NCBI GenBank assembly: GCA_016218415.1
Contig: JACRED010000024.1
Span: forward strand, 1-64,000
DNA length: 64,000 nucleotides
From: Nitrosomonadales bacterium
GTDB lineage: Bacteria; Pseudomonadota; Gammaproteobacteria; Burkholderiales; Gallionellaceae
Direction of reading: 5' to 3'
Shown here: positions 1 through 64,000 of the stretch, piece by piece
How positions within the stretch are numbered: position 1 is the stretch's first letter
How the letters are laid out: each line of letters opens with the position of its first letter
The notes under the pieces: generated by a model
Seen by the model: only the letters and a program-made list of their open reading frames with translations
What the model was told of the DNA's origin: nothing
The model's database searches: none
Program-made: the position numbers and the translations under genes

Positions 1-96
1 CGGTCACTACGCTGTTGTTCGAATGCAAATCAATTCCGCTATACTTCATGATGTCGGCCTCCTGTGGTTATCGCAAGTTCGCAAACTCACTTTAAC

Positions 97-117
97 CCCA
101 CCGCCACCGGCGGTGGG
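97..117 (-). terminator. Possible hairpin terminator after the 60-aa exported peptide gene
   Basis: CCCACCGCC and GGCGGTGGG form a 9-bp stem with a 3-base loop just beyond the stop of the minus-strand gene at 125. Only a weak T tract follows on the minus strand, so intrinsic termination is plausible but not certain. Confidence 0.4.
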
Positions 118-124
118 AGGTCGG

Positions 125-307
125 CTAGATGATTTTCAGGCTCAAATTGTTTTCCGGCGCAGCCGCTACATCAGTCAGGGCGACGGGGTCAGGTCTTGCC
201 TTTTGCCAATCCTCCATAGACACGGCTTGTTGTCCCGCCACTGCCGCAGGCGTAACAATCCCCGCAATCGCAATCATCCAAAGAGACAGCAGTGGTTTCA
301 TTTTCAC
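125..307 (-). CDS. Small exported peptide, unknown function
   Basis: This is a 60-residue ORF. It opens with a good Sec signal peptide (Lys-rich start, hydrophobic LLSLWMIAIAGIV, AVAG-type cleavage region near residue 25), leaving a mature peptide of about 35 residues. A clear ribosome binding site (AGGGGTGA) sits just before the ATG, which itself reads ATGAAAATGAAA, so two starts are possible. A hairpin follows the stop. I do not recognise a family. It would be exported to the periplasm, and nothing in the sequence suggests an activity. The signal peptide plus RBS make it more credible than a random ORF. Confidence 0.5.
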   Translation of the reverse strand: MKMKPLLSLWMIAIAGIVTPAAVAGQQAVSMEDWQKARPDPVALTDVAAAPENNLSLKII

Positions 308-410
308 CCCTTTCGCGGGTTCCTGTTGTATGAGCAGCGGATTCCAGGGGCGGGGTTAGCAAAGTAGCGCAACATCTCATTACCCTTTTCCCCCGTGTGC
401 ATGGAATCCA

Positions 411-611
411 TCATAGCCCCAGCTCTTTGCGCTTGCGCTGATAATCCTCATAGCTTTCCCGCTTGCCGCAGTCCGACGACGGGGTTTTCAGGCATTCCTG
501 CTGGCGAACATTCTGCAGCGTCTCGTAAGTGGTTCGCCTGGCTGTATCGGAGCTGCAGCCGGAAGCAAAAAAGACGATCGCCACGCCCAGCGGACGGATA
601 ACATTTTTCAT
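411..611 (-). CDS. Small lipoprotein, unknown function
   Basis: This 66-residue protein begins MKNVIRPLGVAIVFFASGC. That is a lipoprotein signal sequence with a lipobox (FASGC) placing the lipidated Cys near residue 19. The remaining ~47 residues are hydrophilic, contain two further Cys (QQECLK and SDCGKR) that could form a disulfide, and end in a Lys/Arg-rich helix. It lies directly downstream of the ybbP-like permease on the same strand, about 35 bp away, so cotranscription is possible. Short entericidin-like or assembly lipoproteins look like this, but no family is assigned. Confidence 0.6.
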   Translation of the reverse strand: MKNVIRPLGVAIVFFASGCSSDTARRTTYETLQNVRQQECLKTPSSDCGKRESYEDYQRKRKELGL

Positions 612-646
612 TAAAATTCACCCTTGAACATAAACGCCATTGAATT

Positions 647-3121
647 CTACTCTCGCAGGATCACCAGTGGCGGCAAGGTGGTCAACCGCCTTGTGCCCAG
701 CCATCCCGCCAGCGCTACCGTCGCCATGCCGCCCGGCACACCGATCAGCCAGATGGAAATGCCGGATTGATAGGGTATCTCCAACACAAAACGCGCCAGC
801 ACCCAGCCCAGCAGCACCGCGCCCGCCGCCGCGAACAGCCCGCTCAGTCCGCCCAGCACGGCGAATTCCGCCAGATGCAGCCGCCGCAGATAACGCCCGT
901 CGGCGCCCAGCGTGCGCAGCACCGCCGCCTCGTGGGTACGCTCGTCCTGCGTCGCCAGCAGCGCGGCGTACAGCACCGCAAAGCCGGAAAACAGCGTGAA
1001 CAGGAATACCGCGCCCATCACCTGGGTGATCTGGTCCATGATGTGGCGCACCTGTGCGATCACCGCGCCGGTGTCGATCACCAGCAGGTTGGAAAACTCG
1101 CGTGCCAGCTCATCACCCGCCCGCACCCTGTCCGGCGGCAGATAGAAACTGGTGAGGTAGCTCGCCGGAAAATCGCGCAGCAGCGCCGGCGTGGCGATCA
1201 CGAAGAAATTCACCCGCATCGAATCCCACTGCACCTTGCGCAGGCTGGTCACGCGCGCGGTGAAGGGCGTCGCCCCCACGTCGTAGGTGAGCATATCGCC
1301 GAGCCGGATGTCCAGGGTTTTGGCGATGCCCTCTTCTACCGACAGCGCGCCGCCCTCCCCGGTTTTCCACCAGGCACCGCTTGTCAACTCGTTCCAGACC
1401 GGCATCCGCTCCATATAGGAAAGATTGAACTCGCGCTCGACCAACGCACGGGCACGCGGATCGGGATAACTGTCGCCATTGATGCTGCGGCCATTGATGG
1501 CGACCAGCCTGCCGCGCACCATGGGCTGCAAATCCGGCGGCGGCAACGACTGCCGCGCGAAGAAATCCAGCACCGGCTGATACTGGTCGGGCTGGATGTT
1601 CACCACGAACCGGTTCGGCGTATCCGGCGGCAGCTTGTCCTGCCAGCCCTGCAGCAGATCGGCCCGCACCAGCGTCAGCAACAGCAGGCTCATGCCTCCC
1701 AGCGCCAGCGCGACGATCTGCAGCGCGTTGCTGCGGCCGTGCCGCACCAGATTGTTCACCGCGTGACGCCAGTGTGCATCCAGTCGCGGTACGTAGCGGC
1801 CCATGCCGCGCAAAGTCAGCCAGGCCAGCCCGCCGAACACGGCCAATCCCGCAAGCAAACCGCCCAGCACCGCAAAGCCCAGCTTCAGCGAACCCGCGTG
1901 CCACAGGAACAATCCGGCCAGCGCCAGCACGGCCATGCCATAGGCCAGCAGGGTGTTCGACTCGGGCGCCCCCAGCTCGCGGCGCAACACGCGCAGCGGC
2001 GACACCTTGCGCAGTTGCAGCAAGGGCAGGAAAGCGAAGCCCAGCAACAGCGCAAAACCGCTGGCGGCGGCCTTGATCGCGGGCAACACGGAAGGCTGCG
2101 GCAACGCCGCGTCGCGCATGGCTTCGATGAAGGAGATCAATGCGGCCTGGGTCGCATAGCCCAGCAGGCAGCCGGCCAGCACCGCAAACAGGCCGAGCAA
2201 CAGAAACTGGTACAGGAACAGGCGCAACACCTGCCCCTGCTGCGCGCCCAGGCAGCGCATCACCGCGCAGCCGTCCAGGTGACGCTGCACAAAACGCCGC
2301 GCCGCCAGCAGGATCGCCGCGCCCGCGAGGATCGCCGCGGTCAGCGCGGCGAGGCCGAGGAAATGCTCGGCGCGTTCCAGCGCGCTGCGTATCTCCGGCC
2401 GCGCATCGCGCACATCCTCCAGCCTTTCGTTGCCGGACAACCTGGACTTCAGTTCATCGCGCAATGCGGCGACTTGCGCCGTCTCGCCCGCGACCATCAG
2501 GCGGTGGGTGATGCGGCTGCCTTCCTGCTGCAAGCCGGTCGAGGCTAGGTCCTGCATGTTCATCAGCACGCGCGGCGCAAAACTGGAAAAGCCTATGGAC
2601 TGGTCGATGTCCTTCACGATGCGCGCCGCGACCCTGAATCGCTGCGCGCCGATACCCACTTCGTCGCCGACTTGCAGATCGAGACGGCGCAGCAAGCGAT
2701 CGTCTGCCCACACCGTACCCCGCGGAGGAATGTCCAACGAGGGGGCCGAACCCGCGCCATCATCAATCTCGATCTTGCCGCGCAACGGATACCCCGCCTC
2801 CACGGCCTGTATCTCGGAGAGCAGCGTCTGCTCGCGGAAAGCCACCATGCTTGGAAAGCTGCGGCTCTCGACCGCCCGCAAGCCGCGCGCCTGAGCGCTG
2901 TTGCGGTAAGCAGACGGCAACGGGCGCGTCGAGGTGATGCGCAGGTCCGCCCCGATCAAACTGGTCGCCTCCTGCTGCAACGCCTGCCGCACGCGGTCGG
3001 CAAACAGCCCGACCGTGGCGAGACTGCCCACCGCCAGCACCAGCGCCAGCAGTAGCACGCGCCATTCCCCGGCGCGCCAGTCGCGGCGCAGCAGATTGAA
3101 AGAGAGGCGAATGAGGTTCAT
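647..3121 (-). CDS. ybbP: YbbP-like ABC transporter permease (FtsX superfamily)
   Basis: This is an 824-residue inner-membrane permease of the MacB/LolC/FtsX superfamily. It has an N-terminal TM segment (about residues 18-40), a large periplasmic domain, a cluster of TM helices in the middle, a second periplasmic domain, and a C-terminal FtsX-type core with three TM helices. The double-FtsX layout of about 800 residues is typical of YbbP. I chose the ATG at 3121 (MNLIRLSFNLLRRDW) because AAGGTG lies just upstream; the track start at 3202 adds 27 unlikely residues. In E. coli ybbA-ybbP is divergent from tesA. The same set occurs here, with a PilZ gene placed between ATPase and permease. The substrate is unknown; lipophilic compounds or lipoproteins are usual for the superfamily. 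Confidence 0.88.
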   Translation of the reverse strand: MNLIRLSFNLLRRDWRAGEWRVLLLALVLAVGSLATVGLFADRVRQALQQEATSLIGADLRITSTRPLPSAYRNSAQARGLRAVESRSFPSMVAFREQTLLSEIQAVEAGYPLRGKIEIDDGAGSAPSLDIPPRGTVWADDRLLRRLDLQVGDEVGIGAQRFRVAARIVKDIDQSIGFSSFAPRVLMNMQDLASTGLQQEGSRITHRLMVAGETAQVAALRDELKSRLSGNERLEDVRDARPEIRSALERAEHFLGLAALTAAILAGAAILLAARRFVQRHLDGCAVMRCLGAQQGQVLRLFLYQFLLLGLFAVLAGCLLGYATQAALISFIEAMRDAALPQPSVLPAIKAAASGFALLLGFAFLPLLQLRKVSPLRVLRRELGAPESNTLLAYGMAVLALAGLFLWHAGSLKLGFAVLGGLLAGLAVFGGLAWLTLRGMGRYVPRLDAHWRHAVNNLVRHGRSNALQIVALALGGMSLLLLTLVRADLLQGWQDKLPPDTPNRFVVNIQPDQYQPVLDFFARQSLPPPDLQPMVRGRLVAINGRSINGDSYPDPRARALVEREFNLSYMERMPVWNELTSGAWWKTGEGGALSVEEGIAKTLDIRLGDMLTYDVGATPFTARVTSLRKVQWDSMRVNFFVIATPALLRDFPASYLTSFYLPPDRVRAGDELAREFSNLLVIDTGAVIAQVRHIMDQITQVMGAVFLFTLFSGFAVLYAALLATQDERTHEAAVLRTLGADGRYLRRLHLAEFAVLGGLSGLFAAAGAVLLGWVLARFVLEIPYQSGISIWLIGVPGGMATVALAGWLGTRRLTTLPPLVILRE

Positions 3122-3170
3122 TTTGTTTTCACCTTGGAAGCCCATGCATGCGGGTCTTACCACTCCAGAC

Positions 3171-3908
3171 CTAAGTACCCTTGCCGTCCAGGTCGTGGAC
3201 AAAAAAGTTTATCAGCGCCTGTATCTCATCGGGCCTTTGGATGAAGCGCACGCCGGTGCGGGTAAAGAGCGTGCCGTCGGACCGGGTGACGGTCTTCAGG
3301 TTGCGCACGACCAGATCGGCAGTGATCGGCTCGCCGCCGGGGTAAGTGATCCGGCAGCCTTTAAGCACCGTGCCGACCTGAAGCGCGACATTGCCATCGC
3401 TGATCATGCCCCCCATCCCGTCCAGGCTGATATCGAATATATCGGTCTTGAATAATTCCCCGTCCGCATTCCTGAAGATGCAACGCAGGGGCACGTGCGG
3501 CGGGATCGCCGTTCTCGGGTGTTCCCTGCGGTTGGACCAGACCAGAAAGTTGGGCAATGCAAACCTGATCGCCGGGCCGCCTTCCAGCATGATCTCCAGC
3601 GGATTGGCGACCCTGAATGCCAGATGCGCGCCCGAGTGGCTCGCCCTGAAACCCAGTGTATGGCGCTCAAACAAGGCGCTGTTGATCGATTTGTCCGCCC
3701 CGTACTCGATCACGAGATATCCGGCACTGTCATCCACGACGAGTATTTTCGTCACGAACAATTGTTCCTCGCCGAGTTCCGCAAATACCGGGCTCTCATC
3801 GCGCGCCAGTCCGCGCAGGATCCGGCAAATCTCGATGCGGGAGCGGTATAGCGCGTTGGAAGGCGCCCTCGATTTTGCAGAATATTGGACGTTATCCGAA
3901 TTCATCAT
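3171..3908 (-). CDS. PilZ-domain c-di-GMP receptor, YcgR-like
   Basis: This 245-residue cytosolic protein has two domains. Residues ~20-125 match a YcgR-type N-terminal (PilZN) beta domain. Residues ~126-240 are a PilZ domain carrying both c-di-GMP signatures: RREHPR (RxxxR type, about residue 127) and DISLDGMGG (D-x-S-x-x-G, about residue 160). The family binds cyclic di-GMP and acts on flagellar motors, polysaccharide synthesis or other outputs. It sits between an ABC permease and its probable ATPase on the same strand, 50 bp from the permease, so the three may form one transcript. No flagellar genes are in the window, so the target is open. Confidence 0.85.
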   Translation of the reverse strand: MMNSDNVQYSAKSRAPSNALYRSRIEICRILRGLARDESPVFAELGEEQLFVTKILVVDDSAGYLVIEYGADKSINSALFERHTLGFRASHSGAHLAFRVANPLEIMLEGGPAIRFALPNFLVWSNRREHPRTAIPPHVPLRCIFRNADGELFKTDIFDISLDGMGGMISDGNVALQVGTVLKGCRITYPGGEPITADLVVRNLKTVTRSDGTLFTRTGVRFIQRPDEIQALINFFVHDLDGKGT

Positions 3909-3944
3909 GGCAGTCTGCGCAGGGGATGTTCAATATTTTTCATG

Positions 3945-4613
3945 TTAATGAACCACATGTCCCGCCGCCAGATGCAATTGCCTGCCACAGCGCCGCGCCA
4001 GCGCTTCGTCGTGGGTGACGAGGATCAGCGTCGTGCCCTGCGCGCGGTTCAGTTCCAGCATCAGTTCGATGATCTGGCTGCCGGTGGCGGCATCGAGGTT
4101 GCCGGTCGGTTCGTCGGCGAACAGTATCTTCGGCCGGGTGACGAAGGCGCGCGCAAGCGCGACACGCTGTTGCTCGCCGCCGGACAGGTGCTTGGGTAGA
4201 TGATGGGCGCGCTCGCCCAGCCCGACCTGCCGCAACGATACCCTGCCGCGTTCCCGCGCATCCGCAGCGCCGCGCAACTCCAGCGGCAGCATCACGTTTT
4301 CCAGCGCGTTCAGCGCCGGCAGCAACTGGAACGACTGGAACACGAAACCCGCCAATTCGCCGCGCAATCTGGCGCGACCGTCCTCATCCAGCGCGAACAG
4401 GTCGGCGCCGTTGAGCAACACTTTGCCGCCGCTGGGCACATCCAGACCCGCGAGCAAGCCGAGCAGCGTGGACTTGCCGGAACCGGACGCGCCGAGGATC
4501 GCGAGGCTGTCGCCCGCCTCCACCGCGAAATTGACGTCGTGCAGGATCGTCAGCGGCTGATCGCCACTTAACACTTGCTTGGTGAGTCCTTCTGCTTGCA
4601 CAATCGAAGCCAT
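3945..4613 (-). CDS. ybbA: YbbA/LolD-type ABC transporter ATPase
   Basis: This 222-residue ATPase has a Walker A (GASGSGKST), an ABC signature (LSGGEQQRVALARA), a Walker B (ILFADEPTGNLD) and an H-loop (LVTHD). The NLDAATG sequence after Walker B is typical of the MacB/LolD/YbbA group. It would power the permease at 647-3121. The ATG at 4613 was chosen because it gives a normal N-terminus (MASIVQAEGLTK) and overlaps head-to-head with the region in front of tesA; the track start at 4655 would read through a repeat element. The divergent tesA neighbour matches the tesA/ybbA arrangement of E. coli. Confidence 0.9.
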   Translation of the reverse strand: MASIVQAEGLTKQVLSGDQPLTILHDVNFAVEAGDSLAILGASGSGKSTLLGLLAGLDVPSGGKVLLNGADLFALDEDGRARLRGELAGFVFQSFQLLPALNALENVMLPLELRGAADARERGRVSLRQVGLGERAHHLPKHLSGGEQQRVALARAFVTRPKILFADEPTGNLDAATGSQIIELMLELNRAQGTTLILVTHDEALARRCGRQLHLAAGHVVH

Positions 4614-4650
4614 GAATATTATTGATGCCTGTAAAAATAATTCGGGGTTC

Positions 4651-4676
4651 GTCATTCCCGCGAAAGCGGGAATGAC
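4651..4676. repeat. Palindromic repeat at the tesA start
   Basis: GTCATTCCCGC-GAAA-GCGGGAATGAC is a perfect 11-bp inverted repeat with a 4-base loop. It is a widely dispersed element type in Neisseria and other betaproteobacteria. The downstream arm contains the ATG proposed as the tesA start. Confidence 0.85.
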
Positions 4677-5277
4677 GGCATTGCATTTCGTTTTGCTGAT
4701 CGCCGCACTTGTGCTGTCCTGCTCCGCTCAAGCCGAGAAAAACATACTGCTGTTCGGCGACAGTCTATCAGCCGGATATGGCGTCGCAACAGAAAATAGC
4801 TGGGGGAGTTTGCTGCAACAGGAACTGGCACGCACGCAGTCCGGATTCGGCATCGTGAACGCCAGCGTCAGCGGCGAGACCACCGCGGGCGGCAGGCAGC
4901 GCATAGACCGGGCATTGGACCAGTTTCGTCCGGCGATCGTGATCGTGGAACTCGGCGCGAACGACGGGCTGCGCGGTGCTTCCCTCAAGGACATCGAGGC
5001 CAACCTGGGCTACATCATCCAACAGGCAAAACGCTCGGGCGCCAGGGTGCTGCTGGTCGGCATGCGGCTGCCGCCCAATTACGGACCGGCCTACACCATA
5101 CAGTTCCAGAACATCTTCCCCAGCCTCGCGGAAAAACACCGCGTGAGGCTGCTGCCCTTCCTGCTGGAGGGCGTTGCCCCCGACCAGTTCCAGCCCGACA
5201 ATCTGCATCCGACCGCTGCCGCACAACCGCACATCATGGGCACGGTATTGAAGGAGCTGAAACCGCTGCTGCGTTAG
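4672..5277 (+). CDS. tesA: Arylesterase / acyl-CoA thioesterase TesA (SGNH hydrolase)
   Basis: This 201-residue periplasmic SGNH/GDSL hydrolase has block I FGDSLSAGYG with the nucleophile Ser, block III GANDGLRG, and block V DNLHPT with the catalytic Asp and His. It hydrolyses acyl esters and thioesters (thioesterase I / lysophospholipase L1 type). With the ATG at 4672 it has a standard signal peptide (ALHFVLLIAALVLSCSAQA) cleaved before EKNILLFGDS. An in-frame ATG at 4612 would add about 20 residues encoded largely by the palindromic repeat, so it is less likely. The 3' end overlaps the stop of the converging gene at 5274. The divergent partner is ybbA. Confidence 0.9.
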   Translation: MTALHFVLLIAALVLSCSAQAEKNILLFGDSLSAGYGVATENSWGSLLQQELARTQSGFGIVNASVSGETTAGGRQRIDRALDQFRPAIVIVELGANDGLRGASLKDIEANLGYIIQQAKRSGARVLLVGMRLPPNYGPAYTIQFQNIFPSLAEKHRVRLLPFLLEGVAPDQFQPDNLHPTAAAQPHIMGTVLKELKPLLR

Positions 5278-7175
5278 CCCTCGCCGCCATGGGCGCGGCA
5301 ATCCGCATCGGCGCTTGACGCTTCGTCGCTTCGTCCGGCCTGACGATACAGTTCGGCAAGCGCGCAATACGCCCGATAGTCCGGCGGGGATTGCTCCAGC
5401 GCGGCACGCAACGGAACCTCGGCCCGCGCGGCATATCCGCCTTTCATCAAGGCCACGCCATAACTGCGCAGTGCTGCCCCGCGCACATTTTCCGGCAGCT
5501 GCGGCGACTCGGTCACCGCGCGCAGATAGTGGACCGCTTCCTTGTACCGGCCGACATCCATGCTCGACAGTCCGGCGTTGTAGCGCAGCGACAGATCGCC
5601 GGGGAAATGCTCCACCAGGAAATCCCATTGGGTCAGCAGGAACGTCCGGCAGGTCTCCCAGAACTGGTACATAGGCGAATTCCATCTGGCCTGTTCGGGC
5701 GGATGCTTCAGCAGCCCGCCCACCCTCTGCAACAACTCCGCAGCTTTGCGCGGATCGCCGTTCTCGACGGCGCTGGCGCGCACCAGATAATCGGAATTGA
5801 TCAATCCGACCAGTACATTTTTCGGCACCGGATCGCTGATGCCTCCGGCTGTTTCGATCGCATCGCGACTCAGGCCCTTGAGCAGCTGGGCGGTGATCTT
5901 GTACGCCGCCGGGACATAGTAGCCGGGATAAGCGCGTATATCGGCGTCTATCAACACCTCCTGGTTGAGCCAGTCGCGCGGACGCTCGACGGTCTGGTAG
6001 CCCCACGCCAACGCGATGATGAGCAGCAAAGCGGCACGCGGCACGGGCTGCAATCGCCAGGCCAGCGCGACCAGCAGCAACACGGCCGGCCACACCGCGA
6101 GGAACACGAAGCGGTCTGACACCAGCGAGGGCGGCGCATAGGGGATCAGTTGCAGCGTAGGCATGCAGATCAACAGGAAAACGACCAGCGCGAATGCCTC
6201 CAGCGACCGTTTGCGCAGCAGCGCCACCGCCCCGGCCACGGCGGCTGCCAGCACCGCCACGCCCAACGCGACCATCACAGGCAGATAGGGGTCCTCGAAC
6301 ACCGGATAAAAGAAATGGCGGCTTTCCGGACTGACCGCAAGCCGTGCCAGCCAGCCCAATATCGCCAGAGAACGGGTAACCGCCTCGGTCCCGAAATACA
6401 AGGGGATCTTCGTCGTGGCCAGCGCCGCAAACGTCGTGGCGATAAGCCCCGCCAGCACCAATACGGCGGCAGGCCACAGCAGCAGGGAGCGGTGTTTCCT
6501 GTGCCCGGGCAGATCGAGCCAGAAGCGCATCCAGATCATCGCGATGACCGGCGCCAGCGCAACCGCCGTGGCCTTGGACAACATCGCCGCCAGCAATGCG
6601 ACCAGGGCCGCCGCCGCACAGGATGCGGAAAACCCCTGCTCCCGTTTTGCTCCCACGGCGAACCAGAGCGCCAGCAGCGCAAACATGCCGGACAGCACAT
6701 CCTTGCGTCCCGCGATCCATACCACCGCTTCCGCATGCGACGGGTGCAACGCGAACAATGCAGTCACCGCAGCCGCAGCCCATGGCGCGCCGGCAACATC
6801 GCTCGGGCGGAAATATCGCCACACCGTTGCGGTGATGCCATAGACCGGCGGCAGGCACAGCAGATACAGGATGATGCTGTGTATCCGGAACGCAGCAGGA
6901 TTCAGGCCGAACAGCGACATATCCAGCCAGTAGGAAAATTCCCGCAGCGGCAGAAACTCGAACAGGTTGTTGTACGGTTCGGTAAACAGCCGCCAAAGCT
7001 CGGCCGGAGGCAGGCCGGCCAGCCTGGTGTTGGTGCTGACATAGGTGGTGTCGTCTATCGCGAACGGGAAGTGCAGCGCCTGCAGATAGGCGGCCACGGC
7101 CGCAATCGCGCTGATCAGGACCAGCGCGCAAGGCGCCAGTGTCCGGCCGGAAAAGCGTGCCGGAAGATTATTCAT
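5274..7175 (-). CDS. TMTC-like GT-C membrane glycosyltransferase with C-terminal TPR region (paralog 1)
   Basis: This ~633-residue protein has about ten predicted TM helices over residues 1-400 and a soluble alpha-helical region resembling TPRs at residues ~430-620 (for example NAGLSSMDVGRYKEAVHYL). An acidic pair (FAIDDTTYV, residues 41-42) lies in the first extracytoplasmic loop, where GT-C enzymes carry their catalytic or metal residue. The motif ALHPSHAEAVVWIAGRKD is typical of TMTC/O-mannosyltransferase-like proteins fused to TPRs. It is a clear paralog of 15026-16909. Such proteins transfer a sugar from a polyprenyl-phosphate carrier to protein outside the membrane; activity here is inferred. 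ATG 7175 is preferred over 7199, though neither has a strong RBS. It ends overlapping the tesA stop and lies downstream of another GT-C-like gene. Confidence 0.72.
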   Translation of the reverse strand: MNNLPARFSGRTLAPCALVLISAIAAVAAYLQALHFPFAIDDTTYVSTNTRLAGLPPAELWRLFTEPYNNLFEFLPLREFSYWLDMSLFGLNPAAFRIHSIILYLLCLPPVYGITATVWRYFRPSDVAGAPWAAAAVTALFALHPSHAEAVVWIAGRKDVLSGMFALLALWFAVGAKREQGFSASCAAAALVALLAAMLSKATAVALAPVIAMIWMRFWLDLPGHRKHRSLLLWPAAVLVLAGLIATTFAALATTKIPLYFGTEAVTRSLAILGWLARLAVSPESRHFFYPVFEDPYLPVMVALGVAVLAAAVAGAVALLRKRSLEAFALVVFLLICMPTLQLIPYAPPSLVSDRFVFLAVWPAVLLLVALAWRLQPVPRAALLLIIALAWGYQTVERPRDWLNQEVLIDADIRAYPGYYVPAAYKITAQLLKGLSRDAIETAGGISDPVPKNVLVGLINSDYLVRASAVENGDPRKAAELLQRVGGLLKHPPEQARWNSPMYQFWETCRTFLLTQWDFLVEHFPGDLSLRYNAGLSSMDVGRYKEAVHYLRAVTESPQLPENVRGAALRSYGVALMKGGYAARAEVPLRAALEQSPPDYRAYCALAELYRQAGRSDEASSADADCRAHGGEG

Positions 7176-7216
7176 GGTCCGGATTTCCGGTTCGCGCATC
7201 GTCGATCACTTCGCGT

Positions 7217-8824
7217 TCAGCCGCGTGCGCGCCGGATGATGTCCCGCACGACCGCCTGCTTGTCCAGCACGGGCAGATGCTGGTTGATATCGAGCTTCAG
7301 GAAAACCAGATCATGGCCGTCGTAGTACCCGACCCCCCACAGGCTGTCGTTGAGCAGGCCGGCTGTCAGCCGCGACACCTTGCGCGTCGTGCCCTCATAG
7401 ACCGGGTAAATGACCGCGCCTACACCATACTTTCCGAACACTTCCTGATAATCGCCGCGCCATGCCCGCGAATATTCTTCATAGGTATCCCAGGACAGGC
7501 TGCGCTGGTCGATGAAGATCTTCTGCGGGTAGAGTTGCCAGCTCAGATAGCCGCCGTATTCGAAGTAGTTGTACAGGTTCCCCTCCGGCACGGCTTTTTC
7601 CAGATAAGCGGCTGCCGCCACCGGCACCACGCCGGCTTCGAGCGGTGTGCCGGCCAACGAGGTGCGGCTCAGCGCCGAATTGGCGAGGAATGCCGTCGAG
7701 ACACACCACAACAGGATCATCGGCAGGCCTTTATATGCCCCCAGCCAGCGGTTCAGATCCCGCGAGAAATAGGCGCTGGCTATGGCCATCACCAACGCCA
7801 CCATCAGCAGGCTGAAGCGGAACGAAAATATTCCGGCCGCTAGAAATGCGCTCAGCAGCAACACATGGGGCATGCTGAGTCTGCGCCATCTGGCAAGCAG
7901 CGCAATGGCGGGGATGACCGCCGCCGCGACGATCAAATAGCCGATGTGCTTCAAGCCGTGGAATTCGAAATACCTGACCGTTCCCAGAAACTCGTCTATC
8001 ACTTTGGCGAACGGGCCGGACACCACGGTGAAGAGCGACCAGGTGGCGGCGATGCCCGCCGGGTTGAGCATCGCCGCCACGACGGAGCATCCCGCGATCA
8101 ACAGAAAGCGGCTGTACGCCGCATCCGGCAAGGCATCGCTGCGCCTGATCCGGGCGACCCATTCGGCCAGCACATACACCAGCAGGATAGCCATGCCGAC
8201 GATAAAGCCGCCGTGCAGGTTGGCCCAGAACAACATCACCAGCGGAAGCAGCAGCACATACCGCTTCATCGCGATCCCGCGCCGCTCACCGGCCAGGATG
8301 TGTTCGATCAACTGCAAGACCAGCAGGGTAAAAATGAAGGTGAACACCTGCGGACGAAAATCATCGAAGCGGAAGAACAGCAGCGGCAGCGCCCCGACTA
8401 GCGCCAGCGCCAGCGTGGCATGCATCCCGTTGCGCCGCAGATGGTTCCACAGCAGGCCGTAAAACAGTGTCATCAGCAGCCCCTTCATCACCACCAGCGC
8501 AGAAGTTCCGGCCAGCGCGTAGACGCCAAAAACCAGCAACTGGAACAAGGGATAGCCATGCAATATCTGGCTGGCGCGCGCATCCAGCGGCGAGACCGAA
8601 CTGAACAGAAATGGATCGTCGACCGGCAGCCCGCCGTTGTTCCATATCCAGCGGCCGCTATTCATATGCCACCAGAAATCACTCAACCCCAGCGGGTAGG
8701 TGTGGAACATGAAGATGAACACGAAGGTGACGGGGAAAAATATCCGCAACGCGATCCCTTCATTCAGGAATGCGGCGTATCGCGACGGGTTGCTCACGGC
8801 TGGTTGTGATGTTGAAGTATTCAT
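7217..8824 (-). CDS. GT-C-like polytopic membrane protein, probable glycosyltransferase
   Basis: This 535-residue protein has about ten to twelve hydrophobic segments. Near residue 45 it carries LGLSDFWWHMNSGRWIWNN followed by G-L-P-V-D-D-P-F. The pattern D-x-W-W-H-x-x-x-G ... D-P-F recurs at the first extracytoplasmic loop of a family of GT-C-fold proteins related to dolichyl-phosphate-mannose mannosyltransferases. A soluble C-terminal part (residues ~410-530) follows the last TM helix. The ATG at 8824 gives MNTSTSQPAVS and skips an improbable 46-residue extension. It precedes the TMTC-like gene by about 40 bp on the same strand, so the two are probably cotranscribed. It is divergent from rffA. 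Donor and acceptor are unknown. Confidence 0.6.
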   Translation of the reverse strand: MNTSTSQPAVSNPSRYAAFLNEGIALRIFFPVTFVFIFMFHTYPLGLSDFWWHMNSGRWIWNNGGLPVDDPFLFSSVSPLDARASQILHGYPLFQLLVFGVYALAGTSALVVMKGLLMTLFYGLLWNHLRRNGMHATLALALVGALPLLFFRFDDFRPQVFTFIFTLLVLQLIEHILAGERRGIAMKRYVLLLPLVMLFWANLHGGFIVGMAILLVYVLAEWVARIRRSDALPDAAYSRFLLIAGCSVVAAMLNPAGIAATWSLFTVVSGPFAKVIDEFLGTVRYFEFHGLKHIGYLIVAAAVIPAIALLARWRRLSMPHVLLLSAFLAAGIFSFRFSLLMVALVMAIASAYFSRDLNRWLGAYKGLPMILLWCVSTAFLANSALSRTSLAGTPLEAGVVPVAAAAYLEKAVPEGNLYNYFEYGGYLSWQLYPQKIFIDQRSLSWDTYEEYSRAWRGDYQEVFGKYGVGAVIYPVYEGTTRKVSRLTAGLLNDSLWGVGYYDGHDLVFLKLDINQHLPVLDKQAVVRDIIRRARG

Positions 8825-8927
8825 ATAGGGTGCCGCAGACACAGCGGCGCGCCGATTGTAAAACATTTCGGCACGCCAACCCGAATTACAATTTAAAATG
8901 ACGCATCCAGTTTCCGTATTCCTGTCG

Positions 8928-10058
8928 ATGAAACCCATACCGTTCAACAAGCCCTTCATCATCGGCCGCGAGTTGTCGCTGATAGCCGATGCCGTCGCCC
9001 AGGGCCACCTGTCCGGCGATGGCGCCTATACCAGGCTGTGCCATCGCTGGCTTGAGGACAAGCTCGGCTGCCACAAGGCGCTGCTCACCCATTCCTGCAC
9101 CGGCGCGCTGGAAATGGCGGCGATACTCTGCGACCTCCAGCCTGGCGACGAAGTCATCATGCCGTCCTACACCTTCGTGTCCACCGCCAACGCGTTCGTG
9201 CTGCGCGGTGCGGTGCCGGTGTTCGTCGACATACGCCAGGACACGCTGAACATCGACGAGAACCTGATCGAGGCGGCCATCACCCCCAGGACAAAAGTGA
9301 TCGTGCCGGTACATTACGCCGGGGTGCCCTGCGAAATGGACCGCATCATGGCGATCGCAGCCAAACACGGTCTGCTGGTCGTCGAGGATGCCGCACAGGC
9401 GCTATTGTCAACCTATAACGGCAAAGCGCTGGGCAGCATCGGACACTTCGGCTGCCTGAGTTTCCACGAGACCAAGAACATCATCAGCGGCGAGGGCGGC
9501 GCGCTGCTGGTCAACGATGCGCGCCACACCCGGCGCGCCGAGATCATCCGCGAGAAAGGCACCAACCGCAGCCAGTTCTTCCGCGGCGAAGTGGACAAAT
9601 ACACCTGGGTCGATATCGGCTCGTCCTATCTGCCCGGCGAACTGGTCAGCGCATTCCTGTATGCGCAACTCGAGCGCGCCGACGACATCATCGCCAAGCG
9701 GCGCAGCATCTGCACCGCCTACGCCGTGCAGCTGGCCGACCTGCAACATGGCGGACACTTGCGCCTGCCGACTTTTGACGGGGACAGCAACGGCCACATG
9801 TTCTATATCCTGCTGGACAGCCTGGCCACGCGCGGCAAGCTGATCGCGCATCTCAAGGCGCTGGGCATACTGCCGGTATTCCACTATGTGCCGCTGCACT
9901 CCTCGCCCGCCGGAAAAAAATACGGCCGCACCGGCAGCGCCATGCGGCAAACCGACGACCTCAGCGAACGCCTGCTGCGCCTGCCGCTGTACTACGAAAT
10001 GAGCGAGGCGGATATTGCGCGCGTCTGCTCGGCGATACACGGATTCTTCGGCAAGTAA
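8928..10058 (+). CDS. rffA: dTDP-4-amino-4,6-dideoxygalactose transaminase (RffA/WecE type)
   Basis: This 376-residue PLP-dependent aminotransferase belongs to the DegT/DnrJ/EryC1 family. The N-terminus IPFNKPFIIGRE and the PLP-lysine motif FHETKN match RffA/WecE, which converts dTDP-4-keto-6-deoxyglucose to dTDP-4-amino-4,6-dideoxygalactose (Fuc4N). A VVEDAAQA motif supplies the Asp that contacts the pyridine nitrogen. The start at 8928 (MKPIPFNKPF) matches family N-termini; the track start at 8898 adds ten residues. A methyltransferase follows by 16 bp. The opposite-strand operon contains a GNAT resembling WecD/RffC, the enzyme that acetylates this product. No rmlA/rmlB is visible in the window. 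Confidence 0.85.
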   Translation: MKPIPFNKPFIIGRELSLIADAVAQGHLSGDGAYTRLCHRWLEDKLGCHKALLTHSCTGALEMAAILCDLQPGDEVIMPSYTFVSTANAFVLRGAVPVFVDIRQDTLNIDENLIEAAITPRTKVIVPVHYAGVPCEMDRIMAIAAKHGLLVVEDAAQALLSTYNGKALGSIGHFGCLSFHETKNIISGEGGALLVNDARHTRRAEIIREKGTNRSQFFRGEVDKYTWVDIGSSYLPGELVSAFLYAQLERADDIIAKRRSICTAYAVQLADLQHGGHLRLPTFDGDSNGHMFYILLDSLATRGKLIAHLKALGILPVFHYVPLHSSPAGKKYGRTGSAMRQTDDLSERLLRLPLYYEMSEADIARVCSAIHGFFGK

Positions 10059-10074
10059 TTTTCTTCCGCTCAAT

Positions 10075-10950
10075 ATGAAAATTTGCAACGCTTGCAGCGC
10101 CCGCTTTGACAGCAGCGGATGGGATTGCCCGGCATGCGGCCATGCCCCGCCGCAGATCAACGGTTTTCCGGCACTGGCAGCCGAACTGGCGAATTCCAGC
10201 GGGGGATTCCACCCGGAATATTTTGCGCAGCTTGCCGACTTGGAAGCGGGCAACTTCTGGTTCCGGTCGCGCAATGCGCTGATTCTCATGCTGCTCAGGA
10301 AACATTGTCCGTTGATGAAATCGTTTCTGGAAATCGGCTGCGGTACCGGCTTTGTGCTTTCCGGAATAGCATCCGACTTTCCGGCCGCATCGCTGTCCGG
10401 CGCGGAGATATACAGCATCGGCCTGCCCTATGCGGCGCAGCGGGTACCCGGCGCGCAATTTATGCAAATGGACGCGCGCAACATCCCTTTCGCATCCCAT
10501 TTCGACGCGCTCGGTGCATTCGATGTGCTGGAGCATATCGAGGAAGATTCCGCCGTACTCGCCCAGATGAACCACGCCCTCAAGCCGGGCGGCACCCTGA
10601 TTCTCTCGGTACCGCAACACCCAGGCCTGTGGAGCAGGCAGGACGAAATGGCTTGCCATGTACGACGCTATACCGCGACAGAATTGAAACAGAAAGTATC
10701 GGATGCCGGGTTTGCAGTAAGGGACGCGGGATCGTTCGTTGCGCTGCTGCTTCCGGTCATGTGGCTATCACGCCGCACTGGCAATACCAGCAAGGGCGGG
10801 ACTCATGATGCGATGGCGGAATTGCGGATAGGATCAATTGCAAACCGCATCCTGAGCACGGTCATGCGTGCCGAGTTGCTGCTCACCCGAGCGGGGATAC
10901 GTTTCCCCGCAGGAGGATCCCTGTTTCTTGTGGCACGAAAACAGGCTTGA
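10075..10950 (+). CDS. SAM-dependent methyltransferase with N-terminal zinc ribbon
   Basis: This 291-residue protein starts with a four-Cys zinc ribbon (CNAC near residue 4, CPAC near residue 20) and continues with a class I Rossmann methyltransferase. Motif I is FLEIGCGTGFVL, the acidic post-I residue is in SGAEIYS, and motif IV/post-IV is ALGAFDVLEHIEED. DVLEHI followed by LKPGGTL is typical of methyltransferases in polysaccharide clusters. A possible amphipathic or TM stretch (FVALLLPVMWL) lies near residue 225. The ATG at 10075 gives MKICNACSARF, 16 bp after rffA. It probably methylates a sugar or lipid-linked glycan intermediate; the substrate cannot be read from the sequence. Confidence 0.75.
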   Translation: MKICNACSARFDSSGWDCPACGHAPPQINGFPALAAELANSSGGFHPEYFAQLADLEAGNFWFRSRNALILMLLRKHCPLMKSFLEIGCGTGFVLSGIASDFPAASLSGAEIYSIGLPYAAQRVPGAQFMQMDARNIPFASHFDALGAFDVLEHIEEDSAVLAQMNHALKPGGTLILSVPQHPGLWSRQDEMACHVRRYTATELKQKVSDAGFAVRDAGSFVALLLPVMWLSRRTGNTSKGGTHDAMAELRIGSIANRILSTVMRAELLLTRAGIRFPAGGSLFLVARKQA

Positions 10951-10988
10951 TCTGACCGTTCCTCTAGTGGTGCGTCATAAACACGAAT

Positions 10989-11378
10989 TCATTTCCTAGC
11001 GACACGCCATATTTTTTCGCTGAACACAAAATACTTGAAAATCACGAAGAGAAACCCGGCAACGATGATGATGGCCGCCGCCTGTACCCATTGGTGAGCG
11101 TAGCCAAGTCGGTCAACCAAGGCATACAGGATCAGGAAATTGAGCATGTACCCCAACACATGCGCCAGCACATAGCGCAGAGCAGCACTGCGGGAATCAC
11201 CGCGATGGGCGAATGTCAATTTGCGGTTGCCAACGAACCCTATCGATGCGCCGATGAGATACACCAGGGTCATCGCCGATTTCGCCTCCATGCCGAGATA
11301 GGTGAGGAGCAGGTAAACAAGATAGATGGCCGCATTGCTTGCCGCCCCCACCAGACCATAAAGTATCAGTTGCCGCAT
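10989..11378 (-). CDS. GtrA family membrane protein
   Basis: This 129-residue protein with four predicted TM helices has GtrA-family features: the N-terminal FxxVGxxxN-like YGLVGAASNAAIYLVY, FVGNRKLTF in the middle, and AAIIIVAGFLFVIFKYFVF at the end. GtrA proteins are implicated in translocating, or organising translocation of, polyprenyl-phosphate sugars. It is the last gene of the ten-gene minus-strand operon, 10 bp after the GNAT. In Mycobacterium a GtrA-family gene (Rv3789) sits next to dprE1-dprE2, so its presence beside DprE1/DprE2 homologs supports a shared pathway. Confidence 0.88.
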   Translation of the reverse strand: MRQLILYGLVGAASNAAIYLVYLLLTYLGMEAKSAMTLVYLIGASIGFVGNRKLTFAHRGDSRSAALRYVLAHVLGYMLNFLILYALVDRLGYAHQWVQAAAIIIVAGFLFVIFKYFVFSEKIWRVARK

Positions 11379-11388
11379 GGGTTAAGAG

Positions 11389-12057
11389 TCATGGCACCAG
11401 ACGATGGTAGATATCTTGGGGATTGTTGAACGAGAAACCCAGGGATGCATAGAGATTGAGCACAGCAAGATTGGTCGCCGAGATCGAGCTCTTCACTTCC
11501 GCATGCCCGGCCTCCAGCAGCTCGCGGCATACCGCACTCCACCAATATTTCGACAGCCCCTTGCCGCGATATTGTTCTGCGATGGCGTGCAGCACGAGGC
11601 TGCTGGCGCTGTAAGCGATGAAACCCGCCAGCTCGCCCTGCCAGTACAGCCCATAGACTTGCCGCGCGGCTAGCAATTGCCTCACCCAGTTGTCGTAACG
11701 GAGATCGGCCGCAGCTTTGGGCAAGTTGAAGTCACGGTGAAAACGGCCATGCACGAACGCCCTGTGACAAATTTTTTGCGCCAGCGCGGCATCAATTTCC
11801 ATGGAGATGGTTGCATCCGGATGCTGCGCCGCGCGCAGCCGCGCCTTATTACAACGCGGCTCGATCAGCGTGTCGCAGTAGTAAAAACCGTATTCGTGCA
11901 ACAGCCGCTTTTCCGCCAAGGGGTCAACCTTGATGGTGTGATGGCCGGGAGTCTGCGCAGCCTGTTGCAGCGCCGCCTGAGAATACTCCAGCAGCTCCCA
12001 GGTCGGCATGCCGAACGCCGCCGCATCCCACGGCGTAGGCTTAATCAGCGTGCTCAT
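11389..12057 (-). CDS. GNAT acetyltransferase, WecD/RffC-like
   Basis: This 222-residue GNAT has the acetyl-CoA loop EQYRGKGLS (about residue 163) and the C-terminal NLAVLNLYASLGF. The N-terminal half is atypical for GNATs but resembles WecD/RffC (dTDP-Fuc4N acetyltransferase): a PWDAAAFG segment, then LLHEYGFYYCDTLIEP. Given the RffA homolog nearby, Fuc4N acetylation is a reasonable hypothesis. The ATG at 12057 was chosen over a TTG at 12078; it overlaps the end of the upstream glycosyltransferase gene by 17 bp, implying translational coupling. The alternative is N-acetylation of another amino sugar. Confidence 0.75.
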   Translation of the reverse strand: MSTLIKPTPWDAAAFGMPTWELLEYSQAALQQAAQTPGHHTIKVDPLAEKRLLHEYGFYYCDTLIEPRCNKARLRAAQHPDATISMEIDAALAQKICHRAFVHGRFHRDFNLPKAAADLRYDNWVRQLLAARQVYGLYWQGELAGFIAYSASSLVLHAIAEQYRGKGLSKYWWSAVCRELLEAGHAEVKSSISATNLAVLNLYASLGFSFNNPQDIYHRLVP

Positions 12058-12976
12058 CAAAGGTTGCGCGCCTGACAATATACAGCGGGCGCTTCTTGCT
12101 CTCGTCGAAATTCTTGCCGAGATAGATGCCGATGATGCCCAGAATGGAAATAATGATGCCGCCGATGAAATACAGCGAAACGATCAGACTGTTCCAGCCG
12201 GGGATGGCCGATCCGTAAAGCAGCGCGTGCCCGAGGATATACGCGCCATAACAGAAGGAGAAAAACGCCATCAGAAATCCCAGTCGTATCGCGAGCCGCA
12301 GCGGCTTGTCGGAATACGCGATGATGGTTTCGGAAGCCAGCTTCCACAGCTTGGCGAAAGTGTAGGTGGATTTCCCTTCGTGGCGCCCGGCGTGTTGAAC
12401 CTCGATACTGGCAGTCGGAAAACCCATCCATTGCACCAGGCCGCCGAAGAAGCGCAACTGCTCGCGCATGCGGCGGAAATTCTCCACCACCTTGCGCGAC
12501 ATGATGCGGAAATTGCCGCTATCTCCGTCGTACTCCATATCCGCCAGATAACTGAACACTCGGTAGAAGGCCCGGGAAGTCACGCGCTTGATCAGCCCAT
12601 CCTGACGCGCCCCACGGCGCGCCAGAACGATGTCATAGCCCTCCTGCGCCTTGGCGTACAGACGCGTAATCTCCTCCGGCCTGTCCTGCAAATCGCAATC
12701 CATCACCACCACCCAGTCGCCGTCGCAGCGATCCAGCCCGGCAGTGATCCCGTAGTGCTGGCCAAAGTTTCGGCTGAATTGGATGCCCCGCACACGCGGA
12801 TCCGCAGAGGCCAGCCGCTCGATCACCTGCCATGAATTGTCGCCGCCGCAGTCCTCGACCAATACGATCTCGAAGTCCGGCGAAACGCTTTCCAGCGCGG
12901 CCTTCAGGCGGCGATACAACTCGTCCAGGCAATTCTCGGCACGGTACACCGGTACAACAACAGAAATGACGGGCAT
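12041..12976 (-). CDS. Polyprenyl-phosphate glycosyltransferase, family 2 (GtrB/ArnC/DPM1-like)
   Basis: This 311-residue GT2 enzyme starts MPVISVVVPVYRAE. It has the nucleotide-binding Asp (VLVEDCGGD), the D-x-D-type WVVVMDCDLQD, and two C-terminal TM helices (about residues 225-250 and 262-290) like GtrB, ArnC and polyprenyl-phosphate mannose synthases. These enzymes transfer a sugar from a nucleotide donor to polyprenyl phosphate on the inner leaflet. Paired with the downstream GtrA, this is the classic GtrA/GtrB combination. It lies 190 bp after the flippase-like gene; that gap could hold an internal promoter. Confidence 0.88.
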   Translation of the reverse strand: MPVISVVVPVYRAENCLDELYRRLKAALESVSPDFEIVLVEDCGGDNSWQVIERLASADPRVRGIQFSRNFGQHYGITAGLDRCDGDWVVVMDCDLQDRPEEITRLYAKAQEGYDIVLARRGARQDGLIKRVTSRAFYRVFSYLADMEYDGDSGNFRIMSRKVVENFRRMREQLRFFGGLVQWMGFPTASIEVQHAGRHEGKSTYTFAKLWKLASETIIAYSDKPLRLAIRLGFLMAFFSFCYGAYILGHALLYGSAIPGWNSLIVSLYFIGGIIISILGIIGIYLGKNFDESKKRPLYIVRRATFDEHAD

Positions 12977-13165
12977 GTTCAAATCCACTCAGAAAATTAT
13001 GTGCGGCATCCCAAGGCATCGCATCCTTCCCGATTGAAACGCCGTCAAAATCGGGGGTTCCTACGCGGGCAACGATATGGCGGCAATGATAACCTTTCTC
13101 CCGTGACGCGACCAGAATTCCTGCTCTTCAAGCAAGAGCCGTATTCAAACCTGAAATGCACAGTC

Positions 13166-14125
13166 TCACTGCTTACGCTCGGGCAGCGTCAACGCAACGA
13201 TGCCCAGCGCCACCGCAAACCACAGTGTCGCGAGACGGATCAACACCGTCGCGGCCACGGCCTGCGGTTGCGCGACGTGGTTCAACATCAGCAGGGTCAC
13301 CATCGTGGCTTCCGCGCCGCCGAGACCGCCGGGCAAAAAGCTGAGCGCGCCGACCAGCATCGAAAACGCGTAGATAAACAGCGCGGTCTGCGGCGACATA
13401 TCGCTGCCGAGAACGTGCATGATGTAATAGAACGCTACGCCCTCCGCGCCCCAGGCGATCAGCCCGAGCGCGATGCCGTACAGCAGCATCGGCAGCCTGA
13501 AGCAGCGCCCGGAATGCAGCACGATGGAGATCGTGGACACGACCAGACTGCCCGGGCGCGGTGGCAATTTGCTTTGCGCGATGCGCTCCAGCGCGCGCAG
13601 CCACCGGGTTTGCTGGAGGACCACCAGCACGATCACGATTACTGCGGCAAGGATCACCACCAGCGGTTTGGCCGGGGGATACACCCACAGGCCGATGGCG
13701 ACCAGCAGCAGCATGCTGATCAGGTTGGAGAAGTGTTCCGAAAAGAACGCAGCCAGACTTTCCGGATAGGTGATGCCGTGGTGTTTCAGGAACACGCTGC
13801 GGATCGCCTCGCCCGCCTTGCCGGGGAGTATCGTCAGGCCGAACCCCGCGATATAGATGCGCAGGCTTTCCGGGGTATGCACGCGGTGGCCGAGCAGCGC
13901 GAGAAACTTCTGCCAGCGCACGAAACGCACGCCGTAGTTGACCAGCGAGAGCGCGAGGGCGATCGCGCAGCCGATCAGGCCGATACGGGCGAACGCGGCC
14001 ACCACATCCTGCCAGCCGCCCCAGATCGAAAAACCCAGATAACCGGCCGCGCTGAACAGCACGATCAGCAGCAGCGCGCGGAAACGCCATCCGCTCAGGA
14101 TGTAATGCGTATCGCTACTGCCCAT
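13166..14125 (-). CDS. Flippase-like / lysylphosphatidylglycerol synthase TM-domain protein
   Basis: This 319-residue polytopic protein with about eight TM helices matches the LPG_synthase_TM / UPF0104 superfamily. Family marks include LSLVNYGVRFVRWQKFL, LPGKAGEAIRSVFLKHHG, and the C-terminal FLPGGLGGAEATMVTLLML. The soluble synthase domain of MprF is absent, so only the membrane (flippase-like) part is present. The ATG at 14125 lies 2 bp after the UbiA-family stop, so translation is coupled. Proteins of this type often accompany polyprenyl-phosphate sugar genes; translocation of the lipid-linked pentose is a plausible but unproven role. Confidence 0.78.
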   Translation of the reverse strand: MGSSDTHYILSGWRFRALLLIVLFSAAGYLGFSIWGGWQDVVAAFARIGLIGCAIALALSLVNYGVRFVRWQKFLALLGHRVHTPESLRIYIAGFGLTILPGKAGEAIRSVFLKHHGITYPESLAAFFSEHFSNLISMLLLVAIGLWVYPPAKPLVVILAAVIVIVLVVLQQTRWLRALERIAQSKLPPRPGSLVVSTISIVLHSGRCFRLPMLLYGIALGLIAWGAEGVAFYYIMHVLGSDMSPQTALFIYAFSMLVGALSFLPGGLGGAEATMVTLLMLNHVAQPQAVAATVLIRLATLWFAVALGIVALTLPERKQ

Positions 14126-14127
14126 GC

Positions 14128-15000
14128 TTACGCGATCAGCCAGAGGGTGGCGAGCAGCCACCCGCCGACCACGATCAGCATGTGCGGGTCGCGCGCCAGG
14201 TCACGCGATGGGTCGCCGCCGCCGCTCTGGTGGTGCAGCAGGTAGATATAACGGAACACGCCGTACATCACGAACGGCACGGTGTAGATCAGGTTGGCCG
14301 TGCCGTGGATGCGTATCGTGTCCGGATTCATCGTGTACAGGCTGTAGCTCATGATCAACCCGGCGGCGGTGATGACGATCATGTTGTCCAGCAATATCGG
14401 GCTGTAATGCTCCAGCACCCTGCGATGCGAGGTCTTGTCCTCGGTCAGCGCGATGATCTCCGCGCGCCGCTTGGCGAAGCCGAGGAACAGCGTCACCATC
14501 AGCCCGCACAGCAGCAGCCATTGCGACGGCGGGATGTCCACGCCCAGGGTGCCGACCAGGATGCGCAACATGAATCCGGCGGCGATGATGAACACATCCA
14601 GTATCACCACATGCTTGAAGTGAAACGAATAGGCCAGGTTCATCAGCGCATAGCCGACTATGATCCACAGCGCGGTGACCGACACCCAGTAAGCGAGTGC
14701 GAAAGCTGTGACCGCCAGCACAACCGCCAGAACGACGGCGCTGTTCACCGAAACGGTTCCCGCAGCGAGTGGCCGGTTCTGCTTCTTCGGGTGACTCCTG
14801 TCCTGCTCGCGGTCGGCGATGTCGTTGATGATGTAGATGCAACTGGACACCAGAGAAAAGGCAATCGCCGCAACCACGACCTGCATGACCAGCGCAGTAT
14901 CGCGCCAGGCATGACCGAACAGCAACCCGGTGAACACGAAGCCGTTTTTCACCCATTGGTGGGGGCGCATCAGGCGCAATAATTCAAGCAGCATTTTCAT
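14128..15000 (-). CDS. UbiA-family prenyltransferase, decaprenyl-phosphate phosphoribosyltransferase-like
   Basis: This 290-residue, ~8-TM UbiA-superfamily enzyme carries NDIADREQDRSHPKKQNRP at residues 59-77. The Asp-rich motif followed by HPxKxxRP is characteristic of DPPR synthases (mycobacterial UbiA, Rv3806c). These couple phosphoribosyl pyrophosphate to polyprenyl phosphate, the first committed step to decaprenyl-phospho-arabinose. A second Asp-containing loop with YSFHFKHVVILDVFIIAAG follows. Its neighbours supply the matching later steps (HAD phosphatase, DprE1-like oxidase, DprE2-like reductase). Ubiquinone-type UbiA or heme-O synthases lack the HPxKxxRP pattern. Confidence 0.87.
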   Translation of the reverse strand: MKMLLELLRLMRPHQWVKNGFVFTGLLFGHAWRDTALVMQVVVAAIAFSLVSSCIYIINDIADREQDRSHPKKQNRPLAAGTVSVNSAVVLAVVLAVTAFALAYWVSVTALWIIVGYALMNLAYSFHFKHVVILDVFIIAAGFMLRILVGTLGVDIPPSQWLLLCGLMVTLFLGFAKRRAEIIALTEDKTSHRRVLEHYSPILLDNMIVITAAGLIMSYSLYTMNPDTIRIHGTANLIYTVPFVMYGVFRYIYLLHHQSGGGDPSRDLARDPHMLIVVGGWLLATLWLIA

Positions 15001-15025
15001 CTTTCATGAAGTACCACAGATTGTG

Positions 15026-16909
15026 TCATTGCATCACCCCTTCCTGAACACGATGGCACATGGCCTCAGCCTGCGCGCCATCCGCTCCGCGTCCGATCTG
15101 CTTGTATATATCAGCCAGCATGCAATACACCCGGGGATCGGGCGCCGCCTGTTTCAACGACGCCTCGGCTTCGGCAAAGCGGCCAATCTTCATCAAGGCA
15201 AGCCCGAGATTCCTGTATGCATCCCCGCGTACAGCCTCGGCAAGGCGGCCGGATTGGATCGCCGCACTCAAATGAACCGCCGCCTCCTGATATTGCTGCA
15301 CGTTTATCATCCACAATCCGGCATTGTAACGGACCAGCTCATCTCCGGAATAACGTTCGGCCAAATAATGCCACTGATATGTATGCGTAACCCGCAGCGC
15401 ATACCATACTTTATATTTGGGCAAATTCCATTTCGCCTGTATCGGCGGCTGCTTCAGGTCGAGCCCCGCATCCAGCAGATACATCATCGCATCCCCCGGA
15501 TTGTCGGTTGATAAAGAAATGGCGCGGTCTGACTGGATCACCTTGGCAACCATGCTCCTGACATCGGGTTCCCTGATCTCTTCCGCCATCTTATACAACT
15601 CGCCATATTGCTCTAACTCTGTCACCTGCCGATTGTTGATTTTAAAAAAGATGGGCATGTAGTATCCGGGATAGTCGCGGATATCGGCGTCCAGCAAAAC
15701 GTCAAAACTCCGCCAGTCACGGGGCCGCTCCACGGTTTGAAAAAGCCAGGACAGGGCAAAGAATAACAACAACATGGCACGCGGCAGCGGTTTAAACCGC
15801 CAGGCTATTGCGACCATCAGCAGGGCTGCCGGCCATATCGCGAGAAATATGAAGCGATCGGAAATGATGGAGGGCGGCGCATAGGGGACAAGTTGCAGGG
15901 AAGGCAGGCAAATGAGCGTAAATATTGTGATTGCCAGCCCCTCAACTGACCGTTTGCGCAGTGCCATGACTGCGCCAAACACAGTGGCCACCAGCAATCC
16001 CGCCCCCAAGGCAACCATGACCGCAAGGTATGGGTCTTCAAATACCGGATAATAAAAATGGCGGCTTTCCGGACTGACAACGAGCCGGAACAGTCCTCCC
16101 AGTATCGCCAATGTGCGGGTAACCGTTTCAATTCCGAAATAGACAGGAACCCTGGATTTGGCGCTCGCAGAAATAATCATGGCCATGCCGATTGCCAGAA
16201 TCAGAATTGCCAACGGCCACAACAGAAAGGAACGCGGCCTCTCCGTAATTGAAAGATCGCGCCAGAAAATGATCCAGAGCAGCGCAATGACAGGAGCCAC
16301 CGCAACTGCCGTAGCCTTCGACAACATCGCCGCCAGTAATGCGATCAACGCCGCCGCCGCATAGCGATGCGAAAGCCCGTGTTCGCGTCTGGCATTCGTT
16401 GCAAACCATAGCGCAAGCAACGCGAACATGGCCGAAAGCAGATCTTTTCGGCCGCTGACCCACACCACCGCTTCGACATGTGCGGGATGCAGCGCAAACA
16501 AAGCCGTTACAGTTGCAGCCACCAATGGCGCGCTGGGCACATCCCCGGGGCGCAAATATCGCCATAGCGATGCGGTAATACTGTGCACCAACGGCAAACA
16601 AAGCAAGCACAGAATGATGTTGTGCACCCGGAATACAGCGGGAGTCCGGCCAAACAGGGTCATATCCAGCCAATAGGAAAACTCCCGTAGCGGAAGAAAC
16701 TCCGACATGCTGTTATATGGCCCGGTAAAAAGACGCCACAGCTCGGCAAAATGCAATCCTGCCAGCCTGGTGTTCTCCACTACATAAATGAAATCGTCTG
16801 AGACGAACGGGAAATGAAGCGACTGAAGGTAGGAAACAACCGCTATCACTGCACTTGATAACACCAGCAGCAAGGGGCTAATCTGTCTTATTCGAAGAGG
16901 GGATAGCAT
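15026..16909 (-). CDS. TMTC-like GT-C membrane glycosyltransferase with C-terminal TPR region (paralog 2)
   Basis: This 627-residue protein is closely similar along its whole length to 5274-7175. It shares HFPFVSDDFIYVVENTRLAG (DD at residues 38-39 in the first loop), LPLREFSYWLDM and ALHPAHVEAVVWVSGRKD. About ten TM helices are followed by a TPR-like tail, including NAGLWMINVQQYQEAAVHL and NLGLALMKIGRFAEAEASL. It lies inside the DPA-like operon between the HAD phosphatase and the UbiA enzyme. This is the strongest contextual hint that it uses a polyprenyl-phosphate pentose donor made by its neighbours. The protein acceptor is unknown; the TPRs may recognise it. Confidence 0.75.
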   Translation of the reverse strand: MLSPLRIRQISPLLLVLSSAVIAVVSYLQSLHFPFVSDDFIYVVENTRLAGLHFAELWRLFTGPYNSMSEFLPLREFSYWLDMTLFGRTPAVFRVHNIILCLLCLPLVHSITASLWRYLRPGDVPSAPLVAATVTALFALHPAHVEAVVWVSGRKDLLSAMFALLALWFATNARREHGLSHRYAAAALIALLAAMLSKATAVAVAPVIALLWIIFWRDLSITERPRSFLLWPLAILILAIGMAMIISASAKSRVPVYFGIETVTRTLAILGGLFRLVVSPESRHFYYPVFEDPYLAVMVALGAGLLVATVFGAVMALRKRSVEGLAITIFTLICLPSLQLVPYAPPSIISDRFIFLAIWPAALLMVAIAWRFKPLPRAMLLLFFALSWLFQTVERPRDWRSFDVLLDADIRDYPGYYMPIFFKINNRQVTELEQYGELYKMAEEIREPDVRSMVAKVIQSDRAISLSTDNPGDAMMYLLDAGLDLKQPPIQAKWNLPKYKVWYALRVTHTYQWHYLAERYSGDELVRYNAGLWMINVQQYQEAAVHLSAAIQSGRLAEAVRGDAYRNLGLALMKIGRFAEAEASLKQAAPDPRVYCMLADIYKQIGRGADGAQAEAMCHRVQEGVMQ

Positions 16910-16926
16910 TACTAAAATTGCCGTGT

Positions 16927-17553
16927 TTATAACTGGTTGGGAAAATATCGATAATAGGCATGGTCCGCCCCGGATAATAACTCCTTATCCCCCCGGCTGT
17001 CTCCGTAGGCATACAGCGTATAGCCGTCGCGCGCACCCAGCAAGGCTTCCAGCCGCTTCACCTTTTCGATGCCGTAACAGTTGTCGCCCGCCAGCCTGCC
17101 GGTCGTCGTGCCGTCTGCACGGGTTTCCAAGTGCGTGGCGAGCACGTCGTCGAAGCCGGCCCTGATCGCCCACGGGCGAATATACAGATCCAGCGACGCG
17201 CTGATCACCACGCAGCGGTGTCCTTGTCGCTTGTGCCATGCCAGGCGCTGCATCGCCTCCTCGCGCATCAGGCCGGGCAGCCTGAGTGCGGCAAAACGCT
17301 CCCCCTGCCGCCGCAATTCATCCATACGCATGCCGCCCAGGCAGCGGACGAACACCTGCTGTTTGGCGAGATCGTTGCGGATCAGCCTCAGACCGTAACC
17401 CGCCAGCGTCGGCGCCAGCATCAGCGCGGCGCGGGCGACCCGTGCCGCACCCAGCGTATGCAGCAGGAACGGCAGCAATGTCTCGCGCCGCGTCAGCGTG
17501 CCGTCGAAGTCGAATGCCGCGACGACAGGTTTGTTTTCCCCTGTCCCGCTCAC
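16927..17553 (-). CDS. HAD-IB family phosphatase
   Basis: This 208-residue HAD hydrolase of the SerB-like IB subclass has motif I FDFDGTLT with the nucleophile Asp near residue 13, motif II VVISASLDLYI, and motif III/IV KVKRLEALL ... GDSRGDKELL. I chose a GTG start at 17553, which overlaps the upstream stop as GTGA; the track start at 17622 would run 70 bp into the SDR gene. Sitting between the DprE2-like and UbiA-like genes, it is the natural candidate to remove the 5-phosphate of polyprenyl-phospho-phosphoribose. In mycobacteria that step is assigned to a different fold (Rv3807c, PAP2-type), so this would be a non-orthologous replacement. Confidence 0.82.
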   Translation of the reverse strand: MSGTGENKPVVAAFDFDGTLTRRETLLPFLLHTLGAARVARAALMLAPTLAGYGLRLIRNDLAKQQVFVRCLGGMRMDELRRQGERFAALRLPGLMREEAMQRLAWHKRQGHRCVVISASLDLYIRPWAIRAGFDDVLATHLETRADGTTTGRLAGDNCYGIEKVKRLEALLGARDGYTLYAYGDSRGDKELLSGADHAYYRYFPNQL

Positions 17554-18287
17554 AGCTTCAGCCGCTTGAAAATGGGTTCGGGGATGTGCCTGATGATCAG
17601 CATGATGTAGCGCCAGAACCACGGCAGATACAGCACATCCGCCGATTTGCCCGGCGCGCGCGCGATGCGCTCACCGATGACCTGCGGGGACGCGACCAGA
17701 AACAGGCCGGGCAAGCCGTAGGTCATCGCGGTATCCACAAAACCCGGTTTGACGGTGATGACGCGCACCCCGCTCGAATACAGCCGGTTGCGCAGCCCTT
17801 GCAGATACAGGCTGAGCGCGCCTTTCGCCGCGCCGTACACATAGTTGCTCTGCCTGCCGCGGTCGCCTGCCACCGAAGAGATGCCGATGATGAAACCGCG
17901 TTGCAGCGGCTCGAAGTAATTCGCACAGTGGCTCAAGATGGAGGCTGCGCCGGTGAAGTTGGCTGCAATAATTTTCGCGCCGGCGCTGAAATCGCGCGCA
18001 GCGATCTGATCGCCGAGATAGCCGAAGGCCAGCACCACGCCGGACAGCCCCTTCATTTCGGCGATCACGGTTTGCAGAAATTCAGCATGGGTGTCGGTCG
18101 CTTCCGCGTCGAACGAACCGTATCGTACCTCGACGCCATGGCGCAGATGGATATCCGCCGCGATGCGCCGCAATTCCTCAAGATCGCGCGAGGCCAGGTA
18201 AAGATCGTGTCCGCGCGCGGCAAAAGCGGCAGCCGTGGCACGCGCGATCGCCGAGGTGGCGCCGAGTATCAGGACGGGTTCGCTCAT
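17550..18287 (-). CDS. dprE2: DprE2-like short-chain dehydrogenase/reductase
   Basis: This 245-residue classical SDR has the Rossmann glycine motif ILGATSAIARATA, the catalytic Ser (GISSVAGDRG) and the Tyr-Lys pair (YVYGAAKGA). The length and the C-terminal hydrophobic segment (WFWRYIMLIIRHIPEPIF) match mycobacterial DprE2. DprE2 reduces the 2-keto sugar of decaprenyl-phospho-2-ketopentose to give decaprenyl-phospho-arabinose. The ATG overlaps the stop of the DprE1-like gene (ATGA), mirroring the adjacent dprE1-dprE2 pair of mycobacteria. Function is inferred from similarity and order. Confidence 0.85.
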   Translation of the reverse strand: MSEPVLILGATSAIARATAAAFAARGHDLYLASRDLEELRRIAADIHLRHGVEVRYGSFDAEATDTHAEFLQTVIAEMKGLSGVVLAFGYLGDQIAARDFSAGAKIIAANFTGAASILSHCANYFEPLQRGFIIGISSVAGDRGRQSNYVYGAAKGALSLYLQGLRNRLYSSGVRVITVKPGFVDTAMTYGLPGLFLVASPQVIGERIARAPGKSADVLYLPWFWRYIMLIIRHIPEPIFKRLKL

Positions 18288-19639
18288 CTCGCATTCCCTC
18301 CGATACCCAGACGCCGCGACAGGCTGGAGCTGAAACGATTCTGCGGATCGACCGATTTTTTTATTTCCATGAATTCGCCGTATCGCGGGTACATCGCGCG
18401 GAACGCGTCGGCGGAAAGCCGCGCATCCTTGGCGAGATACACGCGCCCGCCGTAGCGAATCACGATCTCGTCCAGCCTGTTCAGCAGCGCGAACAGGCTG
18501 TTATCGCGGACCGGAATATCCAGCGCCAGCGTGTAGCCCGCCATCGGGAAGGACAACATCCCGCCACCCTGCGCGCCCAGACGTTTCAGCACCGCAAGGA
18601 AAGAAGCACGGCGGCTGCCGGAAAGTTCCATCAACAGCGCCCGGATGCCCTCGAACGCCATCGCGTCGGGGACCACGCACTGGTATTGCACGAAGCCGCG
18701 CTTGCCGTACATCCTGTTCCACTGGGCTATGCTGTCGAGCGGATAGAAATAGGCATCGTAACCGGTCAGGAACGGTTGCCGCTTTTTGCCTTCGTGGCGG
18801 AAATAGAACGCGTTGAACGCGGCGATGCTCAACGGATTCAGCACCCATGCCGGAAAATCGAACGGCACATTGCGGCTGCGTCCCGGCCTCGCAGAGAACG
18901 CATTGCCGGAACCCGCCGGCAGCTCTTCAAGCGCCGCATGGTGGCCGCACATCGCCACGCCACGGCCCAGCTGCTGCCCGCGTGCCAGACAGTCTATCCA
19001 CGCGACGGTATAGCGGTCATCGCTGTCGGGATCCTCCAGCAAATTGAACAACTGCTCCAGATTGCCGGCGGCATGGTGGCGCACCATCATCTGTGCGCTT
19101 TGCACCGGCGCGAGCTTGAGTGTCACTTCGCCGATGATGCCGGTCAGTCCCATGCCGCCGACGGTGGCCCGGAACAATTCCGGCCTTTCCGAAGGCGAGC
19201 ATGTCACGCGGCTGCCGTCGGCCAGGATCAGTTCGAGCGCGACGACGTGATCGCCGAACGATCCGTCGTGGTGGTGATTCTTGCCATGCACATCCGCCGC
19301 GACACAACCGCCGAGGGACACGAATTTCGTCCCCGGCGTGACCGGCAGAAACCAGCCTCTGGGCACGATCACGGCCAATATCTCGGCCAGCGTCGTCCCC
19401 GCTTCGGCGCGCAGGATGCCCCGCTCCGCGTCAAAATCCAGCATCCGGTTGACGCGCTCGGTGAGCAGCACGCGCCCGCCCTCGTTCAGCGCCGCATCGC
19501 CATAGCTGCGTCCCTGCCCGCGCGCGATCATGCTGGCCGCAGCGGGACGGAGATCTGCATAGCGCTCCGGGCGCTCCAGCTCGCAGGTCTGCACCGGATA
19601 GCGTCCCCAGCCGGAGAGCGGCGTGATCAGTGTGGCCAT
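18284..19639 (-). CDS. dprE1: DprE1-like FAD-dependent decaprenylphosphoryl-ribose oxidase
   Basis: This 451-residue VAO-type flavoenzyme has the FAD-binding stretch GQGRSYGD (residues 41-48), VTPGTKFVSLGGCVAADVHG and KNHHHDGSFG (about residues 120-129), closely resembling DprE1. The C-terminal YLAKDARLSADAFRAMYPR retains the Lys equivalent to Lys418 of M. tuberculosis DprE1. The Cys387 position reads Ala (GYTLALDIP, Ala372 here). DprE1 oxidises C2 of polyprenyl-phospho-ribose; DprE2, encoded next with an ATGA overlap, completes the epimerisation to arabinose. It abuts the upstream GT39-like gene with no gap. Other sugar-alcohol oxidases of this fold lack the HGKNHH pattern. Confidence 0.87.
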   Translation of the reverse strand: MATLITPLSGWGRYPVQTCELERPERYADLRPAAASMIARGQGRSYGDAALNEGGRVLLTERVNRMLDFDAERGILRAEAGTTLAEILAVIVPRGWFLPVTPGTKFVSLGGCVAADVHGKNHHHDGSFGDHVVALELILADGSRVTCSPSERPELFRATVGGMGLTGIIGEVTLKLAPVQSAQMMVRHHAAGNLEQLFNLLEDPDSDDRYTVAWIDCLARGQQLGRGVAMCGHHAALEELPAGSGNAFSARPGRSRNVPFDFPAWVLNPLSIAAFNAFYFRHEGKKRQPFLTGYDAYFYPLDSIAQWNRMYGKRGFVQYQCVVPDAMAFEGIRALLMELSGSRRASFLAVLKRLGAQGGGMLSFPMAGYTLALDIPVRDNSLFALLNRLDEIVIRYGGRVYLAKDARLSADAFRAMYPRYGEFMEIKKSVDPQNRFSSSLSRRLGIGGNAR

Positions 19640-21154
19640 TTAGCGACTCTCCTCCGGAAAATATTTTTCGCAAAAATAACAGGGGGCATGCGGGAGAAAT
19701 TCCGGAATGCGGTAGTACTTGTCCTTGATGGTCTGCAACACGGTATCCCTGTAGGTGGCGTAATCGAAACCGTAACCTAACACGAAATAAAAAGTGGCAC
19801 CGCGCACGGCAATCTGTTTGCTTTCCACGCTCTGAAAATACGGCACGTACTGCATCAGATCGGGTACCGATTTTTTCAGGATCAGGATATTGCGCCCGTC
19901 ATACTGGCGGAAGTCGGTGATGATGTCATCCTGCCGCGCGTGACGAGAACCGTCGCCGAACACGAAAAAATTCTTGCGATAGTGGTAGGAAATGATCGCC
20001 GACGAAGAATAGCTGTCCGTGGTGAGCAGGAATTGCTGCTGCTCGTAGGGGCGGATTTGCTCGACGATCTTTTCGGGTTCGAGCATGAACACGATGCCCT
20101 CGTACAGCCTGTGCTGCTTCCAGGTTTCCATAGGCAGCGCCGCAATGGCGATGACGACCGCAAGGTGCGCGGCGCTGAACCAGGCCATGAACTTCAGCGA
20201 TTTGACCAGTTCCTCGCGCGACAGCCACACGAACAGCAGCACGTACAGAAATGGATAAAACGCCAGCACCCAATGCAGGCCGATCACCTTTTTCAGCGAC
20301 AGCAGCGCGAACACTGCCATCGGCAGCGCAAACAGGTAGCCAAACATCACCAGGGGACTGCCGGCGAGCTTCTGCACCAGTTCCGCACGGCGGCGGAACA
20401 GGTAGTAGATCACCGGGGGCGTCATCAGGTAAAGCTGCGCGCCCCAGAACATCGCCACCTTGCCCGGCGACCACTGATCGCCTTCGTGGCGGTTGTACAG
20501 ATTGAACAGGATGTTGTCCCAGCAGTGGGTGTAGTTCCAGTACATATTGACCAGCACGAAGGGCACGGCGGATGCGTACAACACGATGAATCCCCAAGTC
20601 CTGCGTTTGCTCCCCGCCCCGATCCGCGCGGAAAAAAGAAAATAGGCCAGATAGGCCAGCCCCAGCAGCACGGCGAAATACTTGGACAGGAACGCCATGC
20701 CCAGCAGGGCGCCGGAGAGACCATACCAGGCCGGACTGTTATTTTGCAGCGCCCTGAACAATGCGACGGCCGACAGGAACGCGAACAGGATCAGCGGCGT
20801 GTCCGTCGTGATCAGCACGTTCAGGATATTCAGCGGCGAGATCAGGAACAGCAGCGCGACCAGCGCGGCCCTGTCCTCGTCGTATGGCCTGAGCAAGCGG
20901 TAGATACCCCAGGCTATCAGCGTGGCGAGCAGAATCGCGGGCAGGCGCATGATGACTTCCGCGCTGCCCAGATACAGCAGCAGATGCAGAAACCAGCCCA
21001 CCATCGGCGGATGGTCGTAATAGCCGGCATCCGGGTGATTGCCCCAGACGATGAAATAGGCCTCGTCGCCGGACATCGGCAACACGGCGGCAAGCGCCAG
21101 CTTGATAACGAGTGTCGCCAGCAGCGCGTATTTGAAAAGGTTGGTTGGGGTCAT
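19640..21154 (-). CDS. GT39/ArnT-like membrane glycosyltransferase
   Basis: This 504-residue GT-C (PMT_2/ArnT superfamily) protein carries the first-loop signature LPMSGDEAYFIVWGNHPDAGYYDHPPMVGW. The DEAYF acidic pair and the YYDHPPM block are diagnostic of ArnT-like transferases. About eleven TM helices extend to residue ~350, with a soluble C-terminal domain of ~150 residues. The ATG at 21154 (MTPTNLFKYALLA) skips a 16-residue extension. It is the first gene of the DPA-like operon and abuts dprE1. ArnT uses undecaprenyl-phospho-aminoarabinose, so a polyprenyl-phospho-pentose donor fits. The acceptor could be lipid A, O-antigen or a protein. Confidence 0.85.
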   Translation of the reverse strand: MTPTNLFKYALLATLVIKLALAAVLPMSGDEAYFIVWGNHPDAGYYDHPPMVGWFLHLLLYLGSAEVIMRLPAILLATLIAWGIYRLLRPYDEDRAALVALLFLISPLNILNVLITTDTPLILFAFLSAVALFRALQNNSPAWYGLSGALLGMAFLSKYFAVLLGLAYLAYFLFSARIGAGSKRRTWGFIVLYASAVPFVLVNMYWNYTHCWDNILFNLYNRHEGDQWSPGKVAMFWGAQLYLMTPPVIYYLFRRRAELVQKLAGSPLVMFGYLFALPMAVFALLSLKKVIGLHWVLAFYPFLYVLLFVWLSREELVKSLKFMAWFSAAHLAVVIAIAALPMETWKQHRLYEGIVFMLEPEKIVEQIRPYEQQQFLLTTDSYSSSAIISYHYRKNFFVFGDGSRHARQDDIITDFRQYDGRNILILKKSVPDLMQYVPYFQSVESKQIAVRGATFYFVLGYGFDYATYRDTVLQTIKDKYYRIPEFLPHAPCYFCEKYFPEESR

Positions 21155-21208
21155 GAAGACGACGGGTTGCTTTCTTCCGATTTTATTGCAAAGGTCAAAC
21201 AACCCGTT

Positions 21209-21287
21209 AGGGGCGCGATTTAACCAGCGACTTGGCTGGCGTCTTTTGTCAGCTTAGTCGAATGGCTATGCAAAGCTATCGCGCCCT
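21209..21287. repeat. GGGGCGCGAT palindrome split by a nested repeat
   Basis: AGGGGCGCGAT at 21209-21219 and ATCGCGCCCT at 21278-21287 are the two arms of the same palindrome seen intact at 22355-22384. They are separated by 58 bp that match another repeat family. This looks like insertion of one element at the centre of another. Confidence 0.65.
21220..21277 (+). repeat. ~57-bp dispersed repeat, copy A
   Basis: The sequence from TTAACCAGCGACTTGGCTGG to GAATGGCTATGCAAAGCT recurs nearly base for base, in inverse orientation, at 54067-54121. It recurs in diverged form at 47136-47228. Its two halves form an imperfect hairpin (CGACTTGGCTGGC against GTCAGCTTAGTCG). Confidence 0.8.
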
Positions 21288-21308
21288 GCTTTATTTATGT
21301 ACCCGAAA

Positions 21309-21335
21309 AAGGGCGCGATGAATCGCACCCCTGCA
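21309..21335. repeat. Palindromic repeat downstream of sppA
   Basis: AAGGGCGCGATGAATCGCACCCCTGCA is a one-mismatch copy of the perfect palindrome at 22355-22384. It lies 9 bp past the sppA stop and could act as a transcription terminator or mRNA 3'-end hairpin. Confidence 0.75.
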
Positions 21336-21343
21336 TACCCGCA

Positions 21344-22297
21344 TCAACGCAGACTCACCCCGTTCGCCTGCGCGGAAAAACCCGGCAGCGCGCTGGCCAC
21401 ACCGGCGCCGAAACGCTTCGCCAGACGATCCGCAAAGTTTTCCTTCTGCGTGAAATCGACGATGTTCTCTTCCTTGATCACGTCGCGCGCGACCGACTCC
21501 AGGCTGCCGAAGCCGTCCGCCAATCCCATCTCCACGCCCTTCTGTCCGTTCCACACCAGGCCGCTGAACGTATCCGGCGTTTCCTTGAGGCGCTTGCCGC
21601 GTCCCTGCTTCACCACGTCGATGAACTGCTGGTGGATATCGGCGAGCATCTGCTTCACATATTCCTGCTGCGCCGGAACGGTCGGCGAAAACGGATCGAG
21701 GAATCCCTTGTTCGCGCCCGCGGTGATCAGGCGGCGTTCCACGCCCAGCTTCTCCATCGTGCCGGTGAAACCGAAGCCGTCCATCAGCACGCCGATGGAG
21801 CCGATCAGACTGGCCTTGTCCACGAATATCCTGTCCGCCGCCACCGCCACGTAATAGCCGCCCGAAGCGCAAATGTCCTCGACCACCACATACAGCGGGA
21901 TGCCCGGATACTTGGCGCGCAGACGGCGTATCTCGTCGTTGATCTGCCCCGCCTGCACCGGGCTGCCGCCCGGACTGTTGATGCGCAGAATCACCCCCTG
22001 CGTACCCTTGTCGGCAAATGCATCCTGCAAACTGGGGATCAGGTTATCCGCGCTCGCCGCGCTGTCGGCCGAGATCACGCCCTGCATATCGACCAGCGCG
22101 GTGTGTTTGCCGGTGCTCAGCGCGGATTCGCCCTGGCCCATCCAGCCCATGAACAGGAACAGCACGATGAACAGGTAGCCGAACGTCAGCGTCTTGAAAA
22201 AGATGCTCCAGTGGCGCGCGCGGCGCTGCTCCTGCAAGGCGGACAGCGCCAGCTTCTCCAGCACGCTGCGTTCCCAGTTGTTGTTTTGTTCGGACAT
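21344..22297 (-). CDS. sppA: Signal peptide peptidase SppA (family S49)
   Basis: This 317-residue inner-membrane serine protease has an N-terminal TM anchor at residues ~35-55 (IFFKTLTFGYLFIVLFLFMG) and a periplasmic S49 domain. NSPGGSPVQAG is followed by EDICASGGYYVAVAAD, which carries the probable nucleophile Ser, and DKASLIGSIGV in the region of the general-base Lys. It is the short single-domain form (about 36 kDa) common in betaproteobacteria, not the double-length E. coli enzyme. It degrades cleaved signal peptides. It follows a Gph-like phosphatase gene by about 100 bp on the same strand and is bracketed by two copies of the same palindromic repeat. Confidence 0.92.
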   Translation of the reverse strand: MSEQNNNWERSVLEKLALSALQEQRRARHWSIFFKTLTFGYLFIVLFLFMGWMGQGESALSTGKHTALVDMQGVISADSAASADNLIPSLQDAFADKGTQGVILRINSPGGSPVQAGQINDEIRRLRAKYPGIPLYVVVEDICASGGYYVAVAADRIFVDKASLIGSIGVLMDGFGFTGTMEKLGVERRLITAGANKGFLDPFSPTVPAQQEYVKQMLADIHQQFIDVVKQGRGKRLKETPDTFSGLVWNGQKGVEMGLADGFGSLESVARDVIKEENIVDFTQKENFADRLAKRFGAGVASALPGFSAQANGVSLR

Positions 22298-22354
22298 TCG
22301 TTACTCCTGAAAATGATTTCTCAACAACTTCATATCAATGCTCCCGGCATCAAC

Positions 22355-22384
22355 TGCAGGGGCGCGATGAATCGCGCCCCTGCA
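22355..22384. repeat. Perfect 30-bp palindrome upstream of sppA
   Basis: TGCAGGGGCGCGAT-GA-ATCGCGCCCCTGCA has 14-bp perfect arms. It lies between the Gph-like gene and sppA on the minus strand. A near-copy follows sppA at 21309, and a third, interrupted copy is at 21209-21287. Confidence 0.85.
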
Positions 22385-22397
22385 ACAACCTGCCAAA

Positions 22398-23054
22398 TCA
22401 CGCATGCGCCCTGAACCACGCCCGCAGTTCCGCAAAATCACCGACCAGCGCCAGCGGTCGCAATGCCTGCAACTCTTCCGCCGGATGCGCGCCATGCCCC
22501 ACCGCGACCACATCCACATTGGCGTTCTGAGCCATCTGCACATCGTGCGAGGTATCGCCCACCATCAGCGTGCGCTCCGCGCTCGCACCCAGTTCGTCCA
22601 TCAGCTCGAACAGCATCGCCGGATTCGGTTTGGAAAAAGTCTGGTCGGCGGTGCGCGTAGCGTGGAAATAACCGCGCAAGCCGCTGGAATCCATCACCCG
22701 CTCCAGCCCCGCGCGGCTCTTGCCGGTCGCCACGCCCAGCCGGTAACCCGCGTCGTGCAGCTCGGCGATTGTCTCCCGCGCGCCCTCGAACAGCGGAATA
22801 GACTGGTCCTGCGCCAGAAAATGGTGGCGGTAACGCTCCACCAGATCGGGGCGCATCGCTTCCGGCGCATCCGGCACCGCATAACGCAATGCCTGATCCA
22901 GCCCCAGCCCGATCACGTGCCGCGCGGTCTGGTCATCCGGCTCAGCCAGGCCCAGATCGCGGCACGCGGCCTGTATCGAACCCGCGATCACCGCGGTCGA
23001 GTCCATCACCGTGCCGTCCCAGTCGAAAACAATCAAATCGTAGCGCTTGCTCAT
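22398..23054 (-). CDS. HAD-IA phosphatase, phosphoglycolate phosphatase-like
   Basis: This 218-residue HAD hydrolase has motif I FDWDGTVMDS, motif II VATGKSRAGLE, motif III SKPNPAML and motif IV MVGDTSHDVQMA. The cap domain between motifs I and II is of the C1 type, as in Gph and related enzymes. In beta- and gammaproteobacteria a HAD-IA protein like this commonly lies between rluC and sppA, and the sppA linkage is kept here. The ATG at 23054 (MSKRYDLIVFDWDGT) was chosen over 23090. Phosphoglycolate is the best-known substrate of close relatives, but specificity is not visible in the sequence. Confidence 0.85.
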   Translation of the reverse strand: MSKRYDLIVFDWDGTVMDSTAVIAGSIQAACRDLGLAEPDDQTARHVIGLGLDQALRYAVPDAPEAMRPDLVERYRHHFLAQDQSIPLFEGARETIAELHDAGYRLGVATGKSRAGLERVMDSSGLRGYFHATRTADQTFSKPNPAMLFELMDELGASAERTLMVGDTSHDVQMAQNANVDVVAVGHGAHPAEELQALRPLALVGDFAELRAWFRAHA

Positions 23055-23254
23055 ATACCCGCATTCCGGAAAAGGCGCGGATTTTACCATCTATGGGGGA
23101 GACTTTTCTGCTGCTTTCAGGTGCCCGATGCAATAAAAAGTGGCTTCCGCCTACCGCCCCGTCCCGCTTCCTCAACACCCTGCGAACAGCAGCAGCCCCG
23201 CTGCTCCCAGCCACAGCCCGCGCAATAACCAACGGGCATTGCGCCGCAGAATAA

Positions 23255-25375
23255 TCACCGCCCCTCGTCCCGCTTCCGCAACACCCGCCACATCGACCCG
23301 GCGAACAGTAGCAGCGCCGCCGCACCCAGCCACAGCGGCCAGCGCTCAGGCTGGTTCCACTCGCGGCGTTTCGCATCGCGCAGCGTTGCATCGACGCGCC
23401 AGTATTTGAGCTTGTTGTTCGCCATCACGTTGGCTTTGACGTTGCCCAGCCAGCCGTGTTGCAGCACGTAGTTCTTCGGGTGGTAGCCCCACAGCCAGGG
23501 ACCATCGCGGCGCAGTATCTCCAGCATCCGGTCGATGATCGCCTGCCGTGCCGGGCTGTTCTCCATGTTCTTCATCTGCTCGAACAGGCGGTCGTATTCC
23601 GGGTTGCTGTAGTTCGACGCGTTCTCGCCGCCCTTGCCCACCTTGGCTTGCGGGCCGTGCAGCAGGAAGAAGAAATTCTCCGGGTCGGGATAATCGGCAT
23701 TCCAGCCGAAGTAGAACATCTGCGTGTCGCCGCGCCGTATCTTGTCCTGGAAACGGTTGTAGTCGGTGCTGCGCACGTCGAGCTGCACGCCGATCTTGTC
23801 GAACTGTTTGCGCAGCCAGTCCAAGCGCGACTTGCTGCCGACGCCGGCCCCGGTGGTGTCCAGATGGATCACCAGCGGCTGGCCGGTCTTCCCGTCCACG
23901 CCGTTGGGGTAGCCCGCTTCGGCCAGCAGGCGTTGCGCCTCGGCGATGGATTTGCGTTTCAGCGCGCCATCCACCCAGTCGTACACATAACGGTTGATGC
24001 CAGTCTCTCCCTCGCGGTAGCCGAAGATGCCCGGCGGGATCGGCGACTGCGCCGGAATGCCCCGCCCGTTGGCGAAGATCGAAACGAATTCCTCGAAGTC
24101 CACCGCGATCGCGATCGCTTGCCTTAACTTGCGGGCGCGTTCACCCGATCCACCGACAGTAGAGTCCAGCCAGTTGAATCCCGTGTACATCGTGGAGGTG
24201 GCGACCGAAGTGGACAGCGCTATACCCTGCGCCTTCATCCCATCGCTGACATTGGCCTCGCCGCCCACGCTGACCTGCACCGCCTGATCGAAGCTGTCCG
24301 AGCTGATGCCCGAGGCATCGTAATAACCCTGCAGGAATTTATTCCAGTACGGGATGGTTTCCTTCTCCAGCGAGAACACCACGCTATCGATCAGCGGCAG
24401 CGGCTTGCCCGCGTCCGCCAGCAGCCCGGACTGCGCGTCGCCCGCCTCGCCTTCCGCCGGATAGGTCTCGCTGTCGTAATAGGGGTTTTTCGCCAGCACC
24501 ATGCGCCGGTTGGGATCGTTCTCGGACAGGTAATACGGCCCGCTGCCCACCGGCCACCAGTCCAGCGACAGGTTGCGCTCCTTCATCCCCGGCTGCGCGT
24601 AAAAACGCTCGACCTCCTGCGGCATCGGCGAAAAGAAAGGCATCGCCAGCCAGTAGGCGAACTGCGGATATTTGCCGTTAATCGTGATGCGGTAGGTGGT
24701 GTCGTCCACCACCTCGACACCCGGCAACGGATAGGCGGTCAGGTCGAGGAACGCGGCCGAATCCTTCTGCACGGCCTGTTGCAGCGTCGCGGCATACTCC
24801 TTGAGACCGACGATGTACTCGCCCATCACGCCGGCGATGGGCGTATGCAATTGCGGATGGACCAGGCGCCTGATCTGGTAGACATAATCCGCCGCCGTCA
24901 CGGTGCGCGTGCCGGTGTGCTGAAAGTCGCCCAGCGCATGGATGCCGCGCAGATCATCCGGCGCCAGGTTCGCATACTGCGGCGCAAACGCAGGATGCGG
25001 CTGGTAACGCATCCCCGGCTTGATGCTGATCTCGTACACGCTGTAGGCGATCCGCTGCTGCGGTGCGTTATCCGGCAACGGGCGGCGATTCTGATCCAGA
25101 TAGCGCACCGTCGGCATCGCGCTGGCGGCCAGCGGGATCAACTGGTAGGGACGCTTCAGGTAATGGTATTGCAGCGGCGGCGCGTAGATCTGCGCGAGGA
25201 ACTCGTATTCGTTCTCGCTATACGCCTGCGCCGGATCAAGATGCTTGGGGCGCTCGGTGAATGCGGTGTAGAGGATGGGCTTGCCGTCATCCGCCGCCGG
25301 ATAGGGATTGTTCCACAGGCCGCCGTCACAGGCGGAAAGCAGCATCACCAGCAGGAAGGCGCACAGAACTTTCAT
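23255..25375 (-). CDS. Extracellular solute-binding lipoprotein, family 5 (oligopeptide type)
   Basis: This 706-residue SBP_bac_5 protein begins MKVLCAFLLVMLLSACDGG, a lipoprotein signal with lipobox LSAC. The large two-lobed binding domain includes KHLDPAQAYSENEYEF near the N-terminus and LDTTGAGVGSKSRLDWLRKQ later. It ends in a predicted C-terminal TM helix (LWLGAAALLLFAGSMW), which is unusual for a substrate-binding lipoprotein. At ~700 residues it is longer than OppA/DppA (~540). No permease or ATPase genes are adjacent, so it may be an orphan receptor or serve a distant transporter. The start at 25375 matches the lipoprotein signal; the track start at 25459 would bury it. Confidence 0.87.
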   Translation of the reverse strand: MKVLCAFLLVMLLSACDGGLWNNPYPAADDGKPILYTAFTERPKHLDPAQAYSENEYEFLAQIYAPPLQYHYLKRPYQLIPLAASAMPTVRYLDQNRRPLPDNAPQQRIAYSVYEISIKPGMRYQPHPAFAPQYANLAPDDLRGIHALGDFQHTGTRTVTAADYVYQIRRLVHPQLHTPIAGVMGEYIVGLKEYAATLQQAVQKDSAAFLDLTAYPLPGVEVVDDTTYRITINGKYPQFAYWLAMPFFSPMPQEVERFYAQPGMKERNLSLDWWPVGSGPYYLSENDPNRRMVLAKNPYYDSETYPAEGEAGDAQSGLLADAGKPLPLIDSVVFSLEKETIPYWNKFLQGYYDASGISSDSFDQAVQVSVGGEANVSDGMKAQGIALSTSVATSTMYTGFNWLDSTVGGSGERARKLRQAIAIAVDFEEFVSIFANGRGIPAQSPIPPGIFGYREGETGINRYVYDWVDGALKRKSIAEAQRLLAEAGYPNGVDGKTGQPLVIHLDTTGAGVGSKSRLDWLRKQFDKIGVQLDVRSTDYNRFQDKIRRGDTQMFYFGWNADYPDPENFFFLLHGPQAKVGKGGENASNYSNPEYDRLFEQMKNMENSPARQAIIDRMLEILRRDGPWLWGYHPKNYVLQHGWLGNVKANVMANNKLKYWRVDATLRDAKRREWNQPERWPLWLGAAALLLFAGSMWRVLRKRDEGR

Positions 25376-25518
25376 GGCGCGGAGTTTAGCGGAATAGCGC
25401 AGGCGAGTCATGGTGAAGCGAGCATTACGGGTTGACACCGCCACGCCATTACATAACACTGCGGGCAGGTTTTCAGACGTATCTCAACCGACCAATTTTC
25501 CGACAGGCACACATCACC

Positions 25519-26631
25519 ATGACCCCGGACTGGCAGGATTTCCTGACGCAACGCGGCGCGACCATCGCATCCGGCGTGGCACAAAATTTTGGCGACCTAT
25601 CTGCAGAACTGGGTGCGACGGCACAGGGCACGGTGCTGTGCGATCTGGGCCAATTCGGCACATTGCGCGTATCCGGAGAAGAGGCGCAGACTTTCCTGCA
25701 AAACCTGCTGAGCAACGACATCCGCGCCGTCACCTCGACCCGCGCGCAATTCAGCAGCCTGAACACCGCCAAGGGACGGATGCTGGCCTCTATGCTGATC
25801 TGGCGCGAGGGCGACGATTACCTGCTGCAACTGCCGCGCGAACTGTGCGAACCGATACGCAAGAAATTAAGCATGTATGTGCTGCGCGCCAGGGTGAAAG
25901 TCGCGGACGCCAGCGAAGGGATCGTGACGCTCGGCCTGTCCGGCGCGAACGCGCGGGAGATTTTACAGGGGCAATTCGGCGAATTGCCGCAACTGCCACT
26001 CTCCCTTGCCGTTCGCCCTGAGCTTGTCGAAGGGCTGGACTCAACATCAGAGCAGGCTTCGACAGGCTCAGCCCGAACGGATATTTTTATAGGAAGCGTG
26101 CTGAAAATCAGCAACACGCGCTTCCAGATCAGCACCACACCGCAACAGGCGCAGGAGCTGTGGAACAAGCTTGCCGCCCAGGCGCGCCCCGTCGGCAGCG
26201 CCTGCTGGGACTGGCTCAACATCCGCGCCGGCATACCGGTGATCCTGCCGCAGACCCAGGAACAGTTCGTCGCGCAGATGGTGAATTTCGACCTGATAAA
26301 CGGGGTGAGTTTCAGCAAGGGCTGCTATCCCGGACAGGAGATCGTCGCGCGCACGCAATACCTCGGCAAGCTCAAGCGGCGCATGTATCTTGCCCACATC
26401 GATGGCCCCGCAGAGCCGCAGCCCGGCGACGAATTGTTCAGCGCGGATATGGAAGGCCAGGCCAGCGGCATGGTCGCCAATGTCGCCCCGGCGCCTTCCG
26501 GCGGATACGACGTGCTGACCGTGGTGCAGATCGCCAGCCGTGACGCATATCCGGTGCATATCAGCTCGCTGCTGGGCGCACGCCTGGCGTTTCAGGCACT
26601 GCCCTACCAGATTCCCGACCAGCCATCATGA
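25519..26631 (+). CDS. ygfZ: Folate-binding Fe-S repair/tRNA modification protein YgfZ
   Basis: This ~370-residue protein of the GcvT superfamily carries the YgfZ signature KGCYPGQEIVAR near residue 270, including the invariant Cys. YgfZ binds tetrahydrofolate and supports Fe-S enzymes such as MiaB. The N-terminal part has DLGQFGTLRVSGEEAQTFLQ, as in the family. Between LSLAVRPELVEG and STGSARTD about 23 codons are supplied by a palindromic repeat inserted in frame (26011-26078), giving extra residues not expected in the family. The start at 25519 (MTPDWQDFLTQRG) was chosen over 25432. The stop overlaps the next start as ATGA. Confidence 0.9.
   Translation: MTPDWQDFLTQRGATIASGVAQNFGDLSAELGATAQGTVLCDLGQFGTLRVSGEEAQTFLQNLLSNDIRAVTSTRAQFSSLNTAKGRMLASMLIWREGDDYLLQLPRELCEPIRKKLSMYVLRARVKVADASEGIVTLGLSGANAREILQGQFGELPQLPLSLAVRPELVEGLDSTSEQASTGSARTDIFIGSVLKISNTRFQISTTPQQAQELWNKLAAQARPVGSACWDWLNIRAGIPVILPQTQEQFVAQMVNFDLINGVSFSKGCYPGQEIVARTQYLGKLKRRMYLAHIDGPAEPQPGDELFSADMEGQASGMVANVAPAPSGGYDVLTVVQIASRDAYPVHISSLLGARLAFQALPYQIPDQPS
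26011..26078. repeat. Inverted-repeat element inserted within ygfZ
   Basis: GTTCGCCCTGAGCTTGTCGA(AGGGC) and the inverted arm GCTTCGACAGGCTCAGCCCG(AAC) flank about 20 bp. This is a common intergenic repeat of proteobacteria, here in frame inside a coding region. One arm recurs at 54016-54040. Confidence 0.85.
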
Positions 26632-27296
26632 ACCTGCCCGCCGCACTTTTCGAGAGCGATGTGCTGTGGCTGGGCAACCTGATCTTTATCGTCGTACTGG
26701 TGCGCGCGCTGAAGTTCGCCCAATGGCGCGAACTGCTGGCCAACAACATCCGCTTCAACGCGCTGGTCGGGCTGCTGCTCGGCATCACCCTGTTCTGGCA
26801 GCTCAACGCGGGCATCCGCCCCGGCTTCAACTTCCACCTGGTCGGCGCGACGCTGTTCGTGCTGATGTTCGGCTGGCCCGTCGCGCTGATCGCGCTCACG
26901 CTGGTGATGTCGGGAACCTGGATATACAAGGGCATGGACCCGGCCGCGCTGGGCATCAACGGCGTGATGATGCTGACGGTCCCGATCCTGTTCAGCGAAT
27001 GGCTGCTGCGCTTCAGCCAGCGCAAACTGCCGAAGAACTTTTTTGTATTTGTGCTGTGGAACGGTTTTTTCTGCGCGGCTGTCGCGATCGCGATGATGAT
27101 GGCCGCCACCACGCTGCTGTTGCTGGGGCTCAGCCACTACACCTGGGTGGAGATCCAATACCATTACTTCATCCCCGCGCCCATCCTGATCTTTGCCGAA
27201 TCATTCGCCACCGGCGCGGTGATCACCGGCTTCACCGTGGCCCAGCCGGAAGCGGTGATGCATTTCAGCGAAAAGGATTACCTAACGGGGAAGTAA
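26628..27296 (+). CDS. CbiM-like (energy-coupling factor permease-type) membrane protein
   Basis: This 222-residue polytopic protein has six or seven TM helices. Blocks such as FNFHLVGATLFVLMFGWPVAL, ALGINGVMMLTVPILFSEWL and LPKNFFVFVLWNGFFCAA resemble CbiM-type ECF transporter S/permease subunits that betaproteobacteria often annotate as energy-coupling factor permeases. No CbiQ/CbiO partners are nearby, and the N-terminal His region used by CbiM for metal binding is not evident, so cobalt or nickel uptake is not assured. The ATG overlaps the ygfZ stop (ATGA), indicating coupling. The 3' end overlaps a convergent GNAT by 15 bp. Confidence 0.65.
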   Translation: MNLPAALFESDVLWLGNLIFIVVLVRALKFAQWRELLANNIRFNALVGLLLGITLFWQLNAGIRPGFNFHLVGATLFVLMFGWPVALIALTLVMSGTWIYKGMDPAALGINGVMMLTVPILFSEWLLRFSQRKLPKNFFVFVLWNGFFCAAVAIAMMMAATTLLLLGLSHYTWVEIQYHYFIPAPILIFAESFATGAVITGFTVAQPEAVMHFSEKDYLTGK

Positions 27297-27719
27297 TTCC
27301 AGCCGCATCCTGATGTGCGGCAGACCGGCATCCATGAACACATCGCCCTGTTCGACGAAAGAGAAGCGGCGATAGAACGGCACGGCATAAGTCTGCGCAT
27401 CCACGTTCACCTGCTTGTAATCGTGCGCCCGTGCGTAATCGAGCAATGCCTCCATGATCGCCGTGCCGACCTTCTGCTTGCGCCACTGCGGCAGCACCGC
27501 GATGCGCCCGATATGCCCGTCGGACAGCATCCGCCCGCAGCCGATCGCACCGCCACTGTGACTGAGCGCCAGCGCGTGGCGGCACCCCTCATCCAACCCG
27601 TCCCATTCCATCTCTGCCGGAACGCCCTGCTCGCGGATGAACACCGCCTCGCGGATCGACCTGAGCAGCGGCTCGCCGTCATGCCAGCACACCAGACTTA
27701 CGGTAAAAGGATTGCTCAT
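27282..27719 (-). CDS. GNAT family N-acetyltransferase
   Basis: This 145-residue GNAT has the core acetyl-CoA loop IGRIAVLPQWRKQKVGTAIM (about residues 72-91), typical of small stand-alone acetyltransferases. IREAVFIREQGVPAEMEWD near the N-terminus recalls the ElaA/YjcF-type subgroup (VFVxEQxVPxxxExD). Substrate is unknown. The ATG at 27719 (MSNPFTVSLVCW) was preferred to 27743. It is the third gene of a tadA-ldt-GNAT minus-strand run with a 20-bp gap and overlaps the CbiM-like gene tail to tail. Confidence 0.83.
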   Translation of the reverse strand: MSNPFTVSLVCWHDGEPLLRSIREAVFIREQGVPAEMEWDGLDEGCRHALALSHSGGAIGCGRMLSDGHIGRIAVLPQWRKQKVGTAIMEALLDYARAHDYKQVNVDAQTYAVPFYRRFSFVEQGDVFMDAGLPHIRMRLELLPR

Positions 27720-27739
27720 GCCCGCCCTCCCCTGGAAAA

Positions 27740-28218
27740 TCACGCGATGATTTCGACAGCCGTTCCCGCAGTTACCCGGTCAAACAACTCGACCAGATCG
27801 GCATTGCGCATCCGGACACAGCCGTGCGAATCCGGAATCCCCATAGGCACCGAATCCGGCGTGCCGTGAATGTAGATGTAGCGGCGCATGGTATCGCTTT
27901 TTCCCAGCCGGTTAAAGCCCGGCTCGCAACCCGACAGCCACAGGATGCGCGACAGTATCCAGTCGCGCCCCGGAAACTGCGCCCCCAGCTCCGGCGTGTA
28001 GATTTCGCCGGTCGGCCTGCGGCCCGCGAACACGGCATTTTCCGGCTGCCCCGCCCCGATCTTCGCGCGGATCACATGCCTGCCGCGCGGCGTGCAAAAG
28101 CTGCCCGACTCCTCGCCCGCGCCCTGCGCGGCTGTGGACACCGCATAGCGGCGCAGCAGCCTGCCCGCGTCGTCGAACAGCTCCAGTTGCTGCGTGGGAA
28201 TGTGGATGGTGATCTTCA

Positions 28219-28219
<1 letters not shown>
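27740..28219 (-). CDS. YkuD-type L,D-transpeptidase without signal peptide
   Basis: This 159-residue protein consists almost wholly of a YkuD domain. The catalytic signature IHGTPDSVPMGIPDSHGCVR (HGT...SHGCVRM) is complete, with Cys near residue 136. YkuD enzymes form 3-3 peptidoglycan cross-links or attach proteins to peptidoglycan in the periplasm. This protein starts directly with the domain (MKITIHIPTQQLELFDDAG) and has no signal peptide or TM helix, so its export route is unclear. Similar leaderless short forms occur in other beta- and gammaproteobacteria. Its ATG overlaps the tadA stop by one base. Confidence 0.85.
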
Positions 28220-28926
<707 letters not shown>

Positions 28927-29049
28927 TCACCATGTTAGGATGCCAGCGATTTTTAAGGTCAAGGTTTAGAAAGAACAACGCTTCAAATTATACGGTAAGC
29001 CATCCCGAAATAAATGACGCCCCAGTTACCTACCTTACGCTAAACACCG

Positions 29050-30051
29050 ATGGACAGCGAAGACTATTCCGACCGCAAATACCTGAAGCGCCGTGATCAG
29101 GGCAACGAGCATGGGTGGCAATTCCAATTTGAACGAGAACCAATCGAAGCATCGGAATACTTTAGGGACAGCAAGTACGGCTCAAAGACCCACTCGTACC
29201 AAGCGGCCAAGAATCATCGCGATGCATTTTTGAAAAATGCTTATGAACAGGGAATTCTTGACCCCGACACCCCCTCTCTCCGACACTCGATCCCGCTCGT
29301 CCTCGCCTTATCACCTCGCAACACTTCTGGCATTGTCGGTGTATCTCGCGAAGACCGGCCAAGAAAGGATCGCATAAAACGCGAAGTAAGCTGGGTTGCC
29401 AACTACCAAGACGAATCCGGAAAAAACAAGCAAAAGCAATTTTTTGTAGCCCGCCTTGGAGAAAAGGAGGCTCTTTTCAGAGCCGTTTCATTCAGAAAAG
29501 ATTTCGTTCAGCGCGTCGCAGAAAGAACTACAAATTCCATAAAGCGCGTGGAGATTGAAAAACATCTTCAGGAACTTGATTCTCTTTTTGAATATATTAT
29601 TGCTCTCGAAGAAGATGCAGATGTTTTCTTCTTTCTTGGCACGATTAACAACCCATTACTTGCATCTACGACCAAGCAAGAAATGCTCAATGTCCGTATC
29701 GGGCAACAGCGTTTCCGTAAGTTGGTACTCGACATGTGGAGACACAAATGCGCCATTACGGGCGCAACTCAATTCATAACAGCATCTCACATCAAACCAT
29801 GGAGCGTATCAGACAACTTTGAGCGACTAGATCCCTTTAATGGATTGCCGCTCTCCCCAGTCTATGACAAAGCCTTCGATGTCGGGCTAATTTCATTCGA
29901 CGACGAAGGGAAGATTCTCATCTCAAAACACCTCATGCATGACGCCAACCTACTCGGGATAAGTGGTCAAGAGCGCATCAGAGAACTGAACTTTATGCAC
30001 AAAAAATACTTGGCATATCATCGAAAAATCCTGTTTGAACCAAATACGTAG
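29050..30051 (+). CDS. AP2-like/HNH endonuclease
   Basis: This 333-residue protein has three parts. The N-terminus (1-95) is charged and unassigned. Residues ~95-145 (NTSGIVGVSREDR then SWVANYQDESGKNKQKQFF) look like an AP2/integrase-type DNA-binding domain of the kind found in HNH homing endonucleases. Residues ~215-300 form an HNH_2-type nuclease: RFRKLVLDMWRHKCAITGA, then ASHIKPWS (catalytic His) and NGLPLSPVYDKAFDVGLISF. The gene is visibly AT-richer than its surroundings, consistent with transfer. It may be a mobile nuclease, a restriction enzyme or a cassette gene. A 6-bp hairpin follows at 30062-30077. Confidence 0.75.
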   Translation: MDSEDYSDRKYLKRRDQGNEHGWQFQFEREPIEASEYFRDSKYGSKTHSYQAAKNHRDAFLKNAYEQGILDPDTPSLRHSIPLVLALSPRNTSGIVGVSREDRPRKDRIKREVSWVANYQDESGKNKQKQFFVARLGEKEALFRAVSFRKDFVQRVAERTTNSIKRVEIEKHLQELDSLFEYIIALEEDADVFFFLGTINNPLLASTTKQEMLNVRIGQQRFRKLVLDMWRHKCAITGATQFITASHIKPWSVSDNFERLDPFNGLPLSPVYDKAFDVGLISFDDEGKILISKHLMHDANLLGISGQERIRELNFMHKKYLAYHRKILFEPNT

Positions 30052-30093
30052 ACCAAGTACAAAACTCTCGCGAGTTTCCCCCAATATCGCACT

Positions 30094-30306
30094 CTAGGCG
30101 AACAGTACGACCTTGAGCAGCATGGCGGGCGGGTAGGCGGCGGCGCCTGTCAGGTCATTCTTGAAGCGGACATCGAAGCTGGTGAGGTCGAGTTCTTTGT
30201 CGATCAGGTGGTTCATCGCATGTTCGAATGTGCCCGGCAAAAGCTGTCGTTGCAAGTCAACAGCGAGAAACCGGGGGCTGGTGTCGATGTGTTTGTAACG
30301 CGCCAT
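30094..30306 (-). mobile_element. IS1182-type (IS5-like) transposase, 5' fragment
   Basis: Minus-strand codons from the ATG at 30306 read MARYKHIDTSPRFLAVDLQR, followed by the DLTSFDVRFKNDLTGAAAYP and LKVVLFA blocks. This is the conserved N-terminus of IS1182-family transposases, which normally run to ~450 residues. Here the frame ends in TAG immediately after VVLFA, leaving about 70 residues. No second half or inverted repeats are seen, so this is a dead fragment, perhaps trapped within a former cassette. Confidence 0.75.
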
Positions 30307-30427
30307 TTGCTTCTCCAAAATATCTCCCCTACTTCGACCTTGATATTTGTTTTGGTTCGCGGCAGGATGCGGTTATGAACAGACTTTTTCTACAACGTCG
30401 TTGGGCCCATTCCGAAACCCGATTTGC

Positions 30428-30457
30428 TTGACATACCATAATTGGTATGTTGATAAT
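30428..30457 (+). promoter_or_regulatory. Promoter with embedded operator for the RelE/HigB-Xre pair
   Basis: TTGACA (30428-30433), an 18-bp spacer and GATAAT (30452-30457) form a near-consensus sigma-70 promoter. The perfect inverted repeat CATACCA-TAAT-TGGTATG (30432-30449) occupies the spacer, as expected for autorepression by the Xre antitoxin. The toxin ATG at 30463 is only 5 bp past the -10 hexamer, so the transcript is probably leaderless. Confidence 0.7.
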
Positions 30458-30462
30458 GCTGC

Positions 30463-30747
30463 ATGTGGGAAATAGAAGAACACCGTCGCGTTGACAAACA
30501 GCTTTCCGGCTCCGTCCCTATCGAGGTTCTGAAGCGTTACGAGAAGTGGAAAGACATTGCCAGAGTCTCTGGGCCACCGGGGTTGCGACTCATCAAGGGG
30601 TTTCACGATGAGGCTTTGTCTGGCGAGTGGAAAGGCCACCGCTCTTCCCGGCTAGGGCTCCAGTGGCGCGTGATTTACCGAGTTGTTGCCAATGTGTTGC
30701 TGATCCAAGTTGTTCAAGTTACCGCCCACGATTACAGGAGGCCGTGA
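30463..30747 (+). CDS. RelE/HigB-family toxin
   Basis: This 94-residue toxin-type protein (MWEIEEHRRVDKQLS) has a RelE/ParE fold pattern: an N-terminal helical pair, then GLRLIKGFHDEALSGEWKGH, SRLGLQWRVIYRVV and a terminal VVQVTAHDYR. HigB-type members of this superfamily cleave mRNA on the ribosome. The gene is toxin-first, followed 1 bp later by an Xre antitoxin, the higBA order. The antitoxin Shine-Dalgarno AGGAGG lies within the last toxin codons, so translation of the two is coupled. An attC-like site follows the pair, as in integron cassettes. Confidence 0.85.
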   Translation: MWEIEEHRRVDKQLSGSVPIEVLKRYEKWKDIARVSGPPGLRLIKGFHDEALSGEWKGHRSSRLGLQWRVIYRVVANVLLIQVVQVTAHDYRRP

Positions 30748-30748
30748 A

Positions 30749-31009
30749 ATGAAAGAGTTTCGTCCCGCAAAAAAACGAGTTGAGGTTTCGGTGGGGGAGT
30801 CCGTTCGCATTTTGCGTGAACTCCAAGAGTTGAGCCAAAGCCAGCTTTCCGAGCTTACTGGTATTCCTCAAGCCACTATCTCAGCCATCGAAAACGGTAG
30901 AGTGAATTTAGGTGTCGAGCGAGCGAAGGTTTTTGCTCGCGCCCTCCAGTGCCACCCTGCCGTACTCGTGTTTCCCGGCTGGGAGGTTCCACTTGCGCGC
31001 GCAGCATAA
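30749..31009 (+). CDS. Xre/HigA-family antitoxin
   Basis: This 86-residue helix-turn-helix protein has a Cro/C1-type HTH at residues ~20-62 (SVRILRELQELSQSQLSELT then GIPQATISAIENGRVNLG). It would neutralise the upstream RelE/HigB-type toxin and, with it, bind the palindrome in the promoter spacer. The ATG at 30749 is preceded by AGGAGG at ideal distance; the track start at 30710 is inside the toxin. The stop codon TAA (31007-31009) is embedded in GCATAAC, the left end of an attC-like element, a frequent arrangement in integron cassettes. Confidence 0.88.
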   Translation: MKEFRPAKKRVEVSVGESVRILRELQELSQSQLSELTGIPQATISAIENGRVNLGVERAKVFARALQCHPAVLVFPGWEVPLARAA

Positions 31010-31074
31010 CCCGGCAGTCAACACGGACGCTGCGCGATAAGGCCGCGCAGCACCGGTTACTTCTACGTAGCAAC
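31004..31074 (+). other. attC-like recombination site 1 (degenerate)
   Basis: GCATAAC (RYYYAAC-like) overlaps the antitoxin stop. It is followed by GTCAACACGGACGCTGCGCG, the loop ATAAGGC, then CGCGCAGC-ACCGGTTAC: an imperfect stem with extrahelical bases. The 3' end is TTCTACGTAGCAAC, where a GTTRRRY core would be expected, so the right simple site appears decayed. Confidence 0.5.
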
Positions 31075-31102
31075 TTGACAAGCGTACGTAATGGCGTACC
31101 AT
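31075..31102 (+). promoter_or_regulatory. Probable promoter/operator of the YefM-YoeB pair
   Basis: TTGACA at 31075-31080 is followed at a 16-bp spacing by TACCAT, a 4/6 match to TATAAT. The inverted repeat GTACG-TAATGG-CGTAC (31084-31099) lies in the spacer and is a candidate operator for the antitoxin. A GGAG ribosome site precedes the ATG at 31128. Confidence 0.5.
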
Positions 31103-31127
31103 TCAAGCTTCTTTGAAGGAGCGTGAA

Positions 31128-31370
31128 ATGAACACTCTTACCGCCAGCGAAGCTCGCGCAAATCTGTACCGGCTTATTGATCAAACAGTAGAGTCTCATG
31201 AGCCCATCATCATTTCCGGAAAACGCAGCAGTGCCGTGCTGCTTTCTGCGGAAGACTGGAGCGCAATTCAAGAAACCTTGTACCTGCTGGCCGTACCCGG
31301 CATGCGCGAGTCCATCAAGACTGGCATGGCCGAACCCCTCGCAAAAAGCTCGAAGGCGCTTAAGTGGTGA
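31128..31370 (+). CDS. Phd/YefM-family antitoxin
   Basis: This 80-residue antitoxin has the Phd/YefM N-terminal DNA-binding fold MNTLTASEARANLYRLIDQT, then PIIISGKRSSAVLLSAEDW and the standard LLAVPGMRESIKTGMAE. The acidic and flexible C-terminus would wrap the toxin. The ATG at 31128 has GGAG upstream; the track start at 31113 would overlap that RBS. Its stop overlaps the toxin start (GTGA). With an upstream operator-like palindrome it probably represses its own transcription. The module is flanked by attC-like elements. Confidence 0.9.
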   Translation: MNTLTASEARANLYRLIDQTVESHEPIIISGKRSSAVLLSAEDWSAIQETLYLLAVPGMRESIKTGMAEPLAKSSKALKW

Positions 31371-31630
31371 GTTGGGAAGTTGTTTATGCCAAGCAAGCAA
31401 TGAAGGACGCAAAGAAGCTTGCTGCAAGCGGCCTTAAACCAAAGGCACAAGAAATGCTGGCGGTTCTTGCCAACGACCCATTTCAAAATCCACCACCCTT
31501 CGAAAAGTTGGTCGGTGATCTTGCTGGCGCATACTCTCGCCGTATCAATATTCAGCATCGCATCGTGTACGAAGTCTTTGCCAAAGAGAAAACGGTTCGT
31601 GTCCTACGTATGTGGACGCACTATGAGTGA
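31367..31630 (+). CDS. yoeB: YoeB/Txe-family mRNA interferase toxin
   Basis: This 87-residue RelE-superfamily toxin closely matches the Txe/YoeB consensus, with SWEVVYAKQAMKDAKKL, NPPPFEKLVGDLAGAYSRRI, NIQHRIVYEV and the terminal VLRMWTHYE. The catalytic set (Glu, Arg, C-terminal His-Tyr) is present. YoeB binds the ribosome and cleaves mRNA at the A site. The GTG at 31367 overlaps the antitoxin stop as GTGA and gives a family-typical N-terminus; the GTG one codon earlier (31364, track start) is the alternative. An attC-like site begins 6 bp after the stop. Confidence 0.92.
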   Translation: MSWEVVYAKQAMKDAKKLAASGLKPKAQEMLAVLANDPFQNPPPFEKLVGDLAGAYSRRINIQHRIVYEVFAKEKTVRVLRMWTHYE

Positions 31631-31636
31631 CCGGAG

Positions 31637-31697
31637 GCCCGACCCGTCGTTCATGCGGGCCGCGTAAAAGCGCGCAGCCCCTTGCTTTACGTTGCAT
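31637..31697 (+). other. attC-like recombination site 2
   Basis: This 61-bp element runs from GCCCGAC (6/7 to RYYYAAC) to GTTGCAT (6/7 to GTTRRRY). Between them GGGCCGCG-TAAAAG-CGCGCAGCCC forms a stem with an extrahelical base, the hallmark of single-stranded attC folding. It directly follows the YoeB gene. Confidence 0.55.
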
Positions 31698-31759
31698 AGA
31701 GCGAGTCGCTTTCCAAGTTGACGCTGCAAGGAATTTGATTGCAACATAACCATTCGCTT

Positions 31760-31784
31760 CATGCCGCAGACTGGCTGCGGCATG
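31760..31784. terminator. Strong hairpin upstream of the CAAX protease gene
   Basis: CATGCCGCAG-ACTGG-CTGCGGCATG is a perfect 10-bp stem. Outer bases (ATTCGCTT against AAGTGAAT) extend it imperfectly. No T tract follows, so it could be a weak terminator for the island, a leader hairpin, or a decayed attC. Confidence 0.45.
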
Positions 31785-31801
31785 AACTTAAAAGTGAATC
31801 C

Positions 31802-32518
31802 ATGAGCCTGCGACGCTGCCTTGCCATCATTGTTGTCACCGAGCTGCTCTCCATGGCAGCCGCGCGGCTGGCGCTTCATTTCTACGGGCCGTGGTCGGTC
31901 GAGGCGGAGTCGATACGCACGATCTTGCGCATCGCCACAGCGTCGATTTACTGGTGGCTGCTGCGGCCGCTGATCCTTTCCCGCACGCCGGACCTGTCGG
32001 CGTTGCGTAGCCCGTTGCTTATCTCAGGGTTGTTGCTGTTCATGCTGATCCCGGTAGTCGTGGGCCGCTACGACCTATCGACCCCGCTTGCCATCCTGTT
32101 CGCGGTAACCAGCGTGCCCGTGGCGGTGAAAGAGGAATTTTTGTTCCGCGGCATAGTGCAGAATCTGTTGGCCGAAAGATTCGGTTTTGTGCAATCGGTG
32201 CTGTTCACCAGCGCGATTTTTACCGTATGGCATATCGGGGTCTGGGAACCGACGGTCTGGACGTTTTCGCAGATCTTTTTCGCCAGCATCCTGCTTGGCG
32301 TCGTGTACGTGCATACCGGCAGCATACTGGCCGCGATCGTCATCCACGCGGTCTACGATGCGCTGTTCTCCTTCACGCCCCTGCTCCCTGTCCCACTCGG
32401 CGAAAACTGGGGCTTCATCCCGTTGCTGGCGGCTGTCGCACTGGTGACCTGGCGGACTTCAAAAAGCGGGCCATCGGCCAACTCACATTCAGGCGCGCCC
32501 CGCTATCCCAAACCATGA
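31802..32518 (+). CDS. CPBP (CAAX-like) intramembrane metalloprotease
   Basis: This 238-residue membrane protein with about seven TM helices contains the Abi/CPBP motifs: motif 1 KEEFLFRGIVQNLL (EExxxR), motif 2 FTVWHIG and motif 3 IHAVYD. These residues coordinate the metal in Rce1-type intramembrane proteases. Bacterial members process membrane peptides or act in immunity and signalling; the substrate is unknown. The ATG at 31802 (MSLRRCLAIIV) follows a strong hairpin; the track start at 31739 would translate through it. The stop overlaps the next gene as ATGA. Confidence 0.85.
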   Translation: MSLRRCLAIIVVTELLSMAAARLALHFYGPWSVEAESIRTILRIATASIYWWLLRPLILSRTPDLSALRSPLLISGLLLFMLIPVVVGRYDLSTPLAILFAVTSVPVAVKEEFLFRGIVQNLLAERFGFVQSVLFTSAIFTVWHIGVWEPTVWTFSQIFFASILLGVVYVHTGSILAAIVIHAVYDALFSFTPLLPVPLGENWGFIPLLAAVALVTWRTSKSGPSANSHSGAPRYPKP

Positions 32519-33273
32519 TGAAGCAAAATCTGAGCTGTCCTGTCTGCGGCGGTGCCTGTGCGCTGCTCGATGTGGTGGACTTCAACAAGTCGTGCCTGGA
32601 ATCACCGGGCCAATTCCCGGCACGCGCGGGCATCCCCGTCTACTACGCGCTATGCGGCAGTTGCGGTTTCTGTTTCGCGCCGGATTTCGCGGCCTGGACG
32701 CCGGAGGAATTCAGGGAGAAGATTTACAACGCGGGGTACGATAGTGTGGACCCGGATCATCTGGAGGTCCGGCCCCGCGCGAATGCCGGCAATTTGATCG
32801 CGCTGTTCGGGAAGCAGGCGGGTTCGATCAAACACCTGGACTACGGCGGCGGCAGCGGGATGCTCGCCAGGCTGTTAAGGGAATCCGGCTGGCAGTCTGT
32901 TTCCCATGATCCCCTGATGGATCGGGATGCGAGCCTGGGGCAGCCTGGAAGCTTCGACCTGATCACGGCATTCGAGGTCTTCGAGCATGTTGCCGACGTG
33001 GGTGAACTGATGACTAACCTGCGTTCTTTGCTGGCCCCGAATGGCCTGGTGCTGTTTTCGACTTTATTGTCGGACGGGAGTATTCATCCGGGACAACGGA
33101 TCAACTGGTGGTACGCCTCTCCCCGCAACGGGCACATCAGCCTGTTCTCCAGAAAGAGCCTCGCGATCCTTGCCAGGAAGAACGGGTTCAATTTTCTCAG
33201 CCTGTCGCAGGGTTTTCACATTTTCTTTACCCATGTGCCGCACTGGGCCGATCACCTGATCCGCAAGGCCTGA
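32515..33273 (+). CDS. SAM-dependent methyltransferase with zinc-ribbon N-terminus
   Basis: This 252-residue class I methyltransferase has an N-terminal Cys4 zinc-binding unit (CPVCGG near residue 9 and CGSCGF near residue 45). It continues with motif I HLDYGGGSGMLARLL, SHDPLMD after beta-2, and DLITAFEVFEHV. The FEVFEHV and NGLVLFST blocks are typical of the methyltransferases often found with sugar or natural-product genes. The start overlaps the CAAX protease stop (ATGATG, 32515 or 32518), so the two are translationally coupled. Substrate is unknown. Confidence 0.8.
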   Translation: MMKQNLSCPVCGGACALLDVVDFNKSCLESPGQFPARAGIPVYYALCGSCGFCFAPDFAAWTPEEFREKIYNAGYDSVDPDHLEVRPRANAGNLIALFGKQAGSIKHLDYGGGSGMLARLLRESGWQSVSHDPLMDRDASLGQPGSFDLITAFEVFEHVADVGELMTNLRSLLAPNGLVLFSTLLSDGSIHPGQRINWWYASPRNGHISLFSRKSLAILARKNGFNFLSLSQGFHIFFTHVPHWADHLIRKA

Positions 33274-33281
33274 CGCCGCTG

Positions 33282-33995
33282 TCATTTTTGACCGGGCACG
33301 CCGGATGCCCCCCGTGCGTGCCTGACCGCAAGCAGATAGATCTTTTCCAGATCCTGTTCGGTGATGTCGATATAGGAGCCGATCTCCTTCAGCGCATATT
33401 CGAAGTCGGCATGGCGCAGCTGGATGACCCTGTCGCTGCTTTGCGCATCCTTGCGCGGCTGACTCTTGAAGTAGGCCGGATAGCGGCGCCACGGGAACAG
33501 ATTGTTGAACACGATGGCGGTCAACAGCATGGCGATCACATTCAGCAGCACCGGGGTCAGCACGAACTGGTAGCCCAGCGCATGCACGGCCGGCCCGCCG
33601 ATCACGGCGACCAATGCCGTGCCGCCGCCGGGCGGATGCAGGCAGCGCAGATAATGCATCGCGACGATCGAGAGCGACACCGCCAGCGGCGCGGCAATCA
33701 GCGGATCCGCAATGGCTTGCGCGCAGGCAACGCCGATCACCGCCGGCAGCACATGGCCGCCGGTCAACGGCCAAGGCTGCGACAGCGCGCCATGCGGCAC
33801 CGCGAACAGCAACACCGCCGACGCGCCCATTGAAGCGACCAGCAGCAGCGAGTCCGGCAGGTCGAGATAATGCAAGCTGGCCCACATGGCCAGAATAATG
33901 GCGGCGAATCCGCCGACCGCGGATATCAGCTTCTCGCCATGACCGGTGGTGTTCGACTCGACCCCCAGTACCTCAAGAATTCTCTTCATCGACAT
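33282..33995 (-). CDS. HPP family membrane protein
   Basis: This 237-residue protein has an N-terminal block of four or five TM helices containing the family signature LHPPGGGTALVAVIGG and LLVASMGASAVLLFAVPHGAL. A soluble ~85-residue C-terminal tail follows (from about residue 160). HPP proteins are integral membrane proteins; cyanobacterial and plant members transport nitrite, but a general function is not settled. The start at 33995 (MSMKRILEVLG) has AGGAG upstream; the track extension to 34097 is improbable. It converges with the methyltransferase gene, leaving an 8-bp gap. Confidence 0.85.
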   Translation of the reverse strand: MSMKRILEVLGVESNTTGHGEKLISAVGGFAAIILAMWASLHYLDLPDSLLLVASMGASAVLLFAVPHGALSQPWPLTGGHVLPAVIGVACAQAIADPLIAAPLAVSLSIVAMHYLRCLHPPGGGTALVAVIGGPAVHALGYQFVLTPVLLNVIAMLLTAIVFNNLFPWRRYPAYFKSQPRKDAQSSDRVIQLRHADFEYALKEIGSYIDITEQDLEKIYLLAVRHARGASGVPGQK

Positions 33996-34129
33996 AGTTA
34001 AAAATTTCTCCTGTCTGGAAAGCCCCCGATTCGGCAGGATATCGGCCTGCATGCGGGTGATCCGTTTCATGCTATCGTGTCTACAGCATCTTGGCACAAT
34101 AGCAAACCCAATTCAAAAATATCTGCGCC

Positions 34130-34510
34130 ATGTACCCGTTACTCAAAACCCTGCATATCTCCTGCGCCGTACTGAGCTACGCGCTGTTCTTCCTGCGCGG
34201 CATCTGGAGTCTGAAAGGTTCGCCCCTCATGCAGCAACGCTGGATCAGGATTGTTCCGCATCTCATCGATACCATACTGCTCGGCTCCGCCGTTGCGCTG
34301 GCTGTCACCATTCGGCGCTACCCGTTGGTGGATGCCTGGCTGACCGCCAAGGTGCTGGCGCTGCTGCTTTATATCGGGCTGGGTTTCGTCGCGCTGAAAT
34401 ACGGACGGAACAGGACTGCCCGGGTTTCCGCATGGCTGGCGGCGCAGGCGGTGTTCATTTATATCGCGCTGGTCGCCGTTCAGCACGACCCGTTCCCTTT
34501 TTTCGGTTAG
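34130..34510 (+). CDS. SirB family inner-membrane protein
   Basis: This 126-residue protein with four TM helices matches SirB (SirB2): MYPLLKTLHISCAVLSYALF, LRGIWSLKGS, VPHLIDTILLGSAVAL and DAWLTAKVLALLLYIGLG. The conserved His residues in TM1 and TM2 are retained. SirB2 was first linked to Salmonella invasion regulation, but the biochemical role of the family is unknown. A hemerythrin-domain gene follows 5 bp later, so the pair is probably cotranscribed and might share an oxygen- or redox-related role. Confidence 0.87.
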   Translation: MYPLLKTLHISCAVLSYALFFLRGIWSLKGSPLMQQRWIRIVPHLIDTILLGSAVALAVTIRRYPLVDAWLTAKVLALLLYIGLGFVALKYGRNRTARVSAWLAAQAVFIYIALVAVQHDPFPFFG

Positions 34511-34515
34511 AGTAA

Positions 34516-35070
34516 ATGTTCCCGCTCTCTTCCGGCGCCGCCGCACCCGGCTTCGATCACCCGCTGGAAATGCTGCACGCCTGCCACGGCAAGATTCTGC
34601 GCCAATGCGACACGCTGAACAAACTGGCCGCCCATCTTGCCGAGCAAGGCTGCGACGAGTCGGCGCAACAGGCCGCACAGGGCATACTGCGTTATTTCGA
34701 CAGCGCCGGGCGATTCCATCATCAGGATGAAGAGCTGGACCTGTTCCCTGCGCTGCGCGCCTGCGCCGACGCAGATCAGGCGCAACTGGATGCATTGCTG
34801 GAACGCCTGCTGGCAGAGCACATCGTGATGATGTCTGCCTGGGAGGAATTGCGTGCAACACTGCTCAGGCTTGCCGAAGGTGTGCCTGTGCCGCTGCCGG
34901 CAATGCTGCTGGGCAGATTTGTCGCCAGCCATACCGCGCACATCGCCGTCGAGGAAACCGAACTGCTGCCGCTCGCCGCGCGTTTGCTCGGTGCCCGGCA
35001 ATTGGCGCAGCTGGGCCGCAGCATGGCGGAACGGCGCGGGGTGCAGCCCCCTCCTGGGACACGGGCGTAA
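34516..35070 (+). CDS. Hemerythrin HHE-domain protein
   Basis: This 184-residue all-alpha protein has the HHE cation-binding pattern: an early His in EMLHACHGKIL, FHHQDEELDLFPAL (HxxxE) and LLAEHIVMMSAWEE, plus ASHTAHIAVEETELLPL. These supply a di-iron site for O2, NO or iron handling. It follows the SirB gene by 5 bp. The C-terminal tail (GVQPPPGTRA) is Pro-rich and disordered. Without a signal peptide it is cytosolic. Roles in oxygen sensing or iron-centre repair are known for relatives; this one is unassigned. Confidence 0.87.
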   Translation: MFPLSSGAAAPGFDHPLEMLHACHGKILRQCDTLNKLAAHLAEQGCDESAQQAAQGILRYFDSAGRFHHQDEELDLFPALRACADADQAQLDALLERLLAEHIVMMSAWEELRATLLRLAEGVPVPLPAMLLGRFVASHTAHIAVEETELLPLAARLLGARQLAQLGRSMAERRGVQPPPGTRA

Positions 35071-35217
35071 CTTCGAGCAGGCGACGGATGCCCGACTGCC
35101 CGCCGCGCTTGCAGTTGGAACGCAAATGGTCATATCATTCGGCTACATGCAACAACTCGTGTCGCTGTCAGCACAGGCGAAACCGCTCGTTCTAATCGCA
35201 GGTCTAAGGGGGAAGCA

Positions 35218-36930
35218 ATGTTCAAGGATTCACGCATCAGTGTTCGTCTCGGAATCGGCTTTGCGGCTGTGGTAGGACTTTTTGCGGTGACCCTGCTGCT
35301 GGTCGGCATGTCGCTTTCCGATCTCACCAGCAGCGTCAAAAAGATCAACGATGAAACCCTGCCCTATGTCCTGCTGGTCGATGAAATGGATGTCAGCCGT
35401 TCCGAGGTACAGCAGTTCCTGACCGATGTTTCCGCCACCCATGACAGGGAGGCCTACCAGGAGGCCGACGAATCGGCCAGGCACTTTTTGAACGGGGTGG
35501 AAAAATTCAAGCAACTGTACCGGCAAAATAACGATACGCAGAACCTGAAGCAAATCGAATCCATAGAGGAGAGTTTCAAACGATTCAACGCCAGCGGAAA
35601 AGTCATGGCGGAAGCCTATATCACCAGCGGCATCACTGCCGGCAATCTGCTGATGAAGGGCGGCGAGGGAATAGCAGGCTTTGACAAGGATAGCGAAACG
35701 ATCGCCGTGGAGCTGGCGAAATTCCGCAAGCAGCAGGTGGCCGGGGCAAACAAGATCACCGCCGACACCCTGGATAATGCCAACGCCACCATGAAGCAAA
35801 TGATCTCGAGCGGTTTTGCCGCGGCATTGCTGGCGGCCCTGCTGGGCTTGTGGATCGTGCGCAGCATCCTGCGGCAACTGGGCGGCGAACCGGCTTATGT
35901 CGCCGACATCGTCAAGCGCGTGGCGCAGGGCGACCTGACCGTCAGAGTGGAAACCAGAGCCGGCGACAACAGCAGCATGCTGTATGGCATCAAGGATATG
36001 GTCAGCAAGTTCACCGGCATCGTTGCCGAAGTGCGCGGCAGCACCGACTCGATCACCACCGCATCGAAAGAGATCGCGGCGGGCAACAGCGACCTGTCGC
36101 AGCGCACCGAAGAGCAGGCATCGAGCCTGGAGGAAACCGCCTCGAGCATGGAACAGCTGACCTCGACGGTGCGCCAGAATGCCGAGAACGCGCGGCAGGC
36201 CAACCAGCTGGCCAGCAACGCCTCCGACATCGCCGTCAAGGGCGGCCAAGTCGTCGGCGAGGTGGTGAACACCATGGCCTCCATCAGCGCCAGTTCGCGA
36301 AAAATCATGGACATCATCAGCGTCATCGAAGGCATCGCCTTCCAGACCAACATCCTCGCGCTCAATGCGGCGGTGGAAGCCGCCCGCGCCGGGGAACAGG
36401 GGCGCGGCTTTGCCGTGGTCGCCGGCGAAGTGCGCAACCTGGCGCAACGCTCGGCGGCAGCCGCCAAGGAAATCACCACCCTGATCGACGACTCGGTGGA
36501 CAAGGTGGACATCGGTTCCAGGCAGGTTGATCAGGCGGGCGCGACGATGACCGAGATCGTCGCGGCGGTGAAACGCGTCACCGACATCATGTCGGAAATT
36601 TCCGCCGCCTCCATCGAGCAGAGCGCCGGCATCGAACAGGTCAACCAGGCCATCGTCCAGATGGACGAAGTCACCCAGCAGAACGCCGCGCTGGTTGAGG
36701 AAGCCGCCGCCGCGGCAGAATCCATGCAGGATCAGGCGGCCGCGCTGATGGCGGCGGTGAGCGCGTTCAAACTGGAGGGCGGCAGGACAGGCGCGAAGGC
36801 AACTTCCAACAAAGCAGTTGCCCAGCAGCCCACCCGTACGCACTATGCGCCCATCGCCAAAGCACCCGTCAAGCGGGTGCGCAAACAGGAAAAAATCGAG
36901 GACGACAAGGATGACTGGAAAGAGTTTTGA
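35218..36930 (+). CDS. Methyl-accepting chemotaxis protein
   Basis: This 570-residue transducer has TM1 (residues ~11-32), a periplasmic four-helix-bundle sensor (~33-195), TM2 (~196-217, [16 protein letters not shown]), HAMP (~218-270) and a cytoplasmic signalling domain. The hairpin tip is [20 protein letters not shown] followed by [20 protein letters not shown]. It ends in a flexible tail terminating DDWKEF, which fits the xWxxF pentapeptide that tethers CheR/CheB in high-abundance receptors. AAGGGGG precedes the ATG. Ligand unknown. No che genes are in the window, so it is an orphan receptor gene. Confidence 0.93.
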
Positions 36931-36972
36931 TGGCTTTCCCTGCAGGTGCAGTCCCGGCATCAGATTCACACG

Positions 36973-37446
36973 ATGAGATGCATCCTGCTTTTATCCGTAT
37001 TGCTGCTCGGTGCCTGTTCGACAACCAAAGACCATGCGCCTGCACATGACAGCAATCGCGCAGCCATAGTCAAAAAACTCACCGCCTATGCCCAAAGCCT
37101 GATCGGCGCCCCGTACAAGTATGGCGGAAGCTCGCCCAGGACCGGTTTCGATTGCAGCGGTTTCGTCGGCCATGTGTTCGGCTATGCTGCCGACGTGTCG
37201 TTACCGCATGGTGCTGAACAAATCAGCCGGCATGGGTTGCCGGTCAAATCGTCGCAACTGCGCGAGGGCGACCTGGTTTTTTATGACACCAACAACCAGG
37301 CTTACTCGCATGTCGGGATCTATCTGGGCAATGACCGCTTCATCCATGCGCCGAGCAACGGCGGCAGCGTTCGCGTGGAGGATATGAAGATGGATTACTG
37401 GAAGAAACACTACAACGGGGCGAGGCGTATCACTTTGGGACGCTAG
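36973..37446 (+). CDS. NlpC/P60 family lipoprotein endopeptidase
   Basis: This 157-residue protein opens with MRCILLLSVLLLGACSTT, a lipoprotein signal with lipobox LGAC. It continues as a compact NlpC/P60 domain with catalytic Cys in GFDCSGFV, His in SHVGIYLGN, and a third polar residue in RFIHAP. This Spr/NlpC-type layout cleaves peptidoglycan stem peptides from the outer membrane. The start at 36973 was chosen because it begins the lipoprotein signal. It overlaps the convergent mltB by 17 bp, placing two murein hydrolases tail to tail. Confidence 0.9.
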   Translation: MRCILLLSVLLLGACSTTKDHAPAHDSNRAAIVKKLTAYAQSLIGAPYKYGGSSPRTGFDCSGFVGHVFGYAADVSLPHGAEQISRHGLPVKSSQLREGDLVFYDTNNQAYSHVGIYLGNDRFIHAPSNGGSVRVEDMKMDYWKKHYNGARRITLGR

Positions 37447-38419
37447 TCCTGTTTTGCGTACCGCGTGCCGTTTTTACCGCCTCCGCAAGCTGGAATACCG
37501 ACATTGCGTAATAATCGCTGTTGTTGTAGCGCGTGATGACATCGAAATTGCCGAATGCCAGCCAGAACTCCTTGCCGTCCGCCACGGTAAAATCGATCAG
37601 GCGCGCAGTGCCTTCATCCTGTACCAGATCCGCACCCGGCTCCACGCCCACCGCAGACCATGCGGAAACCGGACGCGGAGAGGCAACCTCGCCGGCACAC
37701 ACCGTCTCCCCGACCTGCGCGCGCACCGCAACGATTTTTCCGCTGGCCCATCCGTAACCTTTCAGGTAGCTGGCAACGCTGCCGATGGCATCCTCGGCTG
37801 CGCCCAGCAGGTCGATCTTGCGGTCGCCGTTGAAATCCACCGCATAGGTACGGTAACTGCCGGGCATGAATTGCGGAATGCCCAGCGCGCCCGCATAGGA
37901 ACCGCGTATCGCCAGCAGATCGAACTGCTGTTCGCGCGCCAGCAGCAAATAATTTTCCAGTTCGCCGCGAAAGAATCCGGCGCGCTGCGGATAATCGAAG
38001 GCCAGCGTAGTCAGGGCATCCATGGTACGGAAGGTGCCGACGTCCTGGCCATAAACGGTTTCCACACCGATCACCGCGAGTATGATCTCCTGCGGCACCC
38101 CGTATTTCTGCTCGGCGCTTTGCAGGACGTCCCGGTATTTATCCCAGAATTTCAACCCCAGTCTGATGCGTTCCTGATTCACGAAAGAAGCGCGGTATTC
38201 CGGCCACGGCCTGATCGTCGCCGGGCGCGAGATAGCCGTGATCACCTGCGGAAGATGGCGTGCCTGGTCAAACGCGCTTTCCAGGTCGGCTCGCTCGAAT
38301 TTGTGCTTCGCCACCATCTCGTCGATGAATTCCGGGATGCCGGGCAGCACGGCGGCATGGACGGAATGCCAAGCCAGCGATAACTGCAGAAGGAGGATGC
38401 CGGACAATATTTTTATCAT
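37430..38419 (-). CDS. mltB: Lytic murein transglycosylase B
   Basis: This 329-residue periplasmic transglycosylase has a Sec signal (MIKILSGILLLQLSLAWHSVHA) and an MltB fold. The catalytic Glu lies in ILAVIGVETVYGQDVG, followed by SYAGALGIPQFMPGSYRTYA and DLLGAAEDAIGSVASYLKG. MltB cleaves the glycan strand to give 1,6-anhydro-muramyl products. No Cys follows the signal, so it is soluble rather than lipid-anchored, unlike E. coli MltB. It is divergent from trxB with an 88-bp gap and convergent with the NlpC/P60 gene. Confidence 0.92.
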   Translation of the reverse strand: MIKILSGILLLQLSLAWHSVHAAVLPGIPEFIDEMVAKHKFERADLESAFDQARHLPQVITAISRPATIRPWPEYRASFVNQERIRLGLKFWDKYRDVLQSAEQKYGVPQEIILAVIGVETVYGQDVGTFRTMDALTTLAFDYPQRAGFFRGELENYLLLAREQQFDLLAIRGSYAGALGIPQFMPGSYRTYAVDFNGDRKIDLLGAAEDAIGSVASYLKGYGWASGKIVAVRAQVGETVCAGEVASPRPVSAWSAVGVEPGADLVQDEGTARLIDFTVADGKEFWLAFGNFDVITRYNNSDYYAMSVFQLAEAVKTARGTQNRTSVPK

Positions 38420-38495
38420 CCGGCGATTCTAACCGATGTAACGCTCGACACGCCCGCGCAACTGCTGGTAAATTCCGCTTTTCCCCAATCGCTGA

Positions 38496-40030
<1,535 letters not shown>

Positions 40031-40041
<11 letters not shown>

Positions 40042-40699
40042 CCTTCTTGCTCATCACATACATCAAATATTCGAAGAACATCTCGCACCAGTCCTGGTCG
40101 TTATCCTTGAGCGAATGCAGCAGCTTTTGCACTTCGGTCACAGGCCACTTCGGGTTGTAGGACACCAGCATGTGCTCGGGATATAGCTCGCGCGAGATGC
40201 TGAGACGCGATGCCATTTTGCTGATCCCGTCCAGCATCACCGCAATATCCTTGTCAGAGGCGATCTCGGCTGTCAGGTCCCCGTACATTTTCGGGTTCTG
40301 TTTGGTGAACTCGATAAACTGGGTCAGGATATAGAAGAACTCGCCTTTGTTGTCCTTGCTCACCGCATCGCCCATCATGAACGGCATCACCGATAATTCC
40401 AGCCAGTAATAGCCCAGTTTCGGGTTGCGATGCTTGGATACGCCGATGTAGCCGTTACGCTCCTTGGCGCGCTGTATCGCATCCTCCAGCAACAGCTTTT
40501 CCGAACCGCGCGTGGCGGCCACCTTGCCATCCACCGCTGACGGCTTGAGCATGAAAAAACCGGGAAATTCTTCGTAAATCTTCCCCGAATGATGGTGCTC
40601 CCGGAAATAGGCATTGAACAACTTCAATACCATTTCACCATTTTTCTCCACATCCAATAGCTCTTTGTTCACAACAGCGCCTTCTTTGCTGCCCGACAT
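40031..40699 (-). CDS. Conserved-looking hypothetical cytosolic protein
   Basis: This 222-residue soluble protein has no signal peptide or TM helix. It has a mixed, regular secondary-structure pattern with aromatic-rich helices (LVLKLFNAYFREHHH early, MFFEYLMYVMSKKAKS at the end) and a central GYIGVSKHRNPKLGYYWLEL stretch that looks like beta strands. I do not recognise a family. It has normal codon use and a convergent overlap with the Smr gene. It is divergent from a DUF4124 gene across about 130 bp that must contain both promoters. Confidence 0.75.
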
Positions 40700-40830
40700 A
40701 ATCTTCCCCCACCCTGTTTAATCCGGCATATTCAAGTCTGTTGCAATCATACCTTCACATGCTAGACTTGTCCGTATATTCGCTCGGGTTTGATTCTAAC
40801 CAAAATTCTTCAACCAATGGGAATATCGCC

Positions 40831-41298
40831 ATGAAAGAATTTCTGCTGATTTTTTTAATGCTGGCCAGCACCGGGGCCTACGCCGCGCTGACCAAATGGG
40901 TCGATGCCGACGGCCGGGTGCATTACTCGGACCAGACACCTCCCGCCGACGCAAAAGCAAAGACGCTGCGCTCCACTTCCGGCAGTGCGGCTCCCGCAAG
41001 CCGGGATGACACGGGCACGCCACCTTCCGCACCGAAAACCATTGCGGAACGCGAGGCGGAATTAAGAAAAACACAACAGGAAAAAAAGGCCGCCGCCGAA
41101 AAGGCCGCCCAGGAACAGGCTAATGCGGATGCGCTCAAGGCCAACTGCGCCACCGCCCAGAAAAACCTGCGGGTCTTGCAGGAAGGGATACGCATGGTGG
41201 ATGTCGATGCCAACGGCGAACGCAGCTACATGGACGATGAGCAGCGCAAGGAACACATCGCGAAGTCCCAGCAGGATATCAGCCGCTATTGCAAATAA
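40831..41298 (+). CDS. DUF4124 domain periplasmic protein
   Basis: This 155-residue exported protein has a signal peptide (KEFLLIFLMLASTGAYA) followed by the DUF4124 motif LTKWVDADGRVHYSDQTPPA. Then come a charged coiled-coil-like segment (REAELRKTQQEKKAAAEKAA) and a small C-terminal region with two Cys (LKANCAT and SRYCK) likely to be disulfide-linked. DUF4124 proteins are widespread in beta- and gammaproteobacteria and are of unknown function. The ATG at 40831 begins the signal peptide; the track start at 40741 does not. It converges on degQ, whose stop lies 57 bp downstream. Confidence 0.88.
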   Translation: MKEFLLIFLMLASTGAYAALTKWVDADGRVHYSDQTPPADAKAKTLRSTSGSAAPASRDDTGTPPSAPKTIAEREAELRKTQQEKKAAAEKAAQEQANADALKANCATAQKNLRVLQEGIRMVDVDANGERSYMDDEQRKEHIAKSQQDISRYCK

Positions 41299-41355
41299 GC
41301 CCCCGCAAGCCGGCTGCCAGCCTGTTTGCGCTGCGTCAGGCCGGCCGCCACCCCG

Positions 41356-42753
41356 TCATTTTTCGTCCAGCCTGATCGCGACATACAGTGCGTTGTCGCC
41401 CCGTCTCACCAATAGCGCGACATTCCTCCCCTTGGCTACCTGCTTGAGGATTTCGTTGAATTGCGCCAACGAACGGATCTGCGTGTTGCCGATCTTGACC
41501 AGCACATCGCCCTGATGCAAACCGGCGGTACGCGCGCCAGTACCTTTGACATCTTCCACCAGCAACCCGCCGCTCAGCTGCAATTCCTGCAACTGCTCCT
41601 TGCTCAGCTCGCTGACGGCAATACCCAAACGGGATATCGTTTCGGACTCGTCATCCGCCTGTTTTCCGGAAGCGGCACTCGCCAGCTTGCCGTCCTCGGG
41701 CATCTCGGCAACCGCTACCGTGACCAGTTTGGACTCGCCCTTGCGCCACAATTCGACGCTCACCTTGCTGCCGGGCCGGGTCGCCGCGACGATGCGCGGC
41801 AAATCACCCGAATTTTCGACCGGCTTGCCGTCGAACTTGAGGATCACATCGCTCGCCTCAATGCCCGCTTTGTCCGCCGGTGCATTCTTTTCGACGCTGC
41901 TGATCAGCGCGCCATTCGGCTTGCTCAGGCCGAACGATTCGGCCAGCTCGCGGGTCAGCTCCTGGATCGTCACGCCTATCCGGCCCCGCGTAACCTTGCC
42001 GCTGCTGCGCAATTGCTCGGTCACCTGCGTCGCCACATCAATCGGGATCGCGAACGACAGGCCCATCGAGCCGCCGGAACGGGTGTAAATCTGCGAATTG
42101 ATGCCGACCACCTCCCCGTTCATGTTGAACAACGGTCCGCCGGAGTTACCAGGATTGATCGCCACATCGGTCTGGATGAACGGGACGAAATTATCCTGCG
42201 GCAACGAACGCCCCTTGGCGCTGACGATGCCGGCGGTGACGCTGCTGTCAAAACCGAACGGCGAGCCGATCGCGATCACCCATTCGCCCACTCTCAGCTT
42301 GCCGGGGTCCCCCATCGTCAGAGTCGGCAGGCTGCTAGCTTCGATTTTCAGCAGAGCCACGTCGGTGCGTTTATCGGCTCCGATGATTTTGGCCTGGAAC
42401 TCACGCTTGTCGGTCAGGCGCACAGTGATTTTTTCCGCCCTGTCCACCACATGGGCGTTGGTCATGATGTAGCCGTCCGCGCTGATGATAAAGCCGGAAC
42501 CCAGCGATTGCGCTTCCTGCTCGCGCGGCATCTGCGGCGCAAAGCGGCGGAAAAACTCGTAGAACGGATCACCTTCGGGAATCGCGGGGAAACCCGGCGT
42601 ATTGCGTATGACTTGCGTGGTGCTGATATTGACTACCGCAGCACCATGTTTTTCCACCAGATCGGCGAAGTTCGGCAATTCTCTGGGCTGAGCCGATGCG
42701 CCACAAATCATCCCGAAAGCCAGAACGAATATTCCCGTCAATTTTCTCAGCAT
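41356..42753 (-). CDS. degQ: Periplasmic serine endoprotease DegQ/MucD
   Basis: This 465-residue HtrA protease has a signal peptide (MLRKLTGIFVLAFGMICGASA), a trypsin-like domain and two PDZ domains (about 265-350 and 370-460). Triad residues lie in MTNAHVVD (His), KRTDVALLKI (Asp) and NPGNSGGPL (Ser). GAGGAGA stands before the ATG at 42753. It degrades misfolded envelope proteins and is commonly in the sigma-E regulon. It is the last gene of the rpoE-rseA-rseB-rseC-degQ run, 84 bp after rseC, matching the algU-mucABCD order of Pseudomonas. Confidence 0.94.
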   Translation of the reverse strand: MLRKLTGIFVLAFGMICGASAQPRELPNFADLVEKHGAAVVNISTTQVIRNTPGFPAIPEGDPFYEFFRRFAPQMPREQEAQSLGSGFIISADGYIMTNAHVVDRAEKITVRLTDKREFQAKIIGADKRTDVALLKIEASSLPTLTMGDPGKLRVGEWVIAIGSPFGFDSSVTAGIVSAKGRSLPQDNFVPFIQTDVAINPGNSGGPLFNMNGEVVGINSQIYTRSGGSMGLSFAIPIDVATQVTEQLRSSGKVTRGRIGVTIQELTRELAESFGLSKPNGALISSVEKNAPADKAGIEASDVILKFDGKPVENSGDLPRIVAATRPGSKVSVELWRKGESKLVTVAVAEMPEDGKLASAASGKQADDESETISRLGIAVSELSKEQLQELQLSGGLLVEDVKGTGARTAGLHQGDVLVKIGNTQIRSLAQFNEILKQVAKGRNVALLVRRGDNALYVAIRLDEK

Positions 42754-42837
42754 GCATGTCTCCTCATCACACAAAAACACCAATCGCTCACTCTGCGGGC
42801 AACATTCCCGCGTCCACAAAAGCCACTTGAACCATCC

Positions 42838-43290
42838 CTACTCTTCGCGCCATTGCCGTACGATATAAGGTCTGGAACCGCCCCCGCCCTGATGCGAAGA
42901 AATCCACCTGGCAATAACAAACCCGGCGACCAGCCCGCTCAAGGCGCCCACTGCAGCGTAAGCGTCGTTTTGCGCGGGTTGCTCCGCCCAAATATTGCCG
43001 ATCGCCGCCCCGATGACCAGCAGCAGCAACGGCAATGCATAAACCAGACTGATACCGCGCAACACGGCGCCTTCGGCAACCGTCACGATAACTTCATCGC
43101 CGACGCCGGCTTTGATTGGATTGTCCACCTGGAATTGGCGCGGTTTGGCGCAAAACAACTGGGACAGTTTGCCTGCCCCGCACCCTTTGCCGTTGCATTG
43201 CCCGCAACCATTGGCCTGATCGGCCTGAACCAGAGCGGTATCCTGCCCATTAACCCGGATGACCACGGCACGCGTCTCCAGCATGTTCAT
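42838..43290 (-). CDS. rseC: RseC/MucC family positive regulator of sigma-E
   Basis: This 150-residue membrane protein begins with a cytosolic Cys-rich segment (CGQCNGKGCGAGKLSQLFC), followed by GDEVIVTVAEGAVLRGISLVYALP and two TM helices. This matches RseC/MucC (the SoxR-reducing RsxC-associated form has the same Cys cluster). It modulates sigma-E or SoxR reduction depending on species. The start overlaps the rseB stop by 4 bp, supporting coupled translation within the operon. Confidence 0.9.
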   Translation of the reverse strand: MNMLETRAVVIRVNGQDTALVQADQANGCGQCNGKGCGAGKLSQLFCAKPRQFQVDNPIKAGVGDEVIVTVAEGAVLRGISLVYALPLLLLVIGAAIGNIWAEQPAQNDAYAAVGALSGLVAGFVIARWISSHQGGGGSRPYIVRQWREE

Positions 43291-44270
43291 TGACCGTTAT
43301 GGCGTATCGAGTCGAGCACCCGCATCACCGTATGCGGCGGCACTTCCCCGACCACGGTAAACAAATGTTTGCCCACGACCTTGTGGTACAGATTCATCGC
43401 ACCCCGGCTGGACAAACCCTCCACATCATCTTCATCCCCGTCATCCGACTCGATGAAAATGGAAATCGCGCTCAATCCGTCGGAATACACCATTTGAATC
43501 ACAGGCGCATGATTGCCGTGCATGGGGCGCTGAATCTCCATGGTTTTTGCGAAGCCTGCGGGCAATGCATCCGCCACCCAACCGCTATTTGTCGGAGATC
43601 CCCTTCTGGCAGTGTCATGTTGTTTATGAAAATCCCGACCGTGAAAACCGGCTACAACCCCCTGCCTGACCCAGGAGCGGTCTATTTTTCCGCCGATTTG
43701 CAGTTGGGTGAAGGCATATTGTTCGACCAGCTGATTTTTGCTACCCAGCACAGCTGCCTTCAACAACAGCCCCGAATCGGTATGCACCCATATTTTGTGC
43801 GTATACCTCAAGCCGTCCCTGGGCTGAAACAATATCGCCTGAGCGTCATATCCGGCTATCCTCTCCGTGCCCAGCAGTTTGGCCTGATAATTCGCGCTCA
43901 GGGCAGCCAGTTGCTCCGGCAACAGCGACGGAAACTTGCCTATCCCCTGCGGACTCTCCACCTGCGGCAACTCTTCGCCGTGATGGCCCAACACCCGCCC
44001 GTGATGACGGACGATTTCCCGCTTGGGCCCGTCCAGGCTCTCCAGCCGCTCGTTTTCGCCGTCCCCGTCGACCACGTGCGTGATGCGCGACGTTTCAACA
44101 TGGTTGTCATACTGGTAGACAAACACCCCGCTGTAATCGGTTTGATGCTCGGCAAAAATGACCACCTTGAGCCAGTCGAACCCTTCACCGCCCTCTCCGC
44201 CGTGAACGTTGGCAGAAACCAGCAGCGAAGCGCCCAGCAGCATTCTGCAAACCGCAACATACAGCTTCAT
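43287..44270 (-). CDS. rseB: Sigma-E regulatory protein RseB/MucB
   Basis: This 327-residue periplasmic protein has a signal peptide (VCRMLLGASLLVSANVHG) and a MucB/RseB two-domain layout. An LolA-like N-terminal domain contains SGVFVYQYDNHVETSRITHV, and a smaller C-terminal domain contains YSDGLSAISIFIE and VGEVPPHTVMRVLDSI. RseB binds RseA and blocks its cleavage until mislocalised LPS or outer-membrane protein signals arrive. It starts 2 bp after rseA and overlaps rseC. Confidence 0.92.
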   Translation of the reverse strand: MKLYVAVCRMLLGASLLVSANVHGGEGGEGFDWLKVVIFAEHQTDYSGVFVYQYDNHVETSRITHVVDGDGENERLESLDGPKREIVRHHGRVLGHHGEELPQVESPQGIGKFPSLLPEQLAALSANYQAKLLGTERIAGYDAQAILFQPRDGLRYTHKIWVHTDSGLLLKAAVLGSKNQLVEQYAFTQLQIGGKIDRSWVRQGVVAGFHGRDFHKQHDTARRGSPTNSGWVADALPAGFAKTMEIQRPMHGNHAPVIQMVYSDGLSAISIFIESDDGDEDDVEGLSSRGAMNLYHKVVGKHLFTVVGEVPPHTVMRVLDSIRHNGQ

Positions 44271-44272
44271 CG

Positions 44273-44794
44273 CTATTTTTTCCCGGTGCTGTTTCTCATC
44301 TGGATTTCTTCGGTTTCATAAGAAACCGTGCGGATATAGTAGGCGCCGCCGCTCATATCCGTGCTGGGAGAAAATTCCTGGTGCGCCATCAGATAGTCGT
44401 TGGACTTGGCCTGGAATTGCGCCTTCACCGGACGCATCGCGTTTTGTTGCATGGCCAGCTGCGGTGCCGCCTCCGGGCCTATTTGCAGCGACATCCATGC
44501 CACCACCCCGATCGCCGACAGCGAGGCCGCTGCCGACAGCGCAAACGCCCGCATTTTCTGCTTTGCCATACGACCGTGCGGCGCGAATACGGTAGGCTCA
44601 TCCTGCATACGCTCGCGCACCTTGGCGCTCAGGTCGCAATGTATATGGTCGGGCTGCCGCAACACATCGCCGATCAAATGATATGCCGCCCAATTCTTGC
44701 GTGCCGCGGGGTCCTGTTTAAGCCGGTCAAGCAACGACTCCACCTCGTCCTCAAACAATTCGCCATCCATTAATACCGAAATTTCCTGTTTCAT
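44273..44794 (-). CDS. rseA: Anti-sigma-E factor RseA/MucA
   Basis: This 173-residue protein has the cytosolic anti-sigma domain MKQEISVLMDGELFEDEVES ... WAAYHLIGDVLR (about residues 1-60), one TM helix near 95-115 (FALSAAASLSAIGVVAWMSL) and a periplasmic tail. The DGEL and W-x-x-Y-H-L-I-G-D-x-L-R blocks are conserved in RseA. It holds sigma-E at the membrane until regulated proteolysis. The ATG at 44794 (MKQEIS) was preferred to the upstream start in the track. It is separated from rpoE by 2 bp. Confidence 0.93.
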   Translation of the reverse strand: MKQEISVLMDGELFEDEVESLLDRLKQDPAARKNWAAYHLIGDVLRQPDHIHCDLSAKVRERMQDEPTVFAPHGRMAKQKMRAFALSAAASLSAIGVVAWMSLQIGPEAAPQLAMQQNAMRPVKAQFQAKSNDYLMAHQEFSPSTDMSGGAYYIRTVSYETEEIQMRNSTGKK

Positions 44795-44796
44795 AC

Positions 44797-45396
44797 CTAC
44801 CACCTTTTACCTTTACTGGTTTCCAACAACGGTCGCAGGTTCTCTGCGACCGCTTCTCGAGCCCTGAAAATTCTCGACCGTACCGTGCCGACCGGACAAT
44901 TCATTACACTGGCAATCTCTTCGTAACTCAAACCTTCGATTTCCCGCAGCGTCAGCGCGCTGCGCAAGTCCTCCGGCAATTGCTGCAAGGAAGCTTGCAC
45001 TACACCGACAACCTGTTTACTCATAAGTTCATTTTCAGGCGTGTCGACCTCGCGCAGCAGCCCGGCGTCCTCGAACGACTCCGCCTCGTCGGCATCAAAC
45101 GGGGTGCTGGTCGGCGCGCGGCGCTTGTTCGACAGGAGGTGGTTTTTTGCCGTATTGATGCCGATGCGGTACAGCCAAGTATAAAACGCGCTCTCGCCGC
45201 GGAAACCCGGCAAAGCCCGGTACGCCTTGATGAACGCCTCCTGCGTAACGTCCTCGGCCTCCGCAGCATCCCGCACAAAGCGGGAAATAAGCCGGCCCAG
45301 CTTGCGCTGGTATTTGGACACCAGCAAATCGAAGGCGTGCTTGTCGCCGCGCTGAACGCGCTCCACCAACTGCTGATCGACTTCCCTGTCCGTCAT
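44797..45396 (-). CDS. rpoE: RNA polymerase sigma factor RpoE/AlgU
   Basis: This 199-residue ECF sigma factor (ECF02 type) has region 2 [20 protein letters not shown] with [20 protein letters not shown] and [17 protein letters not shown], and region 4 [20 protein letters not shown] followed by [13 protein letters not shown]. It directs transcription of envelope-stress genes. The ATG at 45396 ([15 protein letters not shown]) gives the family-typical start. It leads the rpoE-rseABC-degQ cluster and is divergent from nadB across a short region that must hold promoters for both. Confidence 0.95.
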
Positions 45397-45562
45397 CCCT
45401 GAATGTTCCAATTTTTATAGCGGCCGCCTGATGCACCAAAGGCTCAAGTATAACCGCTCCACCCCCTCCTCGTCAGGGAGTGGTAAGTTGCGAATGGAAA
45501 ATATTCCCCGCTCCCCACTCCCTGCTATAGTTCCGTCCCGACCATGCACACGGTACTTTGAA

Positions 45563-47167
45563 TTGTTGCAATTTGACACGCTGATCATCGGCAGCGGCCT
45601 TGCCGGGCTGACGCTGGCCCTCAAGTTGGCCGACCACCAGAAAGTGGGGCTGATTACCAAAAAGGCCCTGCTGGATGGCGCCAGCGATTGGGCACAGGGG
45701 GGTATCGCAGCCGTATTGTCCGATGGCGACTCGCTGGACGCGCACATTCAGGACACCCTCACCGCAGGAGCCGGCCTTTGCGATATGGCTGCCACGCGCT
45801 ATGCCGTCGAACACGGCAAGGCATCTATCGACTGGCTGATCGCCCAGGGCGTTCCGTTTACCCGGGATGTATCCAATGAACTGGGTTATCACCTGACCCG
45901 CGAAGGGGGGCACAGCCGCCGCCGCATCATCCACGCCGCCGATGCGACCGGCCACGTGGTGCAGGAGACACTTTCCGCCCGCGTACTGAGACATCCGAAC
46001 ATCACCGTGCTGGAAAAGCACATGTCGGTCGACCTGATCACCGGCAAGAAGCTGGGCATTCCGGATAACCGCTGCTACGGCGCATACGCGCTGAACAATC
46101 TGAGCGACGAAGTCGTCACCATCGCCGCGCAAAACACCATACTGGCGACCGGCGGCAGCGGCAAGGTCTATCTCTACACCACCAACCCGGATACTGCAAC
46201 CGGGGATGGTATCGCGATGGCATGGCGCGCCGGTTGCCGCGTCGCCAACATGGAGTTCATCCAGTTCCATCCCACCTGCCTGTATCACCCGCACGCCAAG
46301 TCTTTTTTGATCAGCGAGGCGGTGCGCGGCGAGGGCGGCATCCTGAAACTGCCTGACGGAACCCGCTTCATGCCCGCCCACGACGAGCGCGCGGAACTCG
46401 CTCCGCGCGATGTCGTGGCCAGGGCGATCGATTTCGAAATGAAAAAACGCGGGCTGGATTGCGTGTACCTGGATATCTCGCATCAGTCGGTCGAGTTTCT
46501 GCAGGAACATTTTCCGACCATCTATGCGCGCTGCCTCAGCCTGGGCATCAACATCAGCAAGGAGCCGATCCCGGTCGTGCCTGCGGCACACTACACCTGC
46601 GGCGGCGTGGTCGCCGATCTGCATGCCCGCACCGACGTGGGAAATCTGTATGCGGTAGGCGAAACCGCCTACAGCGGCTTGCACGGGGCCAACAGGCTGG
46701 CCAGCAACTCGCTGCTGGAATGCCTGGTATTCGCGGATGCTGCCGTGCGTGATATTCTGGGCAAGCCGCGCCAGGCCATGCCCACCCTGCCCGGATGGGA
46801 CGAGAGCCGCGTGACCGATGCCGACGAACAGATCGTCATCTCGCACAACTGGGCCGAGTTACGCCATTTCATGTGGGATTATGTCGGCATCGTGCGCACC
46901 AACAAACGTCTGCAACGCGCCGAGCATCGCATCCAGTTGCTGCAGGATGAGATCAACGAATACTACAGCAACTTCCATATCAGTTCGGATCTGCTGGAGC
47001 TGCGCAATCTGGTACTGAACGCGGAATTGATCGTAAAAAGCGCACTGTCCCGGCACGAGAGTCGCGGCCTGCATTTCAGCAAGGACTACCCGGAGACACT
47101 GGCGAATCCGCAACCGACGATACTGTCTCCGGGCTATAACCAATCACTTGGCAGCTTGCTGCCTTAG
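45563..47167 (+). CDS. nadB: L-aspartate oxidase
   Basis: This FAD enzyme oxidises L-aspartate to iminoaspartate in de novo NAD synthesis. It has the dinucleotide motif [20 protein letters not shown] at the very N-terminus, [23 protein letters not shown]-like [20 protein letters not shown], and [20 protein letters not shown]. No ATG lies just before the Rossmann motif. A TTG at 45563 or 45566 gives the normal start (~534 aa); ATG 45494 would add 23 residues. The last codons ([11 protein letters not shown]) fall inside a copy of a dispersed repeat. It is divergent from rpoE, a linkage also common in gammaproteobacteria. Confidence 0.92.
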
Positions 47168-47228
47168 TGAGATGGCTATAACCAGCCGCTTGGCCATCGT
47201 TCTTTGGTGGCTTAGCGGAATGGCTAGT
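47136..47228 (+). repeat. ~57-bp dispersed repeat, copies C1 and C2 (tandem, diverged)
   Basis: ATAACCAATCACTTGGCAGC...CTTAGTGAGATGGCTAT and ATAACCAGCCGCTTGGCCAT...GCTTAGCGGAATGGCTAG follow one another head to tail. Both match the frame TAACCAGCnnCTTGGC...GCTTAGnnGAATGGCTA of copies at 21220 and 54067. C1 supplies the last 11 codons and the stop of nadB. Confidence 0.65.
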
Positions 47229-47247
47229 TGCTTCATCAGTAGTTACA

Positions 47248-47664
47248 TCAGGCGAACTTCAGACGAACGCACAGCTCGCGAAATTCGTCCCCATTCAGCG
47301 CATCGGGAAAGACAGCCCGGGAAACCGCCCGGCGATGACCGTCCGGTGTGATGCGCAGCACAACAAAACAGGGGCAGACGACGGTCATTTTTTCGACCTG
47401 TCCCGCGAAATGCCGTCCGTCACGGGTGGTGATTGACACCCCGCCACCATCCAGCGTAATCCCGGCCCATGAATCCGGGAGCAGCCGCCAAGAATCCCGC
47501 GCCAGATGGTAAAGCAGGCTGGCCAGAATCAGCGCTAACACCGCCGCTTTAACGACAACGGGGATGGCTGTCGCAGATACCGAGATTGCAGCGACCGAAT
47601 GCAGCACGAGCAGTACCATGGCAAAGCGCGGAGACGACACTATCGCCATATCCAGGGTAGCCAT
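47248..47664 (-). CDS. YgfX/CptA-like membrane protein
   Basis: This 138-residue protein has two adjacent TM helices at residues ~15-55 and a soluble C-terminal beta-rich domain (WRLLPDSWAGITLDGGGVSI then HFAGQVEKMTVVCPCFVVLR). This is the layout of YgfX (CptA), an inner-membrane protein encoded with SdhE and often near nadB/rpoE. No sdhE is adjacent here. YgfX has been described as a toxin acting on FtsZ/MreB, and alternatively as an inner-membrane partner of SdhE; neither can be tested from sequence. It is convergent with nadB, with the repeat copies between. Confidence 0.65.
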   Translation of the reverse strand: MATLDMAIVSSPRFAMVLLVLHSVAAISVSATAIPVVVKAAVLALILASLLYHLARDSWRLLPDSWAGITLDGGGVSITTRDGRHFAGQVEKMTVVCPCFVVLRITPDGHRRAVSRAVFPDALNGDEFRELCVRLKFA

Positions 47665-47684
47665 GCCCGTTCAGGGAAGAAAAA

Positions 47685-48902
47685 TCAGAACACGAATATC
47701 GCGGCGATGCCCAACAGCACGGCCGCGACAAGGGCAACCAGCAACAGATTGCCGCCCCCCGCGGGGGAAGTCTCCGGCCGAATCGGCCGCGCAGCGGGAC
47801 GTGCGGTCCTGCTGTCCTGACCCGCCAGCCTGATCTCCTCGGCGCTCGGGCGCGGCATGTTGAACGTTTTGGACAGCTCGTCAACATCCTCGCTGGAAGC
47901 CGTCAAGGCAGCCAAACGCATCGTTGCGGCGGCAGAATCGAAAGCCTGCGACAGGCCCATTGTTGACGTCGAGTCCTCATCATCTCCCGCGCCCAGGCGC
48001 CCGGCAACATCGATCGCATCGGGCAATTTCTTCTCCATGCCCGCAAGCGGTTTCGATATATCCAATTGCTTACCAGAACGGGGCAGCGTGTCCCGGCAGG
48101 CGCGCAAGTCATCCTTAAAATCCTTGGCATTCTGATAACGATCCTCCACCCCTTTGGCCAACGCTTTGGCCACGATGAAATTGATCATTTCCGGCACGGC
48201 CGGATTCAGCGTGCTGGGCGGCGGCGGTATCGCGTTCAGGGTCTGATACATGATGGCATTGACGTTTTCGCCCTTGAAAGGAGTTTGCCCGGTCAGCATT
48301 TCGTAGAGCATCACCCCCAGCGAAAATATATCCGAGCGCTGATCGATCGACTTGCCCATCACCTGCTCGGGCGACATGTACTTCGGCGAACCCAGCACCA
48401 TGCCGGTCTGGGTGCGCACCGACGAGGACGCCATGCGCGCGATGCCGAAGTCGGTGATTTTCACGTGCCCGTCGCGTATCACCATGATATTCGACGGTTT
48501 GACATCGCGGTGCACGACATCATGCTCGTGCGCGTAAGCCAGGCCCTGGGCTACCTGGGCAACGATATCCAGCACCAGATCGACCGGCAGCAATCCGCTC
48601 TCGTTCATGATGTCGCGCAACTCGCGACCCTGCAGGAATTCCATCGCGATATAAGCGACATCCCCGCTCCTGCCCACATCATAGATGGTCACGATGTTCG
48701 GATGGTTCAGGCGCCCGGCCGCCTTGGCTTCCTGATAGAAACGTTCCTCGTATTCCTCTTTCTCATCGAGTGCAAGACCGAGATTGATGGTCTTGATCGC
48801 AACCACGCGGTCGATCAGTGGATCCTTGGCCTTATAGACGACGCCCATGGCGCCCTGGCCAAGCTCGCCCAGCACCTCATAGCGCCCCAGCTGGCTAATC
48901 AT
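47685..48902 (-). CDS. PknB-type Ser/Thr protein kinase, membrane-anchored
   Basis: This 405-residue kinase has a complete Hanks domain (residues ~8-270): P-loop LGQGAMGVVYKAKD, VAIK lysine, catalytic loop VVHRDVKPSNIMV, DFGIA, and activation segment GSPKYMSPEQVMG. A ~110-residue linker and a single C-terminal TM helix (LLLVALVAAVLLGIAAIFVF) follow, with nothing beyond it, so there is no extracellular sensor. ATG 48902 (MISQLGRYEVLGE) is preferred to GTG 48911. It follows a cyclase-domain protein gene by about 60 bp on the same strand, suggesting a shared signalling role. Confidence 0.9.
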   Translation of the reverse strand: MISQLGRYEVLGELGQGAMGVVYKAKDPLIDRVVAIKTINLGLALDEKEEYEERFYQEAKAAGRLNHPNIVTIYDVGRSGDVAYIAMEFLQGRELRDIMNESGLLPVDLVLDIVAQVAQGLAYAHEHDVVHRDVKPSNIMVIRDGHVKITDFGIARMASSSVRTQTGMVLGSPKYMSPEQVMGKSIDQRSDIFSLGVMLYEMLTGQTPFKGENVNAIMYQTLNAIPPPPSTLNPAVPEMINFIVAKALAKGVEDRYQNAKDFKDDLRACRDTLPRSGKQLDISKPLAGMEKKLPDAIDVAGRLGAGDDEDSTSTMGLSQAFDSAAATMRLAALTASSEDVDELSKTFNMPRPSAEEIRLAGQDSRTARPAARPIRPETSPAGGGNLLLVALVAAVLLGIAAIFVF

Positions 48903-48963
48903 GCCTTCCACCCCGACAGGTCTGCATCACGATGTCCATCCATATCCGTTTGGCAACTGTCCA

Positions 48964-50286
48964 TTACTGGCAAAAATTCGGCCTGACGTCGACTGTCTTG
49001 CCAGCGCCCAGTATGACATTCTGCGAATAGATGCCGCCGCTGGTATGGCTCACGATCACCGTATGCGCACCGGGCGGCATGACAATGGCCAACGACCTGG
49101 AAGTGATACTGCCCTTGCGCACCCCATCGACAAACACCTCCGTCCCGGCCGTGCAATAGACCGAAATACGCGCCTCGGTGCCACCATTCGTGGACTCGGC
49201 CGCCGGTTTATTGACAACTTTCTCCTGGACTTTCGGTTCCTGTTGTACCTCTATCGGCTGATCCTTGGGTTTGGGTTTCTCTCTGAATTTGTCCTTTTGC
49301 TTGTCCTGCATGCTGTCTTTGGGCTTCGCGCCTTGCGTCGCTTTCCCTGCCTCAGGCTGTTCTGCCGCCGCAGGCTTGGATACGGCCTCATCCTTTTTGC
49401 TGATAGCCGAATCCGCAAGCGGCGCCACCGGAGCCGCCACAGGCTGCCTCTTCTCCACCTGCGGCACGACGCCCGGCTTGGCGGGAACCTGATCATGGCT
49501 CACCAGCTTCACCAGCAACACAACAACCAGCAATAAAGGCACGGCAATAATCCCGGTATACAGCACGCGCTGTCCGGCCTGCGCTTTTCTGTAACGATCC
49601 AGCCATTCCTTCAGCCGAGTGTCCAGAAGCGCCAGGAAGGAATGCCAATCATCCTGGATTCGCTTCATTTTTCCGGAAAAAGAGCTTTCGGTGCTCCCGG
49701 CAACCACCGCCGGCTTGGTTCTGCTTTTCAGCGTCGTTTTATCGCCCGGATAACCTATCGCATATACCTCGTGTTCGCGCACATGCTTGTCGGTGCGCGA
49801 ACCCTGGTAGTGGAACATCCCCGCATACTGCGGGGAAAGGCGCGAAACCGCGTCGTAATAGGAGCGAGATACCAGAATCTGCGCGGCATCCGCAAAACCC
49901 ATGACGCGCTGGGCGACATTGATGCCGTCGCCGACGATGTTGGGCTGACCATTGATGTCCCGGACCAGGCGCACCGGGCCGAGGTTGATCCCCATACGCA
50001 CCAGCAAAGGGTGATCCACTTCGGGATCTTCATTGAGCAGGCTTTCGCGCAGGCTGAGCGCCGCCTTCAGTGCATCTTCCACATCGCCGAGGAAATTGAT
50101 GGCCGCGCCGTCACCGGTATCCAGGATGATACGGTCGGTCACGGGCACATCGCGTATGGCTTCGGAGAGATAACTATTGAACCTGTCTTTCAGAGAAATC
50201 TGGCCGGACACCGACTTCTTGGAATATTCGACGATATCCAAGAACAGTACGCTGCACATGATGGTCTTATTACTGCGCTCTTCCAT
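48964..50286 (-). CDS. Class III adenylate/guanylate cyclase-domain protein with TM helix and PEGA-like tail
   Basis: This 440-residue protein starts with a CHD cyclase domain (~1-180). The two metal Asp positions are present in LFLDIVEYS and LDTGDGAAINF, with the later block NIVGDGINVAQRVMGFAD. A linker leads to one TM helix (~245-265, GIIAVPLLLVVVLLVKLV), then a long Pro/Lys/Gln-rich low-complexity region (KPKDSMQDKQKDKFREKPKP) and a C-terminal PEGA-like beta domain (EVFVDGVRKGSITSRSLAI). The cyclase domain is cytosolic and the tail periplasmic. Catalysis is likely but nucleotide preference is unclear. It is upstream of, and probably cotranscribed with, the Ser/Thr kinase. Confidence 0.82.
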   Translation of the reverse strand: MEERSNKTIMCSVLFLDIVEYSKKSVSGQISLKDRFNSYLSEAIRDVPVTDRIILDTGDGAAINFLGDVEDALKAALSLRESLLNEDPEVDHPLLVRMGINLGPVRLVRDINGQPNIVGDGINVAQRVMGFADAAQILVSRSYYDAVSRLSPQYAGMFHYQGSRTDKHVREHEVYAIGYPGDKTTLKSRTKPAVVAGSTESSFSGKMKRIQDDWHSFLALLDTRLKEWLDRYRKAQAGQRVLYTGIIAVPLLLVVVLLVKLVSHDQVPAKPGVVPQVEKRQPVAAPVAPLADSAISKKDEAVSKPAAAEQPEAGKATQGAKPKDSMQDKQKDKFREKPKPKDQPIEVQQEPKVQEKVVNKPAAESTNGGTEARISVYCTAGTEVFVDGVRKGSITSRSLAIVMPPGAHTVIVSHTSGGIYSQNVILGAGKTVDVRPNFCQ

Positions 50287-50374
50287 TCAAATTTCCAATA
50301 TCCCGGCCAACGTCGTTATCTCAAGATGCATGGCCGCTTAACACGGCCGGTCGCCACTCAGATTCTAGTGGCTG

Positions 50375-51355
50375 TCAGCGTTTTACACCAGTTTTACTTT
50401 TTCCCCCGCCGGTCCGGCGGACACCTCGGGTACTCCTGTTCGCAGCCGCGCCGCGGTTTTCATTTTTTGCCGCCGGGGTACGCCCGGTTTTGCGCGGCAC
50501 TGGCGGAACAGGCTGCGCTTCCTGTTTGTCGGCGGTCAACCCGACCCAGTCCAGCACTTGCGCCACCTCTCCTTCGCCCAGCTCGGCAGTCATGCCGCGC
50601 TTCAGCTGTGGCGGGAGATTGATCAAACCAAAGCGCACGCGCATCAACCGGCTGACCGGCAGCCCCAGTGCATCGAATGTGCGACGCACCACCCGATTAC
50701 GGCCCTCCTTGAGCATCACACGATACCAGTGGTTGTAACCCTCGCCGCCCTCGTCTTCCAGCTTCTCGAACTTCACCGGACCGTCGTCAAGCTCGACGCC
50801 CTCTTTGAGCACACGGGTCATCTGCTCTTCGGTCATCTTGCCCTGTACACGCACCGCATATTCGCGCTCCACCTCGAAACGCGGATGCATCAGGCGATTT
50901 GCCAGCTCGCCGGAAGTGGTAAAGATCAACAGGCCGCTGGTATTGAAGTCCAGCCGACCGATCGCGGTCCATTTCTGCCCGCGCAACTTGGGCAACTTGT
51001 CGAATACGCTGGTTCGTTTCTCCGGGTCGTCGCGGCTGACGATCTCGCCCTCGGGCTTGTGGTACAGCAATATTCGCGCGGTGTCATCCCTTTCGCCCAC
51101 GCGTATGGTGCGCGGGCCCGCCTTCACCAGATCGCCTTCAACCACGCGCATGCCCAGCGTGGCCGACTCACCGTTCACATTGACGCGCCCGGCGGCGATC
51201 CATTCCTCCATCATGCGACGCGAACCGAAACCCGCTTGTGCCAGCACCTTTTGCAATTTTTCGCCGGGCAGTTTTTCATCGGCCAAGTTCTCGTCGTCCA
51301 GCATCCCATCACCGGACAATGCCTTGCCGGGAATCACCTTGTCTTTTTTGTTCAT
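50375..51355 (-). CDS. rluB: 23S rRNA pseudouridine synthase RluB
   Basis: This 326-residue RsuA/RluB-family enzyme has an N-terminal S4 domain (~35-95, [20 protein letters not shown]) and a catalytic domain with [20 protein letters not shown] carrying the catalytic Asp. [20 protein letters not shown] follows. RluB forms pseudouridine 2605 in 23S rRNA. The final ~60 residues are a basic, Lys/Arg/Gly-rich tail typical of betaproteobacterial RluB. The start overlaps the recR stop (ATGA), making it the last gene of a dnaX-ybaB-recR-rluB operon. Confidence 0.92.
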
Positions 51356-51966
51356 CCCATCACCTCGCGTCGTTCCAGCACCGCCTGTGCCAGCGTGCCG
51401 CTATCCACCTGCTCCAGTTCGCCGCCCACCGGCAAGCCGCGCGCGATGCGCGACACCCTGACACCCTGCGCCTGCAACAGCGTCGCCAGATAATGCGCCG
51501 TGGCATCGCCCTCCACGGTGAAATTGGTCGCCAGGATCACCTCGGCCAGCCTGCCTTCATGGGGCTGCTCCTGCACGCGCCTGACCAGCCGATCCAGATG
51601 CAGTTCCTTCGCGCCGATTCCGTCCAGCGGGGACAGCCGACCCATCAGCACGAAATACATGCCGCGATAACACTGCGTCTGCTCCATCATCAGCAGGTCG
51701 GCGGGCATTTCGACCACGCACAAAAGGCCCGCATCACGCTTCGGTGACGCGCATAAATCGCATATTTCGTGTTCGGAAAAATTATTGCATTTGCTGCAAT
51801 GCAGGATGTTGCTGACCGCCTGCTCCAGCGATTTTGCCAGATGCAGCGCACCGGCGCGGTCGCGCTGCAACAGGTGATAGGCCATGCGTTGCGCGGACTT
51901 CGGCCCCACGCCCGGGAGGCAGCGCAACGCGGCGATCAGGTCTTCAAGATGCGAGGGTGTCACCAT
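51352..51966 (-). CDS. recR: Recombination mediator protein RecR
   Basis: This 204-residue protein has an N-terminal helix-hairpin-helix ([20 protein letters not shown]), a Cys4 zinc finger ([16 protein letters not shown]), a TOPRIM domain ([17 protein letters not shown]) and a C-terminal Walker-B-like segment. RecR works with RecF/RecO to load RecA at gaps. Its start overlaps the ybaB stop and its stop overlaps rluB, giving tight operon packing in the usual dnaX-ybaB-recR order. Confidence 0.95.
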
Positions 51967-52286
51967 CAGAACGGCAACTTCATCCCCGGAGGCAATCCCG
52001 CGCTGAACACACTCATGCGCTGCTGCGTGGTTTCCTCGGCCTTTTTCATCGCGTCGTTCAGCGCCAGCACGATCAAGTCTTCCAGCATCTCCTTGTCATC
52101 GGACAGCACGCTGTCGTCCAGCGAAACCCGGCGCACTTCATGGCCGCAGGTCATAGTCACTTTGACCATGCCTGAACCTGCCTGACCTTCCACTTCCACG
52201 GTCGCCAGCTCCGCCTGCGCCTTCTGCATGTTCGCCTGCATCTGCTGCGCCTGCTTCATCAAACCGCCCAATCCGCCTTTCATCAT
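51966..52286 (-). CDS. ybaB: YbaB/EbfC nucleoid-associated protein
   Basis: This 106-residue protein has the family core [40 protein letters not shown] and [20 protein letters not shown]. YbaB/EbfC dimers bind DNA and act as nucleoid proteins. It lies between dnaX (12 bp) and recR (1-base overlap), the conserved position. Confidence 0.94.
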
Positions 52287-52298
52287 TTCCGCTTTCTC

Positions 52299-53948
52299 CT
52301 AGCCTACTATTGGTTTAATCGATTCCGCTATCAAACTCGCGCCCAGCTCGGCCTGCGCCTCGCGCACAAAACTGTCGTTCGCAATCGCATCGCTCGCCTG
52401 CTGCTGCCTGAATTCCTTGTTCTGCTGTTCTATCACCGCCGGGGTTGCCGCTTCAGGTTTCCCCAGCACGATGCTCAGCTTGACCGGCTTGGCGAAATAT
52501 TCGCCCAGCGCCGCCTGCAATTTATCGGTCGCCATTTTGTTGGCTTGCAGGTGCTTTTGCTCCTGCGACAGACACAGCGTAACCTGCCCGTCGGTAAAAC
52601 TTTGCAATACACAGTGCTTCGCCAACTGCTGCGCCATGCCCTGCACATTCAACTGCGTCAGCAACACGCCCCAGTCCGGCTGGCTACCTGAAGCTACGCC
52701 ACCGGCAGCGGGAGCTTCCGCAACAGATACAGGCTTCGCACTCGCCGCCACATATGAGGCAGCGGGTGACGCGGCAACAGATGCCATCGGCTGCGGCGCA
52801 GCGGATTGGGGAACAACCCTGGCCGGGGCAACGCTCGCCGCACCCTTGCCCGGCGCGCCATTGCCCGGTGCAAAGGCCAGCATGCGCAACAGCGTCATCG
52901 TAAAGCCCGCATATTCGTCGGGCGCCAGGTCGATCTCGTCGCGCCCGTGGATCGCGATCTGGTAATACAGCTGCACGTCTTCCGGCGCAAATGCCTGCGC
53001 CAGTTCCAGCAACCGCACGCGTTCCGGCTCGTCGTCGGCAATCGCCTGCGGTACGGTCTGCGCCAGCGCGATGCGGTGCAGCAGCGTCGCCAGTTCCTGC
53101 AATGCGCTATCAAAGGCAATGCTGCGACTTGCCATGTTGTCGGCGATGCCCAGCAGCGCCGCACCGTCCTGCGCGCGCAACGCCGCCAGCAGGTCGAACA
53201 GGTAACTCTGGTCTATCGCGCCCAGCATGGTGCGCACCACCGCTTCTTCCACCTTGTTCGCGGAGAAGGCGATCGCCTGATCCATCAGGCTCAACGCATC
53301 GCGCATGCTGCCCTGCGCCGCGCGCGCGATCAGCGCGATTGCGCCCTGTTCGAATGAAATCTGCTCCTGCTCCAGCACATATTGCAAATGCCCGGCGATC
53401 AACGCGGGCGGCAATTGCTTCAGGTTGAATTGCAAGCAGCGCGACAGCACCGTGACGGGAATCTTCTGCGGGTCGGTGGTGGCGAGGATGAACTTCACAT
53501 GGCCCGGCGGCTCTTCCAGCGTCTTCAGCATCGCGTTGAAAGCCGACTTCGACAGCATGTGCACCTCGTCGATGATGTACACCTTGAAACGCGCGCTGGT
53601 CGGCGCATACAGCGCGCTCTCCAGCAGCTCGCGCATATTGTCCACCTGCGTGTTCGACGCGGCGTCCAGCTCCACCAGATCGACGAAACGCCCGCTGTCA
53701 ATCTCCCTGCAGGCGCTGCACTGGCCGCAGGGCATCGCGGTGATCCCGTTAAGACAATTCAGCGACTTCGCGAAAATGCGCGCGATCGTCGTCTTGCCGA
53801 CTCCGCGCGTGCCGGTAAACAGATAGGCGTGATGCAGGCGGTTCTGCGTCAGCGCGTTGCTCAGCGCACGCACGACATGCTCCTGCCCCGCCAGTTGCTC
53901 GAAGGTCTTGGGACGCCATTTGCGGGCTAGAACCGTGGTTGCAGACAA
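52299..53948 (-). CDS. dnaX: DNA polymerase III subunit tau/gamma
   Basis: This 549-residue clamp-loader ATPase has Walker A TGTRGVGKTTIARI, a zinc module (CLNGITAMPCGQCSACREID), Walker B YIIDEVHMLSKSAFNAML and sensor 1 FILATTDPQKIPVTVLSRCL. A Pro/Ala-rich linker follows residue ~370, then a C-terminal tau-type domain. No obvious slippery A-tract for a gamma frameshift was noticed, but this was not checked exhaustively. It is the first gene of dnaX-ybaB-recR-rluB. The SRP RNA lies about 220 bp upstream on the same strand, as in many betaproteobacteria. Confidence 0.95.
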   Translation of the reverse strand: MSATTVLARKWRPKTFEQLAGQEHVVRALSNALTQNRLHHAYLFTGTRGVGKTTIARIFAKSLNCLNGITAMPCGQCSACREIDSGRFVDLVELDAASNTQVDNMRELLESALYAPTSARFKVYIIDEVHMLSKSAFNAMLKTLEEPPGHVKFILATTDPQKIPVTVLSRCLQFNLKQLPPALIAGHLQYVLEQEQISFEQGAIALIARAAQGSMRDALSLMDQAIAFSANKVEEAVVRTMLGAIDQSYLFDLLAALRAQDGAALLGIADNMASRSIAFDSALQELATLLHRIALAQTVPQAIADDEPERVRLLELAQAFAPEDVQLYYQIAIHGRDEIDLAPDEYAGFTMTLLRMLAFAPGNGAPGKGAASVAPARVVPQSAAPQPMASVAASPAASYVAASAKPVSVAEAPAAGGVASGSQPDWGVLLTQLNVQGMAQQLAKHCVLQSFTDGQVTLCLSQEQKHLQANKMATDKLQAALGEYFAKPVKLSIVLGKPEAATPAVIEQQNKEFRQQQASDAIANDSFVREAQAELGASLIAESIKPIVG

Positions 53949-54015
53949 GATAGCGCCGATCTAGAAGGTGGACGGGGAGATGGACACGGGCAAGTGCACT
54001 TCGAATTTAAAGGCC

Positions 54016-54040
54016 GTTCGCCCTGAGCTTGTCGAAGGGT
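54016..54040. repeat. Single arm of the GTTCGCCCTGAGCTTGTCGA repeat
   Basis: This is one arm of the element found complete inside ygfZ at 26011-26078. It lies in the dnaX 5' region (53949-54172), which otherwise contains only the ~57-bp repeat copy B and no gene. Confidence 0.75.
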
Positions 54041-54066
54041 GAATCGGTAACTTCGGCTGTCGGGTT

Positions 54067-54121
54067 GGCTTTGCATAGCCATCGACTAAGCTGGCAAACG
54101 ACGCCAGCAAGTCGCTGGTTA
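54067..54121 (-). repeat. ~57-bp dispersed repeat, copy B
   Basis: The minus-strand sequence TAACCAGCGACTTGCTGGCG...CAGCTTAGTCGATGGCTATG, ending CAAAGCC, matches copy A at 21220-21277 except for a few substitutions and two single-base deletions. It sits between the SRP RNA gene and dnaX. Confidence 0.8.
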
Positions 54122-54172
54122 CAACCAGACCTACAACTGAACGATACATCATCGTGCACTCACCCCAATAGG

Positions 54173-54270
54173 AGGCGAGCCTTACCCCCGGCACTTGCAG
54201 TAAGTGGCTGTGGCTGCTTCCTTCCGGACCTGACCAGATTCACCACCCTGCAATGCGAGGAGGCCCGCCA
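54173..54270 (-). ncRNA. ffs: Signal recognition particle RNA (4.5S, small bacterial type)
   Basis: The minus strand contains GGTCAGGTCCGGAAGGAAGC, the invariant SRP RNA domain IV core with a GGAA tetraloop. The ends TGGCGGGCCT and AGGCTCGCC pair to close a ~97-nt hairpin. Internal complementary blocks (CATTGCAGGG against GCAAGTGCC) also fit. The RNA binds Ffh and targets membrane proteins to FtsY. It lies upstream of dnaX. Ends are set from the closing helix and may be off by a few bases. Confidence 0.92.
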
Positions 54271-54392
54271 ATTCGTAAATTCCTGAATTATGTACTGCGG
54301 ACAACCAGCGCGGCATGATAGTCGAATTGACCGGCAAAATCCATGCGCATTAAAGGCTGGCTTTCGTAATATCACTTGAAATTGATTTCAAT

Positions 54393-54919
54393 TTACATTC
54401 CGGCAGCAGTTGCCGGAGTGTAATCGTGCCGGGACTTTCTATCCTTCGCCAAAAACGCCCATGCGATCCGGACATTCTTGTTCGCCAGAGCAACGGCGGC
54501 CACATTTTTGTTGCGCCGCGCCCCGAGCTTCCCCAACCAGCTGTCCGGCTCAGCCTTCTTCTCCGCAAACCGGGTCACGGCTCGCGCTCCGTGAATCAGC
54601 AAGGTGCGCAGGGGGGTATCGCCACGTTTGCTGATGCCAAGCAGTAACTTGTTGCCACCGCTGGCATTGCCTTGGAATCTCCGCCAGCTTCACGCTGTCA
54701 GCATTTACGTTGTGCCACCTCTGTATCTGCGCTTCCTACCGGGCGATTCATCTCTTTCAGGTTGTCGGTCAAGCGTTCGAGCAGTCGCCGCATCGTGCCG
54801 GGCAATCCGTTCGCGGCATCTTCCAGTATCTCCGGTACGCGTTTGGCGATGGCATCTATCCCTTCCGGATCACAATACCAAACTCCTGCCAAATCTATGC
54901 CTGTTGTCGTAATCTTCAT
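54393..54919 (-). mobile_element. IS110-family transposase remnant, internally deleted and frameshifted
   Basis: The minus strand starts MKITTTGIDLAG, the typical IS110 N-terminus. It jumps to a mid-protein segment (LPGTMRRLLERLTDNLKEMN), shifts frame near AQRKC into ADSVKLAEIP, then joins the late C-terminal region by a second deletion: SGGNKLLLGISKRGDTPLRT, IHGARAVTRFAEKK and NKNVRIAWAFLAKDR, ending at 54393. The DEDD catalytic core between is mostly missing, so it is inactive. It fills the otherwise gene-free 54.27-55.04 kb interval. Confidence 0.8.
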
Positions 54920-55042
54920 TTCGGACGCCCCCTTCTGTTTAGTGGTCATTACTGCAACCACTGCTTTGGCACTCTTATGCCGTATCGGGAAGCGGGCGTC
55001 CATTCCATTAAAGCCGGGGATTACCTCATTTATTGATCGCGC

Positions 55043-55546
55043 CTATTCTTGCAGATGCTGCTGGCGTATCTGTTGCAGCAATCCCTCGGCCGCATCTTCC
55101 ACCATATCCAGCACGCGCTCGAAACCGTTGGCACCGCCGTAATAGGGATCGGGCACCTCGCGCTCGGCATGATGCCGCGCATATTCCAGAAACAGCCGTG
55201 CCCGGGTATTGCTGTCCGCAGGCGCAAGATTTTGCAGAATCGACAGATTGGCCCTGTCCATCGCCAGCACATAATCAAAGCGGCGGAAATCACCCTCCTC
55301 CACCTGCCGACCGCGCAAACCGCTCATGTCATAACCGCGCTGCTGCGCCGCCCGTTGCGAGCGCAAATCCGGCGGATCACCGATGTGGTAATCATGCGTC
55401 CCAGCAGAATCAATGATGATTTGCCCCGACAAGCCGGCATTCTCGACATAATGGCGGAACACCGCCTCGGCAGTGGGCGAACGGCAGATGTTGCCCATGC
55501 AGACGAACAGCACTTTAATTTCTTTACTCACTTTGCCTGTTTCCAT
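55043..55546 (-). CDS. Low-molecular-weight protein tyrosine phosphatase
   Basis: This 167-residue LMW-PTP has the P-loop VLFVCMGNICRSPTAEAVF (C-x5-R-S/T) near residues 14-22, and the general-acid Asp with Tyr in VPDPYYGG near residue 131. It hydrolyses phosphotyrosine in the cytosol. Gram-negative members often regulate tyrosine kinases of exopolysaccharide export, but no such genes are adjacent. An ATG at 55546 starts the protein ten residues before the P-loop strand. The neighbouring IS110 remnant ends ~120 bp downstream. Confidence 0.92.
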   Translation of the reverse strand: METGKVSKEIKVLFVCMGNICRSPTAEAVFRHYVENAGLSGQIIIDSAGTHDYHIGDPPDLRSQRAAQQRGYDMSGLRGRQVEEGDFRRFDYVLAMDRANLSILQNLAPADSNTRARLFLEYARHHAEREVPDPYYGGANGFERVLDMVEDAAEGLLQQIRQQHLQE

Positions 55547-55781
55547 TCAAATCAAAACACCGTGCATTTTAACTGTTGACCGGCATTTATCCTAAAAAGC
55601 ACACTTGAGTGCGCCCGGCAGTTGATTTGTTCGTTACCTATTCGGGAACCGCATGCTTCCGGGCTAAATGCTGATTGTTCTTTCCGTATTTGCGCGTGTC
55701 TGCTTTTTTCAGCCCGATATATCTTGATTGTTTCACTCAGGTATATTACCATTTGCTTATTCAATCAGCAGGAGCGGCAAA

Positions 55782-56075
55782 ATGGAAATCCCGGCACGCG
55801 ATGGAGACGGCTATCTCGAAGACATGAACATCTGGACACCCGAGATCGGACAGGCGATGGCCGATGCCGATCATTACGAACTGAACGACACGAAGTGGGA
55901 GCAGATCATGAAAGCCCGCGAATTCTATGAAGAGTTCGGCACTGTGCCGCCGATCCGCAAGTTCGCGAAATATATCGAGCGGGACCAGAAAGAAGTGTTC
56001 GACCTGTGGATGACCGGCCCGATGAAACCCATCACCAAGTACGGCGGCCTGCCCAAGCCCACCGGTTGCGTCTGA
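55782..56075 (+). CDS. tusE: TusE/DsrC-family sulfur-transfer protein (single-Cys type)
   Basis: This 97-residue DsrC/TusE protein has the fold marks GYLEDMNIWTPEIGQAMADA, EEFGTVPPIRKFAKYI and a C-terminal arm ending GLPKPTGCV with the penultimate CysA. The second arm Cys (CysB) of true DsrC, ten residues earlier, is absent: the arm reads GPMKPITKYGGLPKPTGCV. TusE-type proteins relay persulfide in tRNA 2-thiouridine synthesis, while dissimilatory DsrC needs both Cys. AGGAG precedes the ATG at 55782. No tusBCD or dsr genes are nearby, so its partners lie elsewhere. Confidence 0.85.
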   Translation: MEIPARDGDGYLEDMNIWTPEIGQAMADADHYELNDTKWEQIMKAREFYEEFGTVPPIRKFAKYIERDQKEVFDLWMTGPMKPITKYGGLPKPTGCV

Positions 56076-56136
56076 TCCGCACCCGATGCGTCCGTGCCTC
56101 GATGATTCGAGGCGCTCCCCTCTCCGAGCTTCAGTC

Positions 56137-57606
56137 ATGAAAAAACTCCATCAGCTGAATTTCGAGAACACCTACGCGCGCCTGCCGGATACCTTCCACA
56201 GCCGCCTGTATCCGACGCCGCTGCCCGCCCCCTATCTGGTCAGCTTCAATGCGAATGCCGCACAGTTGATCGACCTCGATAGCGCGGAAATGTCGCGCGC
56301 CGATTTCGCCGAACACTTCTGCGGTAACCGCCTGCCGCCCAATGCCGAACCGCTGGCGATGCTGTATGCCGGACACCAGTTCGGACACTTCGTCCCGCAA
56401 CTGGGCGACGGTCGCTCGATCCTGCTCGGCGAGATACGCAACAGTGCCGGAGAACTCTGGGATGTGCAACTCAAGGGCGCGGGCATCACGCCCTATTCGC
56501 GCCAGGGCGACGGCCGCGCGGTGCTGCGCTCCAGCATCCGCGAATACTTGTGTTCGGAAGCCATGCACGGGCTGGGCATCCCCACCAGCCGCGCGCTGTG
56601 CATCGTCGGCAGCGACGAACAGGTGTATCGCGAACGCATCGAGACCGCCGCCGTGCTGACCCGCCTCGCGCCATCGCATGTGCGCTTCGGTTCGTTCGAA
56701 GTGTTCTTTTATCGCGGGCAATACGATCAAATCGCCACGCTCGCCGATTACGTCATCGCACGGCACTTCCCCGATCTGGCTGATGCGGGAGACAAATATC
56801 TGCGGCTGCTGGACGAAGTCACACTGCGCACCGCGCGGCTGATGGCCCAGTGGCAGGCAGTCGGCTTCTCGCACGGCGTGATGAACACCGACAACATGTC
56901 GATACTCGGCCTGACCTTCGATTACGGCCCGTTCGGCTTCATGGAAGCCTACGACCCCGGCTACATCTGCAACCATTCCGACCCTCGGGGACGCTACGCC
57001 TTCGACCAGCAGCCGCAGGTCGGGCTGTGGAATCTGAGCCGCCTAGCACAGGCCCTGTCGCCGCTGATCCCCCGGGAGTCCGCCGAAACCGTGCTGGACG
57101 GCTACGCCCCGGCATTCTACGAGCACTACACCCGATTGATGGGAGCCAAACTGGGGCTGGCCAGCGTCACACGGGAAGATATTCCGCTGATCTCCGAACT
57201 GCTGGAAATGATGCAAGCCAGCCGACTCGACTACACCAACCTGTTCCGCAGCCTGGGTCAGTTCAACTCGGCTGCGGAAGCCGACAACAGCCAACTGCGC
57301 GACCAGTTCATCGACCGCGCAACCTTCGATGGCTGGGCCGCCGCCTATCGGATACGCCTGCAACAGGAATCCGGCACAGACAGCGAGCGCAAGGCGCGCA
57401 TGGATCGTATCAATCCCAAATACATCCTGCGCAATTACCTGGCCCAGATCGCCATCGAAAAAGCGGAGAAGGATCGCGACTACTCGGAGGTCGACCGCCT
57501 GCTCAACCTGCTGGCCAAACCGTTCGACGAACAGCCCGGGATGGAAAGCTACGCCGCCCCGCCGCCGGAATGGGCGCAGCATATCTCGGTGAGCTGCTCG
57601 TCCTGA
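56137..57606 (+). CDS. selO: Protein adenylyltransferase SelO (YdiU)
   Basis: This ~489-residue pseudokinase-fold enzyme AMPylates Ser/Thr/Tyr of target proteins. Family blocks include YAGHQFGHFVPQLGDGRSIL, DVQLKGAGITPYSRQGDGRA, LRSSIREYLCSEAMHGLGIP and FSHGVMNTDNMSILGLTFDY with the metal-binding Asn and Asp. The C-terminus ends VSCSS, keeping a Cys where some relatives carry selenocysteine. The ATG at 56137 (MKKLHQLNFENTY) was preferred to the track start at 56086. It lies 60 bp after tusE on the same strand. Confidence 0.93.
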   Translation: MKKLHQLNFENTYARLPDTFHSRLYPTPLPAPYLVSFNANAAQLIDLDSAEMSRADFAEHFCGNRLPPNAEPLAMLYAGHQFGHFVPQLGDGRSILLGEIRNSAGELWDVQLKGAGITPYSRQGDGRAVLRSSIREYLCSEAMHGLGIPTSRALCIVGSDEQVYRERIETAAVLTRLAPSHVRFGSFEVFFYRGQYDQIATLADYVIARHFPDLADAGDKYLRLLDEVTLRTARLMAQWQAVGFSHGVMNTDNMSILGLTFDYGPFGFMEAYDPGYICNHSDPRGRYAFDQQPQVGLWNLSRLAQALSPLIPRESAETVLDGYAPAFYEHYTRLMGAKLGLASVTREDIPLISELLEMMQASRLDYTNLFRSLGQFNSAAEADNSQLRDQFIDRATFDGWAAAYRIRLQQESGTDSERKARMDRINPKYILRNYLAQIAIEKAEKDRDYSEVDRLLNLLAKPFDEQPGMESYAAPPPEWAQHISVSCSS

Positions 57607-57772
57607 ACAGAGCCGCGTAGTCAGCCGCAGTCCGGCTCGCTGTACATCCCCTTGGAATTCTCGGCCACGCCGACCCGCATAAAATGCGAAAATAGCGCAT
57701 CTTCTGCCCGACACACCGTATGTTTGGCACCCTTGGCCAGCAGGCTCTTGTTCGATTTTCAGAGGTTATCCG

Positions 57773-58264
57773 ATGTATCCAGTCCACGATGTTGATGCAA
57801 TCCTGTTGCTGGCCATGTCGCTTGCATCCAAGCGCCGCCCGGCAGCGCTGGTCGAGATCATCGCAGCGGCCGATCTGGCGCAGGGCGCCATTCCGCCCGA
57901 AACCAAATTGTCCGATTCCTTCTATCGGCTCTCGGAATACGGCCTGATCGGCGCGCAGGATGGCGGCTACACGCTGACCCCGGATGCGCAGCTGATATTG
58001 TCCGGCCATGCGAAGAAAGCCAAAACCCCGGAACGCATCTACGACATCAAGGAAAGCCTCGCCGACTTCCACCTGAACGGTGAACACGCGATCGTCATGG
58101 TGACGGTGGAACAGATCGCCGCAGCCATTGCTGAACATCAGGCCACCAAAAGAATCGCGGTCAAGAATCTGCTGGCGCCCAAACCAAAACCTGCAGAGGA
58201 CCAGCGTCCGGGACAGCGCAAGCAATACAAGTCTTTTGCGACTCGCAGGCGCAAGGAAGGATAA
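57773..58264 (+). CDS. Conserved-looking hypothetical, winged-helix-like, partner of dbpA
   Basis: This 163-residue soluble protein's first ~75 residues suggest a small winged-helix (helical VDAILLLAMSLASKRRPAAL, then LSDSFYRLSEYGLIGAQDGG, YTLTPDAQLIL). The C-terminus is a basic Lys/Arg/Gln-rich tail (KPKPAEDQRPGQRKQYKSFA), the kind often seen on RNA-associated proteins. Its stop is 3 bp before the dbpA start, so it is very likely cotranscribed and may act with the helicase in ribosome assembly. I do not recognise a named family. Confidence 0.72.
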   Translation: MYPVHDVDAILLLAMSLASKRRPAALVEIIAAADLAQGAIPPETKLSDSFYRLSEYGLIGAQDGGYTLTPDAQLILSGHAKKAKTPERIYDIKESLADFHLNGEHAIVMVTVEQIAAAIAEHQATKRIAVKNLLAPKPKPAEDQRPGQRKQYKSFATRRRKEG

Positions 58265-58267
58265 CGC

Positions 58268-59677
58268 ATGACCGATAAAACCTCCCCTGCATCCGTCACC
58301 ACCGGCCGCTCCTTCAATGAACTGCCGCTGTCGCCCGGCATCAAGGAGACCCTGCAGCAGCTCGGCTACCTGACGATGACGCCGATACAGGCGGCCAGCC
58401 TGCCGATCGCATTGGCGGGGCATGACCTGATCGCGCAGGCCAAGACCGGCAGCGGCAAGACCGCGGCGTTCGGGCTGCCGCTGCTCACCAATCTGAACCC
58501 GCGCCGTTTTGCGGTACAGGCGATGGTGCTGTGCCCGACGCGCGAGCTGGCCGACCAGGTCACGCAGGAGATCCGCCGCCTGGCGCGCTCCGCTGACAAC
58601 ATCAAGATCCTGACGCTGTGCGGCGGCAGCATCATGCGCACACAGACCTCCAGCTTGGAACACGGCGCGCACATCGTCGTCGGCACACCGGGGCGCATCA
58701 TGGATCACATGGAGCGCGGCACGCTGAACCTCGATGCGCTGAACACGCTGGTGCTCGACGAGGCGGATCGCATGCTGGACATGGGCTTTGTCGAAGACAT
58801 CGCGTTTATCGCAAAACGTTGCCCGGCGCAGCGCCAGACACTGCTGTTCTCGGCGACCTACCCGGACGGCATCGCGAAACTGGCGCGCCAGTTCATGCGC
58901 GAGCCGCAGCAGGTGAAGCTGACCGAGCAGCATGAGGAAAGCAAGATACGCCAGCGTTTCTACGAGGTAAGCAACGAGGGCAGGTTGCAGGCCGTGGGTA
59001 CGCTGCTGAAGCATTACCGCCCGGTCAGCACGCTGGCCTTTTGCAACACCAAGCAGCAATGCCGCTCGCTGCTGGAAGCTTTACATGCGCAGGGCATCAA
59101 GGCGCTGACCCTGAATGGCGATCTGGAACAGCGCGAGCGCGACCAGGTGCTCATTCAATTCGCCAACCGCAGCATCTCGGTGCTGGTGGCGACCGATGTC
59201 GCGGCGCGCGGGCTGGACATCGCGCAGCTCGAAGCGGTGATCAATGTCGATATCACGCCCGACCCCGAGGTACACATCCACCGCATCGGCCGCACCGGCC
59301 GCGCCGGCGAAAACGGCTGGGCGCTCAGCCTGTGCAGCCCATCTGACCAGCGCCGCGTGATGACCATCGCGCAAATGATGGGCATCAAACCGGAGTGGCA
59401 TGAACTGACCGAGATACACAGCGAAGACGAAGCGAAGCTGGTGCCGCCCATGGTGACGCTACAGATACTCGGCGGGCGCAAGGAGAAGATCCGCCCCGGC
59501 GACGTGCTGGGCGCGCTCACCGGCGAAGCGGGATACACGCGTGAACAGATCGGCAAGATCACCATCACCGACCAGTCCACCTATGTAGCCGTCGCGCGCA
59601 ACATCGCGCACGACGCGGTGCGCAAATTGGCGGCAGGCAGGGTCAAGGGCAAGACGGTGAAGGTGCGCGCGCTGTAG
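58268..59677 (+). CDS. dbpA: ATP-dependent RNA helicase DbpA
   Basis: This 469-residue DEAD-box helicase has the Q motif FNELPLSPGIKETLQQLGYL, motif I AKTGSGKT, motif II LDEADRMLDMG, motif III FSATYP and motif VI HRIGRTGRAGE. The C-terminal ~75 residues (VTLQILGGRKEKIRPGDVLG to the end) form the DbpA-type RNA-recognition domain that binds 23S rRNA hairpin 92. It acts in 50S assembly. It is preceded by an unknown winged-helix-like gene at a 3-bp spacing. Confidence 0.93.
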   Translation: MTDKTSPASVTTGRSFNELPLSPGIKETLQQLGYLTMTPIQAASLPIALAGHDLIAQAKTGSGKTAAFGLPLLTNLNPRRFAVQAMVLCPTRELADQVTQEIRRLARSADNIKILTLCGGSIMRTQTSSLEHGAHIVVGTPGRIMDHMERGTLNLDALNTLVLDEADRMLDMGFVEDIAFIAKRCPAQRQTLLFSATYPDGIAKLARQFMREPQQVKLTEQHEESKIRQRFYEVSNEGRLQAVGTLLKHYRPVSTLAFCNTKQQCRSLLEALHAQGIKALTLNGDLEQRERDQVLIQFANRSISVLVATDVAARGLDIAQLEAVINVDITPDPEVHIHRIGRTGRAGENGWALSLCSPSDQRRVMTIAQMMGIKPEWHELTEIHSEDEAKLVPPMVTLQILGGRKEKIRPGDVLGALTGEAGYTREQIGKITITDQSTYVAVARNIAHDAVRKLAAGRVKGKTVKVRAL

Positions 59678-59806
59678 GGTATTCGGCACTTGACGCCGAC
59701 ATTCTCGAATCCTGCATCTTCCGGCAACCTAATCAGAGCATTACGGTAATTTTAATCACTCCGTTCCGGCTAATGTGTAAAATCCCCGCCTCACTGGAGA
59801 CACCCG

Positions 59807-60115
59807 TTGGAAAATCTATACAACATCCTTGGCGTTGCGCCGACCGCGACGACCGAGGAGATCAAGAAAGCGTATCGCTTGCTTGCGATGCGCCACCATC
59901 CGGACAGGAGCGCGCATCCCGGAGCCGAGACCCGGTTCAATGCGATCAAGACGGCCTATGAGTTGCTTTCCGACCCCAAAAAACGGGCCGAATATAACCA
60001 GAGCCTGAACAATCGCATCATCCTCGATCCCGATAACGAGGCGCGCGCTTTGTGGCATTTGCTGTTCGACCGTTGCGGCGTTGTTGTGCCGCACGATGGC
60101 CATACACCACATTAA
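59807..60115 (+). CDS. Small J-domain (DnaJ-like) protein
   Basis: This 102-residue protein consists of a J domain (residues ~1-68: [40 protein letters not shown] with the HPD motif, then [15 protein letters not shown]) plus a ~35-residue tail. It lacks the Gly/Phe, zinc and C-terminal substrate domains, so it is a class III J protein that would recruit DnaK to a specific client. The start is TTG at 59807 with GGAG upstream. Three genes of unknown function follow in the same direction, the first 25 bp away, suggesting a dedicated chaperone for those products. Confidence 0.87.
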
Positions 60116-60140
60116 CCACGAAACCCCATGAATAAAACCA

Positions 60141-60674
60141 ATGAATAAAAACATCCATCACGAATTTGCCTATCAGTCGCGCGAACTGGGCATACAGATC
60201 GAAGATACTTTGGGCGATCCGCCAGACCGGAAGAATTACGCAAACGTCATCAAGTCGCTGATCGGCGAATACGCCAAAGGCACGGAGATCGACGATGTCA
60301 ATCTGCTGAGCTTTGCGCTGGCCGATTACCTGAGCTTCGACGATCCGGCCGGGCTGCTGGCACAGTGCAAGCAGTATGAAGGCGGGGATGCCGCGAAAGT
60401 GGTCACGATGGTGTCGTGTGCGGATGCCGAGGCCGCCAAAGCGCTCGCCGGCATTTCCGCCAAAAATCCCGACCTGGCGCGCAAGGCGATCATCACCGCA
60501 TTCCTGTTCAAGAACACCAAGCGCTGGTCCGATGAAGACAATTCGCTCGACGCGCTGCAGGAAGAAGAGGACAGCAACCAGAATAGGGATGATGGCGAGG
60601 ACGACGGGCGGGGCGTGCCCAGCCAGGATGTGATCGATCTATTCGATGTACGCGAGGACAAGAATGGCGAATAA
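60141..60674 (+). CDS. Unknown protein A of the J-domain operon
   Basis: This 177-residue soluble, mostly helical protein has an ordered N-terminal ~125 residues (NYANVIKSLIGEYAKGTEID, then LLSFALADYLSFDD). A strongly acidic tail (ALQEEEDSNQNRDDGEDDGR) ends in a short amphipathic motif, VIDLFDVRED. No signal or TM helix is present. I recognise no family. It follows the J-domain gene by 25 bp and overlaps the next gene by 11 bp, implying coupled expression. Confidence 0.72.
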   Translation: MNKNIHHEFAYQSRELGIQIEDTLGDPPDRKNYANVIKSLIGEYAKGTEIDDVNLLSFALADYLSFDDPAGLLAQCKQYEGGDAAKVVTMVSCADAEAAKALAGISAKNPDLARKAIITAFLFKNTKRWSDEDNSLDALQEEEDSNQNRDDGEDDGRGVPSQDVIDLFDVREDKNGE

Positions 60675-61452
60675 CACTCATTTTCCCGCGATCAGCCGGC
60701 AGGTGACCGAGCTGGTTCTGGCCGGATCGACCGCACATGCCGAGGAAGCGATCAATGAGACGGCGGAACAATTCGGCGATCTGGCCGTGGTGGCGGTGCT
60801 GGATACGCTGGAGCCGCAGGTGGCAGCGATGCATCTGTCCGCTTTTGACGGCGGCAAGTTATCTCTGGCGACGATGCTGATCTCGCCCAAGGCATGGGCC
60901 GAGAGTCTGGCCTTTTTCGCCGCCACCTGGAGCGAGGACAAGCTCGAGGATGAGCCGGAGGTGTTGACCGAATCCCTGTTCGCGCATATCCATGGCGTCA
61001 TCTTCTCCACCGACGATGCGGAGCGGCGCGCAGCGCTGATTCATGAGGCATTGGCGACCGACTGGGGGACGACGGCTTTTGCCGTGCTGTTCTCGACCGC
61101 CACCGGCGAGATCATCGAACTTGCCCAGGATATCCATACGCGCGGTGCGCACAGCAGCGGCCAGACGACTTCAGATCACGATGTGATCCCGCTCGCGCTG
61201 GAGATCGCGCGCAGCGATGCGGATGCCTGGGATCGGGTGTTGTTCGAGATGTTCCCCGACTGGGTGCCCGGCGAGAACCAATTGCGGGCACGCTCCGAAG
61301 AGGGCGATGACGACGAGTACCATCACGAGTTTGCGCTCGCCCGGACTACCCATGACCTGATGTTGCGCCTGCGCAAGCAAGTGCCGGTCAAGTCTTCCCG
61401 CGCGCCAAAACAGGGTGCCCGCCCCAGCCTGGGCGAGGATATTTTTGCGTGA
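60664..61452 (+). CDS. Unknown protein B of the J-domain operon
   Basis: This 262-residue soluble helical protein starts MANNTHFPAISRQVTELVLA. It contains acidic segments (SEDKLEDEPEVL, SEEGDDDEYHHEF) and a basic C-terminus (KSSRAPKQGARPSLGEDIFA). The ATG at 60664 overlaps the end of gene A; the track start at 60646 is less likely. No enzymatic motif stands out. The operon position between two other unknowns after a J protein suggests a multi-subunit assembly. Confidence 0.72.
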   Translation: MANNTHFPAISRQVTELVLAGSTAHAEEAINETAEQFGDLAVVAVLDTLEPQVAAMHLSAFDGGKLSLATMLISPKAWAESLAFFAATWSEDKLEDEPEVLTESLFAHIHGVIFSTDDAERRAALIHEALATDWGTTAFAVLFSTATGEIIELAQDIHTRGAHSSGQTTSDHDVIPLALEIARSDADAWDRVLFEMFPDWVPGENQLRARSEEGDDDEYHHEFALARTTHDLMLRLRKQVPVKSSRAPKQGARPSLGEDIFA

Positions 61453-61493
61453 TGCACAATCGCCACCGGCAGCACGTTACCGAACATTCAACC

Positions 61494-62366
61494 ATGCAAC
61501 TCACCCACATCACCACGCGCGCCCCCCATCTGGTGCAAGCGCTCGAAGCACTGGCACAACGCGCAGACAATCAGGAAGCGGCACAGACCCTGCTCGATGA
61601 TCTGATCGGCATCAACGTGCTCGTCGCCAGAAAATTCACCAATGAACGGACTGCGGATGGACTGCTCGAGGCGTTTCACCTGACGGTGGGATGCATCTCG
61701 CTGGGCATCAGCCAGGCGAATATTCCGCAAGACGGCGATGCGCAGCTTGCTTTTCTACTACACCACGGCGCCGAATACGTTTTCCAGATGGGATTCAGGC
61801 ATATCAAGGAATTATCCGGCCTGCCCTATACGGCGTTCGTTTCGGATTTCGACAACGACCCTTACATACAGCAACGCGACATCAGGTTACTATTCGCCGA
61901 GATATGCCGTGCCGATCCGGTCGCGGCCTGGAAAGGCGATGACGTCTACAAACGTGAATTGCGTGACCGGCAGCACAACCGGCATATCGTGGCGTGCGCA
62001 AAATGGCTGCGCCAGAAACATTACGCGGGACCTGTCAAGGACCCCGATCTCGACGCCAATGCGGTGATCGCGATCGCGGTCATTTTCGCGATCGCCGGCG
62101 ACGGGCCCATAGTCGCGCGGGCCAGGCAAAAAGATATCGAAACCCTGATCCATGGTGTCAGGGCAACACCACTGGATATCGAGGCAGGCTGGAACGCATT
62201 GCTGAAAAAGGCCCCGCCCCAATATCACCCCATCCTGCGTGAACGCATGGACGAATACAGAAACACCATCATCAAGAAAATCCTGTCGAAAACCGGTATC
62301 AAAACCGTCATCACCGAGTTGCAGAATTCTTACGCCGGCAGCGAGCTGGAGGTCGACTATGACTGA
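61494..62366 (+). CDS. Unknown protein C of the J-domain operon
   Basis: This ~290-residue soluble protein is rich in helices: MQLTHITTRAPHLVQALEAL, then LLDDLIGINVLVARKFTNER, AVIAIAVIFAIAGDGPIVAR and ILSKTGIKTVITELQNSYAG. The start is either ATG 61494 or ATG 61449/61452, which overlaps gene B; I chose 61494 because the upstream 15 residues are basic and low in structure. No family is recognised. nnrS begins 57 bp downstream in the same direction. Confidence 0.7.
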   Translation: MQLTHITTRAPHLVQALEALAQRADNQEAAQTLLDDLIGINVLVARKFTNERTADGLLEAFHLTVGCISLGISQANIPQDGDAQLAFLLHHGAEYVFQMGFRHIKELSGLPYTAFVSDFDNDPYIQQRDIRLLFAEICRADPVAAWKGDDVYKRELRDRQHNRHIVACAKWLRQKHYAGPVKDPDLDANAVIAIAVIFAIAGDGPIVARARQKDIETLIHGVRATPLDIEAGWNALLKKAPPQYHPILRERMDEYRNTIIKKILSKTGIKTVITELQNSYAGSELEVDYD

Positions 62367-62423
62367 CGGCGGCTATCGCACATTCATCCTGCCTGGTATG
62401 GAGCGTTGGCTGAGCAGCGCATC

Positions 62424-63599
62424 ATGAGCGGACTTAGCTCTCCCGCCCTGTTCAATCTCGGCTTCCGCCCGTTCTTTCTGGTGGCGAGTGTATTTGCGTT
62501 CATCGCGATATTCATCTGGGGTGGTGTTTATGTCTATGGCTGGCCGGTGCCGCGCTTGCCGTTCTCGCCCGTGCACTGGCATGCGCATGAAATGATCTTC
62601 GGTTATGGCATCGCCGTTGCCGCAGGCTTTCTGTTGACTGCGGTGCGCAACTGGACCCACATCCAGACACCCAGGGGATACCCGCTTGCGTGTCTGGCGA
62701 CACTGTGGCTGGCGGCGCGGTTGGCCGGCTGGGCGATCCCGGAGTCGGTGCTGCCGATGATGCTGCTGGATATGACCTTCGACCTCTGGCTCATCGTTGC
62801 GCTCTTCATCCCTATCCTGCGGGCAAAACAACATGACCAGATAGGCATCGCATCCAAACTGCTACTGCTGATGCTGGCCAACCTGTGCTTTTATCTCGGC
62901 GCGTCGGGCGTGCTGGAGCAAGGTATCGTGTGGGGCCTGCATTCAGGGTTGTATGTTCTGCTCGCACTGGTCTTCACCATGGTGAGGCGCGTATTGCCGA
63001 TGTTCATCGAGCGCGGTGTCGGTCATCCCGTGATATTAAAGAATCGGAGATGGATAGATCGTTCCAGCCTCTATATGTTTGTTCTGTTCCTGATCGCCGA
63101 CGTGTTCTGGCGGAATGTATCGGTCACCGCCGCACTCGCCGGCTCGCTGTTCGCGATACACACGATGCGGCTGGCGGGGTGGTACACCGGGGGTCTCTGG
63201 AAAAAGCCGCTGCTGTGGGTGTTATACGCAGGCTACGGCGGCGCCACATTCGGGTTCCTGCTCAAGGCGCTCGCACCGTTCACACCCTTGCCGCCTTCGC
63301 TGGCGTTGCATGCGTTTGCAGTGGGCGGCATCGGCATGATCACAGCTGGAATGATGGCGCGCATCTCGCTCGGGCACACCGGTCGCGACATCCAGCAGCA
63401 TTCGCGCTTGCTAGCCCCGATCTTCATGTCGCTGGTCGCGGCCTACATTGCCCGTGTGCTGTTGCCGATGATCGCTCCAGCGCATTACACGTTATGGCTG
63501 GGTATCGCACAGGCGGCATGGCTGATCGCCTTTGCATTGCTCGTCTGGGTGTACGCCCCTATCCTGGTCAAACCGCGGGTAGACGGAAAACCGGGTTAG
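62424..63599 (+). CDS. nnrS: NnrS family heme/copper membrane protein
   Basis: This 391-residue protein has about twelve TM helices and NnrS signatures: FNLGFRPFFLVASVFAFIAI, PVHWHAHEMIFGYGIAVAAG, FLLTAVRNWTH and MARISLGHTGR. His residues in HWHAHE and LGHTGR are candidate metal or heme ligands. NnrS is associated with denitrification regulons and relieves nitric oxide stress. No nor/nir genes are in the window. The ATG at 62424 (MSGLSSPALFNLGF) fits the family. It could be cotranscribed with the J-domain operon. Confidence 0.92.
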   Translation: MSGLSSPALFNLGFRPFFLVASVFAFIAIFIWGGVYVYGWPVPRLPFSPVHWHAHEMIFGYGIAVAAGFLLTAVRNWTHIQTPRGYPLACLATLWLAARLAGWAIPESVLPMMLLDMTFDLWLIVALFIPILRAKQHDQIGIASKLLLLMLANLCFYLGASGVLEQGIVWGLHSGLYVLLALVFTMVRRVLPMFIERGVGHPVILKNRRWIDRSSLYMFVLFLIADVFWRNVSVTAALAGSLFAIHTMRLAGWYTGGLWKKPLLWVLYAGYGGATFGFLLKALAPFTPLPPSLALHAFAVGGIGMITAGMMARISLGHTGRDIQQHSRLLAPIFMSLVAAYIARVLLPMIAPAHYTLWLGIAQAAWLIAFALLVWVYAPILVKPRVDGKPG

Positions 63600-63639
63600 C
63601 GGCCGCTGAAGTATTGCGCAGCTGACCTTGTCAACCCGA

Positions 63640-63777
63640 CTAGAGGTAGATGACTGCCGGGAACACGGAAACGGCAAGTACCAGCACCAGCCATTCCAGA
63701 TTGTGTTCCTTGAGGAAGCCGGTAAAGTGCAAAACGAGTACGACTACGGCGACGGCATAAAAAATCAGCATAAACAT
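63640..63777 (-). CDS. 45-residue two-helix membrane peptide
   Basis: This minus-strand ORF is absent from the track. It begins MFMLIFYAVAVVVLVLHFTG, has a short polar loop FLKEHNLEWL, and ends LVLVLAVSVFPAVIYL before TAG. Two hydrophobic helices joined by a charged turn suggest a small inner-membrane protein. AAAGGA stands 6-7 bp before the ATG at 63777. It is convergent with nnrS, leaving 40 bp. No family is known to me. The hydrophobic pattern and good RBS support it being real. Confidence 0.55.
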   Translation of the reverse strand: MFMLIFYAVAVVVLVLHFTGFLKEHNLEWLVLVLAVSVFPAVIYL

Positions 63778-64000
63778 GGGATGTCCTTTGCTTTCTGGTA
63801 CGAGGATGTGCGACCTGTTGCGATTACGATTCTACGGTGCGTGTGCATTTATACATGCTGAACTGATCTTTCGGCAACCGATATTTCAGGACTCCGCTCG
63901 GGTAATCAGCCTGGCCTCTACCGGCGGCCCGGACCGCCGTGGCGGTATATCCATGAAGGTTGCGCACGCCCGCTTCAATTGGTCTCGTCGAACAGCGCTT
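63778..64000. other. Right-edge region without a callable gene
   Basis: No complete ORF with credible start and coding pattern was seen. On the minus strand the last bases read a possible C-terminal tail (ALFDETN then stop) of a gene lying beyond the window. This is too short to call. Confidence 0.4.

What the first reader, a model, noticed from the sequence alone, without database searches (positions are those of the whole stretch)
21220..21277. New ~57-bp dispersed repeat family at three loci, one copy nested in another palindrome
Copies at 21220-21277, 54067-54121 (inverse) and 47136-47228 (two diverged tandem copies) share TAACCAGCnnCTTGGC...GCTTAGnnGAATGGCTA and fold as imperfect hairpins. 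Copy A separates the two arms of a GGGGCGCGAT/ATCGCGCCCT palindrome, which is intact elsewhere, implying transposition into it. This behaves like a small REP/MITE-type element.
Basis: seen in the sequence. Interest (0 to 1): 0.62.

Follow-up and report, generated by a model that had tools for sequence, protein, structure and literature searches.

The report
Self-nesting miniature hairpin insertion elements
Short (about 55-60 bp) hairpin-shaped DNA pieces have inserted themselves, exactly and without duplicating any target DNA, at dozens of places in the genomes of iron-oxidising Gallionella-type bacteria, preferring other repeats and even their own copies, and no enzyme that would move them could be found.

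Summary
The window holds four copies of a 42-48 nt imperfect hairpin; this genome has 25, and 102 of 120 Gallionellaceae genomes carry it (0 to >50 copies). The stem shows strong compensatory change. The mobile unit is hairpin plus tail: type S1 ends in GTNGTTYCAYCA (12 nt), S2 in TGCAAAGC (8 nt). Cutting out core+tail re-creates 'empty' sequences for 133 of 177 copies: insertion is precise, with no net target duplication. S1 enters at (C/G)A|R, often in older dispersed repeats (including REPs) or in its own copies. Tandem hairpins followed by as many tails are nested insertions; window copy B is one and splits the nadB stop codon. That site is empty in most relatives and nested to different depths in others. 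S1 also occurs in other Burkholderiales families with a re-paired stem and the same tail. No mobilising enzyme was found: Y1/RAYT genes do not track copy number, and a complete genome with 34 copies lacks Y1, IS110 and reverse-transcriptase genes. Best reading: a new variant of REP/MITE-like element, moved in trans as single-stranded hairpins by an unidentified enzyme.

The parts
21221..21268 (+). copy A, hairpin core
   Evidence: R1 model 72.2 bits, E 2.4e-14; folds at -22.2 kcal/mol, z -4.3
21269..21276 (+). copy A, S2 tail TGCAAAGC
   Evidence: shared by copy C and by L002, L006, L045, L108, L138 (some with one change); its removal with the core restores the host palindrome
21208..21220 (+). 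left arm of host REP-like palindrome (TAGGGGCGCGATT)
   Evidence: read from sequence; unoccupied versions in L035, L036 and others
21277..21287 (+). right arm of host REP-like palindrome (TATCGCGCCCT)
   Evidence: as above
47137..47178 (+). copy B, outer hairpin core (B1); its insertion split the TAG stop codon of nadB
   Evidence: R1 47.1 bits; orthologous site empty in relatives
47179..47226 (+). copy B, inner nested hairpin core (B2)
   Evidence: R1 68.7 bits; lies exactly between B1 core and B1 tail
47227..47238 (+). S1 tail of B2 (GTTGCTTCATCA)
   Evidence: sequence; tail consensus GTNGTTYCAYCA from 160 copies
47239..47250 (+). S1 tail of B1 (GTAGTTACATCA)
   Evidence: same tail and same junction GGCGAACTT in orthologous L243, L250
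54076..54121 (-). copy C, hairpin core, between dnaX and the SRP RNA gene
   Evidence: R1 53.5 bits; SRP RNA 54171-54269; dnaX 52299-53948
54068..54075 (-). copy C, S2 tail TGCAAAGC; flanks GGTTG|CAACC form a palindrome when joined
   Evidence: sequence; five junction-spanning matches, best is palindromic GTCGGGTTTCAACCCGAC

Best explanation
These are non-autonomous mobile elements of about 54-60 bp: an imperfect hairpin plus a short 3' tail, with no gene. SHOWN: the hairpin is maintained by compensatory changes; the unit of gain is exactly core+tail; insertion leaves no net target duplication or deletion; S1 enters between (C/G)A and a purine; dispersed repeats, including REP-like palindromes and earlier copies of the element, are preferred targets; sites are polymorphic within one genus. 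INFERRED: the element is moved in trans by an enzyme that recognises the folded single strand, cuts after CA at the tail end and after (C/G)A in the target, and joins the strand directly, as HUH (Y1-type) transposases do. Extruded palindromes would be favoured targets because they expose single strands. The conserved GTNG next to the hairpin foot may help choose the CA site, as GTAG does in REP processing. S2 uses the same hairpin with another tail and enters hairpin loops. The enzyme is not identified and may be lost from many genomes.
For: Hairpin: 11 of 17 pairs with two-sided changes, 95.9% of cells paired against 82.2% shuffled and at most 40% slid; across families 12 of 18 pairs, including outer-stem swaps TAAGCA/TGCTTA and CAGCCA/TGGCTG. 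Boundaries: when the deleted length is scanned, exact joined-flank hits peak at core+12 nt (80 of 159) and core+13 (23), at most 6 at other lengths; 133 of 177 joined flanks found overall. Target: A 94% at -1, purine 99% at +1. Repeats as targets: 38 of 108 sites match at least 3 other loci against 35 of 528 intergenic A|R controls, p 1e-13. Polymorphism and nesting at nadB: most of 30 relatives empty, one S1 in L243 and L250, a further S1 and S2 nested inside the same element in L261. Copy number 0 to >50 within one genus. Guide logic: T2 and G4 of GTAG are proposed to select CA sites in a Marinomonas REP system (PMC8266576); here G1, T2, G4 are 96-100% and position 3 is free.
Against: No Y1 (PF01797) gene in complete G044 (34 copies) or complete G057 (12), while complete G058 has 13 Y1 matches and no copy; Spearman rho 0.04 over 75 genomes. 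GTNG is 3' of the hairpin, whereas REPs carry GTAG 5'. Orientation to replication is not significantly biased (42:61, p 0.076). Only 34% of S1 sites have a perfect stem of 5 bp or more at the junction against 23% of controls, so hairpin targeting as such is weakly shown. Most empty sites are paralogous repeats.
Confidence: 0.5

Rival explanations
1. Classical REP/RAYT system: the hairpins are REPs mobilised by a Y1 REP-associated tyrosine transposase coded in the same genomes.
For: Hairpin with a conserved GTNG beside it, no target duplication, Y1 genes present in 91 of 120 family genomes.
Against: Copy number and Y1 number are uncorrelated; several high-copy genomes, one complete, have no Y1; a complete Y1-rich genome has no copies. 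Motif polarity is reversed. Genes between neighbouring copies look like housekeeping genes.
Confidence: 0.15
2. Passive spread: a few old insertions into dispersed repeats were copied to other repeat copies by gene conversion, or moved as passengers of mobile host repeats.
For: Many copies sit in repeat families; composites such as copy A with its palindrome, copy B as a pair, and the G245 composite recur as units.
Against: 70 distinct target sequences among 140 S1 copies not directly behind a core, many not in any shared repeat; insertions inside the element's own stems (TAACCA|ATGACTT and GGGTTA|GTCAG in L046) and inside the nadB stop codon with orthologous empty sites.
Confidence: 0.15
3. 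An IS110/IS1111-type recombinase with a bridge RNA inserts the units; IS110 elements are known to favour REPs and make no duplication.
For: REP-like targets; no duplication.
Against: No PF01548 match in G044, G057, G061, G056, G050, G028, G040 or G083, all with copies; many in copy-free G067 and G058.
Confidence: 0.05
4. Not mobile: hairpins kept as RNA regulatory or termination elements downstream of genes.
For: Covarying stem with G-U pairs; enriched between genes.
Against: No run of T after the hairpin; precise empty sites and nesting.
Confidence: 0.05

Closest known systems
GTAG-tagged REPs and REPINs with RAYT/TnpA_REP (PMC3733652, PMC8266576)
   Same: short imperfect hairpins between genes, conserved tetranucleotide beside the stem, no coding capacity; some REP families are reported inside other palindromes
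   Different: GTNG lies 3' of the hairpin; a longer 12-nt conserved tail; single units that nest in each other instead of inverted dimers; no RAYT association
IS200/IS605-derived miniature elements such as PATEs (known to me; papers listed not read)
   Same: non-autonomous, hairpin-based, no target duplication
   Different: the hairpin begins at the element's first base and is single; no fixed tetranucleotide target and no parental IS200/IS605 copy recognised
MITEs
   Same: small, gene-less, multicopy, presumably moved in trans
   Different: no target duplication; no parental transposon found
IS elements that use REPs as targets
   Same: palindromic repeats as insertion sites
   Different: no gene; the target is only (C/G)A|R and varied in sequence; IS110 genes absent from several copy-rich genomes

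Membership tests
GTAG REP (RAYT-dependent) | 20-40 nt palindrome with unpaired GTAG at the 5' foot of the hairpin | tested here: not met
   hairpin is 42-48 nt; GTNG (GTAG in 83 of 160 copies) is at the 3' foot
GTAG REP (RAYT-dependent) | associated Y1 transposase gene in the genome, flanked by the repeat | tested here: not met
   no correlation (rho 0.04); complete G044 and G057 lack Y1
GTAG REP (RAYT-dependent) | stem irregularities conserved despite covariation (group 2 REPs) | tested here: met
   T/T mismatch and 2-nt bulge conserved while stems covary
MITE | target-site duplication | tested here: not met
   exact joined flanks at core+12, no net gain; a 1-bp duplication of A cannot be told from none
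MITE | ends shared with a gene-carrying transposon | tested here: inconclusive
   no gene-carrying form in 1.2 Mb of loci or in the G044 clusters; not every genome was read
IS200/IS605-derived element (PATE-like) | no duplication, insertion 3' of a fixed tetra- or pentanucleotide | tested here: inconclusive
   no duplication: met; target fixed only at A|R with weak G at -4 and C/G at -2
IS200/IS605-derived element (PATE-like) | bias in orientation relative to replication | tested here: inconclusive
   42 co-directional, 61 opposite, p 0.076
IS110/IS1111 element | DEDD recombinase encoded or present in the genome | tested here: not met
   element has no gene; PF01548 absent from eight copy-bearing genomes
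integron attC site | RYYYAAC / GTTRRRY core boxes and integron integrase | not tested
   core boxes are not apparent in the consensus; integrase not searched

The most novel reading that the evidence does not exclude
A new kind of non-autonomous mobile element, spread through several Burkholderiales families, whose preferred targets are dispersed repeats and its own earlier copies, moved by an enzyme outside the known Y1, IS110 and reverse-transcriptase groups.
Probability: 0.3. Interest if true: 0.8.

Novelty: new variant of a known kind. Interest (0 to 1): 0.6.

Why it matters
It gives a large natural record of insertion by a gene-less hairpin: nested copies act like strata, and precise empty sites define the ends nearly to the base. 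It shows that REP-like repeats can be landing pads for a second element, which explains composite palindromes that look complex by eye. The missing enzyme is a sharp, testable question, since copy number varies from 0 to over 50 within one genus.

Tried and rejected
RAYT/Y1 as cognate enzyme (PF01797 over 120 genomes; rejected as a requirement). IS110 and reverse transcriptase on 22 genomes: no association. Search for a gene-carrying parent by unpaired half-elements and by genes between neighbouring copies: none; loose half-patterns gave mainly chance matches. Replication-strand bias as a test for single-strand transposition: inconclusive. Folding z-scores of S1 targets: median only -0.6, so a hairpin is not required. 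A first control for repeat targeting was too lenient (35% of random points) and was replaced by intergenic A|R controls. An orthologous test for copy A failed because the upstream flank is not conserved. Rfam finds only the SRP RNA in the window. Plasmids: none; viral contigs: one. Literature: no paper found on such repeats in Gallionella; the library is open-access only.

Full report
WHAT IS THERE. The three loci hold four hairpin cores: A 21221-21268 (+), B 47137-47178 and 47179-47226 (+), C 54076-54121 (-). Each folds far better than shuffled sequence. The window lies in a 2.5 Mb, 47-contig genome (G000). A 71-nt probe gave 21 matches, about 16 of them with E below 1e-3, and a covariance model (R1) found 25 copies at E<=1e-3.

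WHO HAS IT. In the family, 102 of 120 genomes are positive; counts run from 0 to >50 (the search saturates at about 50) and vary as widely within the window's genus. In the order, 24 of 300 are positive, including genomes of seven other families. There the outer stem is re-paired (TAAGCA/TGCTTA, CAAGCA/TGCTTG, CAGCCA/TGGCTG) but the S1 tail is kept; S1 tails were read in families f15, f21, f22 and f43 and, degenerate, in f32. The element is almost absent from viral contigs (1) and not found in plasmids.

STRUCTURE. Of 17 pairs in 25 diverse cores, 11 change on both sides; 95.9% of cells pair, against 82.2% for shuffles and 12-40% for slid partners. The T/T mismatch and the bulge next to the foot are conserved while the stems drift. 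Two loop forms occur (GTNNTTT and CTTG).

THE MOBILE UNIT. Cores are followed by one of two tails. S1: GTNGTTYCAYCA (positions 1, 2, 4, 9, 11 at 96-100% in 160 copies; copies were picked allowing 3 mismatches, so this is conditional). S2: TGCAAAGC. When core+tail is cut out in silico and the flanks joined, 133 of 177 copies match an unoccupied sequence elsewhere across the junction. A scan of cut lengths is sharp: 80 of 159 S1 copies match without gaps at core+12, 23 at core+13, almost none at other lengths. So insertion adds exactly the element, with no net duplication; a 1-bp duplication of the terminal A cannot be excluded because both junctions carry A. S1 sites read (C/G)A|R.

TARGETS. 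35% of S1 sites match at least three other loci, against 6.6% of intergenic A|R controls (p 1e-13). Examples: CTCCCGCTTGCGGGA|GAGGG, CCTGA|GCCTGTCGAAGG, CTTCGACA|GGCTCAG, GGGGGA|GGGTTAGGG, GTGCCCGGCCA|AAAG. Local folding is stronger than in controls (median -12.6 against -8.5 kcal/mol), but sites are also richer in G+C (0.57 against 0.50) and only a third have a perfect stem at the junction. Thus 'prefers repeats' is shown and 'prefers hairpins' is suggested. S2 enters hairpin loops in 8 of 12 distinct sites, for instance GGGGCGCGATT|TATCGCGCCC (copy A), GGTTG|CAACC (copy C) and the loop GCGT|GTTTGC of other cores (L060, L118).

NESTING. Two cores in a row are followed by two tails (window B, L027, L028, L108, L130): the second unit went in at GGCTA|GTAG, between core and tail of the first. 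L046 has units inside the stems TAACCA|ATGACTT and GGGTTA|GTCAG. L014 has an S2 in the loop of an S1. The orthologous nadB site in the genus gives an order of events: empty in most (for example L245, L247, L257, L264, L267, L270, with the downstream gene conserved), a single S1 with the same tail in L243 and L250, and that same element carrying another S1 and an S2 in L261. In the window the insertion split the TAG stop of nadB (L-aspartate oxidase); the frame now runs on for 10 residues ([10 protein letters not shown]) to a stop supplied by the element. L248 has an independent S1 in the opposite orientation nearby.

THE ENZYME. Over 75 genomes of at least 95% completeness Y1 counts and copy numbers are unrelated (rho 0.04, p 0.73). 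Complete G044 (34 copies) has no Y1, IS110 or reverse-transcriptase match; complete G057 (12 copies) likewise. The element clusters of G044 lie among genes that look like groEL, tol, aroA, rpsA and similar (named by eye from their sequences), with no evident transposase. Orientation relative to replication is 42:61 (p 0.076), with origin and terminus set by dnaA and GC skew: inconclusive.

MECHANISM. No duplication, a covarying hairpin with fixed irregularities, a cut after CA at the tail and (C/G)A in the target, GTNG at the hairpin foot and palindromic landing sites together resemble single-strand HUH transposition. In a Marinomonas REP system GTAG positions 2 and 4 are proposed to select CA cleavage sites, and GTGG still cuts CA (PMC8266576); here positions 2 and 4 are fixed and 3 is free. 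The polarity is however reversed and no Y1 gene is required. I give about 0.95 to 'mobile element with precise insertion', about 0.4 to the HUH-like route, and 0.5 to the whole statement.

PRECEDENT. REP families lying inside other palindromes are on record for A. variabilis, T. roseum and H. neapolitanus (PMC3733652), and IS elements are known to use REPs as targets (cited there). What appears new here is the defined unit with its tail, the self-nesting, the orthologous series and the lack of a Y1 partner.

Noticed in passing
window 26008-26034 and 54013-54039: Identical 27-bp repeat GCCGTTCGCCCTGAGCTTGTCGAAGGG, a dispersed palindrome that is itself an S1 target in relatives (L031, L039, L172).
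   Followed up: partly
window 47135-47167: The insertion splits the stop codon of nadB and supplies a new one, adding 10 residues to the protein.
   Followed up: yes
window 21206-21332 and 22360-22384: REP-like palindromes (GGGGCGCGATGAATCGCGCCCC) in inverted pairs, REPIN-like; a ~125-bp composite including copy A recurs in many relatives.
   Followed up: partly
G000:C30:35032-35389 (L022, L023): The only Y1 transposase match of the genome lies in two overlapping frames and looks frameshifted.
   Followed up: no
L004, L111, L121: Cores without any tail at TGA|...|TGTCGAA or TATCGAA in the same host palindrome in three genomes: possibly a third type or a deletion product.
   Followed up: no
L226-L228 (G309): Short tandem arrays of S2-type hairpins with 49-nt period (core + TGCAAGGC).
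   Followed up: no

Follow-up and report, generated by a model that had tools for sequence, protein, structure and literature searches.

A predicted atcJABC operon of a divergent betaproteobacterial type in a Gallionella-like genome

The window analysed here (64,000 nucleotides of contig JACRED010000024.1 from a Nitrosomonadales bacterium, assembly GCA_016218415.1) contains a block of four genes that, judging from sequence comparisons, almost certainly represents an atcJABC operon from a divergent betaproteobacterial branch, carried by a Gallionella-like genome. Taken jointly with a chain of action leading from DnaK through AtcJ and AtcC to AtcB, this identity is still likely, and a role of the operon in cold growth in the lineage of the window, based on homology, is somewhat favoured. 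The gene block, the HPD motif, the C-terminal tail of J and the homology of J, B and C were established in this analysis, together with a weaker link for A. In Shewanella oneidensis, atcJABC is a cold-growth operon whose product AtcJ acts together with DnaK, AtcC and AtcB (Maillot 2019, PMC6715715). J, B and C are required at 7°C in this organism, whereas A is dispensable; AtcJ stimulates DnaK, its binding to AtcC requires the 21-aa tail (7 nM for the whole protein), and AtcC in turn binds AtcB (PMC6715715). A contact of AtcB with RNA polymerase was described in a later meeting report (PMC7871303). The sizes reported for S. oneidensis are 94 aa for J, 540 bp for atcA, 759 bp for atcB and 34 kDa for AtcC.

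The features of the region are listed in Table 1. All four genes are located on one strand, in the order known from atcJABC, and are tightly spaced, with a gap of 25 bp between J and A, an overlap of 11 bp between A and B and a gap of 41 bp between B and C. The first-pass annotation had described a J protein with an intact HPD motif and, after it, three proteins (177, 262 and about 290 residues) at distances of 25 bp, -11 bp and about 40 bp. The open reading frames, sizes and spacing were confirmed, and the acidic segments it had recognised are present in A (around residues 140-155) and B (around residues 211-219); the nnrS gene that it had placed after C is real. The J protein was matched by the Pfam DnaJ family (E = 6e-25), and the ATG start of atcC is backed by relatives. 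For nnrS, the start lies at either 62424 or 62406. Rfam and promoter scans gave no match, and terminator-like sites occurred at a frequency expected by chance. A gene for a dbpA-type RNA helicase (58268-59677) is situated directly upstream of atcJ and is itself preceded by an open reading frame of 163 aa (57773-58261) with no clear Pfam family. Such a helicase gene was found upstream of the atc block in 8 distinct loci, close ones only.

Table 1. Positions of the predicted atc genes, the AtcJ tail and the neighbouring nnrS gene in the window
Feature	Position	Strand	Description
atcJ	59807..60115	+	Short J-domain protein of class C (102 aa) with a TTG start; HPD motif at residues 31-33
atcA	60141..60674	+	177 aa, acidic C-terminus; putative, based on position, size, acidic tail and homology via the intermediate clade
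atcB	60664..61452	+	262 aa, all-helical model, acidic loop
atcC	61494..62366	+	290 aa, modelled as all-helical; predicted to receive the AtcJ tail
Predicted AtcC-binding tail of AtcJ	60008..60067	+	Residues 68-87 (N68-F87), P75-X7-W83
nnrS	62424..63599	+	NO-related membrane protein (Pfam NnrS, E = 2e-100); neighbour outside the atc system

A search of genome contigs with C yielded 21 loci, mostly from Gallionella-type MAGs. Conservation of the four-gene block, which had been suggested as a check in the first-pass annotation, was observed at each of the 20 related loci from the first round whose flanking sequence was long enough (protein identity 56-92%), and the loci fetched later contained the full J-A-B-C block as well. 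The linkage of the four genes is far above chance. The relatives bearing the block belong to the Gallionellaceae and to the family holding genome G422, with C being present in 29 of 80 genomes of the former, which is the family of the window, and in 80 of 246 genomes of the latter, where five genera are nearly always positive. At one rearranged locus (L090:5041-7541), A-B-C are encoded on the plus strand and J is convergent on the minus strand just after C, so that J still adjoins the other genes where the gene order is broken. Genome G723 contains two complete J-A-B-C copies (L088 and L089). In a class sample of 369 genomes, the AtcC search matched the genome of the window only, a result we attribute to the small number of genomes per order in this sample; a plasmid search gave no match.

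No relative of the window NnrS was found at 43 other atc loci, a set that is partly redundant and includes a few loci with little downstream flank. The adjacency of nnrS appears to be accidental, and a functional link was rejected on synteny. The block had initially been read as a possible dedicated DnaK-assisted assembly or stress system beside a nitric-oxide-related membrane protein; its DnaK part is upheld by the homology to atcJABC, while the NO link is contradicted by synteny. An NO- or respiration-linked assembly system that includes nnrS would agree with the position of this gene on the same strand after C (57 bp downstream if the start is 62424), yet it is highly improbable, given that the other atc loci have no nnrS relative alongside and that the published description of the homologous system does not include nnrS.

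The window J protein was aligned over residues 1-84 with the NCBIfam equivalog model of AtcJ (NF050028, a model for a cold-adaptation J protein whose name is printed 'ActJ') at a score of 65.3 bits, which does not reach the cut-off of 150 bits. The alignment extends to model position 90 of 93. In other genomes, among the matches listed, the model covered little beyond the J domain, and across the class it mostly matched ordinary J domains. Profile-profile comparison of window-type J with AtcJ gave 99.6%, with the tail included and aligned without gaps. When the tail of the window protein (residues 68-87) was compared with the Shewanella-type tail FNNVIVTDPAAAMRELWDQFY, a score of 36.7 was obtained, which was reached by none of 5000 shuffles (mean -9.4, maximum 25.8). 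The P-X7-W motif seen in the window is also found in all 12 gamma, all 5 intermediate and 34 of 50 beta J proteins, compared with none of 19 control J proteins; in 16 of the 50 beta AtcJ tails, its proline is replaced by A, S or T. The tryptophan is present in the AtcJ sequences inspected and the proline in most of them, and the tail is common to the Gallionella-type, Shewanella-type and intermediate clades. By these comparisons, the tail of the window J protein is judged to be homologous to the 21-aa AtcC-binding extension of S. oneidensis AtcJ.

In Pfam, NCBIfam, PHROGs and PADLOC, A, B and C gave no match that passed a family cut-off. A defence system was rejected on the PADLOC result, and a phage origin was dismissed with no convincing PHROGs match for the three proteins. 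Because A, B and C lack a matching curated model and J falls below the AtcJ cut-off, A, B and C could not be placed at first reading. The initial view of these three as proteins of unknown family is correct as far as curated libraries are concerned, but the literature already contained a description of the system as atcJABC.

Genomes were assigned to the Shewanella-type (gamma) group if their NF050028 score exceeded the curated cut-off, which applied to 19 of 159 genomes from the order of genome G139. All 13 loci drawn from these 19 genomes contain the J-A-B-C block, with sizes of about 94 aa for J, 160-190 aa for A, 252 aa for B and 297 aa for C. A profile of window-type AtcC picked the fourth gene of all 13 Shewanella-type operons (E = 2e-6 to 0.05), direct profile-profile comparison of the two AtcC types gave an E-value of 1.8e-5, and none of 400 column permutations was as good as the observed score. 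By this direct profile match, window C is identified as an AtcC homologue. The corresponding direct comparisons with the Shewanella type were insignificant for AtcB (23 of 400 permutations reached the score) and for AtcA, since these proteins appear to be too diverged; their direct alignments were nearly collinear. Mismatched pairs, which served as controls for the profile-profile comparisons, scored near chance.

Additional comparisons were made with a third, intermediate clade of JABC operons (L122-L126), which encode a longer AtcC (407-444 aa). Intermediate AtcB matched both the beta (E = 1.3e-9) and the gamma proteins (E = 2.6e-4); for intermediate AtcA, the E-values were 7e-9 with the gamma type and 2.6e-3 with the beta type. 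When the beta proteins were compared with the intermediate and gamma proteins combined, the values were 99.8% for J and E = 1.9e-11 for C, 1.2e-6 for B and 2.9e-4 for A (probability 40%). Remote homology, another check named at the outset, thus places C directly and points firmly to AtcB homology for B through the intermediate clade; for A, it weakly suggests AtcA homology, solely via this clade, making this assignment the least secure of the four. The insignificant direct comparisons of A and B with the Shewanella type would fit a scenario in which J and C alone are true atc homologues, A and B being proteins of other descent that were recruited to the same positions. This scenario is improbable, as the intermediate operons connect B firmly, and A less so, with the beta as well as the gamma type, the alignments are collinear, and the sizes, the acidic segments and the A/B overlap are in agreement.

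The structures of B and C predicted with AlphaFold (mean pLDDT 70 and 64, respectively) are both all-helical. They gave no significant match to folds in the PDB, with a model confidence too low for further reading. Sequence searches against solved structures likewise gave no significant match, whether window B and C or the profiles of Shewanella-type B and C were used as queries.

If the S. oneidensis mechanism is carried over to the lineage of the window, AtcJ would stimulate DnaK through the HPD motif of its J domain and hold AtcC by means of its C-terminal tail. AtcC would then hold AtcB, which would hand DnaK to a target, possibly RNA polymerase, as in the meeting report. The outcome would be a focusing of DnaK action on one cellular target that is limiting at low temperature, with AtcA serving as an accessory protein. 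Full-length DnaK was identified in 8/8 related atc-bearing genomes checked. It was not found in the assembly that contains the window (86% complete), and its presence in all eight relatives makes an assembly gap the most likely reason. In addition to DnaK, genomes G723, G715, G687 and G738 encode a second DnaK-like HSP70 that scores 737-764 bits with the DnaK model and stays under the cut-off of this model; such a protein is missing from some atc-bearing genomes.

The same operon family may, owing to diverged partners and targets, serve a condition other than cold in the lineage of the window, such as general delivery of DnaK to a transcription or assembly target. This would be consistent with the strong divergence of A and B, the patchy presence of the block (29/80 genomes in the family), its duplication in G723, the longer AtcC of the intermediate clade, and the expression of the S. 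oneidensis operon at all temperatures, whose authors allow for other roles. We consider this possible but not the probable case, since the J domain and the interaction tail are retained and cold growth is the sole phenotype that we found reported for any atc member. It is rather unlikely that the beta branch constitutes a functionally distinct DnaK-targeting system, with AtcA and AtcB adapted to a different target or stress in the Gallionellaceae and their relatives; if so, 'cold adaptation' would describe just a single branch within a broader family of operons for J-protein-guided DnaK delivery. With the atcJABC assignment, four linked genes that are unnamed in current libraries would be explained, and three divergent branches of one operon become available for comparison. 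The J domain, the tail tryptophan, the AtcC core and the first half of AtcB are kept across all three branches and may reflect what the mechanism needs. The curated model NF050028 covers the Shewanella-type branch only.

The window shares with S. oneidensis atcJABC the order of the four genes, similar sizes and the A/B overlap, as well as a short J protein whose tail binds AtcC (as predicted for the window), an acidic AtcA tail, and A, B and C proteins without known domains. It differs from the Shewanella type in that AtcC is only about 20-23% identical, AtcA and AtcB are without a direct sequence match, AtcJ scores below the curated cut-off and the host belongs to a different bacterial order. 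The P-X7-W tail was reportedly recognised by Weber et al. in 2023 as the mark of a subfamily of short J proteins from beta- and gammaproteobacteria that are encoded with atcA, atcB and atcC homologues, and the window J protein fits that subfamily. The HscB-IscU-HscA (Isc) system similarly has a dedicated class C J protein encoded beside its client; however, A, B and C of the window are unlike Isc proteins, and HscB models match the J protein weakly.
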